Shown piece by piece: positions 1 through 45,563 of a stretch of DNA of 45,563 nt; position 1 is the stretch's first letter; every line of letters begins with the position of its first letter. The notes under the pieces were generated by a model, which saw nothing but the letters and a program-made list of their open reading frames with translations, did not search any database and had not been told where the DNA came from. The stretch covers positions 1 to 45,563 of the forward strand of contig JABMOY010000149.1 in assembly GCA_013203955.1 (NCBI GenBank), given 5' to 3'. Origin of the DNA: Rhodospirillales bacterium. GTDB taxonomy: Bacteria > Pseudomonadota > Alphaproteobacteria > Rhodospirillales > Casp-alpha2. Position numbers and translations under genes: made by a program.

Positions 1-185
1 GCTCTTACCGCACCCTTTCACCCTTGCCACGGACCGGAGCCCGTTAGGCGGTTTACTTTCTGCGGCACTTTCCCTGGGGTTGCCCCCGCCGGCCGTTAAC
101 CGGCACCGTGTTTCCATGGAGCCCGGACTTTCCTCCCCTTGTAGGTTTCCCCATAGCAAGAGGCGACCATCCGACCGTCTGGCAG
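1..185 (-). ncRNA. rnpB: RNase P RNA, type A (5' part; runs off the left edge)
   Basis: Read on the minus strand, the sequence contains the conserved RNase P core: GGGGAGGAAAGTCCGGGCTCC near position 135, GTAAACCGCC near 55, and AAGGGTGAAAGGGTGCGGTAAGAGC-type sequence at the window edge. These are the universal P4/J-region blocks of bacterial type A RNase P RNA, the catalytic RNA that matures tRNA 5' ends. Only about the first 185 nt are present; the 3' half lies outside the window. The exact 5' end is estimated by alignment from memory with the E. coli RNA and may be off by about 10 nt. Confidence 0.95.
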
Positions 186-214
186 GGCCTAAATTAGTCC
201 TGCGGACGGCAAGG

Positions 215-883
215 TCAAGTATTGCACCGATCAAGCAGCGCCTTGAGACGATCCGCCAAGGCCCCATCAACCGGGCTGCCGAGGCTTTCCGGGCTGAAAT
301 GCCGTTGAAAAGCGCTAACGGCGGCGGCCAGATCGCGGGTGTCGTAACCGAAAGCAGAAAGCATTTCCCCCACCTTGTCGGCATCGCCTTCACCCCCTTC
401 CGGCCACAACCCGATCCCCGCCGCCGCCAGCCCGGCCCAATCGAAACGCTCGCCGGGGTCGGTCTTGCGCGAAGGCGCGACGTCCGAATGGCCGACGACG
501 TTGCGGGCGGGAATGGGATGGCGGTCGAGAACGCCCTTCGCCAAGTCCTCCAGCGCCGACATTTGGGCCTCGGAAAAATCGCGGTAGCCGAATTCGTGTC
601 CGGGGTTGACCAGTTCGATGCCGATGGAGCGTGCATTGATGTCGGTGTGGCCGCGCCAAAAAGCTTCGCCCGCATGCCAGGCGCGATGCTTTTCTTCCAC
701 CAAGCTTGTTACCGCACCGTCTTCGCCGATCACATAATGGGCACTGACTTTTGCTTCTGCGTCGCAAAGTCTTGCCAGCGCCGCTTCGGCACTTTCCATG
801 CCGGTGTAATGGATGACCACCATGTCGATAGGCGTGGCCGGTGGGCGGTCATCGAAGTTGGGGGAGTGCCTCTGGGGTGCCAT
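215..883 (-). CDS. N-acetylmuramoyl-L-alanine amidase, AmpD/AmiD type (Amidase_2)
   Basis: A 222-residue zinc amidase that cleaves the bond between MurNAc and the stem peptide of peptidoglycan or muropeptides. Residues about 15-160 form the Amidase_2 domain: the motif VVIHYTG supplies the first zinc His, HAWH-like sequence follows (RAWHAG), and VVGHSDVAPSRKTDPG supplies the second His plus the Lys and Asp of the active site. The C-terminal 50 residues (AVSAFQRHF) resemble a short peptidoglycan-binding helix bundle, as in AmiD. No signal peptide is evident, so a cytoplasmic recycling role is possible. The start codon overlaps the stop of the upstream DjlA-like gene by one base (TAATG), which suggests translational coupling. 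Confidence 0.9.
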   Translation of the reverse strand: MAPQRHSPNFDDRPPATPIDMVVIHYTGMESAEAALARLCDAEAKVSAHYVIGEDGAVTSLVEEKHRAWHAGEAFWRGHTDINARSIGIELVNPGHEFGYRDFSEAQMSALEDLAKGVLDRHPIPARNVVGHSDVAPSRKTDPGERFDWAGLAAAGIGLWPEGGEGDADKVGEMLSAFGYDTRDLAAAVSAFQRHFSPESLGSPVDGALADRLKALLDRCNT

Positions 884-1644
884 TACTTGAGGCCCCGTTC
901 CTTTTCGACTTGGTCATAAGCGGCGTTGATAGCGGCCATTTTCTCGTTCGCGACATCGATAAATTCCTGTGGCATGCCTTGGGCGATCAAGGTGTCAGGA
1001 TGATTTTCGCGAATTAATTGACGGTACGTTTTCTTTATTTCCGCATCGCTTGCTTTACGGTCCAGGCCAAGCACCTGATAAGGGTCAGGCGCGCCGGGGG
1101 CTGCCCCGCCCCTTGCTTGTCCGCCGCCCATATGGATGGATTTCAGACGCTCGAATTGCAGTTCGGAAAAGCCGAAGATCATCGCCGTCTTGCGCAGGAA
1201 CTTGACTTCTTCCGGGTGGATAACGCCATCGGCACGGGCGATATGAATAAGCCCGCCCAGAAGTTCTTCCAACACCGTCGGCTGGTGAGCAAACATCCGG
1301 GCGATCTGTTCGGCGTAAGGCTCGAACCCCTGGGCGTCTTGTTTGGCTTCGTCGAACAGAAGCCCGACATCCTTCATTTCATTGGGCGGGATGTCGAACA
1401 GTTCCTTGAAGGCATCGACTTCTTCGCGGGTGACTTTGCCATCGGCCTTGGCCATTTTGGCGCTGAGAACGATGACCGCCGTGGTGAACGCGACTTGGCG
1501 AGTGGCATTGTCATCGAAACGTCCGGCGTCTTCGGCCTTCATCTTGTCATAGGCATGACCGGCGGCGGTGCCGATGATCGCGCCCAACGGCCCACCCATG
1601 GCAAACCCGGTGACGCCGCCAATGACTTTTCCCCAAATACTCAT
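883..1644 (-). CDS. DjlA-like co-chaperone (TerB + DnaJ domains)
   Basis: A 253-residue protein with three parts. The N-terminus is glycine-rich and hydrophobic (residues 5-30) and may be a membrane anchor as in DjlA. Residues about 45-180 form an acidic TerB/DjlA central domain (repeated DGxxxxEE motifs). A C-terminal J domain runs from about 187 to 250 with the diagnostic HPD tripeptide in ENHPDTL, so it should stimulate a DnaK ATPase. It is the first gene of a two-gene unit with the amidase. E. coli DjlA has the same architecture; whether this is a true orthologue is not shown by the sequence alone. Confidence 0.88.
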   Translation of the reverse strand: MSIWGKVIGGVTGFAMGGPLGAIIGTAAGHAYDKMKAEDAGRFDDNATRQVAFTTAVIVLSAKMAKADGKVTREEVDAFKELFDIPPNEMKDVGLLFDEAKQDAQGFEPYAEQIARMFAHQPTVLEELLGGLIHIARADGVIHPEEVKFLRKTAMIFGFSELQFERLKSIHMGGGQARGGAAPGAPDPYQVLGLDRKASDAEIKKTYRQLIRENHPDTLIAQGMPQEFIDVANEKMAAINAAYDQVEKERGLK

Positions 1645-1651
1645 CTGGGGA

Positions 1652-2413
1652 TCAAGGTTCTTGGAACCCGACCCGACCCGCCATTGGAAGTTTCAATGCG
1701 AAATCAAGGGGATCGATGCCGAACGTCAGCCCTAAGAGATTGATTTCCAGGCCCTCCTCGGCGGCCGCCAACACCCCCAAAAGCCCGAACAAGGAAAACT
1801 GATAGCCGGTGCCGCTGGGGGTTCCGGCAAACAACCCGCCACCGGGGATGTAATCCTTGCCGATGGCGGTCGGCGGCAGGTCGATTTTCATTTCCGGCAC
1901 GGCGCGGGCGACATAGGCGGTAAAGGTGTTGGAATTCGGGCCGGGCCATACCCGGTATTCCTTGGCGTGGGGATAGGTGCGGGCGGCGGCGTCAATACGC
2001 TTGATGATCGCATCGACCTTAGGCCCGCGAATATCGGCGATGACCTTTGGTTCAGACCCGAACCAGCGGCGGTCGGGGGGAACATTATGGATGGTCAGTC
2101 CCGAACCGCCGCCGTGATAGACGCGCCATCCGATAAGCTCGTAAACGGTAAAGCTCTTGGCCTTTGTCGGCTTGACGGCGATCCACGAATGCACCCCGAA
2201 AATACCGCGCCAGTTAAAGGCGCGGGCGACATAAACCTGGGCCACGGCTTCGGGTGTGGTCGCCGGATCAGGCGCGATCCCGGTGGGTTCGCGACTTGCT
2301 GTTCGCCAATCAGCCATTACAGAATGTTTCCCAAATCCTATCATGGCACCTACCGCCAACACAGAAAGCAGGATCAACAATCCTTTGCTCTTCTTTCGCT
2401 GCGGCTTCGCCAT
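1652..2413 (-). CDS. DUF3750 family protein, N-terminal membrane anchor
   Basis: 253 residues of unknown function. A lysine-rich start (MAKPQRKKSKG) is followed by one hydrophobic segment at residues about 12-30, so the protein is probably anchored in the inner membrane with a periplasmic body. The body has the DUF3750 hallmarks: HSWIAVKP, then GWRVYHGGG, then a W-P-GPNSNTF motif, then GKDYIPGGGLFAGTPSGTGYQ. The spacing of His, Asn and Cys-less pockets does not identify an enzyme. The start at 2413 was chosen over an upstream in-frame ATG because it begins the basic-then-hydrophobic segment and lies closer to the divergent oxidoreductase promoter region. Confidence 0.8.
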   Translation of the reverse strand: MAKPQRKKSKGLLILLSVLAVGAMIGFGKHSVMADWRTASREPTGIAPDPATTPEAVAQVYVARAFNWRGIFGVHSWIAVKPTKAKSFTVYELIGWRVYHGGGSGLTIHNVPPDRRWFGSEPKVIADIRGPKVDAIIKRIDAAARTYPHAKEYRVWPGPNSNTFTAYVARAVPEMKIDLPPTAIGKDYIPGGGLFAGTPSGTGYQFSLFGLLGVLAAAEEGLEINLLGLTFGIDPLDFALKLPMAGRVGFQEP

Positions 2414-2523
2414 CAAGCATATCCGTTTTATTCCAAGGGCCGAACTGTAATTGGGAAAGCCGACCTTGGCAAAACACAAAAATGTTTACGTTTAGGTCTT
2501 TTGTTTTAATTATAGTCGCCAAC

Positions 2524-3636
2524 ATGACCGACACCGTGGACACCATCATCGCCGGCGCAGGCGTTATCGGCCTGGCCATCGCCCGCAGATTAGCCTTGGC
2601 GGGGCAGGAAGTTGTTTTGCTGGAAGCCGAAAACGCCATCGGCACCGGTATCAGTTCCCGAAATTCGGAAGTCATTCATGCCGGTATCCATTACGGGGAA
2701 GGAAGTATGAGAGCCCGGCTATGTGTCCCCGGCAAGGAAATGCTTTATGAATTTTGCCAGTCCCACAGCGTTTCCTTCCGTCGATCGGGGAAGTTGGTTG
2801 TTGCCGTCGAGGAAGACGAGTTGGCGGCCCTGGACGCCATCGAGATCAAGGCCAAGGCTAATGGCGTTCACGACCTGATCCGCCTGAGCGCCGACGAGGC
2901 CAAGGAGATCGAGCCGCAAGTGCATTGCGCGGGAGCATTGTTGTCGCCGTCGACGGGGATCGTCGATTCCCACGGGCTTATGCTGGCCCTGCAGGGCGAC
3001 GCCGAGGCCGCGGGCGCGGTGGTGGCGTTATCCAGCCCCTTTGCGGGCGGGACCCTGGATGGAAACGGCATCATCGTTCGCGTCGGCGGCGCGGAACCGA
3101 CGGAAATTCGCTGCCGCCATTTTATCAATGCCGCGGGCCTAAGCGCACAAACGGTTGCCGGCGGGCTTCAAGGGTTGCCCGCCGAATTCGTCCCTCCCCT
3201 TTATTACGCCAAGGGAAACTATTTTATGCTGACGGGCAAAGCGCCCTTTGATCGCCCTATCTATCCGGTGCCGGGTCCGGTAGGGCTGGGCGTTCATTTT
3301 ACGATCGATCTTGGTGGTCAGTGTAAATTCGGGCCTGACGTCGAATGGATTGATAAACCCGACTACAACGTCAATCCGGCCAGGGCGGAAAAGTTCTACA
3401 AGGCCATCCGCCGGTACTGGCCGGACCTGCCCGACGACGCCCTACAACCCGGCTATGCCGGGGTGCGGCCGAAACTGGCGCCGAAGGGACAAATGCCTGC
3501 CGATTTCACCATCCACGGCCCCGAAACCCACGGGATCGACGGGCTGGTTAATTTATTCGGAATTGATTCACCCGGCCTGACATCGTCGATGGCGATCGCC
3601 GATCATGTCGCGGGGCTATTGGGGGTTAGGGCGTAG
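2524..3636 (+). CDS. FAD-dependent oxidoreductase, L-2-hydroxyglutarate oxidase-like (DAO family)
   Basis: 370 residues. The N-terminus has the dinucleotide-binding GAGVIGLAIAR followed by an acidic residue ending the second strand (VVLLEAE), and SSRNSEVIHAGIHY matches the FAD-contacting segment of L-2-hydroxyglutarate dehydrogenase/oxidase (LhgO/L2HGDH) relatives. The C-terminus has a second FAD-binding stretch (NLFGIDSPGLTSSMAIADHV). It probably oxidises a 2-hydroxy acid with transfer to quinone or oxygen; the substrate is inferred only. The start at 2524 is chosen because the upstream in-frame extension overlaps the divergent DUF3750 gene and lacks family similarity. It faces the PilZ gene convergently. 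Confidence 0.85.
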   Translation: MTDTVDTIIAGAGVIGLAIARRLALAGQEVVLLEAENAIGTGISSRNSEVIHAGIHYGEGSMRARLCVPGKEMLYEFCQSHSVSFRRSGKLVVAVEEDELAALDAIEIKAKANGVHDLIRLSADEAKEIEPQVHCAGALLSPSTGIVDSHGLMLALQGDAEAAGAVVALSSPFAGGTLDGNGIIVRVGGAEPTEIRCRHFINAAGLSAQTVAGGLQGLPAEFVPPLYYAKGNYFMLTGKAPFDRPIYPVPGPVGLGVHFTIDLGGQCKFGPDVEWIDKPDYNVNPARAEKFYKAIRRYWPDLPDDALQPGYAGVRPKLAPKGQMPADFTIHGPETHGIDGLVNLFGIDSPGLTSSMAIADHVAGLLGVRA

Positions 3637-3653
3637 GCTTCGGGGAATTAAGA

Positions 3654-3998
3654 TCAAGATTTCTCGCGGGCGACTGCTAACCGGAACTTCTTGATCTCTT
3701 CTTTCATTTCTTCTTTTTTCGAATCTTCCAATTGAAACTCGACGCCGATGCCATTGACGAAATCGCGGGCGACCTTAGCCGGAATTTTACCCACCCCTTC
3801 CATGTGAAGTTCGACAAAGGCGTCGTTGCCAAAAGACCCATCAACCAACAGCCCGGCGCCGCCGGCCGAAATATCCTGGACTATGACTTCGTGTTCATTG
3901 CCTTCTTCATCTTTGATCGTGGCGCGAAGGTTCTGGTCCACTTCATGACGAGCATGGCGGCGTCCATCAAAAGGGCTACCGCCTATCTTTTCGGCCAT
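3654..3998 (-). CDS. PilZ domain protein (c-di-GMP receptor)
   Basis: A 114-residue single-domain protein. It shows the two PilZ ligand motifs: an arginine cluster near the N-terminus (GRRHARHEV, RxxxR) and the DISAGGAGL loop (D/N-x-S-x-x-G) about residues 43-51. Both motifs needed for cyclic-di-GMP binding are present. The C-terminal helix is highly charged (KKEEMKEEIKKF). The protein is a stand-alone adaptor that could pass a c-di-GMP signal to motility, adhesion or export machinery. This matters because a probable c-di-GMP riboswitch lies elsewhere in the window (about 25.5 kb). Confidence 0.88.
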   Translation of the reverse strand: MAEKIGGSPFDGRRHARHEVDQNLRATIKDEEGNEHEVIVQDISAGGAGLLVDGSFGNDAFVELHMEGVGKIPAKVARDFVNGIGVEFQLEDSKKEEMKEEIKKFRLAVAREKS

Positions 3999-4012
3999 TG
4001 GTTGACCCTCCG

Positions 4013-5065
4013 TTATTCTTCGGGCGGGACGCCGAAAATACTTTCATAGCGTTCCCGGTATTTGGGCCAGACTTCCGTATTGATCAAGCGCGGTGGACGA
4101 GCGCCCTTAAAAATAGTCAGCCACTGGCTGGCGGCATATTCAGACATATTATGCAGGCAATCGTCTGTGATCCCCGCCACATGGGGGCTGACGATGACGT
4201 TTTCGAATTCGAATACGGGGTGATCGAAGGGCGGTGGTTCCTGTTCAAAAACATCCAACCCGGCGCCGGCAATGCCGCCACCGGCTAAAACTTCCACCAG
4301 CGCCGCTTCGTCATGGATGCCGCCCCGGGCGGTGGTGATGAAAAAGGCTTGCTCCTTCATCAGGCCAAATTCCCGGGCCCCGATCATGCCCTTGGTTTCT
4401 TCGGTTAGGGGACAGTTCACGGAAACGAAATCTGCCTGCTGGAAAACCTCGTCCATGGAAACCGCCAAGGCGCCGCGTTCCTTGAAATCCTCAGATTCGA
4501 TATAGGGGTCGCAGGCGATGACACGCATGGCGAACATTTGCCCTGCCAGCGCCGCCACCCGGCGCCCGACATTTCCAAGCCCGATAATGCCGAGCGTCCG
4601 TCCGGTTAATTCCTTTCCCTGATATCCCCAACGGTCCCAATCGTTTCCTTGGCGGCGCATGCGCCTGTCGCCCTGGACGATCTGCTTCGATAACACCAAC
4701 ATCAGACCGAGGACATGTTGGGCCACGGATTCCGAATTGGCCCCGGCTTGATTGACCACCATGATGCCGGCTTTTGTACAGGCATCGACATCGATCATGT
4801 CGTAGCCGGCGCCGGTAACCGAAAACGCCAGCAAATTAGGGCAACGTTCTATCAATTCCTTTTTGGGAATAAACGGCGCCTTCATTTCGGTGCTTGCCAG
4901 CAACTGATAACCATGGGCGGACTCCAGCGCCGACCAATTGGCGTCCGCATCATCGGCAAAACTAAGGCATTGCAGATTGATGCCCTTCTGGGCGCCAAGG
5001 ATTTCCTCGGCAACGGGCCTCATCCAATTTTCGAAATAGACCAGATTATTAACGTGTTCTGCCAT
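4013..5065 (-). CDS. D-isomer-specific 2-hydroxyacid dehydrogenase
   Basis: 350 residues, NAD(P)-dependent reduction of 2-oxo acids to D-2-hydroxy acids or the reverse. The Rossmann motif is GLGNVGRRVAAL (mid-protein), the substrate-binding Arg lies in TTARGGIHDEAAL, the catalytic Glu in FEQEPP, and the catalytic His in SPHVAGI, so all catalytic residues are present. The exact substrate cannot be deduced. The ATG at 5065 is taken as start. A TTG five codons upstream is in frame, but its purine-rich AGAAGG abuts the codon directly, which is too close for a ribosome-binding site. Confidence 0.88.
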   Translation of the reverse strand: MAEHVNNLVYFENWMRPVAEEILGAQKGINLQCLSFADDADANWSALESAHGYQLLASTEMKAPFIPKKELIERCPNLLAFSVTGAGYDMIDVDACTKAGIMVVNQAGANSESVAQHVLGLMLVLSKQIVQGDRRMRRQGNDWDRWGYQGKELTGRTLGIIGLGNVGRRVAALAGQMFAMRVIACDPYIESEDFKERGALAVSMDEVFQQADFVSVNCPLTEETKGMIGAREFGLMKEQAFFITTARGGIHDEAALVEVLAGGGIAGAGLDVFEQEPPPFDHPVFEFENVIVSPHVAGITDDCLHNMSEYAASQWLTIFKGARPPRLINTEVWPKYRERYESIFGVPPEE

Positions 5066-5188
5066 AAGCGCTTTTTTCAACCTTCTCAGTTGTAGCCACC
5101 GGATGGGCCCAAGAACAATAACCCAAAAGGCCTGGTTTTCCCTATCCTCGGCTTCAACCTATAATTAAGTCGTAGCGGGGATGGGTTA

Positions 5189-8100
5189 ATGGACGGGGCG
5201 GGCAACGCAAAAACCTGGCGAATATGGATCGACCGCGGGGGTACCTTTACGGACCTTGTGGCCAAGCGCCCGGACGGCAGGCTTGTTACCCACAAACTGC
5301 TGTCGGAAAACCCTGGCCGTTACAAGGACGCGGCCCTGCAGGGCATCCGTGATCTTTTGGGCCTAGGCCCTTTTGATCCCATCCCGCCGGATACCATAGA
5401 CGTCGTCCGCATGGGCACCACGGTCGCCACCAACGCGCTTTTGGAACGGACCGGCGAACGCACGGCCCTGGTCATCACCAAGGGCTTCGCCGATGCCCTC
5501 AGGATCGGCTATCAAAACCGCCCGAAACTTTTCGAACGGCACATCCGACTCCCCGAAATGCTTTACGAGAAGGTCATCGAAATCGATGAACGCATGGATG
5601 CCAAGGGCGGCATTCTGAAGTCGCCGGTTACGGCCACCGTCAAATCACAGTTGATGGAAATCTTCGAAGACGGAATACGGTCTGTCGCCATCGTCTTCAT
5701 GCATGGTTACCGTTATCCCGCGCACGAGAAGATGGCCGCCGACATCGCCCGCGAAATCGGCTTCACCCAAATTTCCACATCCCACCAAACCAGTCCGCTG
5801 ATGAAGTTGGTGTCCCGGGGCGACACGACGGTGGTGGACGCCTACCTTTCGCCCATTCTTCGCCGCTATGTGGATAACATCGCCCTAGCCCTGACGACCG
5901 GAGAGGGAGAAAGGGCCCAGGGGACCACACGCTTGCAATTCATGCAGTCCAATGGCGGGCTGACCGATGCCAAGTTATTCCAGGGCAAGGACAGCATCCT
6001 TTCCGGCCCGGCGGGCGGTGTCGTCGGCATGGCCCAAACGGCTGCCATGGGAGGGTTCGAGAAAGTCATCGGCTTCGACATGGGCGGCACGTCTACGGAT
6101 GTCTCTCATTATGACGGCGAGTTTGAGCGCACCTTCGACACCACGGTCGCCGGCGTGCGCCTACAAGCCCCGATGATGCGCATCCACACGGTGGCGGCGG
6201 GTGGCGGATCGATCCTGGATTTCGACGGCCAGCGATTTCGGGTCGGGCCCGGGTCTGCCGGCGCCGATCCGGGGCCGGCGTGTTACCGCCTGGGCGGACC
6301 GCTGACGGTCACCGACTGCAACGTTATGCTGGGCAGAATTCAGCCTCTTTATTTTCCCCAGGTCTTCGGCCCCAAAGCCGATGAGATGCTTGATGCAACC
6401 TTGGTTCAAAGAAAGTTTCAGGATCTTGCGAATGAAATCGCAGAAAGCACCGGAGAGGAAAAAAAGAACAAAAAAAGCCCCAAACCCGAAGAGGTGGCCG
6501 ACGGGTTCCTTAAAATCGCGGTCGAGAACATGGCCAACGCCATCAAGCAGATTTCCGTTCAGCGCGGTTATGATGTCACCGAATACACGCTCAATTGCTT
6601 CGGCGGCGCCGGCGGCCAACACGCCTGCCAGGTGGCCGATGCCTTAGGGATGACCAGCATTTTCATTCATCCCTTCGCCGGCGTCCTCAGCGCCTTCGGC
6701 ATGGGGTTGGCCGATGTCAGGGCGATCCGTGACCACGCCATCGAAGAGGCGCTTAACGATGACATTATTGAAAAAATAAATGATAGGTTGAAAGCGCTTG
6801 CGGTCGACGCCCGGGAAGAAATAACCGGACAGGGCATAAATCCCGAAAACATCCAGGTTCTTAAAAAGGTGCATCTACGCTACGAAGGCACCGACACGGC
6901 CCTGATGGTTCCCTTCGCTGACCGCCAGGAGATGATTGATGCCTTTGAAAACCAGCACAAAAAGCGTTTCGGGTTTTCGGCACCTGAGAGGGGTTACGTT
7001 ATCGAGGCGGTTTTAGCCGAAGCCATCGGCGCCTCGGACCCCATGATCGATCATGAAATCGAGGGAATTACCGGCGTCGCCGGGCTCCGGCCCCGTGACG
7101 GTGTTCGTATGTATTGCGATGGCGGATGGCGGGATACGCCCGTTTACGACCGCGAAGCGCTGCTCCCGAAAGACGCAATCGATGGCCCCGCCATTATCAT
7201 CGATGCCAACGCCACCACGGTCATCGAGGACGGCTGGCGGGCGGAACTGACAAGGCGTGGGCATCTGGTTCTGACCCGGACCGAACCCCGGCAGAAGCGC
7301 CAAGCGGTGGGAACCAACGCCGATCCGGTGATGCTGGAAATCTTCAACACCCTGTTCATGTCCATCGCCGAACAAATGGGCGCGACGCTGGCCAATACAG
7401 CCTATTCAGTCAACATCAAAGAGCGTCTGGATTTTTCCTGCGCCGTTTTCGATCGTGACGGAGGGTTGATCGCCAACGCACCCCATATGCCTGTGCACCT
7501 GGGGTCGATGGGCGAAAGCATTCAGGTGGTGATCCGGGAAAACAGGGAAAGCATGAAACCCGGCGACGTATTCGCGCTGAATGCGCCATACAACGGCGGC
7601 ACCCACTTGCCGGACATTACCGTCATCACACCGGTATTCGACCGCGATGGGGGGGGGTTGTTGTTCTATGTCGGGTCGCGCGGCCACCACGCCGATATCG
7701 GCGGCATCACACCGGGGTCCATGCCCCCCGAAAGCGCCACCGTTGACGAGGAAGGGGTGCTGATCGACAACTTCGTGCTCGTAGCCGAAGGTCGGCTCCG
7801 CGAAAAGGAACTCTTGGAACTACTGAGCGAAGGCCCCTATCCGGCCCGCAACCCACAACAGAATTTAGCCGACCTAGCGGCGCAAATTGCCGCTAACGAA
7901 AAAGGCGTCCAGGAGCTGAGAAAGATGGTCGATCACTTCGGCCTCGACGTAATTTGGGCCTACATGGGCCATGTCCAGGACAATGCCGAAGAATCGGTAC
8001 GGCGCGTCCTCGACGTGTTGAAGAACGGATCCTTTACCTGCGCCATGGATAACGGCGCCAAAATCAAAGTCAAAATATCCATCCAAGACAAGGCGCGAAC

Positions 8101-8848
8101 CGCTAAAATCGATTTCACCGGCACGTCTAAGCAAACCAAGAATAACTTCAATGCGCCGGCGGCGGTCTGCAAGGCGGCGGTGCTATACGTTTTTCGGACG
8201 TTGGTTGATGCCGACATTCCGCTCAACGGCGGCTGCCTGAAACCTTTGGATATCGTCATCCCCGAACGTTCCATGTTGAACCCTTCCTACCCCGCCGCCG
8301 TCGTCGCCGGAAATGTCGAGACCTCGCAATGCGTGACGGATGCGCTTTACGGCGCCTTGGGCGTCATGGCCGCGGCACAGGGCACCATGAACAATTTCAC
8401 TTTCGGCAACGAAACTTATCAATATTACGAAACCATCTGCGGCGGTTCAGGCGCCGGCCCTGATTTCGACGGCACAGATGCCGTACAAACGCACATGACC
8501 AATTCCCGGTTGACCGACCCCGAGGTCCTGGAGTGGCGCTTCCCCGTCATCCTTGAGAGCTTCTCGATCCGCAAGGGGTCGGGCGGCCATGGCCGTCACC
8601 GGGGCGGCGACGGCGTGGTTAGGCGTATCCGTTTCGAAGAGGAGATGACGGCGGCGATCTTGTCAGAGCACCGCCTGGTGCCGCCCCACGGACTTGACGG
8701 CGGGGAAGCGGGGGCCGTTGGCATCAATCGGATCGAGCGCCGAGACGGCACGGTCGAAGAATTAGGACCGACCGCCAGCGCCGACATGAACCGGGGCGAT
8801 GTCTTCGTCATCGAAACTCCCGGCGGCGGTGGGTTCGGAAAGCTTTAA
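5189..8848 (+). CDS. Fused 5-oxoprolinase / hydantoinase (HyuA-HyuB)
   Basis: A 1219-residue single polypeptide combining the ATP-grasping HyuA half (residues about 10-690) and the HyuB half (about 705-1215). The A half shows [34 protein letters not shown] and [11 protein letters not shown], the actin-like ATP-binding signatures. The B half shows [15 protein letters not shown] and [17 protein letters not shown]. This is the arrangement of ATP-dependent 5-oxoprolinase (5-oxo-L-proline to L-glutamate), which many bacteria split into two genes. Hydantoinases and N-methylhydantoinases share the fold, so the substrate is uncertain. It is monocistronic here, with no adjacent regulator. Confidence 0.9.
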
Positions 8849-8909
8849 ATCCGGGTGCGAGTTGGCTTGCAAAAAAACGAATCGAAGCCAGTTTCCGCCT
8901 CTATTGCCC

Positions 8910-8924
8910 CCTACATCATGTAGG
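8910..8924. promoter_or_regulatory. Perfect 7-1-7 palindrome upstream of the TolC-type gene
   Basis: CCTACATCATGTAGG is a perfect inverted repeat centred on one base, about 170 bp upstream of the outer-membrane protein start in the 243-bp intergenic gap after the 5-oxoprolinase gene. Its symmetry is operator-like, but the cognate regulator is not visible nearby. The function is inference. Confidence 0.3.
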
Positions 8925-9091
8925 TCAAAGGACAAAAAATTCGTTCATATTGTAGGCTGAAAACCCTTAAATTCCGCCCATTTTACCGAAAACCCCTTGT
9001 TTTCCGCCATTTTTTCATGCCTCAAGTTTGACCGCAGATTCCGTTGCCGATAGACTCAACCGATTCGAGGCTTTGGCGGGATCATTTTTCG

Positions 9092-10405
9092 ATGGGGCGG
9101 ACGATATTTCTACTGGCAGCGGGGGTGATCGGCCTTGGGGCTTGGGGCCCTGCGAATGCCGCCACCTTGGAAGATGAACTCGCCGGACTGCTTCTCGACC
9201 ACCCGAATATCCGCGCCGCCGATAAAACCGTCGAAGCCCAGCGCCAGGAAATCAAACGGACCAAATCGAACTACTATCCTCAGGTTACCCTGACGACCGA
9301 AACCGGGATTGAACGCATCGACAGCCCATCCGAACGTGATCAGGGTGATGGTCAGGGGGGCAAGCCGTCTAACCGAACGCCGCACAGCGCCAGTCTTTCG
9401 ATTACGCAAAATTTGTTCAACGGTTTTTTGACCACATCGCAAGTACGCACCGCGCGCCTGAACAAGGAACTGGCTCGAATGACGTTGGAAGGAACGCGTC
9501 AGAACACGGTGCTCGAAGGGGTCAACGGCTACCTCAACGTGCTCAAGCAAAAGCGCTTGATCGAACCGGCGCGCGAAAACGAAGCGACCATCCTACAGCA
9601 ACTCAACCTGGAAGACGAAAGGGTGCAGCGCGGTTCCGGCGTCGCCGTCGACGTGCTGCAGGCGAAGTCCCGATTGCAGGTTTCCCGGGAACGTCTGGTT
9701 ACTTTCGAAGGCGCCTTGGAAGATGGCGTCAGCCGCTACACACAAACATTCAACCATGCCCCGGACATCAATTCGATGATGGACCCGGTGCCGCCGGTTG
9801 AAATGGTGCCGAGCGAACTGGACAGGGCCCTTGATATAGCCATCGTCAACAACCCGGCCTTGGGAAATTCCAGCGTTACCATCGAAGCCGCCCGAGAACG
9901 CAAGCGAACGCTCCGTTCCGAGTACTATCCGGTCATCGACCTTGATAGCGCCTATAACTTTGAAAAGCATGCCGGCGGCACACTCGGCGTCAGGCGCGAT
10001 TATTCCGTAACACTGCGCGCGACGTGGGGTCTTTTCACCGGCTTTTCGACGCGCAATCTGTTATCGCAAGCGGCCTTTAACCTTGGCGCCACCAAGGACA
10101 CCCATGACTTCACGGCCCGCAAGGTGATCGAACAAACCAAGCTTGCCTGGCAGGCGCTGCTGACGGCCAAGGAACGCCTCGTGCTTTTGGAAAACGCCGT
10201 TAACATCGCGTCTGAAGTGTTCACATCGCGGCAAAAGCTGCGGGAAGCCGGCAAGGAAACGGTGATCAACGTGTTGGACGCAGAAAACGAAGTCAACAAC
10301 GCGCAGATCAACTTTACGTCCGCCTCCTATGACGAAGGCTTGGCCGTTTACCAGCTTCTTCTGGCCATGGGGCTTCTCAACCCGTCAGGCCTCAACCTTT
10401 ACTGA
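9092..10405 (+). CDS. TolC family outer-membrane efflux/type I secretion protein
   Basis: 437 residues including a signal peptide (MGRTIFLLAAGVIGLGAWGPANA, cleavage after ANA near residue 23). The body shows two pseudo-repeats with long coiled-coil helices and the TolC-type strand motifs SASLSITQNLFNGF and SVTLRATWGLFTGF (F-N/T-G-F turn leading into helices). Such proteins form the trimeric outer-membrane channel for RND, MFS or ABC exporters. No inner-membrane partner lies next to it, so it may be shared. The start at 9092 gives the signal peptide at the very N-terminus; an in-frame ATG 16 codons upstream would bury it. Its 3' end overlaps the convergent large molybdoprotein gene by seven bases. 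Confidence 0.9.
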   Translation: MGRTIFLLAAGVIGLGAWGPANAATLEDELAGLLLDHPNIRAADKTVEAQRQEIKRTKSNYYPQVTLTTETGIERIDSPSERDQGDGQGGKPSNRTPHSASLSITQNLFNGFLTTSQVRTARLNKELARMTLEGTRQNTVLEGVNGYLNVLKQKRLIEPARENEATILQQLNLEDERVQRGSGVAVDVLQAKSRLQVSRERLVTFEGALEDGVSRYTQTFNHAPDINSMMDPVPPVEMVPSELDRALDIAIVNNPALGNSSVTIEAARERKRTLRSEYYPVIDLDSAYNFEKHAGGTLGVRRDYSVTLRATWGLFTGFSTRNLLSQAAFNLGATKDTHDFTARKVIEQTKLAWQALLTAKERLVLLENAVNIASEVFTSRQKLREAGKETVINVLDAENEVNNAQINFTSASYDEGLAVYQLLLAMGLLNPSGLNLY

Positions 10406-12726
10406 TTATTGATCGCCCGCCAGACCTTTTCCGGGGTCAAGGGCATATCTATTTTCCGAACGCCCAAATGTTTAAGCGCATCCAACACGGCATTGACCAC
10501 CGCCGGCGGCGCCCCACAACATCCGGCTTCGCCGGCGCCCTTAACGCCCAAGGGATTCTTTTTCGTCGGCGCGCCTTCGTAATATTCAAGGGTCATAGGC
10601 GGAATATCGTCGGCCCTGGGAAGGGCGTAATCAACCAACGACCCCGTGATCAACTGTCCGGAGTCATCATAAACGATTTGTTCCATCAGGGCTTGGCCGA
10701 TACCTTGGACGGCGCCGCCCATGACTTGGCCATCGGCCAGCATGGGGTTGATGATGGTGCCGAAGTCATCGACAACCCAAAGCCCGGAAAGGTCGATCTT
10801 ACCGGTTTCGGGATCGACCTCGACCTCGGCGGCATGACAACCATTGGGGACGGATATAACACCGCGCTCGAATGTGGACCCGGTATTGAGATGCCCCGGC
10901 TCCATCCCGCCCGGAAGCTTCGACGGATCCTGAGAAGCATCAATAACGTCCCGCATGCCGAGGTTAAGGTTTGTTCCCGGCACGACGAAACTTCCGTCTT
11001 CGAAGACGATTTTATCGGCCGTGGTCTCTAACAGATGGGCGGCGATTTTCTTGCCTTTTTCAATCACCTCGCCCGCCGCCTGCTGAACGGCGTTGCCGCC
11101 GACTTCCAGGTTACGCGATCCGCCGTGACCGCCGCCAATGGGCGTCGCGTCCGTGTCGGCTTGGCGGTAACGAAAATCATCAAGGGGAAGCCCCAGGTTG
11201 GCAGCCAGAATCTGCGGCATCGAGGTTTCATGGCCCATGCCCGTCGATTGGCTGCCGACGGCGAGTTCAATCGATCCGTCTTCGTTGAAGGTAACGCCCG
11301 CATATTCCTTCGGTCCGCCGCCGGTGCATTCCATATATGGGGCAATGGCGAATCCTCTAAGAAGCCCTTTTTCCCGGCTCGCCTTAACACGGTCGGCAAA
11401 CCCTTCGCGGTCGGAAAGCTTCAGGGTGCGCTCGAAGACTTCGGGGAAATCACCACAATCGATATCCAGGCCCATGGGCGACGTCATCGGCAACGAGCTG
11501 CTGGGGATCAGGTTCTTGCGCCGCAGTTCCACCGGGTCGAAGCCGAGTTCCCTGGCCGCCAACTCGACCACCCTCTCAATCTGGAAAGACGCCTCGGGCC
11601 GGCCAGCGCCTCGATAGGGATCCATGGGCTGGGTGTTGGTGAAAACGGCCTTGGCTCGGTAATACATGGCTTCAAACGCATAAGGCCCGCCCTGCGTTCG
11701 AGCCGAGCCCGCCGTCGGCGTGAACGGGCCGATGGTCCAGCAATAAGCGCCGATATTACCGATGGTCGTGGTCCGCAGGGCCAGGAAGGTGCCGTCCTTG
11801 GTCAACGCCAATTCGATCTTGTTTAACTGATCGCGGCCATGGGTGTCGGACAGGAAACTTTCGGAACGGCTGTTGATCCACTTCACCGGACGGCCGAGTC
11901 GCCGGGCGGCATAGAGGATCAGCGCCGGTTCCGGGTAGGCGCCGTTCTTGACGCCGAAGCCGCCACCGACATCGGGTGCGATGTGATGGAGCTTTTCCTT
12001 ATCGATGCCCAGCACGTTTTCGGCAAAGACATCCCGGATGGCGTGAACGTTTTGGGTGGCGTTGTAGAGAAGGTAGCTGTCGGTTTCGGCATCAAACTTT
12101 GCGACGGCGCCCCGTGTTTCAATAGGAATGGCGGTAACGCGGTTGTTGACGAGATCCATGGCGATGACATGGTCTGCCCTATCGAAAGCAGCCTGGGTCG
12201 CCGCTTCGTCGCCGAGTTCAAAATCGAGGCACAGGTTGTTCGGGATATCGTCCCAAAGCTTAGGCGCGCCGTCTTCCAGGGCCGCCACCGGATCGACGAC
12301 CGCCGGCAAGGGGTCGTAATCGACATCAATCAGTTCCAGGGCATCCGCAGCCAGCACCGGGGTTTCGGCAACGACAAGGGCGACAGGTTCGCCGACATAC
12401 CGCGCCCGATCCATGGCCAGACAATGGCGCGGGGGTTCCGAGAGGTCTGAGCCGTCACGATTTTTGCGCGCCGCCGATTTCGTCGGGATATGGCCGAAAC
12501 CTTCTTTCTTCCAATCCTCCGCCGTCACCACCAAAAGCACGCCGTCCAAGGCCAAGGCTTCCGATGCATCGATTCCTTTGATAACCGCATGGCCATGGGG
12601 CGAGCGCAGGACCGCCGCAAAGGCCTGGCCTTCCATATTGATATCGTCGATGTATTGGCCCCGCCCGGTCAGAAAACGTTCGTCCTCGGTCCTTAGCAGG
12701 GCATCGCCGATTTTCGGTTTGTTCAT
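10399..12726 (-). CDS. Molybdenum hydroxylase large subunit, CoxL-like form II (xanthine dehydrogenase family)
   Basis: 775 residues. It carries the molybdopterin-cytosine-dinucleotide-binding large subunit of an aerobic hydroxylase: DVGGGFGVK near residue 257, PYRGAGRPEA near 372, GGGHGGSR in the second half, and the active-site Glu in KGAGEAGCCG near 732. Genuine form I CO dehydrogenase has AYxCSFR at the active-site loop; here the loop is PYRGAGR, the form II signature. The substrate is therefore probably not CO but an aldehyde, purine or N-heterocycle. It is the last gene of an S-M-L operon, 16 bp behind the medium subunit gene. Confidence 0.9.
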   Translation of the reverse strand: MNKPKIGDALLRTEDERFLTGRGQYIDDINMEGQAFAAVLRSPHGHAVIKGIDASEALALDGVLLVVTAEDWKKEGFGHIPTKSAARKNRDGSDLSEPPRHCLAMDRARYVGEPVALVVAETPVLAADALELIDVDYDPLPAVVDPVAALEDGAPKLWDDIPNNLCLDFELGDEAATQAAFDRADHVIAMDLVNNRVTAIPIETRGAVAKFDAETDSYLLYNATQNVHAIRDVFAENVLGIDKEKLHHIAPDVGGGFGVKNGAYPEPALILYAARRLGRPVKWINSRSESFLSDTHGRDQLNKIELALTKDGTFLALRTTTIGNIGAYCWTIGPFTPTAGSARTQGGPYAFEAMYYRAKAVFTNTQPMDPYRGAGRPEASFQIERVVELAARELGFDPVELRRKNLIPSSSLPMTSPMGLDIDCGDFPEVFERTLKLSDREGFADRVKASREKGLLRGFAIAPYMECTGGGPKEYAGVTFNEDGSIELAVGSQSTGMGHETSMPQILAANLGLPLDDFRYRQADTDATPIGGGHGGSRNLEVGGNAVQQAAGEVIEKGKKIAAHLLETTADKIVFEDGSFVVPGTNLNLGMRDVIDASQDPSKLPGGMEPGHLNTGSTFERGVISVPNGCHAAEVEVDPETGKIDLSGLWVVDDFGTIINPMLADGQVMGGAVQGIGQALMEQIVYDDSGQLITGSLVDYALPRADDIPPMTLEYYEGAPTKKNPLGVKGAGEAGCCGAPPAVVNAVLDALKHLGVRKIDMPLTPEKVWRAINNQ

Positions 12727-12742
12727 GGTGATCTCCCTTCCC

Positions 12743-13537
12743 CTAAGACGCTTTCTTGACGGCGCGCGCCGTCAACACACCGATCAAGTGCGCCCGGTAA
12801 TAGGCCGAGGCATGAAGGTCGGTGTTGAGGTCGGGGTAAGAAACGGCAATATCCTTGAGCGCATCGGACGTGAATTCGGCCTCCAGGGCCTTTTCCATTT
12901 CAGGCACGCGGAAAACACAAGGTCCGGCGCCAATGACGGTCACCCGAACGCTCTCCGCCCGGCGGCAAACCATGACGGCAACGAGTGCATATCGGGAAGC
13001 CGTATTTTCGAATTTTTCGTAGGCAGCCGCTTCCGCGACGGGAAAATCGACCTTGGTAATCAATTCGCCGTCTTCGAGCGCCGTTTCAAACATGCCGGTG
13101 AAAAAATCATCGCCGGAAATTTGGCGCCGGTCGGTATGAACGGTTGCGCTTAAGGCCACGACCGCCGCCGGATAATCGGCAGCCGGGTCATTGTTGGCAA
13201 TCGACCCGCCAAGCGTGCCCCGGTTGCGCACATGCGGATCGCCGATGCCTGACGCCAAGTCGGCCAGCGCCGGAATGGCTTGGCGGATGTCTTCAGAAGC
13301 CGCGACCTCGGCATGGGTGGTCATGGAACCGATGGAAACGATCCCACCGGCAACGGTAATGCCCTTAAGCTCATCCAAGGCACCCAGGTCGATAAGGTCC
13401 GACGGCATCGCCAAGCGCTGCTTCATCACCGGGATCACAGTTTGGCCACCGGCCAGGAACTGCCCGTCGTCGGCTTGTTGAAAGGCTTCCAAGGCGGCGG
13501 CTAGCCCGCCGGGGCGTTGGAATTTAAAATCGTACAT
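12743..13537 (-). CDS. Molybdenum hydroxylase medium (FAD-binding) subunit, CoxM-like
   Basis: 264 residues. It matches the FAD-binding medium chain: LAGGQTVIPVMKQRLAMP near residues 34-50 (first FAD loop) and RNRGTLGGSIANNDPAADYPA around 100-120 (second FAD loop). It passes electrons from the iron-sulfur subunit to the acceptor. The ATG at 13537 (MYDFKFQRP) is the family start. A longer in-frame reading upstream would run through the end of the small subunit gene and has no similarity. Only four bases separate it from the small subunit stop. Confidence 0.92.
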   Translation of the reverse strand: MYDFKFQRPGGLAAALEAFQQADDGQFLAGGQTVIPVMKQRLAMPSDLIDLGALDELKGITVAGGIVSIGSMTTHAEVAASEDIRQAIPALADLASGIGDPHVRNRGTLGGSIANNDPAADYPAAVVALSATVHTDRRQISGDDFFTGMFETALEDGELITKVDFPVAEAAAYEKFENTASRYALVAVMVCRRAESVRVTVIGAGPCVFRVPEMEKALEAEFTSDALKDIAVSYPDLNTDLHASAYYRAHLIGVLTARAVKKAS

Positions 13538-13541
13538 TCGT

Positions 13542-14009
13542 TCAGCCCCGCATCGCCTTGGCCCCGGCCAAGACCGCATTGACGATGTTCTGATAACCGG
13601 TGCACCGGCAAAGGTTGCCTTCCAGCCCGTGGCGGACATCGGCATCGCTGGGATCGGGATTGTCTTTCACCAAGGCCAGCGAGGCCATGATCATGCCGGG
13701 CGTACAAAAACCGCATTGCAGGCCGTGGTTCTGACGAAATGCTTCCTGCATGGGGTGGAGGCCGCCTTCGGGGGCTACGCCTTCGATGGTCGTGACCTCT
13801 GAGCCGTCGGCTTGCAACGCGAACATTGTGCAGCTTTTGACCGGCCGGCCATCGACATGCACGACACAGGCCCCGCATTGGCTGGTGTCGCAGCCGATGT
13901 GCGTGCCGGTCAGGCCCAGGGTCTCCCTGATGAACTGGACAAGCAGCGTCCGCCCTTCAGCTTCCCCCGAGACCTTTTTACCGTTAACGGTCAAGGAAAC
14001 TTTCGCCAT
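13542..14009 (-). CDS. Molybdenum hydroxylase small subunit, two [2Fe-2S] clusters, CoxS-like
   Basis: 155 residues with the complete set of cysteines for two [2Fe-2S] clusters. The plant-ferredoxin-like N-terminal domain has [15 protein letters not shown] and a later Cys in VKSCTMFA. The C-terminal four-helix domain has LQCGFCTPG and NLCRCTGYQ. It accepts electrons from the molybdenum site and passes them to the FAD subunit. It is the first gene of the S-M-L operon; a divergent 159-bp gap separates it from the CoxG gene and presumably contains promoters for both. Confidence 0.94.
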
Positions 14010-14168
14010 GGTCTTTTAAGTCTCTATTTCCTCCCAAGGCCGGCCCCCACCGGCGCAAAACTTAAAAAAAACCCTACACACTTGCCGCCGGTTAAGAAAG
14101 ACACCTGGAAAAAAATATTTCACGCTTCGGCGATTGAAACCCCGCCCTCCGTGGCCTAGCTTTTAGAT

Positions 14169-14717
14169 ATGAAAATGACTGACGAAATCCGCATTGAGGC
14201 CCCTCGGGATAAGGTCTATGCAGCCCTTAATGATACCGAAACCCTTAAAAAAGCCATTCCCGGCTGCCAGGACTTGGAACGGATTTCCGAAACGGAATTG
14301 ACGGCGACGGTGCAAGCCAAGGTCGGGCCGGTAAAAGCCAAGTTCAAGGGAAACGTCACGCTGTCCGACCTCAATCCGCCTGAAAGCTACACCATTTCGG
14401 GCGAAGGCAAAGGCGGCGTGGCGGGCTTCGCCAAGGGTCAGGCAAAGGTGACTTTGACGGAAGATGGCAACGCGACGGTGCTTCGTTACGAAGTCGACGC
14501 CGACGTCGGCGGCAAACTGGCCCAGGTCGGAAGCCGCTTGATCGAAGGAACCTCAAAAAAGCTGGCCGGGGAATTTTTTGAGACCTTTTCAGTTTTGGTT
14601 AGCGGCACTGAAAGCGAGGAAGCACCAGCAGAAGCACCTTCTGACGGATTACCCGTTGGCTGGATTATCGGCGCCCTCGTTATTTCTCTCATTGGTATTT
14701 TCATCTATTTTCTTTAG
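14169..14717 (+). CDS. CoxG-like SRPBCC protein with C-terminal membrane anchor
   Basis: 182 residues. Residues 1-145 are an SRPBCC (START-like) domain of the CoxG family (MTDEIRIEAPRDKVYAALND, AIPGCQDLE, GEGKGGVAGFAKGQAKVTL). A hydrophobic C-terminal helix (PVGWIIGALVISLIGIFIYFL, about 160-181) follows an acidic linker, giving a tail anchor. CoxG is thought to recruit CO dehydrogenase to the membrane. By analogy this protein could tether the neighbouring hydroxylase to the respiratory chain, even though the large subunit is form II. It is divergent from the hydroxylase operon and overlaps the convergent cytidylyltransferase gene by 17 bp. Confidence 0.85.
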   Translation: MKMTDEIRIEAPRDKVYAALNDTETLKKAIPGCQDLERISETELTATVQAKVGPVKAKFKGNVTLSDLNPPESYTISGEGKGGVAGFAKGQAKVTLTEDGNATVLRYEVDADVGGKLAQVGSRLIEGTSKKLAGEFFETFSVLVSGTESEEAPAEAPSDGLPVGWIIGALVISLIGIFIYFL

Positions 14718-15288
14718 GCGCGTCGTAGTCAACGAGAACACCTTCGTCATCCACTGCAACTTCACAGACTCTCTCCGGATGGGCGGCGATGATTTTCCTG
14801 CCGCCATGATCGCCGCCGAGGTCGCGGAGGCTTGAAAAAAATTCCACTCCAAAAAGAACCGGGTTGCCGCGACGTCCGTCTTTTACCGGAACACAAATTC
14901 CATACCCCGCATTGGGATCAAATGCCTGGACCAGGCGCTGGATAGTTTCAGGCTTTATCTCCGGCATGTCCCCTAAGCAAATGACGGCGCCGTCTATGTC
15001 CCCGGGCAGCGCCTCGATCCCACATTTGATGGACGTTCCCATTCCCTGTTCATAATCGGGGTTTTCTTGCACCTGCACCCCTAAGCCGCCAATGACACGG
15101 CGGACTTCCACCGCCTGGTGGCCGGTAACGACGATAACCGGGTCGAGCCCAGAATTGCCTACCGTTTCGATCACTCGGGCGATCATGGGGCGGCCGCCAA
15201 CGTCAGCAAGAAGCTTGTTTTCCGGCCCCGCCCGTTTTGAAAGCCCGGCTGCCAAAACGATACCGGCTATCCGAAAGGATTTCTCCAT
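14701..15288 (-). CDS. MocA-like molybdenum cofactor cytidylyltransferase
   Basis: 195 residues. The N-terminus has the nucleotidyltransferase signature GIVLAAGLSKRAGPENKLL, then VVTGHQA and a metal-binding Asp in CLGDMPEI, and ends with RRGNPVLFG. This is the MobA-like NTP transferase group that makes MCD (molybdopterin cytosine dinucleotide) from Moco and CTP, as required by the adjacent hydroxylase. The ATG at 15288 was chosen because a GGAG lies 11 bases upstream and it places the motif near the N-terminus as in relatives. It is divergent from xdhC with a 68-bp gap. Confidence 0.85.
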   Translation of the reverse strand: MEKSFRIAGIVLAAGLSKRAGPENKLLADVGGRPMIARVIETVGNSGLDPVIVVTGHQAVEVRRVIGGLGVQVQENPDYEQGMGTSIKCGIEALPGDIDGAVICLGDMPEIKPETIQRLVQAFDPNAGYGICVPVKDGRRGNPVLFGVEFFSSLRDLGGDHGGRKIIAAHPERVCEVAVDDEGVLVDYDAPKENR

Positions 15289-15356
15289 ATTGAAATTGTC
15301 TCCAAAAAAGCGAGGATAACTGTATAGGCCCATTACTGCGCTAGGAAAGACGCTAA

Positions 15357-16361
15357 ATGATGCCGAACGAACCCCGAGGGGGAAGCAACGAAATCAGCGT
15401 GATCGAGCAGCTTCTACGCTGGCTCGATGACGGCCAGGAGGCCGCCCTGGCCATTGTTACCGAAACATGGGGGTCATCGCCCTGCCCGGCCGGCAGCCTG
15501 CTTGCCATCAACGAGGACCGGGGCTTTATGGGTTCGGTTTCCGGTGGCTGCGTCGAAGGCGCCGTCGTCACCGAGGCGCTGGCGCTTATAAAGGGCAAAA
15601 CCTTCAAGCGGTTGGAATACGGCGTCACCGACGAAGACGCCTGGCAAGTCGGCTTGGCCTGCGGCGGGCGCATCGGAGTCTTCGTCACTTGGGTGTCCAA
15701 CGATTGGCGGAAAACGTTGGCGGCGCTGATGGACGCCCAGCAGGAAAATCGACCGACGGCACTGGTCATTGATATGAGTGACGCCAGCCCCACTCTTAAA
15801 TCGAAAGAGGAAGCGCCGGAATTATTCGACACGGACAAAAGCCGCCTCGTTGAAGGCCCGGCGGATAAAATGCAGTTTATCGGGATATTCAATCCGCCCC
15901 TAAGGCTGTTGATCGTCGGCGCCGTCCATATCGCCCAAGCCCTGGCCACTATGGCCGCCGCTACGGGCTTTCAAGTGACGGTAATCGACCCCCGCGGCGC
16001 TTGGGCGACCAAAGACCGGTTCCCCACCGTCACCCTTGACGAGCGTTGGCCCCGGGAAGCCCTGCAGGAGCTAAAACCGGACCACAGGACCGCCGTTGTT
16101 TCCCTCAGTCACGACCCAAAACTGGATGACCCGGCCCTGGTGGAAGCGCTGAAAAGCGATGCCTTATATATCGGCGCACTCGGCAGCCGCCGGACCCACG
16201 CCAAACGACTGGAACGGCTTGTCGAGTTGGGCGTTGATGAAGAAGCTTTTGCGCGCATTCACGGGCCCATAGGGCTGGATATCGGCGCCGTTACGCCGGC
16301 GGAAATCGCCGTATCAATCTTGGCTGAAATTGTCTCAAGGTTACGCGCACGCAATCGCTAG
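15357..16361 (+). CDS. xdhC: XdhC/CoxI family molybdenum cofactor insertion protein
   Basis: 334 residues. The N-terminal XdhC domain has VTETWGSSPCPAGSLLAI and VSGGCVEGAVV (the conserved Cys), followed by LACGGRIGVFV. The C-terminal Rossmann-like XdhC_C domain has LLIVGAVHIAQALATMA, VIDPRGAWA and the GALGSRRTHAKR motif. These proteins bind sulfurated Moco and deliver it to xanthine dehydrogenase-family enzymes, here most likely the adjacent hydroxylase. The 3' end overlaps the convergent DUF427 gene by four bases. Confidence 0.9.
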   Translation: MMPNEPRGGSNEISVIEQLLRWLDDGQEAALAIVTETWGSSPCPAGSLLAINEDRGFMGSVSGGCVEGAVVTEALALIKGKTFKRLEYGVTDEDAWQVGLACGGRIGVFVTWVSNDWRKTLAALMDAQQENRPTALVIDMSDASPTLKSKEEAPELFDTDKSRLVEGPADKMQFIGIFNPPLRLLIVGAVHIAQALATMAAATGFQVTVIDPRGAWATKDRFPTVTLDERWPREALQELKPDHRTAVVSLSHDPKLDDPALVEALKSDALYIGALGSRRTHAKRLERLVELGVDEEAFARIHGPIGLDIGAVTPAEIAVSILAEIVSRLRARNR

Positions 16362-16747
16362 CCAAAAATGATCTCATCGATTTTTTCCGTATCGAAGGCA
16401 ACGAAGCCCTTTAATTCACTGACCTCGTCAAAGGGTTCGAGATAGCCCCAAGCGGCATTTTCAACAAGACCGCCACTGGCATCGAAGTCCCAATAAGAAG
16501 CCTCCCCCTTGAAGGGGCAAAAGGTGTGATGGGTATTCGATGGCATCATGTCCATGCGGACATCTTTGCAAGGAAAATAATGAACCCGCTCATAACCGCT
16601 TTCGTTCATCAGTAAGGTATCACTGCTGTCGGCGACCACTTCGCCGTTGATGACGATACGGTGGCGGCCGGGGTGACGCTCCACGATTACTTTGTGGTCG
16701 GGATGTTTGGCGTAACCCGGCCCCGAATTCGAATTTGTATTCCCCAC
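16358..16747 (-). CDS. DUF427 family protein
   Basis: 129 residues of the small DUF427 beta-barrel family: HRIVINGEVVADSSDTLLMNE, HYFPCKDVRMDMM, HTFCPFKGEASYWDF and AAWGYLEPFDEVSELKGFVAF are characteristic. The biochemical function of the family is not established; conserved Cys and His residues suggest a ligand or metal pocket. No functional link to its neighbours is apparent. Confidence 0.87.
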   Translation of the reverse strand: MGNTNSNSGPGYAKHPDHKVIVERHPGRHRIVINGEVVADSSDTLLMNESGYERVHYFPCKDVRMDMMPSNTHHTFCPFKGEASYWDFDASGGLVENAAWGYLEPFDEVSELKGFVAFDTEKIDEIIFG

Positions 16748-16761
16748 AATATTCCTTCCGT

Positions 16762-17049
16762 TCAGGTCTTGGTTTTCGTCGGGTCCCCGTTGCCGGGTTT
16801 GGGCGACGGTTTATCTTTTTTCGGGTGCTTGCGGCGAATGATGATATCGCCGTTATCCAGGATTTCAGGCGCCGCGTATTGGGGGATGGCCTTCAGCATA
16901 ATCTCGAAAGCTTTGAGAATTTGACGGGTCGCTTCCTCGATCATTTCCCGAGGCGTTTCCGTTTCCGGGGCTTTATGGGAATTGGCCAATACGGCGGGCG
17001 ATGAAATCATTGCCGCCATAATTATTGCCATGAGGTATGTCTTAGACAC
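16762..17049 (-). CDS. Small secreted hypothetical protein
   Basis: 95 residues with an unusual GTG start. A strong GGAGGA lies about seven bases upstream of this GTG, and the N-terminus then becomes a normal signal peptide (SKTYLMAIIMAAMISSPAVLA, cleavage near residue 22). The mature part has a helical segment (EMIEEATRQILKAFEIMLKAIPQYAAPEIL) followed by GDIIIRRKHP and a Lys/Pro-rich tail, so it is probably a periplasmic protein. I do not recognise a characterised family. Confidence 0.7.
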   Translation of the reverse strand: MSKTYLMAIIMAAMISSPAVLANSHKAPETETPREMIEEATRQILKAFEIMLKAIPQYAAPEILDNGDIIIRRKHPKKDKPSPKPGNGDPTKTKT

Positions 17050-17135
17050 TGGGGGCTCCTCCGTCGGTTCTGAAAGGATATCTTGGGGCAATTATCCATC
17101 AACGATTGCTGGAGAGCAACCGGCAGGGGAAATAG

Positions 17136-17486
17136 CTAATCCTTTGAAGTAGAAGCCATGGCGCTCAGGACCTTGTCGACCCGGAAAGACAGGTTCGACA
17201 TCAATAACACCATGTGCCTCGAGATTTCGGTGCCGTCTTCGGTGGCAATCGTCGCCTGCCCGCTGTCGGAGAAAAAACGGGGAACCATGATCTCGGGAGA
17301 CTCCGGCGCCTGTATAAACAAATGCGCCTTCCGCCTGATGAAGGAAGCCCGCTTTAAAGGATACTCGGCCGGCAGATAGGCCGTTGTTCCCTGGGTCGGC
17401 GCGATGACGGTTAAGGCGGCGACGTTGCCGGCGCTTAAATCCATCGGCGCGAATGGAACGGGTGACTTGTTTTGTTTCTTTGTCAT
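17136..17486 (-). CDS. Hypothetical protein, 116 residues
   Basis: The ATG at 17486 has GAGG five to six bases upstream and starts a lysine/asparagine-rich N-terminus (MTKKQNKSPVPF). The body is mixed, with a hydrophobic stretch near residues 20-35 (LSAGNVAALTVIAPTQG) that is too short and too polar to be a clear membrane span. A segment near the end (EISRHMVLLMSNLSFRVDKVL) is helical. No family is recognised. It lies on the same strand as the preceding secreted protein. Confidence 0.65.
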   Translation of the reverse strand: MTKKQNKSPVPFAPMDLSAGNVAALTVIAPTQGTTAYLPAEYPLKRASFIRRKAHLFIQAPESPEIMVPRFFSDSGQATIATEDGTEISRHMVLLMSNLSFRVDKVLSAMASTSKD

Positions 17487-17654
17487 TTCAGCCTCTGTCC
17501 ATGCATTCAATAATTATCTTTTTAGAGGACGGCTTTTGCCCTTGAATGAATGGTGTTTGAACATCATGTGAATAGATGTAACGATTGGGTAATCGGGCTT
17601 CGAAAAGCGCAAAAATTCCCCGGGTTTCCGGGCTTTTTGAGGAGTTGTAAAAAA

Positions 17655-18365
17655 ATGAAAAAACATCTTCTTATCGTCGAGGATGATGAACTCGTTCAAT
17701 CCCTGCTTGCGGCCTATATGCAGAACGAAGACTTCAAAGTCAGCCTTGCCGCCACCGGCAAGGAAATGCTCGCCTGCATCGATTCAGAAACCATCGATCT
17801 GGTGCTCCTGGATTTGGGATTGCCCGATGAAGACGGTCTGGTGCTGGCCCGGCAAGTGCGGGCCCGGTCTTCGCTGCCGATCATCGTGTTGACGGCCCGC
17901 AAGGAACAGAAAGACCGCCTGGCGGCTTTGGAAATCGGCGCCGATGATTACCTGACGAAACCTTTCGACCCGGAAGAATTGGTGCTCAGGGTCCGCAACC
18001 TGTTGGGGCGCTCGGAATCGGGCGCCACCAACGAAGCCCTGAAAGAACGGACGGAAATTTTCAAGTTTGAAGGCTGGACCTTGGACGCGGGCGGCCACAG
18101 CTTGACCGGGCCTAAGGATAAAAATGTGTCGTTGACCCGGGCCGAATTTAACCTTCTGGCTTCCTTGGCAAGGGCGCCGAACAGGGTATTGAGCCGCGAT
18201 TACTTGTTGGACGCCGTCAGCCAGGATGCCGACGCCCCGACCGACAGGCTGATTGATGTCCTGGTCAGCCGGGTTCGGAAAAAAATTGAAAAAAATCCAA
18301 AAAAACCAGAAATCATTACCACCGTTATCGGCTGCGGGTATAAATTCAGCGTCCAAGTAAAATAG
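17655..18365 (+). CDS. OmpR-family response regulator (orphan)
   Basis: 236 residues. The receiver domain has the acidic pair EDDE at residues 9-12, the phospho-acceptor Asp53 in LVLLDLGLP, Thr/Ala switch sequence VLTARK and Lys in YLTKPFDP. The C-terminal winged-helix domain has LTRAEFNLLASLARAPNRVLSRDYLL and IDVLVSRVRKKIE, and ends with the hairpin ITTVIGCGYKF. It is a transcription factor activated by phosphorylation. No histidine kinase gene is next to it, so its kinase lies elsewhere. The ATG at 17655 has GAGGAG upstream and fits the family start; a longer in-frame reading upstream adds unrelated sequence. Confidence 0.92.
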   Translation: MKKHLLIVEDDELVQSLLAAYMQNEDFKVSLAATGKEMLACIDSETIDLVLLDLGLPDEDGLVLARQVRARSSLPIIVLTARKEQKDRLAALEIGADDYLTKPFDPEELVLRVRNLLGRSESGATNEALKERTEIFKFEGWTLDAGGHSLTGPKDKNVSLTRAEFNLLASLARAPNRVLSRDYLLDAVSQDADAPTDRLIDVLVSRVRKKIEKNPKKPEIITTVIGCGYKFSVQVK

Positions 18366-18414
18366 ATAAAATAGTAAAATAATTTCCGCCATGGGATGTA
18401 CGGGGGGGGATCAA

Positions 18415-19035
18415 GTGCTGAAAGTTTTGGGGCGAGCATCGTCCATTAATGTGCAAAAAGTGATGTGGTTTTCCGCCGAACTAGGCCTGGACGTCGAGCG
18501 GGCCGATATCGGCGGCAAGTACGGCGGCAACGATACGCCGGAATACCTTGCAAAAAATCCCAACGGCTTGGTCCCGATCCTGGAAGACGGCGATTTCGTG
18601 CTTTGGGAATCTCAGGCAATTGTCCGTTATCTGGCCGAAAAATACGGCAAAGCCCCCTGGTATCCGGCCGACGTCGAAGGCCGGGGCCTCGCCAACCAAT
18701 GGATGGATTGGTATCTAACCCGCTTACACGCGCCGATGACGGTCATCTTCTTAGGCCTCATCAGAACCGCCCCCGAAGACCGCGACTTAAGCGCCATGGA
18801 CAAAGCCGCCAAACAGGCCGCCGACCTGTGGGCCTTGATCGACGGCCACCTGGAAAATTCCGATTTTATGACCGGCGCCGAGCCGACCATGGGCGACGTT
18901 CCCTTGGGCTGTGCCGTCAACCGGTGGCACACGCTGGATGTGGAGCGCCCGAACTTGCCAAGGCTCGAAGCCTATTACCAACGATTACAGGAACGCCCGC
19001 ACTTCCGCGAACATGTCATGGTGACGATGGAATGA
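18415..19035 (+). CDS. Glutathione S-transferase family protein
   Basis: 206 residues. The thioredoxin-like N-terminal domain begins LKVLGRASSINVQKVMWF with the catalytic Ser region SSIN, then NPNGLVPILEDGDFVLWESQAIVRYLAEKYG, the glutathione-binding P-x-L and ES motif. A helical C-terminal domain follows (WMDWYLTR, MGDVPLGCAVNRW). The GTG at 18415 is preferred because a G-rich Shine-Dalgarno-like run lies about five bases upstream and GSTs start just before the first strand; an ATG at 18391 would add eight odd residues. Its stop overlaps the next gene's start (ATGA). Confidence 0.88.
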   Translation: MLKVLGRASSINVQKVMWFSAELGLDVERADIGGKYGGNDTPEYLAKNPNGLVPILEDGDFVLWESQAIVRYLAEKYGKAPWYPADVEGRGLANQWMDWYLTRLHAPMTVIFLGLIRTAPEDRDLSAMDKAAKQAADLWALIDGHLENSDFMTGAEPTMGDVPLGCAVNRWHTLDVERPNLPRLEAYYQRLQERPHFREHVMVTME

Positions 19036-19919
19036 CCGACGCCATTATCTTCAGAGACTATTCTCAAAGCCAATTGGACTCCCAATACAACAACCGCGCC
19101 CATGTGCCCGACCACGTCGAAATCTACGAAGTCCGCAAAGCCGAAGGCGATGCGGCGTTGGGCCAGTTCCAGACCCACCTTGATGTGCCTTACGGGCTGA
19201 GTGGAGAGGAAACCCTCGATATCTTCTTTCCCGAAAATCCAACTCAAATGCCCGGGGGCGCGCCCATCAACATCTTCTTTCACGGCGGTTATTGGTTCAG
19301 CCGCCACAAGGATGATTTCCGTTGGCTGGCCAATGGACTGGCGGCGAGGGGCGGGATTTTGGTAATCGTCAATTACGCGCTGATCCCGGATGTCGACTTG
19401 GATGAGCTGGTGCAGCAATGCCGGGCGTCGGTCGCCTGGGTGTTCGATAACGCCGAAACTTTCGGCGGCGACAAAAATCGCATCTTCGTTTCAGGCCATT
19501 CCGCCGGCGGCCACTTGACGGCGATGATGATGGCGACTGACTGGCCGGCACTTTCGAACGGTCTGCCCGCCGACCTCATCAAAGGCGGCACCGCCATCAG
19601 CGGCATTTACGATCTGGAACCGATCCGCCTGGGCTTCATGCAGGAGACCTTGGGCTTTACCGCCGAACAGGTGGCGGCTTATTCGCCGGTCGGGCTAACG
19701 CCGAAGACAAAAGCGCCGATGATCGTTGTCGTCGGCGGCAGTGAGACCGATGAATTCATCCGCCAAAGCAAAGATTTTGCCGAAGCCTGGGGGAAAAGCC
19801 TTAGCGACCTACAGGAACAAGTCCCCCCCGGCCTCAACCACTTTACCGTGCTCGATGAATTCGCCGCGCCTGAGACGGAATTGATGAAAGCCGTCGCCAA
19901 ACAAATGGGGCTCGACTGA
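19032..19919 (+). CDS. Alpha/beta hydrolase (esterase/arylformamidase-like)
   Basis: 295 residues. The oxyanion motif is FFHGGYWF and the nucleophile elbow is GHSAGGHL (catalytic Ser in G-H-S-A-G); a terminal His lies in GLNHFTV. The fold and the HGGYW motif resemble kynurenine formamidase and related esterases. It starts within the GST stop codon (ATGA) and is followed two bases later by the isomerase gene, so the three genes form a tight operon for catabolism of an aromatic or thioester-linked compound (inference). Confidence 0.88.
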   Translation: MTDAIIFRDYSQSQLDSQYNNRAHVPDHVEIYEVRKAEGDAALGQFQTHLDVPYGLSGEETLDIFFPENPTQMPGGAPINIFFHGGYWFSRHKDDFRWLANGLAARGGILVIVNYALIPDVDLDELVQQCRASVAWVFDNAETFGGDKNRIFVSGHSAGGHLTAMMMATDWPALSNGLPADLIKGGTAISGIYDLEPIRLGFMQETLGFTAEQVAAYSPVGLTPKTKAPMIVVVGGSETDEFIRQSKDFAEAWGKSLSDLQEQVPPGLNHFTVLDEFAAPETELMKAVAKQMGLD

Positions 19920-19920
19920 C

Positions 19921-20562
19921 TTGGCTTTATCGTTCGACCTGTTTTGGTCTTTCCGCAGCCCTTATTGCTATTTGGCGCTGGACCGCATTCTCGCCCTCAA
20001 CCGCGATCATGGCGTCGGGGTGGTGGTCCGCCCGATTTACCCGATCGCCGTGCGCCAGCCGGATTTCTTCAAGAACACCAATCCGCTTTATCGGCCCTAT
20101 CACACGCAAGACAGCCACCGCCTCGCCGAAAGTTTAGGCATCCCCTTTCGCCGGCCCATCCCCGACCCCATCCAGATGAATATGGAGACCAGCGAAATCG
20201 CCCCCGACCAGCCCTATATTTTCCGCCTGGCGCGCTTAGGCCAGGCGGCGGTGATGGAGGGCAAGGGCCTTAGCTTCCTGGACCAGGTGTCGCGCATCAT
20301 TTGGGACGGCACCGTCGACGACTGGTATGGGGGAGACCACTTGGCCCAGGCGATGATGCGGGCCGGGCTCGATGCCGAAAAGCTTGAAAGCGACATCGCC
20401 GAAAATCCGGAGAAGTTTGACGCCGCCCTGGAAGAAAACGCAATCGCCCACGAAGCCGCAGGCCACTGGGGGGTGCCGTTGATGGTCTTCGACGGCGAGC
20501 CTTTTTACGGCCAGGACCGGATAGACCTGATGATTTGGCGGATGCGCCAAAAGGGTCTTTAG
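19921..20562 (+). CDS. 2-hydroxychromene-2-carboxylate isomerase-like protein (DsbA fold)
   Basis: 213 residues. The N-terminal motif FDLFWSFRSPYCYLAL contains the catalytic Ser of the SPY motif in glutathione-dependent HCCA isomerases (NahD) of the DsbA/kappa-GST superfamily. The C-terminus has GHWGVPLMVFDGEPFYGQDRIDLM, the conserved GVP cis-Pro region and substrate-pocket motif. A TTG start is used, one base after the hydrolase stop. The GST-like partner upstream is consistent with use of glutathione. The real substrate is unknown because no naphthalene pathway genes are present. Confidence 0.86.
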   Translation: MALSFDLFWSFRSPYCYLALDRILALNRDHGVGVVVRPIYPIAVRQPDFFKNTNPLYRPYHTQDSHRLAESLGIPFRRPIPDPIQMNMETSEIAPDQPYIFRLARLGQAAVMEGKGLSFLDQVSRIIWDGTVDDWYGGDHLAQAMMRAGLDAEKLESDIAENPEKFDAALEENAIAHEAAGHWGVPLMVFDGEPFYGQDRIDLMIWRMRQKGL

Positions 20563-20598
20563 CAGGTTGCCGCAAAACCCATGAATTGCTGCAATCCC

Positions 20599-20693
20599 CC
20601 TTCGAGACGGACCTTCGGTCCTCCTCAGGGTGAGGTAGTTAGTATTTTAACTCCCTCATCCTGAGCCGCGAGCGCAAGCGAGCGTGTCGAAGG
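20599..20693. repeat. Dispersed cruciform-like intergenic repeat, copy 1
   Basis: A 95-bp unit starts with CCTTCGA and ends with TCGAAGG. Inside are a GGACCTTCGGTCC hairpin, CTCAGGGTGAGG paired with CCTCATCCTGAG, and a CGCTCGC...GCGAGCG hairpin. A second copy with the same layout and flank (AAGGATTGTTG) lies at 35398-35491. It is a structured intergenic repeat and may act as a transcript terminator or stabiliser between the two flanking convergent genes. Confidence 0.85.
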
Positions 20694-20729
20694 ATTGTTG
20701 GCCCGCAAATCCATTTTTTCAGCAGCTTG

Positions 20730-21146
20730 CTAGCCGCCCATCTTTTTTGCTAACCCGGCGTTGAAGCGGTCCCAATGAACGACGAACCTTACATGGTGAC
20801 CTTGGGCGATGACCTCGACCTCGTCCCTGGCCGTGACCTTGAAGCTGATCCTGCGGCCATCGACTTCGGTGACTTCGACGTCGGCCGTGACTTCCATGCC
20901 CGGCGGTGTCGCCGCCCGATGATCGACGTCTATGTGGATGCCGAGACTGCCCTCGCCGTCGTCCAGGTGCGGGGCCAGGGCTTCCAGGCACGCCCATTCG
21001 ATGAAGCCGACCATGAACCCGGTGGCGAAGACCTTGGGCATGGCGACGAATTCGGGCACTTCCGGGTAAAGATGCGGTACCGTTTTTTCTTCCGTTACCG
21101 TGAACCGGTGCGTATGGGTGAGGCCGGGAACAAGGGTGTCTTTCAT
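20730..21146 (-). CDS. Thioesterase family protein (FlK-like hotdog fold)
   Basis: 138 residues. The pattern LTHTHRFTVTEEKTVPHLYPEVPEFVAMPKVFATGFMVGFIEWACLEAL is typical of the fluoroacetyl-CoA-thioesterase-like (FlK) hotdog family: the conserved Glu of IEWACLE and later His in DVDHRAATPPG. It probably hydrolyses a short acyl-CoA. The start overlaps the stop of the MFS transporter gene by one base (TGATG), so the two are translationally coupled and may serve uptake plus activation or salvage of the same acid. Confidence 0.83.
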   Translation of the reverse strand: MKDTLVPGLTHTHRFTVTEEKTVPHLYPEVPEFVAMPKVFATGFMVGFIEWACLEALAPHLDDGEGSLGIHIDVDHRAATPPGMEVTADVEVTEVDGRRISFKVTARDEVEVIAQGHHVRFVVHWDRFNAGLAKKMGG

Positions 21147-22372
21147 CAGGCTTCCTCTTCTTCGGAGACGCTGTCGGGCAAATTATACACCAAAACATTG
21201 GCCACCAGCATCGATGCGGCGAGAAAATAAAACACCGCCTTGAGCCCCCAAAGGTCGGCCATGACGCCGCCGACGATGGTCATGATAACGACAAACAACG
21301 ATTGCACCCCGAACATGACGCTGGTGGCGCTGCCGGCGACTTCCTGGGGCGCCATGTCCATCATCCAACTGTGGATGACCGGGCGCGCCGCGTACATGGC
21401 GAACCCCATGACCGAAACGCCGGCGATAAACAGGATTTCGTTTTGCACCAACGTCAGTAGCACGATCATCACCGTCGTCACCGTAAGACCGGCCAGCACC
21501 ACCGGGCGGCGGCCGATGCGGTCCGACCAGGCGCCGGCGATGGGCGAGGCGCAAATGCCGCCGACTTGCAGCGCCATCATCGTCACCCCCATCATAAACG
21601 GCCCCATGCCGGCGACGTCCGCCAGGTAAAGCGGCAGAAAAACCAGAAGCCCCATTTGCGCCATGGTCCGAAACCCGGCCATCAGGCTGAGAAGCAACAC
21701 CGAGCGATTCTTGAGCAACCCCTTAACGCCGACAATGTATTCCCCAACGCTTAGGCCGTGGCTTTCCTTGTGCTTGGCCGGTTTGTCCTTGGGCATCAAG
21801 GTCAACGCGATCAACAAGGCCAGCGCGAAAATGGGAAGTGCGGTGATCGACGCCGTGCCCCGCCACGTCATCCATACCAACAAGGCGCCGGCCGCCAGCG
21901 GCGCCAGGGCGTCGCCGAAATTGGCGCCGAGCGCATGAATGGACAGCGAATAACCACGCTGTTTCGGGTAGTGCTCGGACAAAAAAGAAATCGCCGGCGG
22001 GTGCCATAAATTATTGGTGGCGCCGATCAATATGACCATCGGGAACAACCACAAAAATCCTTCCGCCGAGCCGAGCCCCAACAAAGCCAGCGCGCCTAGA
22101 CCTAAGGCAATAACCTGAAACACCACCCGCTTACCGGTAACATCGACGACGAGGCCGCTGGCGAAATTGGCGGCAAAGGCCGAGAGGTGAAAAGCCGCGA
22201 CCAGCAACCCGGCTTCGGCATAGGTCAGGCCCAGATCGCGGGTGATAAACGGCAGGATCAGGTAAAAAATTCCGGCGATCCAATGGATGCCGCCATGGCC
22301 GAACCCGACCAGGAAGACCGTTCCCTGGCCCTTCCATTCCAAACCCGTCAAACGTTCGATGGCTGCGATCAA
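21146..22372 (-). CDS. MFS transporter
   Basis: 408 residues with about 12 hydrophobic segments. MFS signatures are GLVVDVTGKRVVFQ in the loop between helices 2 and 3 and GAWSDRIGRRPVVLAGL in the second half. The N-terminus GHGGIHWIAGIFYLILP is typical of the FSR/sugar-acid type of MFS carriers. The substrate is unknown. Coupled to the thioesterase gene downstream and divergent from the enoyl-CoA hydratase gene. Confidence 0.9.
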   Translation of the reverse strand: MIAAIERLTGLEWKGQGTVFLVGFGHGGIHWIAGIFYLILPFITRDLGLTYAEAGLLVAAFHLSAFAANFASGLVVDVTGKRVVFQVIALGLGALALLGLGSAEGFLWLFPMVILIGATNNLWHPPAISFLSEHYPKQRGYSLSIHALGANFGDALAPLAAGALLVWMTWRGTASITALPIFALALLIALTLMPKDKPAKHKESHGLSVGEYIVGVKGLLKNRSVLLLSLMAGFRTMAQMGLLVFLPLYLADVAGMGPFMMGVTMMALQVGGICASPIAGAWSDRIGRRPVVLAGLTVTTVMIVLLTLVQNEILFIAGVSVMGFAMYAARPVIHSWMMDMAPQEVAGSATSVMFGVQSLFVVIMTIVGGVMADLWGLKAVFYFLAASMLVANVLVYNLPDSVSEEEEA

Positions 22373-22407
22373 AGGATGATACCTTAGTAAGTCGAGGGCT
22401 CAGGAAT

Positions 22408-22422
22408 CTATCGCCCCGATAG
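22408..22422. promoter_or_regulatory. CTATCG-CCC-CGATAG inverted repeat between divergent genes
   Basis: A perfect 6-3-6 inverted repeat lies between the divergent MFS transporter and enoyl-CoA hydratase genes. It may be an operator for both. There is no regulator gene next to it, so this rests on symmetry and position only. Confidence 0.25.
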
Positions 22423-22516
22423 GGGTTTAACAAGTTGGCAACAGCCATTATCTGTTTGCTTAGGCGCGATTATTCAAGCGACAATGCGCCCACTTAAAAC
22501 CCCCAGGGAACACGCC

Positions 22517-23311
22517 ATGGATAAAGTCACCGACCAACTTATCGTCGACAAAAAAGACGGCATCGGGCGCATTACTTTCGACAACCAAGCCAAGCGCAAC
22601 GCCCTGACGTATGAGATGTGGCAAGGCCTGCCCGTGGTGTTGGCCGATTTCGCCGCCGATGACGATGTCCGCGTGATCGTACTGGCGGGCAAGGGCGGCA
22701 AGGCATTTTCCGCCGGCGCCGATATTTCCGAATTCGCCAAAAACCGGTCGTCGGAAGACGCCGTCGCCATTTATAACGAAGCCGTCGCCGAGGCGACGAA
22801 TGCGCTCATCGGCGCAAAAAAACCGCTGATCGCGCTGATCGAAGGGTTCTGCATCGGCGGCGGGCTCGGCGTCGCCATCTGCTGCGATATCCGCATCGCC
22901 GCCGACCAATCCCGCTTCGGCATTCCGGCGGCGAAGTTGGGGCTGGGCTACAAGCTGAACGGGCTGCAACACTTGATTGATGTTGTCGGCCCGTCGGCGT
23001 CCATGGAAATTCTGTTCACGGCGCGGCAGTTCGATGCCGATGAAGCCCTCGGCATGGGGCTGGTCAACCGGGTGCTGCCGAAGGCCGAGGTCGCGAAATA
23101 TGTCGACGACTACGCCCAAACCATCGCCGCCAACGCGCCGCTAACGGTGCTGGCGGCCAAGACGGTGGTCCGGGAAGCCATCAAGGACGCCGACAAACGC
23201 GATCTCGACCTTTGCCAGAAGGTCGTCGACGACTGCTTTAACAGCGAGGACTACCAGGAAGGCCGCAAGGCGTTCATGGAAAAAAGAAAGCCTGATTTCA
23301 AAGGTCGCTGA
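22517..23311 (+). CDS. Enoyl-CoA hydratase/isomerase family protein
   Basis: 264 residues of the crotonase fold. It shows NALTYEMW, the oxyanion-hole motif GKAFSAGADISEF, and IEGFCIGGGLGVAICCDIRIA, followed by GIPAAKLGLGY. It hydrates or isomerises an enoyl-CoA. The ATG at 22517 has AGGGA seven bases upstream and gives the usual length; an ATG eleven codons earlier adds basic residues without similarity. The last codons (FKGR-stop) coincide with a sequence that is repeated twice in the downstream intergenic region. Confidence 0.9.
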   Translation: MDKVTDQLIVDKKDGIGRITFDNQAKRNALTYEMWQGLPVVLADFAADDDVRVIVLAGKGGKAFSAGADISEFAKNRSSEDAVAIYNEAVAEATNALIGAKKPLIALIEGFCIGGGLGVAICCDIRIAADQSRFGIPAAKLGLGYKLNGLQHLIDVVGPSASMEILFTARQFDADEALGMGLVNRVLPKAEVAKYVDDYAQTIAANAPLTVLAAKTVVREAIKDADKRDLDLCQKVVDDCFNSEDYQEGRKAFMEKRKPDFKGR

Positions 23312-23515
23312 GGGCTCCATCCAAAGGTAGCTGAGGGCTCCGCCTCTTGCTTTTTTAACCACAAAGGCACGAAGGCACTAAGAAAGAAGCTGAAATAATT
23401 TTTCTTTGAGTCTTTGCGTCTTAGTGGTTCACCTTCTTTTATCGCTTTTATTTATCCCGGTCCGGGCTTCGGGAAGGCGGGGGCGGGAATGACGGGTTTC
23501 AAAGGTAGCTGAGGG
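23296..23515. repeat. Repeats of the enoyl-CoA hydratase 3' end (AAAGGTNGCTGAGGG)
   Basis: The stop region of the enoyl-CoA hydratase gene (about 23296-23318) recurs at 23321-23341 with a 23-bp spacing and again at 23497-23515, each time containing AAAGGTAGCTGAGGG. The interval between holds a host-type repeat (AACCACAAAGGC family) and a GCGGGAATGACGGG element. This suggests local duplication or repeat insertion after the gene. Confidence 0.7.
23357..23430. repeat. AACCACAAAGGC-type inverted repeat, copy 1
   Basis: AACCACAAAGGCACGAAGGC on the left is matched by the inverted GTCTTTGCGTCTTAGTGGTT on the right, giving a long imperfect hairpin. Related sequences occur at 28840-28955. This is a dispersed intergenic element. 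Confidence 0.75.
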
Positions 23516-23525
23516 TACTTTATGG

Positions 23526-23624
23526 CGTCATCATTACCTCATCATCGCCTCATCATTACCTCATCATTACCTCATCATCGCCTCATCATTACCTCATCAT
23601 TACGTCATCATCGTGTCATCATTT
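23526..23624. repeat. 11-bp tandem repeat with 33-bp higher-order period
   Basis: Nine adjacent 11-bp units of the form CCTCATCAT plus TA or CG. The last two bases follow the order TA, CG, TA, TA, CG, TA, TA, CG, so three units form a 33-bp super-repeat. The final units have degenerate starts (CGTC, TGTC). In one frame the array would encode an 11-residue peptide repeat (SSLPHHRLIIT), but no credible gene surrounds it. The stretch 23312-23998 otherwise shows no gene I can support. Confidence 0.85.
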
Positions 23625-23849
23625 TCAGCCACCGCGAGAGCCCTAACCCGTTGATTTCGCTAAATTCTGATCGGGAAAGAGGCCGAAAATGTCATCATTT
23701 TTAGTTTCTTGTTTTTCAGTCTCTCCAAGCCACGCGTTTTCCGGCCTCCGCCGACGGTCACGCATTCGCGTCGCGCCGAAGGGCGCGCCTAAGCCAAGGG
23801 CGCTATCCGTACTTCCTATTCACTATGTCCAAGAGCGTTATTATCAAAA

Positions 23850-23864
23850 GAACGAATAGAGAAC
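23850..23864. promoter_or_regulatory. LexA-type box (GAAC-N7-GAAC)
   Basis: GAACGAATAGAGAAC matches the direct-repeat SOS box of alphaproteobacteria (GTTC-N7-GTTC). It sits in a region with no SOS gene directly downstream on either strand. The nearest supportable gene is the small minus-strand gene at 23999-24208, which points towards the box rather than away from it. It may be a relic promoter of a lost gene, or drive an unannotated transcript. Confidence 0.5.
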
Positions 23865-23998
23865 ATAAGCTTGTTCAATGCGGTTGTCAAGGGGGGTGGG
23901 GAATGGAGATTTGGTGTTAGCCCGAAGGGGACACCGGGCATGTGCACAAACCTCCGACCAAAAAGCGGGGCAGAGCAATGACCGCTAGAAACTATCCA

Positions 23999-24208
23999 TC
24001 AGGTGCTAGGAACCACAGTGAAATTCTCGAACCTGTCGATGTTCTCAAATTGCAAGCTGGCGCGTTCAAGGTCGAAAGACCTGATATGTGCGAGGGCGGT
24101 GGGCGCAATGTGGGTGTGGCCGTTGGCTGTATAAATAACAGCCTCGCCACCTGGAAAAATGGTCGCGGCCAAGGCGGCGGCAAAATGATAGGGCATAAAT
24201 TTAATCAT
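23999..24208 (-). CDS. Small hypothetical protein, 69 residues
   Basis: The reading frame (MIKFMPYHFAAALAATIFPG...) uses GC at third positions as the surrounding genes do, which favours real coding. A TATATAA stretch lies just upstream as a possible -10, and AAGGG sits only a few bases before the first ATG. The product has a hydrophobic N-terminal half and the segment TANGHTHIAPTALAHIRSF; no family is recognised. The opposite strand has a competing frame (23942-24274) that looks less protein-like. Confidence 0.45.
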   Translation of the reverse strand: MIKFMPYHFAAALAATIFPGGEAVIYTANGHTHIAPTALAHIRSFDLERASLQFENIDRFENFTVVPST

Positions 24209-24388
24209 GGCCCTTATATATGCCCGTCGCGTTTCGGGCGCAACGTGGATAACTCGGAAAAGCTAAGTGACTGAAACGATGTTGACTTAAAGGCGGATTT
24301 TTAACCAATGCGGAATGACGGAGGCACAGAAAACAATGATACCAGCGGAAAAATTCGCCCAGGCCATCATCGAGTTTGATGGATGTGC

Positions 24389-25072
24389 TTAAAAAACTTT
24401 AGGCCCAGGATCGTCTTCACCTTGTGCTACGGCTTCGAGGCGGTCCGCCAGGTCGGATATGCCCGGGATGCGCTTTTTAAGGCTGTCTGCGGTATTGGGC
24501 AGAGTGTCAATGAGGGTGGCGATTGTCGTCGGATCAATTGTGGAAGCCATTCGGTTCGTTGCGGCCAATGCTTCGTACATCAAAGTCACGTGTTTTGTGA
24601 GATTGGCGCCGAGCAAACTGAGCTTTCCGGCGTTGGCCTTGTAGAAGGCGCGCTCTGTGTGCGGTTCTTGGGGGATTGGCAGTTGTTGTTCCTTTATCTG
24701 CTGATCTTTTTTTCTCAAGATCGAAGCCGTTTGCCGCAAACCGTCGGCCCTGGTCTTAAATATGGTAATCACGGCGCGAAGCTCGCCGTTGAGGCCAGCG
24801 GCGAGCAGGCGCTTTTCCTCTTGCTGCCGCTCCTTATGGGCTTCTCGATCTCTTTTCGCCTTATGGTTTTGCGCGGCGATGAGAGTGAAGAAGCCGGCCA
24901 CGATGCCGAAGAGGGCGCCCATGCCGCCCGGCATATTCCAAATCTTCTTGCCGAGCCAGACCCAAGACCAGCTCTCAGGCGGTGGCGGCCTGTTGGCGGC
25001 AAACACAATCCCAAGCAGGACGACGGCGATCCATATCCATGTGGACAAGGGTATCGGTTTATTTTCAGCCAT
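24389..25072 (-). CDS. Membrane-anchored hypothetical protein, 227 residues
   Basis: The N-terminus has two hydrophobic spans, residues about 9-26 (STWIWIAVVLLGIVFAA) and about 47-65 (GGMGALFGIVAGFFTLIAAQ). A long charged, probably coiled-coil region follows (KRDREAHKERQQEEKRL), then a helical C-terminal half. No catalytic motif is visible. The start at 25072 puts the first membrane span at the N-terminus; longer in-frame readings upstream overlap the divergent small gene. I do not recognise a characterised family. Confidence 0.6.
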   Translation of the reverse strand: MAENKPIPLSTWIWIAVVLLGIVFAANRPPPPESWSWVWLGKKIWNMPGGMGALFGIVAGFFTLIAAQNHKAKRDREAHKERQQEEKRLLAAGLNGELRAVITIFKTRADGLRQTASILRKKDQQIKEQQLPIPQEPHTERAFYKANAGKLSLLGANLTKHVTLMYEALAATNRMASTIDPTTIATLIDTLPNTADSLKKRIPGISDLADRLEAVAQGEDDPGPKVF

Positions 25073-25143
25073 ACCCACAATTATGGCGAGCTTGGTTGCA
25101 GGTAACAACAAGTGAAATTTCAATGTACGGAAACCAGGGTGAT

Positions 25144-25299
25144 ATGAACGAAACTTTAACAAAAAAGGCTTTGGAAGCCGCCCTTCCGTATCTGGTTTAT
25201 CTGTCTGACGATGAGGACGTATCGCCGGAAATGGAAAAACATTTAGAACCGCACACCAGCGAGACACGGGATTTAATTCGTGAAGCGTTGGCGTCTTAA
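25144..25299 (+). CDS. Small acidic hypothetical protein, 51 residues
   Basis: The frame encodes MNETLTKKALEAALPYLVYL followed by an acidic tail (SDDEDVSPEMEKHLEPHTSE). An in-frame ATG at 25123 could be an alternative start. A weak AGGGTGAT precedes the chosen ATG. It is divergent from the membrane protein gene. No homologue is recognised, and with this size the call rests on coding-like composition only. Confidence 0.45.
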   Translation: MNETLTKKALEAALPYLVYLSDDEDVSPEMEKHLEPHTSETRDLIREALAS

Positions 25300-25487
25300 T
25301 TCGAGGGTTTTTTAGACCAAACGCCTATGTCCGCTTCCGGTCAGCCGCCCACCCACCCGACATTTTTTTCCAAAAATGTGACCCCGGTCACTTCCCGCCT
25401 ATTCCTTTTGGCCTAAAGTTGCGCTTGAGAGTCGCGGGTGGACGCTTCCCTTATTCAGCAGATGACGAAATCTGAAAACGGGCCGTC

Positions 25488-25587
25488 CGGTTTCCCTCGA
25501 AAAGGAAAACCACCGGAAACGGTGGGACGCAAAACAACCGGCCTACGGCCAAAAGCCACGGCGGCGGTGTTACCGAAAGGAGAAACG
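25488..25587 (+). promoter_or_regulatory. Probable cyclic-di-GMP-I (GEMM) riboswitch
   Basis: The 3' half matches the GEMM-I aptamer closely. A CCACCG-GAAA-CGGTGG stem with GNRA loop is directly followed by GACGCAAA, then ACCGGCCTA, then GCGGTGTTACCG. The position equivalent to G20 of the Vc2 aptamer (AAGG before the first stem) appears to be G, the c-di-GMP form. A 5' strand GTTTCCCT (25490-25497) can pair with AGGAGAAAC (25578-25586), so the closing stem would include the ribosome-binding AGGAG of the following gene. That suggests translational control, probably off when ligand is bound. Ends are approximate. Confidence 0.8.
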
Positions 25588-25589
25588 AG

Positions 25590-25748
25590 ATGTTTTATAC
25601 AATCCTGAATACGGCACTCGAATCCTGGAATTTGTGGTGCGCCATGTTCAAGTCGCTGCCTTACGGCGACCCCTATATCGCGACCCTGGCCTTGTTCGTG
25701 ATATTCGCCACAACCTCCAAATTGCTTGCCGGCGGAGAAACCACTTAG
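25590..25748 (+). CDS. Riboswitch-controlled small membrane protein, 52 residues
   Basis: ATG at 25590 is preceded by AAAGGAG with seven bases of spacing, an ideal ribosome-binding site that lies at the 3' edge of the GEMM-type riboswitch. The product starts MFYTILNTALESWNLWCAMF and has one clear hydrophobic segment about residues 29-47 (YIATLALFVIFATTSKLLA), so it is probably a single-pass inner-membrane peptide with an amphipathic, aromatic N-terminus. No family is recognised. It is the first gene of a three-gene run of tiny membrane proteins. Confidence 0.7.
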   Translation: MFYTILNTALESWNLWCAMFKSLPYGDPYIATLALFVIFATTSKLLAGGETT

Positions 25749-25790
25749 GCCGGCAAGCGGCGACAGAGACTTAAGAAAGGATACGCAGTG

Positions 25791-25925
25791 ATGATTATAG
25801 AAAACCTTGGTGAAGTCATAATGACAGCGGGATTTCTGTTGGTGATTGCGGCGATTTTCATTCCTAAGAAAAATGCCGAGGACGCCGACGAGGACACGCC
25901 CGGCATTTCGGAATTGACCGGCTAA
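25791..25925 (+). CDS. Small single-pass membrane protein, 44 residues (paralogue 1)
   Basis: AAAGGA lies about nine bases before the ATG. The product has a short N-terminus (MIIENLGEV), a hydrophobic span about residues 9-24 (VIMTAGFLLVIAAIFI), then PKKN and a strongly acidic tail (AEDADEDTPG). It is 42 bp behind the first small gene and is closely related to the third small gene at 26050-26175. Many differences between the two copies are synonymous (GAG/GAA), which argues that both are translated. Function unknown. Confidence 0.72.
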   Translation: MIIENLGEVIMTAGFLLVIAAIFIPKKNAEDADEDTPGISELTG

Positions 25926-26049
25926 GGAAGCGGTCCGCCGTTTACATCCGTTCATATGACATTCATAGGCCCCTCAAACGCCGTTAAAGGGCTCGGCCTA
26001 TTGTCGGCGCATGGAATAAAAACACGGACATTACGAAGGATACGCAGCG

Positions 26050-26175
26050 ATGATTATGGAAAACCTTGGCGGAATTCTAATGGCGGCGGGATTATTGCTG
26101 GTGGTCGCGGCGATTTTCATTCCTAAGAAAAATGCCGAAGACGCCGACGAAGACGCGCCCGACTTTTCGGAATAG
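26050..26175 (+). CDS. Small single-pass membrane protein, 41 residues (paralogue 2)
   Basis: A near copy of the 44-residue gene including its ribosome-binding region (AAGGATACGCAG). It encodes MIMENLGGILMAAGLLLVVA, then AIFIPKKNAEDADEDAPDF. The membrane span and the IFIPKKNAEDADED core are identical or conservative relative to paralogue 1, with the C-terminus shortened. The 124 bp between the copies hold a possible hairpin (AGGCCCCT...AGGGCTCGGCCT). It ends just before the convergent TcuA-like gene. Confidence 0.72.
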   Translation: MIMENLGGILMAAGLLLVVAAIFIPKKNAEDADEDAPDFSE

Positions 26176-26188
26176 GCCATAATTCCAC

Positions 26189-27676
26189 CTACCCTGCCGC
26201 CGCCCTGGCAGCCGACGCGCCGGCGGCGCGGCCGAAGACGGCGCCCGACATCAGGCCGGTGCCGCCCGGGTAGTTGAAATAAAACAAGCCGCCGACCAAT
26301 TCACCGGCCGCATAGAGGCCGGGGATCGGTGCGCCGTCGGTGTCGATGACGTGGCCTTCGGTGGAAATCTTCAAGCCGCCGAAGGTGAACGTGATGCCGC
26401 AGGTGATGGCATAGGCCTCAAACGGCGGCGTATCGAGCGTCTGCGCCCAGTTGGATTTCGGAATTTCAAGGCCCTTGGTGCCGCGACCGTCGAGCACCGC
26501 CGGATTGAACGCAACGTCTGTCATGACAGCGGCGTTATAGGCTTCGACCTCGGCGACAAAAGCATCGGCGTCAACGTCATCCAGCTTCGCCGCCAATTCG
26601 CCGATGGTGTTGGCCATCGCCTTGGTCACTTGGCGGATGCGGTATTCGTCGCGCAGCATGTCGATGACCTTGGAATCGAACACCTGCCAGGCGAATTGCC
26701 CCGGTTGTTGCAGCACCACGTGGCCGTACTTGGCATAGGTGTAATTGCGGAAGTCGGCGCCTTCGTCGACGAAGCGCTTGCCGGTGGCGTTGACCATGAT
26801 GCCCAGGGGGTAGCTGTGTTTCTGAAACAGATCGCCGACGGCCAAATCGCCGAACGGCGGCGCGTTGCGGTCCCAGCCGACCGCGTGGCATCCCGACCAG
26901 TTGCCGGTCGACATGGCGCCGATATCGAGCGCCATCTTGATGCCGTCGCCGGTGTTGAACCGGGTGCCGCGAACGGGGGCCAAGTCCCAACCGGGGCCGA
27001 GGTAGCGCGTCCGCCATTCGGTGTTGGACTCGAACCCGCCGGCGGCCAGGACCACGGCCTTGGCGCGGATGTCGAAGGTCTCGCCACCGCTTCGGGCGAC
27101 GACGCCCCGGACCGCACCTTTTTCGACGATCAATTCGACCGCCCGGGTGGCGTAGAGGATTTCCATACCGGCGCCTTCGACCGCCGCCGTCAGCATGTCC
27201 ACCAGACCGGGCCCGCCGCCCCAGGCTTCTATGCACAGGCCGCCCCAGAACTTGAGCTTGCCATCGACCTTGAACGCCTGCCTGCCGAACGACGGCTGAA
27301 AGCGCACGCCTTTTTTGCGCATCCAGACCAGGGTCTCGAGGCTGTGGTCGATCAGCATTTCCGTCAGGTCCGGGTCGCACCGGTAGCGGGTCAAGCGGCC
27401 CATGTCGTCGAAGTATTGTTCGCGGGTGTAGGTGCCGAAATCGGTGTTCTTTATTTCCTCGTCGGACAAGTCCGGCATCACCGTCAGCAGATCATCGACG
27501 CCGGTGTGAGCGAAACGAATGGCGCCGGCGGTAAAACGGCTGTTGCCGCCGCGGTCATCGAAGGGCGCGCGTTCCAAAACCAACACCTTGGCCCCTTGTT
27601 CGCTGGCCGCCAGGGCCGCGGTCATCGCCGCATTCCCGGCGCCGACGACGACGACATCAATTTCTCTTGGGCCCAC
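26189..27676 (-). CDS. tcuA: FAD-dependent tricarballylate dehydrogenase-like (TcuA family)
   Basis: 495 residues of the fumarate reductase/succinate dehydrogenase flavoprotein superfamily, closest by motif to TcuA (tricarballylate to cis-aconitate). It shows VVVVGAGNAAMTAALAASEQGAKVLVLERAP (FAD), GGNSRFTAGAIRF, and at the end CGITFTFGGLKI and GLYAAGELVGGLFYFNYPGGTGLMSGAVFG. A TcuB iron-sulfur electron-transfer partner and TcuC transporter are not adjacent. A GTG at 27676 with AAGGA seven bases upstream is preferred to the ATG at 27727, which abuts the TTGTATACAA operator. Confidence 0.82.
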   Translation of the reverse strand: MGPREIDVVVVGAGNAAMTAALAASEQGAKVLVLERAPFDDRGGNSRFTAGAIRFAHTGVDDLLTVMPDLSDEEIKNTDFGTYTREQYFDDMGRLTRYRCDPDLTEMLIDHSLETLVWMRKKGVRFQPSFGRQAFKVDGKLKFWGGLCIEAWGGGPGLVDMLTAAVEGAGMEILYATRAVELIVEKGAVRGVVARSGGETFDIRAKAVVLAAGGFESNTEWRTRYLGPGWDLAPVRGTRFNTGDGIKMALDIGAMSTGNWSGCHAVGWDRNAPPFGDLAVGDLFQKHSYPLGIMVNATGKRFVDEGADFRNYTYAKYGHVVLQQPGQFAWQVFDSKVIDMLRDEYRIRQVTKAMANTIGELAAKLDDVDADAFVAEVEAYNAAVMTDVAFNPAVLDGRGTKGLEIPKSNWAQTLDTPPFEAYAITCGITFTFGGLKISTEGHVIDTDGAPIPGLYAAGELVGGLFYFNYPGGTGLMSGAVFGRAAGASAARAAAG

Positions 27677-27729
27677 TTTGTTTTCCTTTGCCGACAAGTT
27701 GGAGCCTATTATTGACCTCCTATGCACCG

Positions 27730-27741
27730 ATTGTATACAAT
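27730..27741. promoter_or_regulatory. ATTGTATACAAT palindrome, probable GntR-type operator
   Basis: A perfect 12-bp palindrome in the divergent promoter region between the TcuA-like and DUF1932 dehydrogenase genes. The core TTGTATACAA resembles operators of FCD-subfamily GntR regulators. The same ten bases occur at 44826-44835 between two other divergent catabolic genes. Confidence 0.65.
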
Positions 27742-27780
27742 TTTTAACCGGCTGTTTGCCGTGTCGTTTTAGGAATATTC

Positions 27781-28656
27781 ATGGAAAAACCTGTCATAGG
27801 CTTCATCGGTTTCGGCGAAGCGGCGGCGTCCATCAGCGAAGGATTGATCGAAGAAGGCGGCATCAGCGTTTTCGCCTATGATATCCGGCCCCGGCCCGAA
27901 GCTGACGGCGTTCACATGAAGGGCAGCCTGGAAGAACTGTTGGCGGCCACGGACATCGTCTTCGCCGCCGTCACGTCTGCGGTCGCGCTCGACGTCGCCA
28001 AGCAAGCCGCACCCTATTTGTCGGGCCGACATCTTTACGTCGATATTAATTCCGTTTCCCCGGTTACCAAGATCGCCGTCGGCAAGGTCGTCACCGACAC
28101 CGGCGCGCGCTTCGTCGAAGCCGCCGTCATGGCGGGCGTGCCGGGGTACAGACACAAGGTGCCGATGCTGTTGTCGGGTGAAGCGGCGGCGGAACTTATC
28201 GATTGCATGGGCCCGCTGGGCATGGTGATGGAAAATTTCGGGCCGGAACTGGGCCGCTCTGCCGCGGCCAAAATGTTTCGCTCCATCATGGTCAAGGGCC
28301 TGGAAGCGCTGTTCCAGGAATGCGTGCTGGGGGCGGACAAGTATGGCGTCTCGGAACGGGTGCTTAACTCCATCGCCGACGGTTATCCCGGCATCGACTG
28401 GAACAAGTTGGCCAGCCACCTAATTGGGCGCACCGCCATTCACGGTGAACGCCGCGCCCATGAAATGGAAGAGGTCGCCGAAACGCTAAAAGCCCTGGGC
28501 ATCGAGCCGATGATGTCGGAAGCCGCCGCCAAGCGCATCCATTGGGCTTACGATCAGGGACTGAAAGAAGCGTTTCCGGATGAGGCGCCCGAGAGCTATC
28601 AAGACGTCTTGGACGTCATCAATAAAAAGGCTGGATTCCCGCCTACGCGGGAATGA
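27781..28656 (+). CDS. NAD(P)-dependent oxidoreductase with DUF1932 domain (6PGDH/HIBADH-like)
   Basis: 291 residues. The N-terminal Rossmann motif is IGFIGFGEAAASISEGL, followed by the ADIVFAAVTSAVALDVA stretch and DINSVSPVTK typical of beta-hydroxyacid dehydrogenases. The C-terminal half (GRSAAAKMFRSIMVKGLEALFQECVLGA) with the conserved Lys of KMFRS fits DUF1932. The substrate is unknown. The last eight residues (AGFPPTRE) and the stop codon are supplied by a dispersed palindromic repeat that overlaps the 3' end of the gene, so the natural C-terminus may have been shortened or extended. Confidence 0.83.
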   Translation: MEKPVIGFIGFGEAAASISEGLIEEGGISVFAYDIRPRPEADGVHMKGSLEELLAATDIVFAAVTSAVALDVAKQAAPYLSGRHLYVDINSVSPVTKIAVGKVVTDTGARFVEAAVMAGVPGYRHKVPMLLSGEAAAELIDCMGPLGMVMENFGPELGRSAAAKMFRSIMVKGLEALFQECVLGADKYGVSERVLNSIADGYPGIDWNKLASHLIGRTAIHGERRAHEMEEVAETLKALGIEPMMSEAAAKRIHWAYDQGLKEAFPDEAPESYQDVLDVINKKAGFPPTRE

Positions 28657-28806
28657 CAGGAAAGATTTTCCCCCTCACGTCATTCCCGCGCACCCTCACG
28701 TCATTCCCGCGTAGGCGGGAATCCAGTCCCTTAAAAAGACGATTGTGTAATAGCTTGGATTCCCGCCGGAGCCTGTCCTCGCGAAGGCGGGGGCGGGAAT
28801 GACGGG
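28633..28806. repeat. Cluster of ATTCCCGC...GCGGGAAT palindromic repeats
   Basis: Copies of ATTCCCGC-CTAC-GCGGGAAT lie at 28635-28654 and in inverted order at 28703-28722, with an extended form (GGATTCCCGCCGGAGCC ... GGCGGGGGCGGGAATGACGG) at 28757-28806. A related half occurs near 23480-23496. The first copy overlaps the end of the upstream coding sequence. The stretch 28657-28985 contains these and the next repeat, and no gene I can support. Confidence 0.85.
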
Positions 28807-28835
28807 ATGAGGGGGCGGGAATAACAGAAAAAGTT

Positions 28836-28958
28836 TTCTTTTTGTCTTTGTGGTTTAAAAAAATCCAACCACAAAGACGCGAAGGCGCAAAGAAGAAGAA
28901 AAAGAAATTTTATTATAAAAAATTTTTCTTCGAGACTTTGTGCCTTTGTGGTTAAAAA
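28836..28958. repeat. AACCACAAAG-type inverted repeats, copies 2 and 3
   Basis: GTCTTTGTGGTTT and its inverse AACCACAAAGACGCGAAGGC, followed by GACTTTGTGCCTTTGTGGTT, form nested hairpins. They belong to the same family as the element at 23357-23430. Confidence 0.75.
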
Positions 28959-28985
28959 TTCTTTTTTACCTTGGTGGCTAGAGCC

Positions 28986-30047
28986 CTATTTCGAAATTGC
29001 GGCCGCCACGGCAACGCCGACATCCGCCGTTTTCGCACTTCCGCCCAGGTCGGGCGTGTGGTTGGCGGGGTCGGCCAGGACCGTATCGACGGCGGCATTG
29101 AAAGCATCTGCCGCCTTTAAAAGATCATCTCGGCCATGTTTGGCGCCCAGCCATTCCAACAGCATGGCCGCCGACATCATCAACGCCGCCGGGTTGCCGA
29201 TGCCTCGGCCCGCAATATCCGGGGCCGAGCCGTGGGCGGCCTGGGCGACACCGTGATCGTCGCCGACGTTGACCGACGCGCCCAAGCCCAGCCCGCCGGA
29301 AAGTTCCGCCGCCTCGTCGGACAGGATATCGCCGTACATGTTGGTGGTGACGATAACGTCGAAGGCGTCGGGCGTGCGCACCAGCAACGCCGCCATGGCA
29401 TCGATCAGCATCTCGTTCAATTCAACGTCGGGGTTGAGGGCGGCGACGGCGCGAACTTCGCCTAAGAACAAACCTTCGGAGACCTTCAGCACATTCGCCT
29501 TGGTCACCGCCGTTACCTTGCCTCGACGCCGCTTGGCCAGATCAAACGCGACCTCGGCGATGCGGCGCGAGCCCGAGCGCGTGATCTTGCGAACCGCCAG
29601 GGCGACATCCTCGGTCGGCATGAATTCGCCGGAACCTGAAAACATGTTGCGGTCGGCATAAAAACCTTCGGTGTTTTCGCGGGCAATCACCAGATCCATG
29701 TTTTTCGCCATCGCCGGAATGCCGGTCCGCACCTTGGACGGGCGGATGTTGGCGTAAAGGTCGAGGTCTTTCCTGACCGTCGCCGACGGATTGACGCCGC
29801 CTTCTTCCCGGGGCGGATAAGCATAGGTATCGACCGGCCCTAAGATAACGCCGCTTGCCGCCTTGATCTCATCCATAATCGCATCCGGCAGGGTCGAGCC
29901 CTGGTCAGCCAAGGCCGCGAGCCCGATGGTGCGTTCCTGAAAATCGAGCTTCAGCAAAAATTTGTCGTTGAGCGCATCCAGGGCTATGCGGGCTGCCGCC
30001 ATGATTTCCGGGCCGATGCCGTCGCCGGGCAGAATTAAAATTTTCAT
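28986..30047 (-). CDS. Isocitrate/isopropylmalate dehydrogenase family protein
   Basis: 353 residues. The N-terminus is LPGDGIGPEIM and the substrate loop has RPSKVRTGIP; RENTEGFYAD follows, and the metal site motif is TTNMYGDILSDEAAEL; NADP/NAD segment AAHGSAPDIAGRGIGNP is present. This beta-decarboxylating dehydrogenase family includes LeuB, Icd, tartrate/D-malate and homoisocitrate dehydrogenases, so the exact substrate cannot be fixed by motifs. It lies two bases downstream of the four-domain rhodanese gene and shares the operon with LeuC- and LeuD-like subunits. Confidence 0.86.
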   Translation of the reverse strand: MKILILPGDGIGPEIMAAARIALDALNDKFLLKLDFQERTIGLAALADQGSTLPDAIMDEIKAASGVILGPVDTYAYPPREEGGVNPSATVRKDLDLYANIRPSKVRTGIPAMAKNMDLVIARENTEGFYADRNMFSGSGEFMPTEDVALAVRKITRSGSRRIAEVAFDLAKRRRGKVTAVTKANVLKVSEGLFLGEVRAVAALNPDVELNEMLIDAMAALLVRTPDAFDVIVTTNMYGDILSDEAAELSGGLGLGASVNVGDDHGVAQAAHGSAPDIAGRGIGNPAALMMSAAMLLEWLGAKHGRDDLLKAADAFNAAVDTVLADPANHTPDLGGSAKTADVGVAVAAAISK

Positions 30048-30049
30048 GT

Positions 30050-31684
30050 CTAGGTTCCCCTGGCCGCAACTGAGGCCGCGCCGAAATCTCGGAAATCGGA
30101 TGTGCCGTCGCGCTCGACCTGATGGGTCAGGTCGACTTCCCAGCCGAGGTAGGTTTTCATCGCCGCCTCGTTGCCTTCTTCCAAATCATAAGGCCGGTAC
30201 CAGACATCGACCGGATCATCCAAGTTGTCCTTGAAGCCCGTCGCCAGAGGAAGGTCGGCCTCGCCCCAAGCGTCCGTGCCGCCGTCGAGGACCAAAACGT
30301 CGCGACCGGAAAGCGCCGCGTCCGCCGCCGCGACCTTGGCGAGCACGCCGTCGGGCGAGGTCAGGACGATTTTTGCCGCCTCCGGGATGGCGGCGAGGTT
30401 GCCGGCCAAATTACCAGGAAGATTGGCGCGGATGGCGAAGCGGCTGGCCGGGATGTGGCGTTTACGGTGTTCGCGGCTGTCGGTCAGATCGACGACGATG
30501 GCACCGCCGCCGACCATCATGGCGGCCAAGTCCTTCGCCCCGATCGTCTGCGGGGCGGCATCGTCCAGGCCGAAAATTTCCGGCTTATGCGGACCTTTAA
30601 CAAGAGTCCCGCTGGCAAGCGCATCGTCGAGGACATGAACATCCGTCCAGCCCAGCTGGTTCAGCCACGATGCCGACATCGTCGCGCGCACGCCGTTATC
30701 GTCGACCAGCACCAGACGCGCGCCGCGAACGGCGACGTAGCGGTCCGTCGCCTGAACCAATTGGCCGCCCGGCGCCGGTTTGGCGTCGGCCAGGTGCCCG
30801 GCCTCGAACTCTTTGCCGTCGCGCACATCGAGCACGTAAAGGCTGCGGGTGTCGTCGCCCCGCCATTGATCCAGCGTCGCTTTGTCGATCACCGACACCT
30901 TGAACTTTTCACCGGCGCGGGCGGCGCAGGCTTTGGCTTTCTCCAGGCCTTGCTCCGAGACCTCGGGGAAACTGTCCGTCTTGCCCTGGTCCACTTTAAG
31001 CCCCGCCAGGTGCCAGCCCATGGTGCCGTTTTCGAGAGCCACGACTTTATTCGGGATACCGGCGTTGATCAGCGACTGAGCGCCGATGATCGACCGCGTG
31101 CGCCCGGCGCAGTTGACGACGACGGTGGTTTCCGCATCTGGCGCGATGTCGTGAATGCGCAGCACCAGTTCGGCGCCGGGCACGTCGATGCCGCCGGGGA
31201 TGGACATGTTCTCGAATTCCACCATCGGGCGGCTGTCGACGATAACCATGTTGTCGCCCCGGTCTTGCATCGCCTGCAATTCCTTAGGGGGAATGTGCGG
31301 GGTGTCGTACCAGAGCTCGATGAATTCGCCGAATGCTTTTGAGGGCACGTTGACGCCGGTAAAGACCTCGAACCCGGCAGCGGCCCAGGCATCCAGCCCG
31401 CCGTCCAAAAACGAAATGTCGCTGTAGCCGAACCGCGCCAGCCGCTTAGTCCCGCGCTCGATCAGGTCGCCATCGTCGCCCCCCGCACAAAGCACGATCG
31501 GAACACCCAAACGCGGCAAAAGGTCGCTTGCCCTCAACTCCAGACGGCTCAGCGGCAGCGGTACGGCGAACAGCAGATGACCGTCGCCGAAGGTGCCTTC
31601 TTCGCGCAGATCGATCAGCGCCAGCTCGCCGTCGCTAATAATCAAGTCCTTGAGGGCTGCGGGCGTCAGGGGTTTGGCGGTCAT
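30050..31684 (-). CDS. Four-domain rhodanese-like protein
   Basis: 544 residues made of four rhodanese modules, at about 5-125, 130-240, 275-375 and 390-500. Domains 1 and 2 retain an active-site Cys (VLCAGGDD and VNCAGRTRS; the second is the classic CxGRTR loop). In domains 3 and 4 the equivalent loops read VDDNGVRA and LTSPDGVLA, with no Cys, so they are probably structural or regulatory. ATG at 31684 is preferred to TTG at 31687. It lies three bases behind LeuD and two before the dehydrogenase. A sulfurtransferase inside an aconitase/dehydrogenase operon is unusual; a link to the iron-sulfur cluster of the LeuC-like subunit is conceivable. Confidence 0.85.
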   Translation of the reverse strand: MTAKPLTPAALKDLIISDGELALIDLREEGTFGDGHLLFAVPLPLSRLELRASDLLPRLGVPIVLCAGGDDGDLIERGTKRLARFGYSDISFLDGGLDAWAAAGFEVFTGVNVPSKAFGEFIELWYDTPHIPPKELQAMQDRGDNMVIVDSRPMVEFENMSIPGGIDVPGAELVLRIHDIAPDAETTVVVNCAGRTRSIIGAQSLINAGIPNKVVALENGTMGWHLAGLKVDQGKTDSFPEVSEQGLEKAKACAARAGEKFKVSVIDKATLDQWRGDDTRSLYVLDVRDGKEFEAGHLADAKPAPGGQLVQATDRYVAVRGARLVLVDDNGVRATMSASWLNQLGWTDVHVLDDALASGTLVKGPHKPEIFGLDDAAPQTIGAKDLAAMMVGGGAIVVDLTDSREHRKRHIPASRFAIRANLPGNLAGNLAAIPEAAKIVLTSPDGVLAKVAAADAALSGRDVLVLDGGTDAWGEADLPLATGFKDNLDDPVDVWYRPYDLEEGNEAAMKTYLGWEVDLTHQVERDGTSDFRDFGAASVAARGT

Positions 31685-31687
31685 CAA

Positions 31688-32188
31688 TCAGGCTCTTTTC
31701 TTCAGTTTCTTTTGCAAGTGCGCCAACAGGCCGCCGTCGGCGATCATCGCCAGCAAATGTTCGGGCAGCGGCTCGCAGGCCAGCGTTTCCCCGGTTGTCA
31801 GGTTTTCCACTTTGCCCGCCAGGGGATCAATTTTCAATTCATCGCCCTTACTTATTTTATCGGTTTCAGGGCAAACCAGCGCCGGCAGGCCGAGATTGAG
31901 CGTATTGCGGTAAAAAATGCGGGCGAATGATTTCGCCAAGACGGCGCGGATGCCGAGGATCTTCAGATGCAGCGGCGCTTGTTCGCGGGACGAGCCGATA
32001 CCCATGTTGTTGCCGGCGACGAAAATGTCACCTTCCCGGACGGCGCCGGCGAAATCCGGGTCGATGGGCTCGAGACACAACTTCGCGCCTTCGTCGGCTT
32101 CCATATTCATGTAGGACTTGATCGGCGCCAACTGGTCGGTGTCGATGTTGTCGCCATAGACCCAGGCGTTTCCCTGAAGATCGCTCAT
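31688..32188 (-). CDS. Aconitase-superfamily small subunit (LeuD-like)
   Basis: 166 residues of the swivel domain found in isopropylmalate, homoaconitate and dimethylmaleate hydratase small subunits: YGDNIDTDQLAPIKSY at the N-terminus, AGNNMGIGSSREQAPLHLKILGIRAVLAKSFARIFYRNTLNLGLPAL in the middle. It should pair with the large subunit upstream. The ATG at 32188 overlaps the large subunit stop by four bases (ATGA), a coupling typical of such pairs. Confidence 0.88.
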   Translation of the reverse strand: MSDLQGNAWVYGDNIDTDQLAPIKSYMNMEADEGAKLCLEPIDPDFAGAVREGDIFVAGNNMGIGSSREQAPLHLKILGIRAVLAKSFARIFYRNTLNLGLPALVCPETDKISKGDELKIDPLAGKVENLTTGETLACEPLPEHLLAMIADGGLLAHLQKKLKKRA

Positions 32189-33465
32189 ATGCCGCCGCCT
32201 TCGGCCAGAAGCTCCCGCGGGTCGGTGATGCACCCGGTGATCGCCGCCGCCGCCACCGTATAAGGGGAAGCCAGATAAAGTTTGGAGGACTCCGGCCCGG
32301 CGCGGCCTTTGAAGTTGCGGTTGGTCGATGAAATACCGGTCATGTTTTCGTCCAACCTGGCCTCGCCCAAGCCGATGCAGCCGCCGCAGCCGGTCGCCAG
32401 AATCTTGGCGCCGGCGTCTTCCAAGACCCTCAACGTGCCGTCGGCCGCCGCCTGCTCGCGAATGTGCAGGGACGCGGGCGCGACGAAAAAGCGTGTATTT
32501 GCACTTTTTTTCCGGCCTTTGACGACGCTTGCGGCCATGCGCAGATCTTCGAGCTTGGCCCCGGTGCAGGCCCCCAAATAGGCTTGGCCGACGGGCGTTC
32601 CGGCGTGGTCGCCGACATCGCCGGCGTTTTCCGGGTTCGACGGCGCCGCCACTTGCGGGGCCAAGGCCTCGCCGTCCATGTCGATGGTGCGGGCGATCTT
32701 TGCGCCCTCGTCGCCCTGCCAGGTTTCCACATCAACGCCGTCAACACCAATTAACCCAAGGGTTTCAGCCGTTACCGCGTCGGGTGCAATGATGCCGGTC
32801 TTGGCCCCCAGCTCGGCGGCCATGTTGGTCAGCACCATGCGTTCATCCATGGTCATGGCGCTAACCGCACTCCCGCAATATTCGACGGCCATGTAATTGG
32901 CGCCCATGGCGCCGATGTCGCCGCAGAGTTTCAAGATCACATCCTTGGCGGCAACGCCGAGGCTCAGTTTTCCGGATACGTGCAGCCGCAATGTTTCCGG
33001 CACCCGTATCCAGATTTCGCCGGTCGCCAGCACGCCGGTCATTTCCGTCGCCCCGACGCCGACCATGAACGCCCCGAAGGCGCCGGCGGTGGTCGAATGG
33101 CTGTCGGCGCCGACGCAGAACATGCCCGGTTTCAGGTAGCCCTTTTCCGGCAGGATGACATGGCAGATGCCCTGTTCCGGGTGAAAGTTTTTAATTTTCT
33201 TGTCGGCCACCCATTGATGGCTGATTTCCTGAGTCTTGATGCTGCCCGGCGTCGGGTCGTTGACGTAATGATCGGTGATAACGACCAGCTTCGACGTATC
33301 CCAGACGGTCGCCCCCAGTTCGTCCAGGTACTTACCGGCGCGCCGGGGACCGGATGAGTCGTGCATCATCGCCAGATCGACGGCGCAGGTAACGATCTCG
33401 CCGGGCGAAACGGAGCTCACCCCGGCGGCGCGCGCAATAATCTTTTCCGAAAGCGTCATGGGCAT
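32185..33465 (-). CDS. Aconitase-superfamily large subunit (LeuC-like hydratase)
   Basis: 426 residues, the [4Fe-4S] hydro-lyase catalytic subunit. Motifs include DHYVNDPTPGS, GADSHSTTAGAFGAFMVGVGATEM and the iron-sulfur cysteines in LGACTGAKLEDL and TGCGGCIGLG. It isomerises or hydrates a dicarboxylate. Family members include LeuC, homoaconitase, and dimethylmaleate and other hydratases; the operon (CoA-transferase, rhodanese, dehydrogenase) does not look like leucine biosynthesis (leuA and leuB are not here in canonical form). A 4-bp overlap couples it to the small subunit. Confidence 0.87.
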   Translation of the reverse strand: MPMTLSEKIIARAAGVSSVSPGEIVTCAVDLAMMHDSSGPRRAGKYLDELGATVWDTSKLVVITDHYVNDPTPGSIKTQEISHQWVADKKIKNFHPEQGICHVILPEKGYLKPGMFCVGADSHSTTAGAFGAFMVGVGATEMTGVLATGEIWIRVPETLRLHVSGKLSLGVAAKDVILKLCGDIGAMGANYMAVEYCGSAVSAMTMDERMVLTNMAAELGAKTGIIAPDAVTAETLGLIGVDGVDVETWQGDEGAKIARTIDMDGEALAPQVAAPSNPENAGDVGDHAGTPVGQAYLGACTGAKLEDLRMAASVVKGRKKSANTRFFVAPASLHIREQAAADGTLRVLEDAGAKILATGCGGCIGLGEARLDENMTGISSTNRNFKGRAGPESSKLYLASPYTVAAAAITGCITDPRELLAEGGGI

Positions 33466-33507
33466 AGCTGAGGCTCTCTATCGTAAGTTCGCAAGGCGGG
33501 TCTCGCC

Positions 33508-33552
33508 CTTCGACAAGCTCAGGGTGAGGCCCTCATGCTGAGCTTGTCGAAG
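33508..33552. repeat. Long hairpin repeat between CoA-transferase and LeuC-like genes
   Basis: Two 22-bp arms, 33508-33529 and 33531-33552, separated by one base, match at 20 of 22 positions as an inverted repeat (CTTCGACAAGCTCAG ... CTGAGCTTGTCGAAG). It resembles the arms of the 95-bp cruciform repeats but is shorter. It lies in the 131-bp gap between the two genes of the same strand. Confidence 0.85.
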
Positions 33553-33596
33553 CATGAGGGGCGTCCTCACTATTGGCGTTCGAATGGGTCTCAGCA

Positions 33597-34778
33597 TTAG
33601 ATAACCTTCCCCTCCCGGAGTGCGCGAATCCTGTCCGCATCGTAACCGAGCCCCGATAAAAGATCATCCGTATGCTCGCCCAGTTTCGGCGCCGGGTTGG
33701 CGGGCGCCGGCGTTGCGGTCCTGACCGGCGGCCGCAGGTAGCGATAGGTGCCGTGGCCGTCGAGTTCGATTTCCTGGAGCCGCCCTTCGTCTTTGACAAA
33801 CGGATTTTCCATGGCCTCGGCGACATTGAGGATCGGCGACGCCGGTATGGTGCCGGCAAAATCGACCAGCCATTCGGCCGTGGTCCTGGCCGACAGCGCC
33901 GCATCCAGCATTTTCTCGATGAGGGGGCGATTTTCAAATCGCTCCTTGAAGGTCTTGAAGCGGGGGTCATCGGCCCATTCCGGGTGGCCGAGGGCGTCGG
34001 CCAACGCCGGCCAGAATTTTTCCTTGTTGCACATCAAATAAATCCAGCCGTCGGCGGTCTTGTACAACTGGCACGGCGTCAACGACGGATGCGCGGAGCG
34101 GCCTAAGCGTTCCTGCACGTGCCCGGCGTTCAGATACCACATCGCCGGATAGCCCAGATTGGACAGCGCCACATCAAACAAACTGACATCCAAATCGCCG
34201 CCTTCGCCGGACGCCCGCGCCCGGATGATGCCGCAGAGCGCCGCATAGGCCAGCCCCAGCCCGGTCATTTGATCGACCACCGACAGCCCGAACCGCGTCG
34301 GTTCGTGATCGGGGTCGCCGGTCAACGAGAAATAGCCGGTTTCGGCCTGCATCAGGTAATCGAACCCCGGCCATGACGCCCTAGGCCCGTCGCGGCCATA
34401 GGCCGACAGGTGGGCGCAGATGATTTTCGGGTTGGCGGCTTTTAAGTGATCATAAGTCAGCCCCAGCTTTTCCGGCACGTCGCCGCGCAGGTTGCTGGTC
34501 AGCGCATCGGCGGATTTCACCAAGTCCATGAGTACCGCCCGCCCGTCGTCCGATTGCAGATCGAGCGTCAGGCTTTTCTTGTTGCGGTTATAAGCGTGAA
34601 ACCATTGGCTTTCGCCGTTATCGAACCAATAAGGCCCGAGCGCCCTGGCAAAATCGCCTCCTTCCGGGGCCTCAATCTTAATGACCTCGGCCCCCTGGTC
34701 GGCCAGCCACATGGTGCCGAAAGGACCGGCGCCGTACTGTTCGACGGTCAGGATGCGCACACCTTCGAGGGGGATCAT
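33597..34778 (-). CDS. CoA-transferase family III (CaiB/BaiF)
   Basis: 393 residues. The N-terminus VRILTVEQYGAGPFGTMWLADQGAEVIKIEAPEGGDFAR and RNKKSLTLDL are typical. The catalytic Asp lies near residue 140 in WPGFDYLMQAETGY. The enzyme would transfer CoA between a dicarboxylate acyl-CoA and the substrate acid. It is upstream of the LeuC-like gene on the same strand with a 131-bp gap containing a hairpin repeat, so it may be the first gene of the unit or separately expressed. Specificity is unknown. Confidence 0.88.
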   Translation of the reverse strand: MIPLEGVRILTVEQYGAGPFGTMWLADQGAEVIKIEAPEGGDFARALGPYWFDNGESQWFHAYNRNKKSLTLDLQSDDGRAVLMDLVKSADALTSNLRGDVPEKLGLTYDHLKAANPKIICAHLSAYGRDGPRASWPGFDYLMQAETGYFSLTGDPDHEPTRFGLSVVDQMTGLGLAYAALCGIIRARASGEGGDLDVSLFDVALSNLGYPAMWYLNAGHVQERLGRSAHPSLTPCQLYKTADGWIYLMCNKEKFWPALADALGHPEWADDPRFKTFKERFENRPLIEKMLDAALSARTTAEWLVDFAGTIPASPILNVAEAMENPFVKDEGRLQEIELDGHGTYRYLRPPVRTATPAPANPAPKLGEHTDDLLSGLGYDADRIRALREGKVI

Positions 34779-34948
34779 GGTTTGCTTGCCTATTCCGTTG
34801 CCTGGGCGGGAGATTAAACTTTAAGGGATTGTCCTAAGAAATAAAGCAAAGAAAAAAAACCAAAACCGGGCCGCAAAAGCATCCCTTTTCGTAAGGTATT
34901 CTGGTAGTTTTGCCGCCGGCACCACCCTGGAAAAGCAGTTTGGCGAAC

Positions 34949-35368
34949 ATGACAAAAACCTTCTTTGATGAGATCGGCGGCAGGCCCTGTCTGGAAAAGG
35001 TTCACGTGCTTCTTTACGACAAGCTCCTCAGCCATCCCTGGCTGAAGGGATTTTTTGCCGGCAATAACCGCTGGCATCTGGAAATCCAGCAGACTGATTT
35101 TGTACAGGGTATTTTTGGCGGCACCAATGTCTACGGCGGACGGTTCCCCAAAGACGCCCATGTTCATTTATTTATTACCGAAGAAGTCTTCATGATCCGC
35201 CACCAACTTCTCGAACAATCCCTAACCGAAGCGGGCATCCGCCAGGACCACAAAGAACAATGGCTCGAATTTGACATGGGATTTAAAAAGGCGTTGGTCA
35301 AAACGTCCGTTTCCGAGTGTAAGGGCCGGTACAAAATGGAGCCTGTTATCTCGGTGCCGAAACCCTAG
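34949..35368 (+). CDS. Truncated haemoglobin family protein
   Basis: 139 residues of the 2/2 haemoglobin fold: FFDEIGGRPCLEKVHVLLYDKLLSHPWLKGFF at the start, QQTDFVQGIFGGTNVYGG and the His-containing DAHVHLFITEEVFMIRHQLL after it, where the proximal haem His should lie. It may bind oxygen or NO. ATG at 34949 fits the family length; an in-frame ATG 13 codons upstream gives a Pro/Trp-rich leader without similarity. It stands alone between a divergent CoA-transferase gene and a repeat. Confidence 0.8.
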   Translation: MTKTFFDEIGGRPCLEKVHVLLYDKLLSHPWLKGFFAGNNRWHLEIQQTDFVQGIFGGTNVYGGRFPKDAHVHLFITEEVFMIRHQLLEQSLTEAGIRQDHKEQWLEFDMGFKKALVKTSVSECKGRYKMEPVISVPKP

Positions 35369-35397
35369 CTGGAAGAGCCCCCTTAATTGGGAATCAC

Positions 35398-35491
35398 CCT
35401 TCGAGACGGACCTCCGGTCCTCCTCAGGGTGAGGCCTCAAATATAATAACGCCTCATCCTGAGCCGTGAGCGTTAGCGAGCGTGTCGAAGG
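35398..35491. repeat. Dispersed cruciform-like intergenic repeat, copy 2
   Basis: The same layout as 20599-20693: outer CCTTCGA/TCGAAGG, a GGACCTCCGGTCC hairpin, CTCAGGGTGAGG with CCTCATCCTGAG, and a CGCTAACG-type hairpin. Compensating or loop changes (TTCG to TCCG, CGCAAGCG to CGTTAGCG) keep the stems, which suggests that the structure matters. Confidence 0.85.
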
Positions 35492-35526
35492 ATTGTTGCC
35501 GAAAATTCACTTTTCCAGAACACCCC

Positions 35527-36690
35527 CTAAACCGGGTTCCGCTCGACCAGTTGCCGGGCAATAATAATCCGCTGCAGCTCATTCGTGCCTTCGCCGATGG
35601 CCAGCAAGGGCGCGTCGCGGTAATAGCGCTCGATGTTGAATTCCTTGGAATAGCCGTAGGCGCCGTGGATGCGCATGGCTTCCAGGGAATTTTCGAGGGC
35701 CGCTTCGGTGGCGAACAGTTTGGCCATGCCGGCCTCCATGTCGCAGCGCTCGCCGGTGTCGTACGCACGCGCGGCTTGTTCGACCAGCAGCCGCGCGGCT
35801 TCGACCCGGGTCGCCATGTCGGCGAGCTTGATCTGGATGGCTTGGTGCTGGGCGATGGGTTTGCCGAAGGTCTTGCGGTTTTGCGCGTAGGCCAAGGATT
35901 CTTCCAGACAGGCGCGGGCCAGCCCGACGCCGCGTGCGGCGACGTTGATGCGGCCCAATTCCAGCCCCGCCAAGATCTGTTGCAGGCCCCGGCCTTCTTC
36001 GCCGCTGATCAGGTTGGCCGCCGGCACGCGCACGCCGTCAAACCGAAGCTCGCCGGTATCGATGCCTTTGTAGCCGAGTTTCTCAAGCTTCTTGGCCTCA
36101 TAACCGGCGCTGCTCTCGGCCAGGATCAGGCTCATGCCACGATGCGGCGGGTCGGCCTTGGGGTCGGTCTTGACCAGGACCGCCAGCACGTTGCCCTCGA
36201 TGGAATTGGTGATCCACATTTTGTTGCCGTCAATGACGTAATCGTCGCCGTCCCGCACGGCCTTGGTGCGCACGGCTTGCAGGTCGGTGCCGCAATCGGG
36301 TTCGGTCAGGGCGACGCCGCCCCGCAATTCACCGCTGGCGAAACGCGGCAGCCACGATGATTTTTGCGCATCCGTGCCGAAACGCTCGACGGTGGCGGCC
36401 ATAATCAGGTGCGCGTTAAAAAGCCCGGACACCGACATCCACACCGCCGACACGCGCTCGACGATCTTGGTATAGGTGCCGGCGCTGAGGCCCAGCCCGC
36501 CGTATTCCGGCGAGATGGTGGCGCCGTAAAGCCCCAGTTCCGCCATCTTGTCGGCGATTTCCTGTGGATACTCGTCGGCGGCTTCCAGCGCGTGGGCATA
36601 AGGTCTGACGTCGCGTTCCAGAAATTGGTCGATGGAATCCAAGATCAGCGCTTCGTCTTCGACCGACGTAATATTGGCTGGGTGCGCCAT
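35527..36690 (-). CDS. Acyl-CoA dehydrogenase
   Basis: 387 residues with the standard three-domain layout. ALTEPDCGTDLQA and WITNS-type FAD-contact motifs are present; the catalytic Glu367 lies in AIGEGTNELQR near the C-terminus, and QNRKTFGKPIAQHQAIQ is the family signature. It dehydrogenates a saturated acyl-CoA with electrons to ETF. It is the last gene of the catabolic operon, five bases downstream of the intact MaoC gene. Confidence 0.92.
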   Translation of the reverse strand: MAHPANITSVEDEALILDSIDQFLERDVRPYAHALEAADEYPQEIADKMAELGLYGATISPEYGGLGLSAGTYTKIVERVSAVWMSVSGLFNAHLIMAATVERFGTDAQKSSWLPRFASGELRGGVALTEPDCGTDLQAVRTKAVRDGDDYVIDGNKMWITNSIEGNVLAVLVKTDPKADPPHRGMSLILAESSAGYEAKKLEKLGYKGIDTGELRFDGVRVPAANLISGEEGRGLQQILAGLELGRINVAARGVGLARACLEESLAYAQNRKTFGKPIAQHQAIQIKLADMATRVEAARLLVEQAARAYDTGERCDMEAGMAKLFATEAALENSLEAMRIHGAYGYSKEFNIERYYRDAPLLAIGEGTNELQRIIIARQLVERNPV

Positions 36691-36695
36691 GGCCC

Positions 36696-37214
36696 TTAAT
36701 AGTCCGCCGCATCATCGACGGCGTGGCCGCGCTTGGGGATCAGGACCGTGCGCTCATACGTCATGAAGACGACGCCGTCGGAATTTTTGCCGGTGGTCTT
36801 GACGGTGACGATGCCTTGCGTCGGGCGCGACTTGCTTTCGCGGATTTCCAGCACTTCGGACTCGGCATAGATTGTATCGCCGACGAACACCGGCGCCGTC
36901 AGACGTATTTTGTCCCAGCCGAGATTGGCGATGGCTTTCTGGCTGACGTCCGAAACGCTCATGCCGGCGACGATGGACAGCGTCAGCGCCGAATTGACCA
37001 GCGGCTTCTTCCATTCGCTTTTCGCCGCATAGGCGGCGTCGAAGTGGACCGGGTGCTGGTTCATGGTAATCAGCGTGAACCAGGTGTTGTCGGACTCGCT
37101 AATCGTGCGTCCGGGGCGGTGCTCAAAGACATCGCCGACGGTAAAATCCTCCAGATAGCGCCCGTAGGATTCCCGGTAGCGCTGTTTTCCGACTTCTTTT
37201 GCTTCTGCGACCAT
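36696..37214 (-). CDS. MaoC family dehydratase (mesaconyl-CoA hydratase-like), rebuilt copy
   Basis: 172 residues of a single-hotdog hydratase. The motif PGRTISESDNTWFTLITMNQHPVHFDAAYA includes the Asp42 and His residues of the MaoC active site and resembles mesaconyl-CoA and beta-methylmalyl-CoA dehydratases. AAGGGATG lies about eight bases before the ATG. The first 50 codons are about 94% identical in DNA to the fragment at 39433-39591, the copy directly behind the PrpD-like gene that is likely the original 5' end. The full gene here is therefore probably a chimera: host 3' part joined to a 5' part brought by an inserted module. Confidence 0.88.
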   Translation of the reverse strand: MVAEAKEVGKQRYRESYGRYLEDFTVGDVFEHRPGRTISESDNTWFTLITMNQHPVHFDAAYAAKSEWKKPLVNSALTLSIVAGMSVSDVSQKAIANLGWDKIRLTAPVFVGDTIYAESEVLEIRESKSRPTQGIVTVKTTGKNSDGVVFMTYERTVLIPKRGHAVDDAADY

Positions 37215-37311
37215 TCGTTACATCCCTTATGAGTTAACCCAATAAGCTAACGATTTAATCATGTCCGGCATTTCTCGAAAAGCAACCATAGACCCTATAA
37301 TAGCTCGAACT

Positions 37312-38472
37312 TCACTTATGACCCAAAACGGACATGATTTTTCGCCAATGTCGGTGTAAAGCACGCAATGCGTACCAGACGTTGAAGCCTAAGGAGTACT
37401 GCCAAAATTTGATTTCAATTTTGGGCAACTTTATCTGAGGATACTCATCAAGGATTTCATTTATATAGTTAGCAAACCACTCATATTTTGACCAAATACT
37501 TGGTTCTCCTGAATATTTTTTGAGGTCATTAATCACCATGCTCCGAATATTTCCTATGGTTTTCTGAATCAAGTTTTCTGGCGATGGGAATGGCGCAAGC
37601 GCATTATAAGATTGGAGGTAATCAAAAAAAGACCAGCCATCGTCAGATTTTCTCCAAGTCTTGACGTATCCAAGATGAACTCCATCTTGGCCGTGATATT
37701 CCTGACCTTGCCCCCAAGCCTCCGCTAGCCTCTTTTCTAAGATAACCCTTGGGTATTTGGCTTCTTGAGATTCCAAACGATACGCTTCGATCAGCGCTGG
37801 TCCGAAAACGGAATTCTCGTTATGAAACAACTCCCCCAGAACTATTCCACCCCGAACAAAGAATCCTCTAGTTAAGAAGTGACTGCAAATAGAGCTGACG
37901 TTCATTAGCAAGGAATGCATCCCCCTGGAATCTGGAGAATCAGACAGGACGACACAATCAGAAAAATGAGTGATACGTGCATGATCGGGCGACGTATCCC
38001 ACCTTTGTGAACTCGCTAGTTCTTGCAAATGTTCTTGCATCCATTTTGCTTGAGATTGCAATACATCAAAAATTTTAAGTGAAACACCGAGGTCTTTTAA
38101 AAACTCTGGATCGTTTTGAGATTTTTCTATCGCTTCTGACCAACCGAGAATGTCCAGAAATGCGACATATCGCTGTTGATAATTAATGGAATTACGAAAC
38201 TCCTCCTGCTTGCGCTCGGCCTCAATTTGCTGTGCCGCCCTGTCTATTTTATCTTGAGCCATACCGGCTTTATCTACGGAAATTGTTTTAGTCGCCACAT
38301 CGGGGATAACCCACTGAACGTCAACTCCTGGTTCTTCAACATAGAAAGCATTGGGATACCCAAGTTTGTCGACTTTGGCTATATGTGCTTGGGCTTCAGC
38401 TTCAGACTTACAGGGTTGATATTTGGAAATCCGATTGTTTTCGTCCACGGCGACGATGACTATGTACGGCAT
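37312..38472 (-). CDS. Class III nucleotidyl-cyclase-like protein, cargo of maoC insertion module A
   Basis: 386 residues, AT-richer than the flanking genes, with AAGGA seven bases before the ATG. Residues about 100-245 look like a class III cyclase fold: FLDILGW with Asp107 (first metal ligand), FSDCVVL with Asp172 (second metal ligand), RGGIVLGELF, then FGPALIEAYRLES (equivalent to the GDxVNxAxRLE segment). Residues 1-90 resemble a phage tail- or virion-associated module (FYVEEPGVDVQW, DVATKTISVDKAGM) linked by a charged helix. The C-terminus is aromatic and basic. Related cyclase folds make cCMP/cUMP in Pycsar defence; a recognisable effector is not adjacent, so a defence role is inference. 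Confidence 0.7.
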   Translation of the reverse strand: MPYIVIVAVDENNRISKYQPCKSEAEAQAHIAKVDKLGYPNAFYVEEPGVDVQWVIPDVATKTISVDKAGMAQDKIDRAAQQIEAERKQEEFRNSINYQQRYVAFLDILGWSEAIEKSQNDPEFLKDLGVSLKIFDVLQSQAKWMQEHLQELASSQRWDTSPDHARITHFSDCVVLSDSPDSRGMHSLLMNVSSICSHFLTRGFFVRGGIVLGELFHNENSVFGPALIEAYRLESQEAKYPRVILEKRLAEAWGQGQEYHGQDGVHLGYVKTWRKSDDGWSFFDYLQSYNALAPFPSPENLIQKTIGNIRSMVINDLKKYSGEPSIWSKYEWFANYINEILDEYPQIKLPKIEIKFWQYSLGFNVWYALRALHRHWRKIMSVLGHK

Positions 38473-38535
38473 GCATAATCCTTATGAGAGTAATTTTTCC
38501 CATAAAGTATAAATTTCGGGACGTCAGCCATTACA

Positions 38536-38548
38536 GTGTAACTGTTTA
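38536..38548 (-). repeat. Module-end motif TAAACAGTTACAC (module A)
   Basis: On the coding strand the maoC fragment ends with the stop codon TAA of this 13-bp motif. The following bases complete an inverted repeat ACAGT-TAC-ACTGT. The identical 13 bp ends the other fragment at 39423-39435. Confidence 0.8.
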
Positions 38549-38704
38549 GTACGTTGTGAGCAGTGTAAAAAATGTATTATCACTCGCAGTAATTGTACGT
38601 CCGGGACGATGTTCGCACACATCCCCGACCTTAAAATCCTCTAAATAACGCCCATAACTCTCCCGATATCGGTTGGGTCCGACTTTTTTTGCTTCGGCGA
38701 CCAT
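38546..38704 (-). pseudogene. maoC 5' fragment (52 codons), left behind by module insertion, diverged copy
   Basis: The reading frame encodes MVAEAKKVGPNRYRESYGRY followed by LEDFKVGDVCEHRPGRTITA and SDNTFFTLLTTY, then TAA. It matches the first 50 residues of the intact MaoC protein and then stops. Most base differences from the intact gene are third-position and AT-enriched (TAT, TTA, GAT, TTT), so the copy came from a diverged relative or was under protein-level selection. GGGAG lies eight bases before its ATG. It separates the RX4H gene from the cyclase-like gene. Confidence 0.85.
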
Positions 38705-38755
38705 TCATATTCTCCCTAATTTAAAATCTCGTCATTTTTTGCGCTGTAATCTTTA

Positions 38756-39325
38756 CTAGTAACTAGGAGGGCCATCTCTTACGGGGCGAAGTTCTGCTTC
38801 AGGTATATCGGGCAATGTGGGAATCTCGGCCTCGATAAGTTTTTTGATAGCAACAAACTTCAAGACGCTATCAATAATCATATCGACATCTTTTTTAACC
38901 TCCGCAAGATCAACAGACACAATTTCAAATTTTAGCTTTTTATTTGCCGTTATCTCGATTTTTGTTGTGGAACCATCCGTCTGATTTCGACCCCAAGGGT
39001 CGTGGACAATCCGATTACGCCTTTCAGATGGACCACGAATTTCATCGGCAAATTTATTTACAGCGTCAATTGTCTTTGTGCTGGCGCGACGGATTTTTAA
39101 GAGAGCAAGAAGTGCGTTAAGCCGCCCATTGATATTGAAAATTTGGGCGGTCATACATGCTCCAAACGCAGGGGGAACGTCTGCAAGGTCCCAAATTAAG
39201 CTATTAATATAGTGCTCTAGGGTCGCCCAAAAAGATGCAGCATGCCCTATTAACTTGAGGAGTTCCGGGTCAAGAAGATTATATTCACGTTCTCGTATAT
39301 CATTTTTATCATCTTGGTCGGCCAT
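38756..39325 (-). CDS. Small RX4H (HEPN-like) protein, cargo of maoC insertion module B
   Basis: 189 residues, AT-rich. It is largely helical: ELLKLIGHAASFWATLEHYINSLIWDLA, then TAQIFNINGRLNALLALLKI, then a motif ERRNRIVHDPW with R103-x4-H108, the RX4-6H signature of HEPN ribonuclease-like domains. The C-terminal part is mixed charged helix and Pro-rich tail. Similar small proteins are common as uncharacterised accessory genes. Start at 39325 was chosen over an in-frame ATG 20 codons upstream because the longer N-terminus is basic and unlike the rest. RNase activity is not shown. Confidence 0.65.
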   Translation of the reverse strand: MADQDDKNDIREREYNLLDPELLKLIGHAASFWATLEHYINSLIWDLADVPPAFGACMTAQIFNINGRLNALLALLKIRRASTKTIDAVNKFADEIRGPSERRNRIVHDPWGRNQTDGSTTKIEITANKKLKFEIVSVDLAEVKKDVDMIIDSVLKFVAIKKLIEAEIPTLPDIPEAELRPVRDGPPSY

Positions 39326-39422
39326 GATATTACTTTTCCCATGCCTAGAAAAACGAATGCAGCTTCTCAGAATGGATACAGACAAACTGTGATTAGGCGG
39401 CTAAGTAGTCTCTTCGAAAACC

Positions 39423-39435
39423 GTGTAACTGTTTA
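39423..39435 (-). repeat. Module-end motif TAAACAGTTACAC (module B)
   Basis: Identical to the motif at 38536-38548 and in the same position, starting at the TAA stop of the truncated maoC frame. The extended inverted repeat is ACAGT-TAC-ACGGT, with one mismatch. Confidence 0.8.
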
Positions 39436-39591
39436 ACAAGTAGTAATCAGCGTGAACCAGGTGTTGTCGGACTCGGTAATCGTGCGTCCGGGGCGGTGCT
39501 CATAGACATCGCCGACCTTGAAATCCTCCAGGTAGCGCCCGTAGGACTCGCGGTAGCGCTGTTTTCCGACTTCTTTTGCTTCGGCGACCAT
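39433..39591 (-). pseudogene. maoC 5' fragment (52 codons), probable original operon copy
   Basis: The frame reads MVAEAKEVGKQRYRESYGRY, then LEDFKVGDVYEHRPGRTITE, then SDNTWFTLITTC and TAA. It keeps AAGGAG five bases before the ATG and starts nine bases after the stop of the PrpD-like gene, as expected for the ancestral prpD-maoC junction. Homology to intact maoC ends exactly after codon 50 (T), the same point as in the other fragment. About nine base differences separate it from the 5' end of the intact gene over 149 bp. Confidence 0.87.
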
Positions 39592-39600
39592 TGTTTCTCC

Positions 39601-41037
39601 TTATTCACCCGCCTCCCGAAGTCGTACGGAGGGCAGGCCCGCCGCCTGAAGCTCGGGCCGGACAGGCCTGCTCAGGCGCAGTACTTCGTTGATGTCGTCT
39701 TCCTTGTGGATGGCGAGCAGCCGCGACGCCAGCTCGTCGATGCGACTAACCGGCAGATACGGCCCGACCAGGCCGTCGAATTTGGCGCGAAGTTCAGCGG
39801 CGCTGAGAAAATTATCCGGCTCGCCCTTCGGCACGGCGACGAAGGCTTCGAAATTTCCCGTCGCCGTTTTAACGCGAACGACGCCGCTGAGGTTTTTGGG
39901 GAATTCGGCTTCCGCCTGGGGATCGACGACGGCGCGCACCCGCCGGCACAGATCCAGCGTCTGGCTGTCGCCGATATGCTTGGCGTAATCGTCCCAGGTC
40001 ATGCCGCCTTCGCGTATCGCCACGGCGGCGCAAAAGGCCATCGAGAATTGTCCGGCGACGATGCTGTCGGGATTGTGCTTAACGTCTTCGGGGTCGCCGA
40101 TGATCTTCCATCCGGTTTCCGGCAGGCCGACCTCGATGCTTTCGATGTCGTCCGCTTTCAGGCCGTTGGTTGTGCTGAGGTCGAGCAGCGCATCCAAGGC
40201 GGCGTGGCTGTAACGGCAACTGGGGTAAGGCTTGACGGCGATGTTCATTGTTTCCCAATCGTCGCCCAAGCCCAGGACGGCCTTGGCCGGGTCGGGGTTC
40301 GGCGCGTAGGCATGGAAAAAACCGGCGCGGCCTTCGAAGGCGTCTTTCGGGCCAATGAAGCCTTGCTTGGCATACACCGCCGACATCAGTCCGCACATGG
40401 CGGCATGGCCGACGTGCGACCGTTTGGTCCAGGCGCCGTCGACCAGGAACTGCATGGAGCCGGCGCTTTGGCTAAGACAGATTCCAAATGCCGATTCCAT
40501 TTGTTCGGCATCGAGGCATAAAATTTTTCCGGCCGCCGCCGCCGCACCGAAAACGCCGCAGGTCGCCGTCGGGTGAAAGCCCCGGTCGTAATGATCGCTG
40601 GGGCCGAGCGCCAGGCTGAGGCGAATTTGAATTTCGTATCCGGCGATGATCGCGGGGATCAATTCTTCGCCACGGGCGCCGGCCATTTCGGCGGCCGCCA
40701 GCGCCGCCGGAACAATGGGGGCGCTGGAGTGCAGCGAGGATGCGGCATGGGTGTCGTCAAAATCGAGCGAATGGGCGAGGGTGCCGTTGATTAGCGCCGC
40801 GCCCAGTGGCGTATAACCCAGGCCATCGCCGATGACGACGCTGTCACCGCCTTCCAGGCCCAATGCTTGCGCCGCCTTGATCAGGGCGGGCGTCGATTCG
40901 GCATCGTTGCGGGCGCGAAGGGCGATGCCGACGTTGTCCATCAGCAACATTTCGGCACGCTCGATAACGTCCCCAGGCACCCCGTCAAACGAGATACCGG
41001 CGGCAAATTCAGATATTCGGCGGGTCACATCGGCCAT
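39601..41037 (-). CDS. MmgE/PrpD family protein
   Basis: 478 residues of the MmgE/PrpD (2-methylcitrate dehydratase-like) superfamily: LLMDNVGIALRARND, GDGLGYTPLGAALINGTLAHSLDFDDTH, SAPIVPAALAAAE, and HPTATCGVFGAAAAAGKI are typical. Members dehydrate methylcitrate, isomerise aconitate or decarboxylate itaconate (CAD), so the reaction is open. GGAGGAA lies upstream of its ATG. It is in the operon between the isocitrate lyase-family gene and the (interrupted) maoC gene. Confidence 0.88.
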   Translation of the reverse strand: MADVTRRISEFAAGISFDGVPGDVIERAEMLLMDNVGIALRARNDAESTPALIKAAQALGLEGGDSVVIGDGLGYTPLGAALINGTLAHSLDFDDTHAASSLHSSAPIVPAALAAAEMAGARGEELIPAIIAGYEIQIRLSLALGPSDHYDRGFHPTATCGVFGAAAAAGKILCLDAEQMESAFGICLSQSAGSMQFLVDGAWTKRSHVGHAAMCGLMSAVYAKQGFIGPKDAFEGRAGFFHAYAPNPDPAKAVLGLGDDWETMNIAVKPYPSCRYSHAALDALLDLSTTNGLKADDIESIEVGLPETGWKIIGDPEDVKHNPDSIVAGQFSMAFCAAVAIREGGMTWDDYAKHIGDSQTLDLCRRVRAVVDPQAEAEFPKNLSGVVRVKTATGNFEAFVAVPKGEPDNFLSAAELRAKFDGLVGPYLPVSRIDELASRLLAIHKEDDINEVLRLSRPVRPELQAAGLPSVRLREAGE

Positions 41038-41083
41038 GGCAGTTCCTCCCTTTTTTTGGCCTTATCTTTTCAATATTATAGCT

Positions 41084-41953
41084 TCAATCGGCGGAGTATT
41101 TCTTTTCCTTTTCGTAATAATCGGGGAAGCCGACGACATCGCGAAGGTGGGCGAAATCGGCCAAATGGTTCGGATTTTCACCCTTTGCCAGGGCTTTCAG
41201 AGTTTCCTCCATGGCCTGAATTCCGGCCAGCATCAGCGTTATCGGATAGACGGCGATCTTGTAGCCGAGTTCACCCAGGGTTTGCGGCGGCAGCACCGGG
41301 GTCGAGCCCTGTTCGACCATGTTGGCCATTTTGTAACCCCGCACGGATGAACAATATTCGCGCATTTCGTCTTCGTTGCGCGGCGCTTCCAGAAAGGTGA
41401 TGTCGGCGCCGATGTCGGCGAAGGTCTTGGCGCGAAGGATCGCTTCTTCCAGGCCGTCGGTGGCGTTGGCGTCGGTGCGGGCCATGATTAAAATATCGCC
41501 GCCGGATTGTTTGAGGGCATCCCTGGCATCGACGGCGGCCTGGACGCGGGAGAAGGCTTCGTCGCGGCCGACGACTTGTTTGCCTTGGGTATGGCCGCAT
41601 TTTTTGGGCGCCACCTGGTCTTCGATCATGATGCAGGCAAACCCGGCCTGGGCGTAACCTTTGACCGTGCGCTGGACGTTGACGGCGTTGCCGTAGCCGG
41701 TGTCGCCATCGCCGAACACGGGAAAATTGACGGCCGAACAAATGTTGCGGCCCTGGTCGAGCATTTCGGAATAAGAAATCAGCCCGGTATCGGGGACACC
41801 CAAGCGCGCCGCCGCAACGGCGAAACCGCCCATGAATGTCGATTGGAACCCGGCCTGCTCGATCAGCCGCGCCGACATGGCGTCGTAACAACCCGGCAGG
41901 ATCAAAACCTCCGGTCGTGCCAGAATTTGGCGCAGGTTTTCGGCATTGCTCAT
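41084..41953 (-). CDS. Isocitrate lyase/PEP mutase superfamily protein
   Basis: 289 residues of a TIM barrel. DGDTGYG (residues about 82-88) binds the metal and KKCGH (117-121) carries the catalytic Cys of the lyase members (isocitrate, methylisocitrate, dimethylmalate lyases). Other members are oxaloacetate decarboxylase and carboxyPEP mutase. The ATG at 41953 follows the enoyl-CoA hydratase stop by two bases. It is only distantly similar to the PrpB-like protein that is divergent from the operon. Confidence 0.87.
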   Translation of the reverse strand: MSNAENLRQILARPEVLILPGCYDAMSARLIEQAGFQSTFMGGFAVAAARLGVPDTGLISYSEMLDQGRNICSAVNFPVFGDGDTGYGNAVNVQRTVKGYAQAGFACIMIEDQVAPKKCGHTQGKQVVGRDEAFSRVQAAVDARDALKQSGGDILIMARTDANATDGLEEAILRAKTFADIGADITFLEAPRNEDEMREYCSSVRGYKMANMVEQGSTPVLPPQTLGELGYKIAVYPITLMLAGIQAMEETLKALAKGENPNHLADFAHLRDVVGFPDYYEKEKKYSAD

Positions 41954-41955
41954 GT

Positions 41956-42750
41956 TTATTTTCCCTCGAACGTCGGTTTTTCCTTGGCCAGGAAGGCGCG
42001 CACGCCTTCGGCATAATCGTCGCTGTCGCAAAGCGCGTAGCCTTCGTCGATTTCCGCCTGGGTCAGGGGCTCAGGCTTTGCCAAGCGCGCAAGAAATTTC
42101 TTCGTCGCCCGGTGGGTCAGCGGCGCGCCCCGGGCGATGCGGGCGGTGGTCGCTTGGATTTCGTCTTCAAAATCCAAGTCCGCCACGACTCTGTTGAGCA
42201 AGCCACGGCGAAGGGCTTCGTCGGAATCAAGAATACGCCCTTCGTAAATAATTTCCAGCACCAGGGTGCGGTCGATCGCCGTCAGCACCGTCGCCATTTC
42301 GGCGTAGGCAAACGAATGTCCCAAACGGTTTATGGGCACGCCGAAGCGCCCGGAGGTATTGGAAATCCGCATATCGCAGCCGCAGGCGACTTCCAGCCCG
42401 CCGCCGGTGCAGGCACCTTGGATGGCGGCGATTGTCGGGTGGATGCAGCCCCGAATGGCTTCCAGGGAATCGGCCACGACCTTGCCGTATTCCCGGGCCT
42501 GGGCGGCGTCGTTACGAATTTCAGGGAATTCGGCGATATCGGCGCCGGCGGAAAAGGCCCTGTCGCCGGCGCCGCGAACGACGACGCAGCGAAGATCGGC
42601 ATTGTCCGAAAATTTAACCATCGCCCGGCCCAGCTCGGCCCACATGGCGAGGCTCATGGCGTTGAGCTTCGCCGGATTGTTGAGGACGATGGTGCCGATG
42701 ACGCCATCAATACTTTGGATAACGGGTTCGTTGGAAATTTTATCCATCAT
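41956..42750 (-). CDS. Enoyl-CoA hydratase/isomerase family protein (second copy)
   Basis: 264 residues, crotonase fold: NAMSLAMW, GDRAFSAGADIAEFPE and IQGACTGGGLEVACGCDMRI, then GVPINRLGHSFAYAEM. It begins inside the 3' end of the 2-hydroxyacid dehydrogenase gene (11-bp overlap; a second ATG one codon on gives 8 bp), so it is translationally coupled. It is not a close copy of the enoyl-CoA hydratase at 22.5 kb. Confidence 0.9.
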   Translation of the reverse strand: MMDKISNEPVIQSIDGVIGTIVLNNPAKLNAMSLAMWAELGRAMVKFSDNADLRCVVVRGAGDRAFSAGADIAEFPEIRNDAAQAREYGKVVADSLEAIRGCIHPTIAAIQGACTGGGLEVACGCDMRISNTSGRFGVPINRLGHSFAYAEMATVLTAIDRTLVLEIIYEGRILDSDEALRRGLLNRVVADLDFEDEIQATTARIARGAPLTHRATKKFLARLAKPEPLTQAEIDEGYALCDSDDYAEGVRAFLAKEKPTFEGK

Positions 42751-43699
42751 TCAACACCCTGATCGGTGCGCCTTTCATCCAAGCTGTTATGTTTTCGACG
42801 GCTTCGCCATAAACGAGCGCATTCAGTTCCTTGACCACGTAACCGGTGTGCCCGGTCAGCACGGCGTTATCCAAGCTCCGGAAAGGGTGGTTCCTGGGCA
42901 AGGGCTCGACATCGTAAACGTCGATGCCGGCGCCGGCGATGGTGTTATTGGCCAGCGCTTCGACCAACGCCCCTTCATCAACGATGGGGCCGCGCGATGT
43001 GTTGACCAAGTACGCGCTCGATTTCATCAGCGTCAGTTCAGGGAAGCCGACGAGTCCCCGGGTGCGGTCGCTGAGGACTAAGTGAATGGAAATAACGTCG
43101 GACTCGGCGAACAGCGCATCTATGCTGACGCGGGTGACGCCGACTTCCCTGCATCTTTCCTCCGTTAGGTTTTCGCTCCAGGCGATAACGTCCATGCCGA
43201 GCGCCAAGGCGACCTTGGCGACCATGCCGCCGAGTTTGCCGAGGCCTAAGAGCCCCAGGGTCTTGCCGTTCATGCCCTCGGATACGGCGCCCTGCCAGCC
43301 GCCTTCGTGCATGACGCGGTCTTCGGTGGAGATTTTCTTGAACAGCGCGAAGATCAAGGCCAAGGCGTGCTCGGCCGCCGGATAGCCCAGCATCGCCGTG
43401 CCGCAAACGACAATGCCCTTTTCACGCGCCGCACCCATATCGAACGACAAATTCCGCATGCCGGTGGTGATCAGAAGTTTTAAATCCGGAAGCGCATCGA
43501 TCAGCGATTTCGGGAAAGGCGTACGCTCGCGCATGGCGACGACGACGTCGAAGCCTTGCAGCGCCTTGGCGACGGCGGCCTCGCCTTCGATATAAGTATC
43601 AAAAACCTCGACCTCGGCCTCAGACCCAAGGCTATCCCAATCGGCGGAACCGAGCGCCGCCGAGCGGTAGTCATCCAAAATGGCGATGCGCGTCGTCAT
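42740..43699 (-). CDS. D-2-hydroxyacid dehydrogenase family protein
   Basis: 319 residues. Rossmann motif LLGLGKLGGMVAKVALALGM, catalytic Arg in VNTSRGPIVDEGAL, Glu in YDVEPLP, and His in LTGHTGYVV. It overlaps the TauD stop by four bases (ATGA). It may act on a 2-hydroxy dicarboxylate made by the dioxygenase or lyase step (inference). Confidence 0.87.
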   Translation of the reverse strand: MTTRIAILDDYRSAALGSADWDSLGSEAEVEVFDTYIEGEAAVAKALQGFDVVVAMRERTPFPKSLIDALPDLKLLITTGMRNLSFDMGAAREKGIVVCGTAMLGYPAAEHALALIFALFKKISTEDRVMHEGGWQGAVSEGMNGKTLGLLGLGKLGGMVAKVALALGMDVIAWSENLTEERCREVGVTRVSIDALFAESDVISIHLVLSDRTRGLVGFPELTLMKSSAYLVNTSRGPIVDEGALVEALANNTIAGAGIDVYDVEPLPRNHPFRSLDNAVLTGHTGYVVKELNALVYGEAVENITAWMKGAPIRVLNDG

Positions 43700-44766
43700 G
43701 GGGCGTTCACGGGGCCGGGGCCGGTCCCATCCACATCAAAGTGCGGGCGGACCATGATGCCGCCCCGGGGACCGGTGTTGAGCCGATCGGCGAATTGTGG
43801 AGCCAGCTGGCGCCCGTTATGCAGGTTGACCCAGAGCCTCATTAAATTTCGCCTGCGTTCGGGCTCGGGGTGGTCTTCGAAATCGGCGCGGGCGTGTAGG
43901 ATGGTATAGTTGTTGAGGATTTGAATGTCGCCCTGTTGAAACGCCAGATCGAAACGCATGTCGTCCCGCCTCGCCAGCTTCGCCACCGCATCGACAGCTT
44001 TCAACGCCAAACCTTGCAAAGGCTCGCCCGCTTTGGTTTGCCCGTCTTCGATGGTTTTGCGGTTAAAGCGGCAGTTCAACCGTCCGTCGAAATAACTAAA
44101 GACGGGGACTTTATTGAACGTCACTTCGTCGGGGTCTTCGGTGACGCCTTCGCCGCGCAAGTCGAAGTGAAAGCCGCCGCACAACGGTTCCAGGTATTCC
44201 GGATGGAGGCTGAGGATTTCGTTATAGATGGCCATGGCGCTGGTGATTTCGCTTTCGCCGCCTTTTTTCGCCGGGTGCCAGCACAACAGGCCGACGGTAT
44301 CGGCGGGATCGCAATGCGGCGCGATCCGGTTGTTGGTGGTGTAGCCGCGAACGTTCTTGGATTGGTAATCGCGCCCGGTGTCGCGAACATGGGAAATAAG
44401 ATGGCCCTTGGCGTTTTGCGTAATCGGCTGGCCCAGATGAACGCCTAGCCCCCAATAAATTGTTTTCAAGGTTTCTTCGTCATAACGCGTGGCGTCGAGA
44501 CCCCGGATCAAGGCGCAGCCGCGGCCGTTTTCAAGCTGATCGGTGACGTCGGCGATCATGGCGGCCAACGTCGGCAGCGGAAAATCGGCCGCCGTAAACT
44601 CGTAAAGGCCCAAGCCCTTGGCGCGGGTCGCCTCGGCAGCGGTCTCCAACTCTTCGATGTCATCCGCGCCCAGTTGGTATATCCAGCTCTTATCGGCGGC
44701 CAAATCGGCGCTTTTCCAGGCCGACGGCCCGGTGATGGGTGTTTTAAGAATATCGCTCACGAGCAT
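43696..44766 (-). CDS. TauD/TfdA family dioxygenase
   Basis: 356 residues of the Fe(II)/2-oxoglutarate dioxygenase family. The iron ligands are in APHCDPAD (His151, Asp153) and the distal His is in LHARADFED near residue 300, followed by the Arg that binds 2-oxoglutarate in RRRNLMRLW. It hydroxylates an unactivated C-H bond. It is the first gene of the catabolic operon; the TTGTATACAA palindrome lies 60 bp upstream of its start. Confidence 0.88.
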   Translation of the reverse strand: MLVSDILKTPITGPSAWKSADLAADKSWIYQLGADDIEELETAAEATRAKGLGLYEFTAADFPLPTLAAMIADVTDQLENGRGCALIRGLDATRYDEETLKTIYWGLGVHLGQPITQNAKGHLISHVRDTGRDYQSKNVRGYTTNNRIAPHCDPADTVGLLCWHPAKKGGESEITSAMAIYNEILSLHPEYLEPLCGGFHFDLRGEGVTEDPDEVTFNKVPVFSYFDGRLNCRFNRKTIEDGQTKAGEPLQGLALKAVDAVAKLARRDDMRFDLAFQQGDIQILNNYTILHARADFEDHPEPERRRNLMRLWVNLHNGRQLAPQFADRLNTGPRGGIMVRPHFDVDGTGPGPVNAP

Positions 44767-44825
44767 CCTCTTCCCGGCTTCTTTTTTGCTTTTGTGGCTC
44801 GATTGTAGGGCAATTGGTCCTTACT

Positions 44826-44835
44826 TTGTATACAA
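44826..44835. promoter_or_regulatory. TTGTATACAA palindrome, probable GntR-type operator (second site)
   Basis: A perfect 10-bp palindrome, identical to the core of the site at 27731-27740. It lies in the 103-bp gap between the divergent TauD-operon and PrpB-like gene, 60 and 35 bp from the two start codons. Confidence 0.65.
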
Positions 44836-44869
44836 TTGAAAAAGATTTTTAAACGATTGGAGCAATGCC

Positions 44870-45563
44870 ATGACCTGGCTTGAAGGTAACGGAAAGAGCG
44901 GCAAACCCGCGGGCGAGCGAATTCAGGAACTGATCGAAAGGCCCGAAATCCTGGGCGTTCCGGGGGCGCACAACGGGTTGGCGGGGATGTTGGCCAAAGA
45001 AGCCGGGTTCGAGGCGCTCTATATCTCCGGCGGCGCCCTGACCGCGACCATGGGCCTGCCCGACCTCGGCGTCATGACCCTGGAAGAACTTTGTTTCATT
45101 ACCCGGCAAGTGTCGCGCTCGACCGACTTGCCGTTGATCGTCGATGGCGACACCGGTTACGGCGAAGTGCTGAACGTCATGCGCACGGTCAAGGAACTGG
45201 AGCGCAACGGCGCCGGCGCCGTCCATATCGAAGACCAGATACTGCCCAAAAAATGCGGGCATTTGAACGACAAGCGCCTGATCGCGCCCGAAGACGCCGC
45301 CGCCAAGATCAGCGCCGCGACCAAGGCGCGGTCGCACCTGCGCATCATCGCCCGCACCGACGCCGCCTCCGTCGAAGGGCTGGAAGGCGCCATCAAACGG
45401 GCGAACCTCTACGTTGAGGCCGGCGCCGATATCATTTTCCCCGACGCCCTGCCGTCGGAAGAAGATTTTCGCGCCTTCGCCAAAGCCGTTCCCGGCCCGA
45501 AAATGGCCAACATGACCGAATTCGGCCGCACCCCCTATTTCACCGCGAGTGAATTCCAGGATA
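44870..45563 (+). CDS. prpB: Methylisocitrate lyase-like protein (PrpB family; runs off the right edge)
   Basis: 231 residues are visible; the C-terminus lies outside the window. The frame begins MTWLEGNGKSGKPAGERIQE with GGAG seven bases before the ATG. PrpB hallmarks are present: YISGGALTATMGLPDLGVMTLEE, DGDTGYGE at about 92-99, EDQILPKKCGHL with the catalytic Cys at about 129, ARTDAASVEGLEGAI and NMTEFGRTPYF. The enzyme cleaves 2-methylisocitrate to pyruvate and succinate or a related C-C bond. It is divergent from the TauD operon and shares its operator region. Substrate specificity could differ, because no methylcitrate synthase is visible. Confidence 0.87.
   Translation, partial: MTWLEGNGKSGKPAGERIQELIERPEILGVPGAHNGLAGMLAKEAGFEALYISGGALTATMGLPDLGVMTLEELCFITRQVSRSTDLPLIVDGDTGYGEVLNVMRTVKELERNGAGAVHIEDQILPKKCGHLNDKRLIAPEDAAAKISAATKARSHLRIIARTDAASVEGLEGAIKRANLYVEAGADIIFPDALPSEEDFRAFAKAVPGPKMANMTEFGRTPYFTASEFQD

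Follow-up and report, generated by a model that had tools for sequence, protein, structure and literature searches.

What does a c-di-GMP riboswitch control when only very small membrane proteins follow it, and which signals reach its transcript? We addressed this question at a locus in a 45,563-nt stretch of DNA from a Rhodospirillales bacterium (here called the window), which is the whole of contig C132 in a 3.1-Mb assembly of 245 contigs, 96.2% complete and 7.2% contaminated. The window begins with a bacterial class A RNase P RNA (positions 1-182, minus strand, 140.7 bits) that is truncated by the contig end. An earlier note on this DNA had read the locus as a GEMM-I-like aptamer in control of three small membrane proteins. 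We surveyed 317 genomes of the order, which yielded 55 c-di-GMP-I matches in 43 of them (the G036 aptamer is counted among these, although it lies below the cut-off), as well as 289 genomes drawn from the class. Twenty-five aptamers from outside the order were usable as a control after L208 and L217, loci cut by a contig end, had been left out (27 to 25); L214 and L215, which are below the cut-off, and six matches without loci are not included. The features of the locus are as follows.

25377-25392, plus strand: CRP-type palindrome TGTGACCCCGGTCACT, a predicted activator site whose centre lies at -41.5 relative to the predicted start
25414-25419, plus strand: predicted -10 element TAAAGT, 36 nt from the start of GTGA
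25481-25497, plus strand: pyrimidine-rich anti-Shine-Dalgarno strand overlapping the first aptamer bases, predicted to pair with the Shine-Dalgarno (SD) as an extended P1
25494-25577, plus strand: c-di-GMP-I (GEMM-I) aptamer RF01051, 69 bits by cmscan, with Rfam position 13 occupied by A where C is usual
25577-25582, plus strand: Shine-Dalgarno AAGGAG, abutting the 3' end of the aptamer
25590-25748, plus strand: ORF 1, encoding a 52-aa membrane protein (PYGDPY family) predicted to fold as a helical hairpin, with helices at 2-21 and 28-47
25791-25925, plus strand: ORF 2, a lineage-specific 44-aa single-pass peptide with an acidic tail, counted from the ATG at 25791 (45 aa from the GTG at 25788)
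26050-26175, plus strand: ORF 3, a 41-aa paralogue of ORF 2

The aptamer is covered by RF01051 over the full model (positions 1-87 of 87) at 69 bits against a cut-off of 35, RF01051 is its best match in the clan, and it is the sole c-di-GMP-I match in its genome. The GNRA-capped stem, GACGCAAA, CCGGCCTA and GTTACCG, from which the earlier note had recognized it, are all found, and the covariance-model search proposed there as a check returns this match above the gathering cut-off. The note had also placed the end of the aptamer at the ribosome-binding site of a 52-residue frame; this is borne out, as AAGGAG adjoins the aptamer and the ATG of ORF 1 (25590) lies 12 nt past it. That the aptamer serves as the leader of ORF 1 is indicated by the SD touching it and by the ORF 1 family occupying the same position after 22 of the 55 order aptamers.

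We then characterized the protein. ORF 1 exists as described, with a hydrophobic stretch (Kyte-Doolittle 19-residue maximum 1.79), and belongs to a conserved family with the motif WxxWxxLFxxlPYGDPYxA. Across 16 aligned homologues, to which the window copy is 24-54% identical, residues M1, W13, W16, F20, P24, G26, P28 and A31 are invariant. AlphaFold2, run with 16 sequences, predicts one helix at 2-21 and another at 28-47, joined by a turn that contains the PYGDPY motif (mean pLDDT 89.8, pTM 0.55). Searches with 16 members gave no credible match in Pfam (best E 0.026, one member) or NCBIfam (best E 0.03, one member), and a profile search of PDB sequences reached only E 7.3. The dN/dS of the window copy against eight equal-length copies is 0.22-0.82; the values for three close relatives, based on few substitutions, are ~0.9-1.9. 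As a gene, ORF 1 is well supported by its genomic position, since 22 of the 42 family matches sit 6-14 nt past a c-di-GMP-I match. Among the named carriers are MAGs of marine Rhodospirillales and one of a Magnetovibrio sp. from the same family; tblastn found nothing in plasmids. In the open-licence PMC literature we found no account of the family and no c-di-GMP riboswitch with a small membrane protein.

The 55 order aptamers show how far this pairing extends. The commonest first gene behind them is a PYGDPY member (22, with a frameshifted copy in G297), followed by a membrane protein of a 151-aa type (12, two of them shorter or cut) and flagellin (7). Six of the flagellins match PF00669, one of these below the cut-off, and the seventh, a 67-aa piece in G305, was judged by eye. 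Flp pilin and ParA-like ATPases follow two aptamers each, a TadE/G-like gene follows one, and the remaining nine have another gene or none, including G005, which lacks the PYGDPY ORF and has a PilZ remnant next. Counted from the side of the protein, the order holds 42 PYGDPY matches in 40 genomes: 22 have an aptamer, two have one that is sub-threshold and 18 have none. In one sub-threshold case (G030, 23.2 bits) the ORF stops after 19 codons and both elements are broken; in the other (G035, 28.5 bits) the SD is lost and the ORF is still open. Five of the 289 class genomes match the family, the window's own included. Among five PYGDPY loci outside the order, two, both in another order, have an aptamer directly upstream; the variant model RF03167, with a cut-off of 59, gives these two aptamers 67.7 and 57.4 bits. 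Because the pairing of aptamer and ORF 1 is conserved well beyond the window, the suggestion of a new c-di-GMP output is fair as a claim about a new family of outputs (22 of 55 in the order, two elsewhere), but not for a three-protein operon as a conserved unit.

All three small ORFs of the proposed operon do exist, and the 44- and 41-residue peptides have the hydrophobic character ascribed to them (Kyte-Doolittle maxima 2.41 for ORF 2 and 2.72 for ORF 3); only ORF 1, however, is conserved, as the ORF 2/3 type occurs in two of 317 order genomes, namely the window's and G004, which has one related peptide after the cassette. ORF 2 begins 42 nt after ORF 1 and ORF 3 lies 124 nt after ORF 2. The two are 76% identical with a dN/dS of ~0.30, and from their sequences they are probably coded. 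Judged by this distribution, they are a lineage-specific tandem pair outside the conserved unit. PHROGs gave weak matches alone (E 0.02 and 0.043), and ArfB, an NCBIfam candidate for ORF 2, was rejected at 12.8 bits, far under its cut-off of 40.

In four relatives (G002, G007, G008 and G020) the gene after PYGDPY encodes a PilZ protein. The earlier note had pointed to a PilZ receptor in the window, and the gene is there (3657-3998, minus strand, E 2.3e-10), but ~21.5 kb from the cassette and without likeness to the cassette-side PilZ of relatives (BLASTP, E <= 1e-3); distance and the lack of a BLASTP match rule it out as a part of the system. Another PilZ gene of the window's genome, at a different place and with its own CRP-type box, is 35-41% identical to the cassette-side PilZ. 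At L178 (G000:C71:2000-9322), a PilZ gene with such a box is accompanied further on by a lipoprotein-like ORF that resembles, by eye, the 151-aa family and by a glutathione-transferase-like ORF of a kind that in G008 follows the cassette; apparently the cassette has changed its position with respect to PilZ.

Upstream of the aptamer lies an input that the earlier note had missed, a CRP-type box with a -10 element at 25377-25419. The box is a TGTGA-N6-TCAC palindrome (25377-25392), and the predicted transcription start lies near 25426. In class II CRP promoters the box is centred at -41.5. Within 250 nt upstream of order aptamers, GTGA-N6-TCAC is perfect in 39 of 55 cases and present with at most one mismatch in 49, against mononucleotide-shuffle expectations of 0.19 and 4.2. 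Outside the order the corresponding counts are 3 of 25 (all one genus) and 6 of 25, a difference with Fisher p-values of 8e-7 (perfect) and 1e-8 (at most one mismatch) that are inflated by the relatedness of the genomes. After dereplication at 70% identity, which kept 38 of the 49 box sites, TAnnnT stands at one offset, 36 nt from the start of GTGA, in 30 of 38; the next offset has five. This spacing matches class II CRP promoters and places the box at -41.5. The box also accompanies PYGDPY genes that lack an intact aptamer, being perfect in 15 of 19 and joined by the fixed -10 in 11 (these box and context tallies leave out the G193 member). From these patterns, the riboswitch transcripts of the order appear mostly to start from CRP-type promoters, and we found no description of a CRP box paired with c-di-GMP-I in this order in the open-licence PMC literature.

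The pattern TGTGAYNNNNRTCACW occurs at 20 places in the window's genome, while a reversed control pattern occurs at none. It adjoins genes for Flp pilin, flagellin, FliN and a PilZ protein, a TadE/G-like (TadG-like) gene on a cpaB-bearing contig, and CheY-like regulators (labelled by eye). TAnnnT at the fixed offset was found in 7 of 29 strand readings of these own-genome sites, including the window site and Flp pilin. It is absent at the flagellin, TadE/G-like, FliN and PilZ sites, and a regulon comprising these genes is therefore suggested by the box itself. Candidate activators are present: HTH_Crp_2 has ten matches in the genome, nine of them over the cut-off, and the proteins at C7 and C230 carry the recognition-helix motifs RETVAR and RQTVAR, which we take to be of the CRP type that reads GTGA. 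By analogy, cAMP and cGMP are both possible as the activating signal, since CgrA, which binds TGTGA-N6-TCACA in Rhodospirillum centenum, is linked to cGMP (PMC4681086).

We propose that the locus is a two-input control module in which a CRP-family activator at the promoter and c-di-GMP as an OFF signal govern a small motility/attachment membrane protein, a reading to which we assign a probability of about 0.5. A member of the CRP/FNR superfamily bound at 25377-25392 would recruit RNA polymerase to a class II promoter, with the box centred at -41.5. The mRNA would carry the c-di-GMP-I aptamer as its leader, its 3' end touching the SD, and the pyrimidine-rich strand 5' of the aptamer could pair with the SD and so extend P1. 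Upon c-di-GMP binding, P1 would close, the SD would be hidden and translation of the 52-aa protein would stop. The protein itself, whose invariant core reads WxxW...F...P.G.P..A, is predicted to form a hairpin of two helices; it may belong to a box-marked motility/attachment programme, most likely as an accessory in the inner membrane to surface structures or to the c-di-GMP receptors of these. ORFs 2 and 3 would be lineage-specific passengers on the transcript. The aptamer, its adjacency to the SD, the conservation of the family, the geometry of box and -10 and the sharing of the box were computed; from them we infer the binding activator and its ligand (cAMP/cGMP), the OFF direction and the role of the protein.

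The direction of the switch is where an alternative fares best. Because an SD-like motif lies within 14 nt past the aptamer in 50 of the 55 order aptamers, and no plus-strand terminator-like site was found between the window aptamer and ORF 1, translational control is likely from these predicted signals; a transcription-termination switch was rejected, there being no such site before ORF 1. TCC or CCC stands just 5' of the aptamer in 41 of 55 cases; control windows have it in 7-16 of 54-55, and aptamers from outside the order in 5 of 25. Between this strand and the SD region, the longest complement averages 4.87 in matched pairs against 4.48 +- 0.10 with permuted partners, a value reached in 0 of 300 permutations, in a test designed after one of duplex energy had come out non-significant. 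That earlier test of the extended P1, also against permuted partners, gave p 0.094 for all loci and p 0.26 for the PYGDPY class (class A). Vc2, a GEMM-I riboswitch, is described as a translational OFF switch in which P1 stability is key (PMC9262584). On the sequence patterns, OFF is the probable direction.

The same module could instead be an ON switch, in which bound c-di-GMP exposes the SD, so that sessile cells produce the protein. Both signs are known among GEMM-I switches (PMC9262584), attachment would be suited by the Flp pilin and TadE/G-like targets, and the minimum free energy (MFE) fold of the unliganded window leader pairs the SD region with the full aptamer not formed; no aptamer fold combined with a sequestered SD appears in that fold. 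We nevertheless regard an ON switch as unlikely, as the complementarity of the 5' strand to the SD is higher in matched than in permuted pairs, fitting a closed P1 that hides the SD, the seven flagellin targets suit an OFF switch, and translational OFF is the mode described for GEMM-I Vc2 (PMC9262584).

For the role of the protein, we compared its distribution with those of surface structures. In family f22, a cpaB match lies 0.8-1.0 kb from the PYGDPY gene in all ten family genes found, while in family f1 no tad gene is among the listed neighbour ORFs. Across genomes, CpaB is above its cut-off in 24 of 40 PYGDPY carriers and in 127 of 277 other genomes (Fisher p 0.13), and several of the 16 carriers without it are >94% complete. 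Flagellin_N was found in 28 of the 32 carriers tested (of 40); its absence from the other four makes a flagellum-only role less likely. Flagellin or CpaB is present in 30 of the 32, with neither in G008 and G009. We rejected a Tad-pilus-only role as our main claim, since the distribution of CpaB does not follow that of the family. By inference, the protein is better explained as a general accessory to the switch of surface motility than as a component dedicated to the pilus or the flagellum.

A protein that serves the Flp/Tad pilus specifically would explain the constant proximity to cpaB in f22, the order of genes in G309 (aptamer, Flp pilin, aptamer, PYGDPY gene) and the occurrence of the same box with fixed -10 at the Flp pilin of the window's genome. 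The 16 of 40 carriers in which CpaB above the cut-off is missing, with an association of p 0.13, make this specific role doubtful. The tandem in G309 is itself an unusual arrangement (L087, G309:C36:12433-13063, minus strand), with a Flp pilin gene and a PYGDPY gene each behind its own c-di-GMP-I aptamer.

A further question is whether the riboswitch of the window still works. Rfam position 13 is C in 53 of the 55 order aptamers, T in one and A in the window alone, and A13-G36 in place of C13-G36 breaks one core pair. Decay of this copy, with regulation lost here and sister copies still working, would account for this substitution and for the PilZ gene that trails the cassette in four relatives being elsewhere in the window's genome under its own box. 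The rest of the aptamer is canonical at 69 bits, though, and the ORF, SD, box and -10 are intact, which renders decay improbable; A13 is a departure at one pair, and the family score is not failed.

It is very improbable that ORF 1, instead of encoding a working protein, is a leader peptide or a device that couples translation to the next gene. The PilZ gene directly next in four relatives and the G005 aptamer that runs into a PilZ remnant without the ORF would fit such a device, whereas a conserved next gene is absent in most loci read, seven residues (W13, W16, F20, P24, G26, P28 and A31) do not vary among 16 homologues, and in another family an ORF 1 family gene stands alone behind the box. 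The G005 arrangement (L009, G005:C115), where the PYGDPY ORF is gone between aptamer and PilZ remnant, arose either by natural deletion or through faulty assembly.

Least credible is another cyclic dinucleotide, such as cAMP-GMP, as the ligand: both aptamers of another order fit RF03167 (c-di-GMP-I-GGC) best, but the window aptamer fits RF01051 best in its clan and keeps a G at the position that we take, by our own mapping, to be Vc2 G20. In published work, G20 of Vc2 is described as a selectivity position (PMC9262584) and cAMP-GMP as sensed by rare GEMM-I variants (PMC7266159).

Turning to known systems, the window aptamer resembles other RF01051 riboswitches in being full-length at 69 bits, with the GNRA-capped stem and core motifs, in a 5' leader. 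It differs from the type in its A13-broken pair, its unnamed 52-aa target and an SD that touches the aptamer, with no separate expression platform. To our knowledge, the one precedent for a CRP-driven promoter before a c-di-GMP-I aptamer is Vibrio cholerae gbpA. There, a CRP-activated promoter is likewise followed by a c-di-GMP-I aptamer (Vc1), giving two cyclic-nucleotide inputs, but the c-di-GMP effect is reported to be independent of Vc1 (PMC4545359). Whereas gbpA is one gene, the pairing here is found at most aptamers of an order, with an unrelated target. The nearest studied case is CgrA of R. centenum, a Rhodospirillum by name, whose site TGTGA-N6-TCACA equals the box here (PMC4681086). 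In contrast to our locus, CgrA is described for cyst development, and that text does not use the term riboswitch (PMC4681086). Cd1 of Clostridioides difficile also has a c-di-GMP-I aptamer and lowers expression of motility genes (the flagellar operon); it turns OFF by transcription termination (PMC9262584), unlike the window, which has no plus-strand terminator-like site before ORF 1.

The aptamer class is thus known; new are the microprotein family as its main target and the order-wide coupling to a CRP-type box. We tentatively extend this to the order, with somewhat less confidence than an even wager: c-di-GMP-I riboswitches may there add a second input to CRP-class promoters, with two nucleotide signals multiplied on each transcript (cAMP/cGMP at transcription, c-di-GMP at translation), and the main output would be a new family of helical-hairpin microproteins acting at the membrane to tune the flagellum/Flp-pilus switch. 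Targets of c-di-GMP riboswitches are hardly described in this group of Alphaproteobacteria, which is large and mostly uncultured, and annotation pipelines are likely to miss the commonest one because it is a microprotein absent from family libraries. The pairing of a CRP-type promoter with an aptamer turns cAMP/cGMP-c-di-GMP integration, usually treated gene by gene, into one testable module, and the PYGDPY protein is short and highly conserved, so that its partner can be sought directly.

The survey also turned up further arrangements of aptamers and small genes. Second PYGDPY copies free of an aptamer are found at L051 (G000:C100:313-447), next to a tRNA gene, and L052 (G007:C153:5512-5652), next to a tRNA-like end; perhaps these mark an integration site. 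A second aptamer-linked family is the membrane protein of ~151 aa, with an SYxKLACP motif and an N-terminal hydrophobic segment, which follows 12 of the 55 aptamers (L012, L016, L021-L024, L028, L126, L131, L133, L141 and L142); the one member searched, L012, has no Pfam match. At L129 (G029:C263) and L140 (G167:C68), ParA/MinD-like ATPases (Pfam AAA_31 and CbiA) come right after a c-di-GMP-I aptamer. Finally, a 54-aa ORF with an N-terminal hydrophobic stretch, unlike the PYGDPY family, follows a c-di-GMP-I aptamer at L020 (G029:C495).
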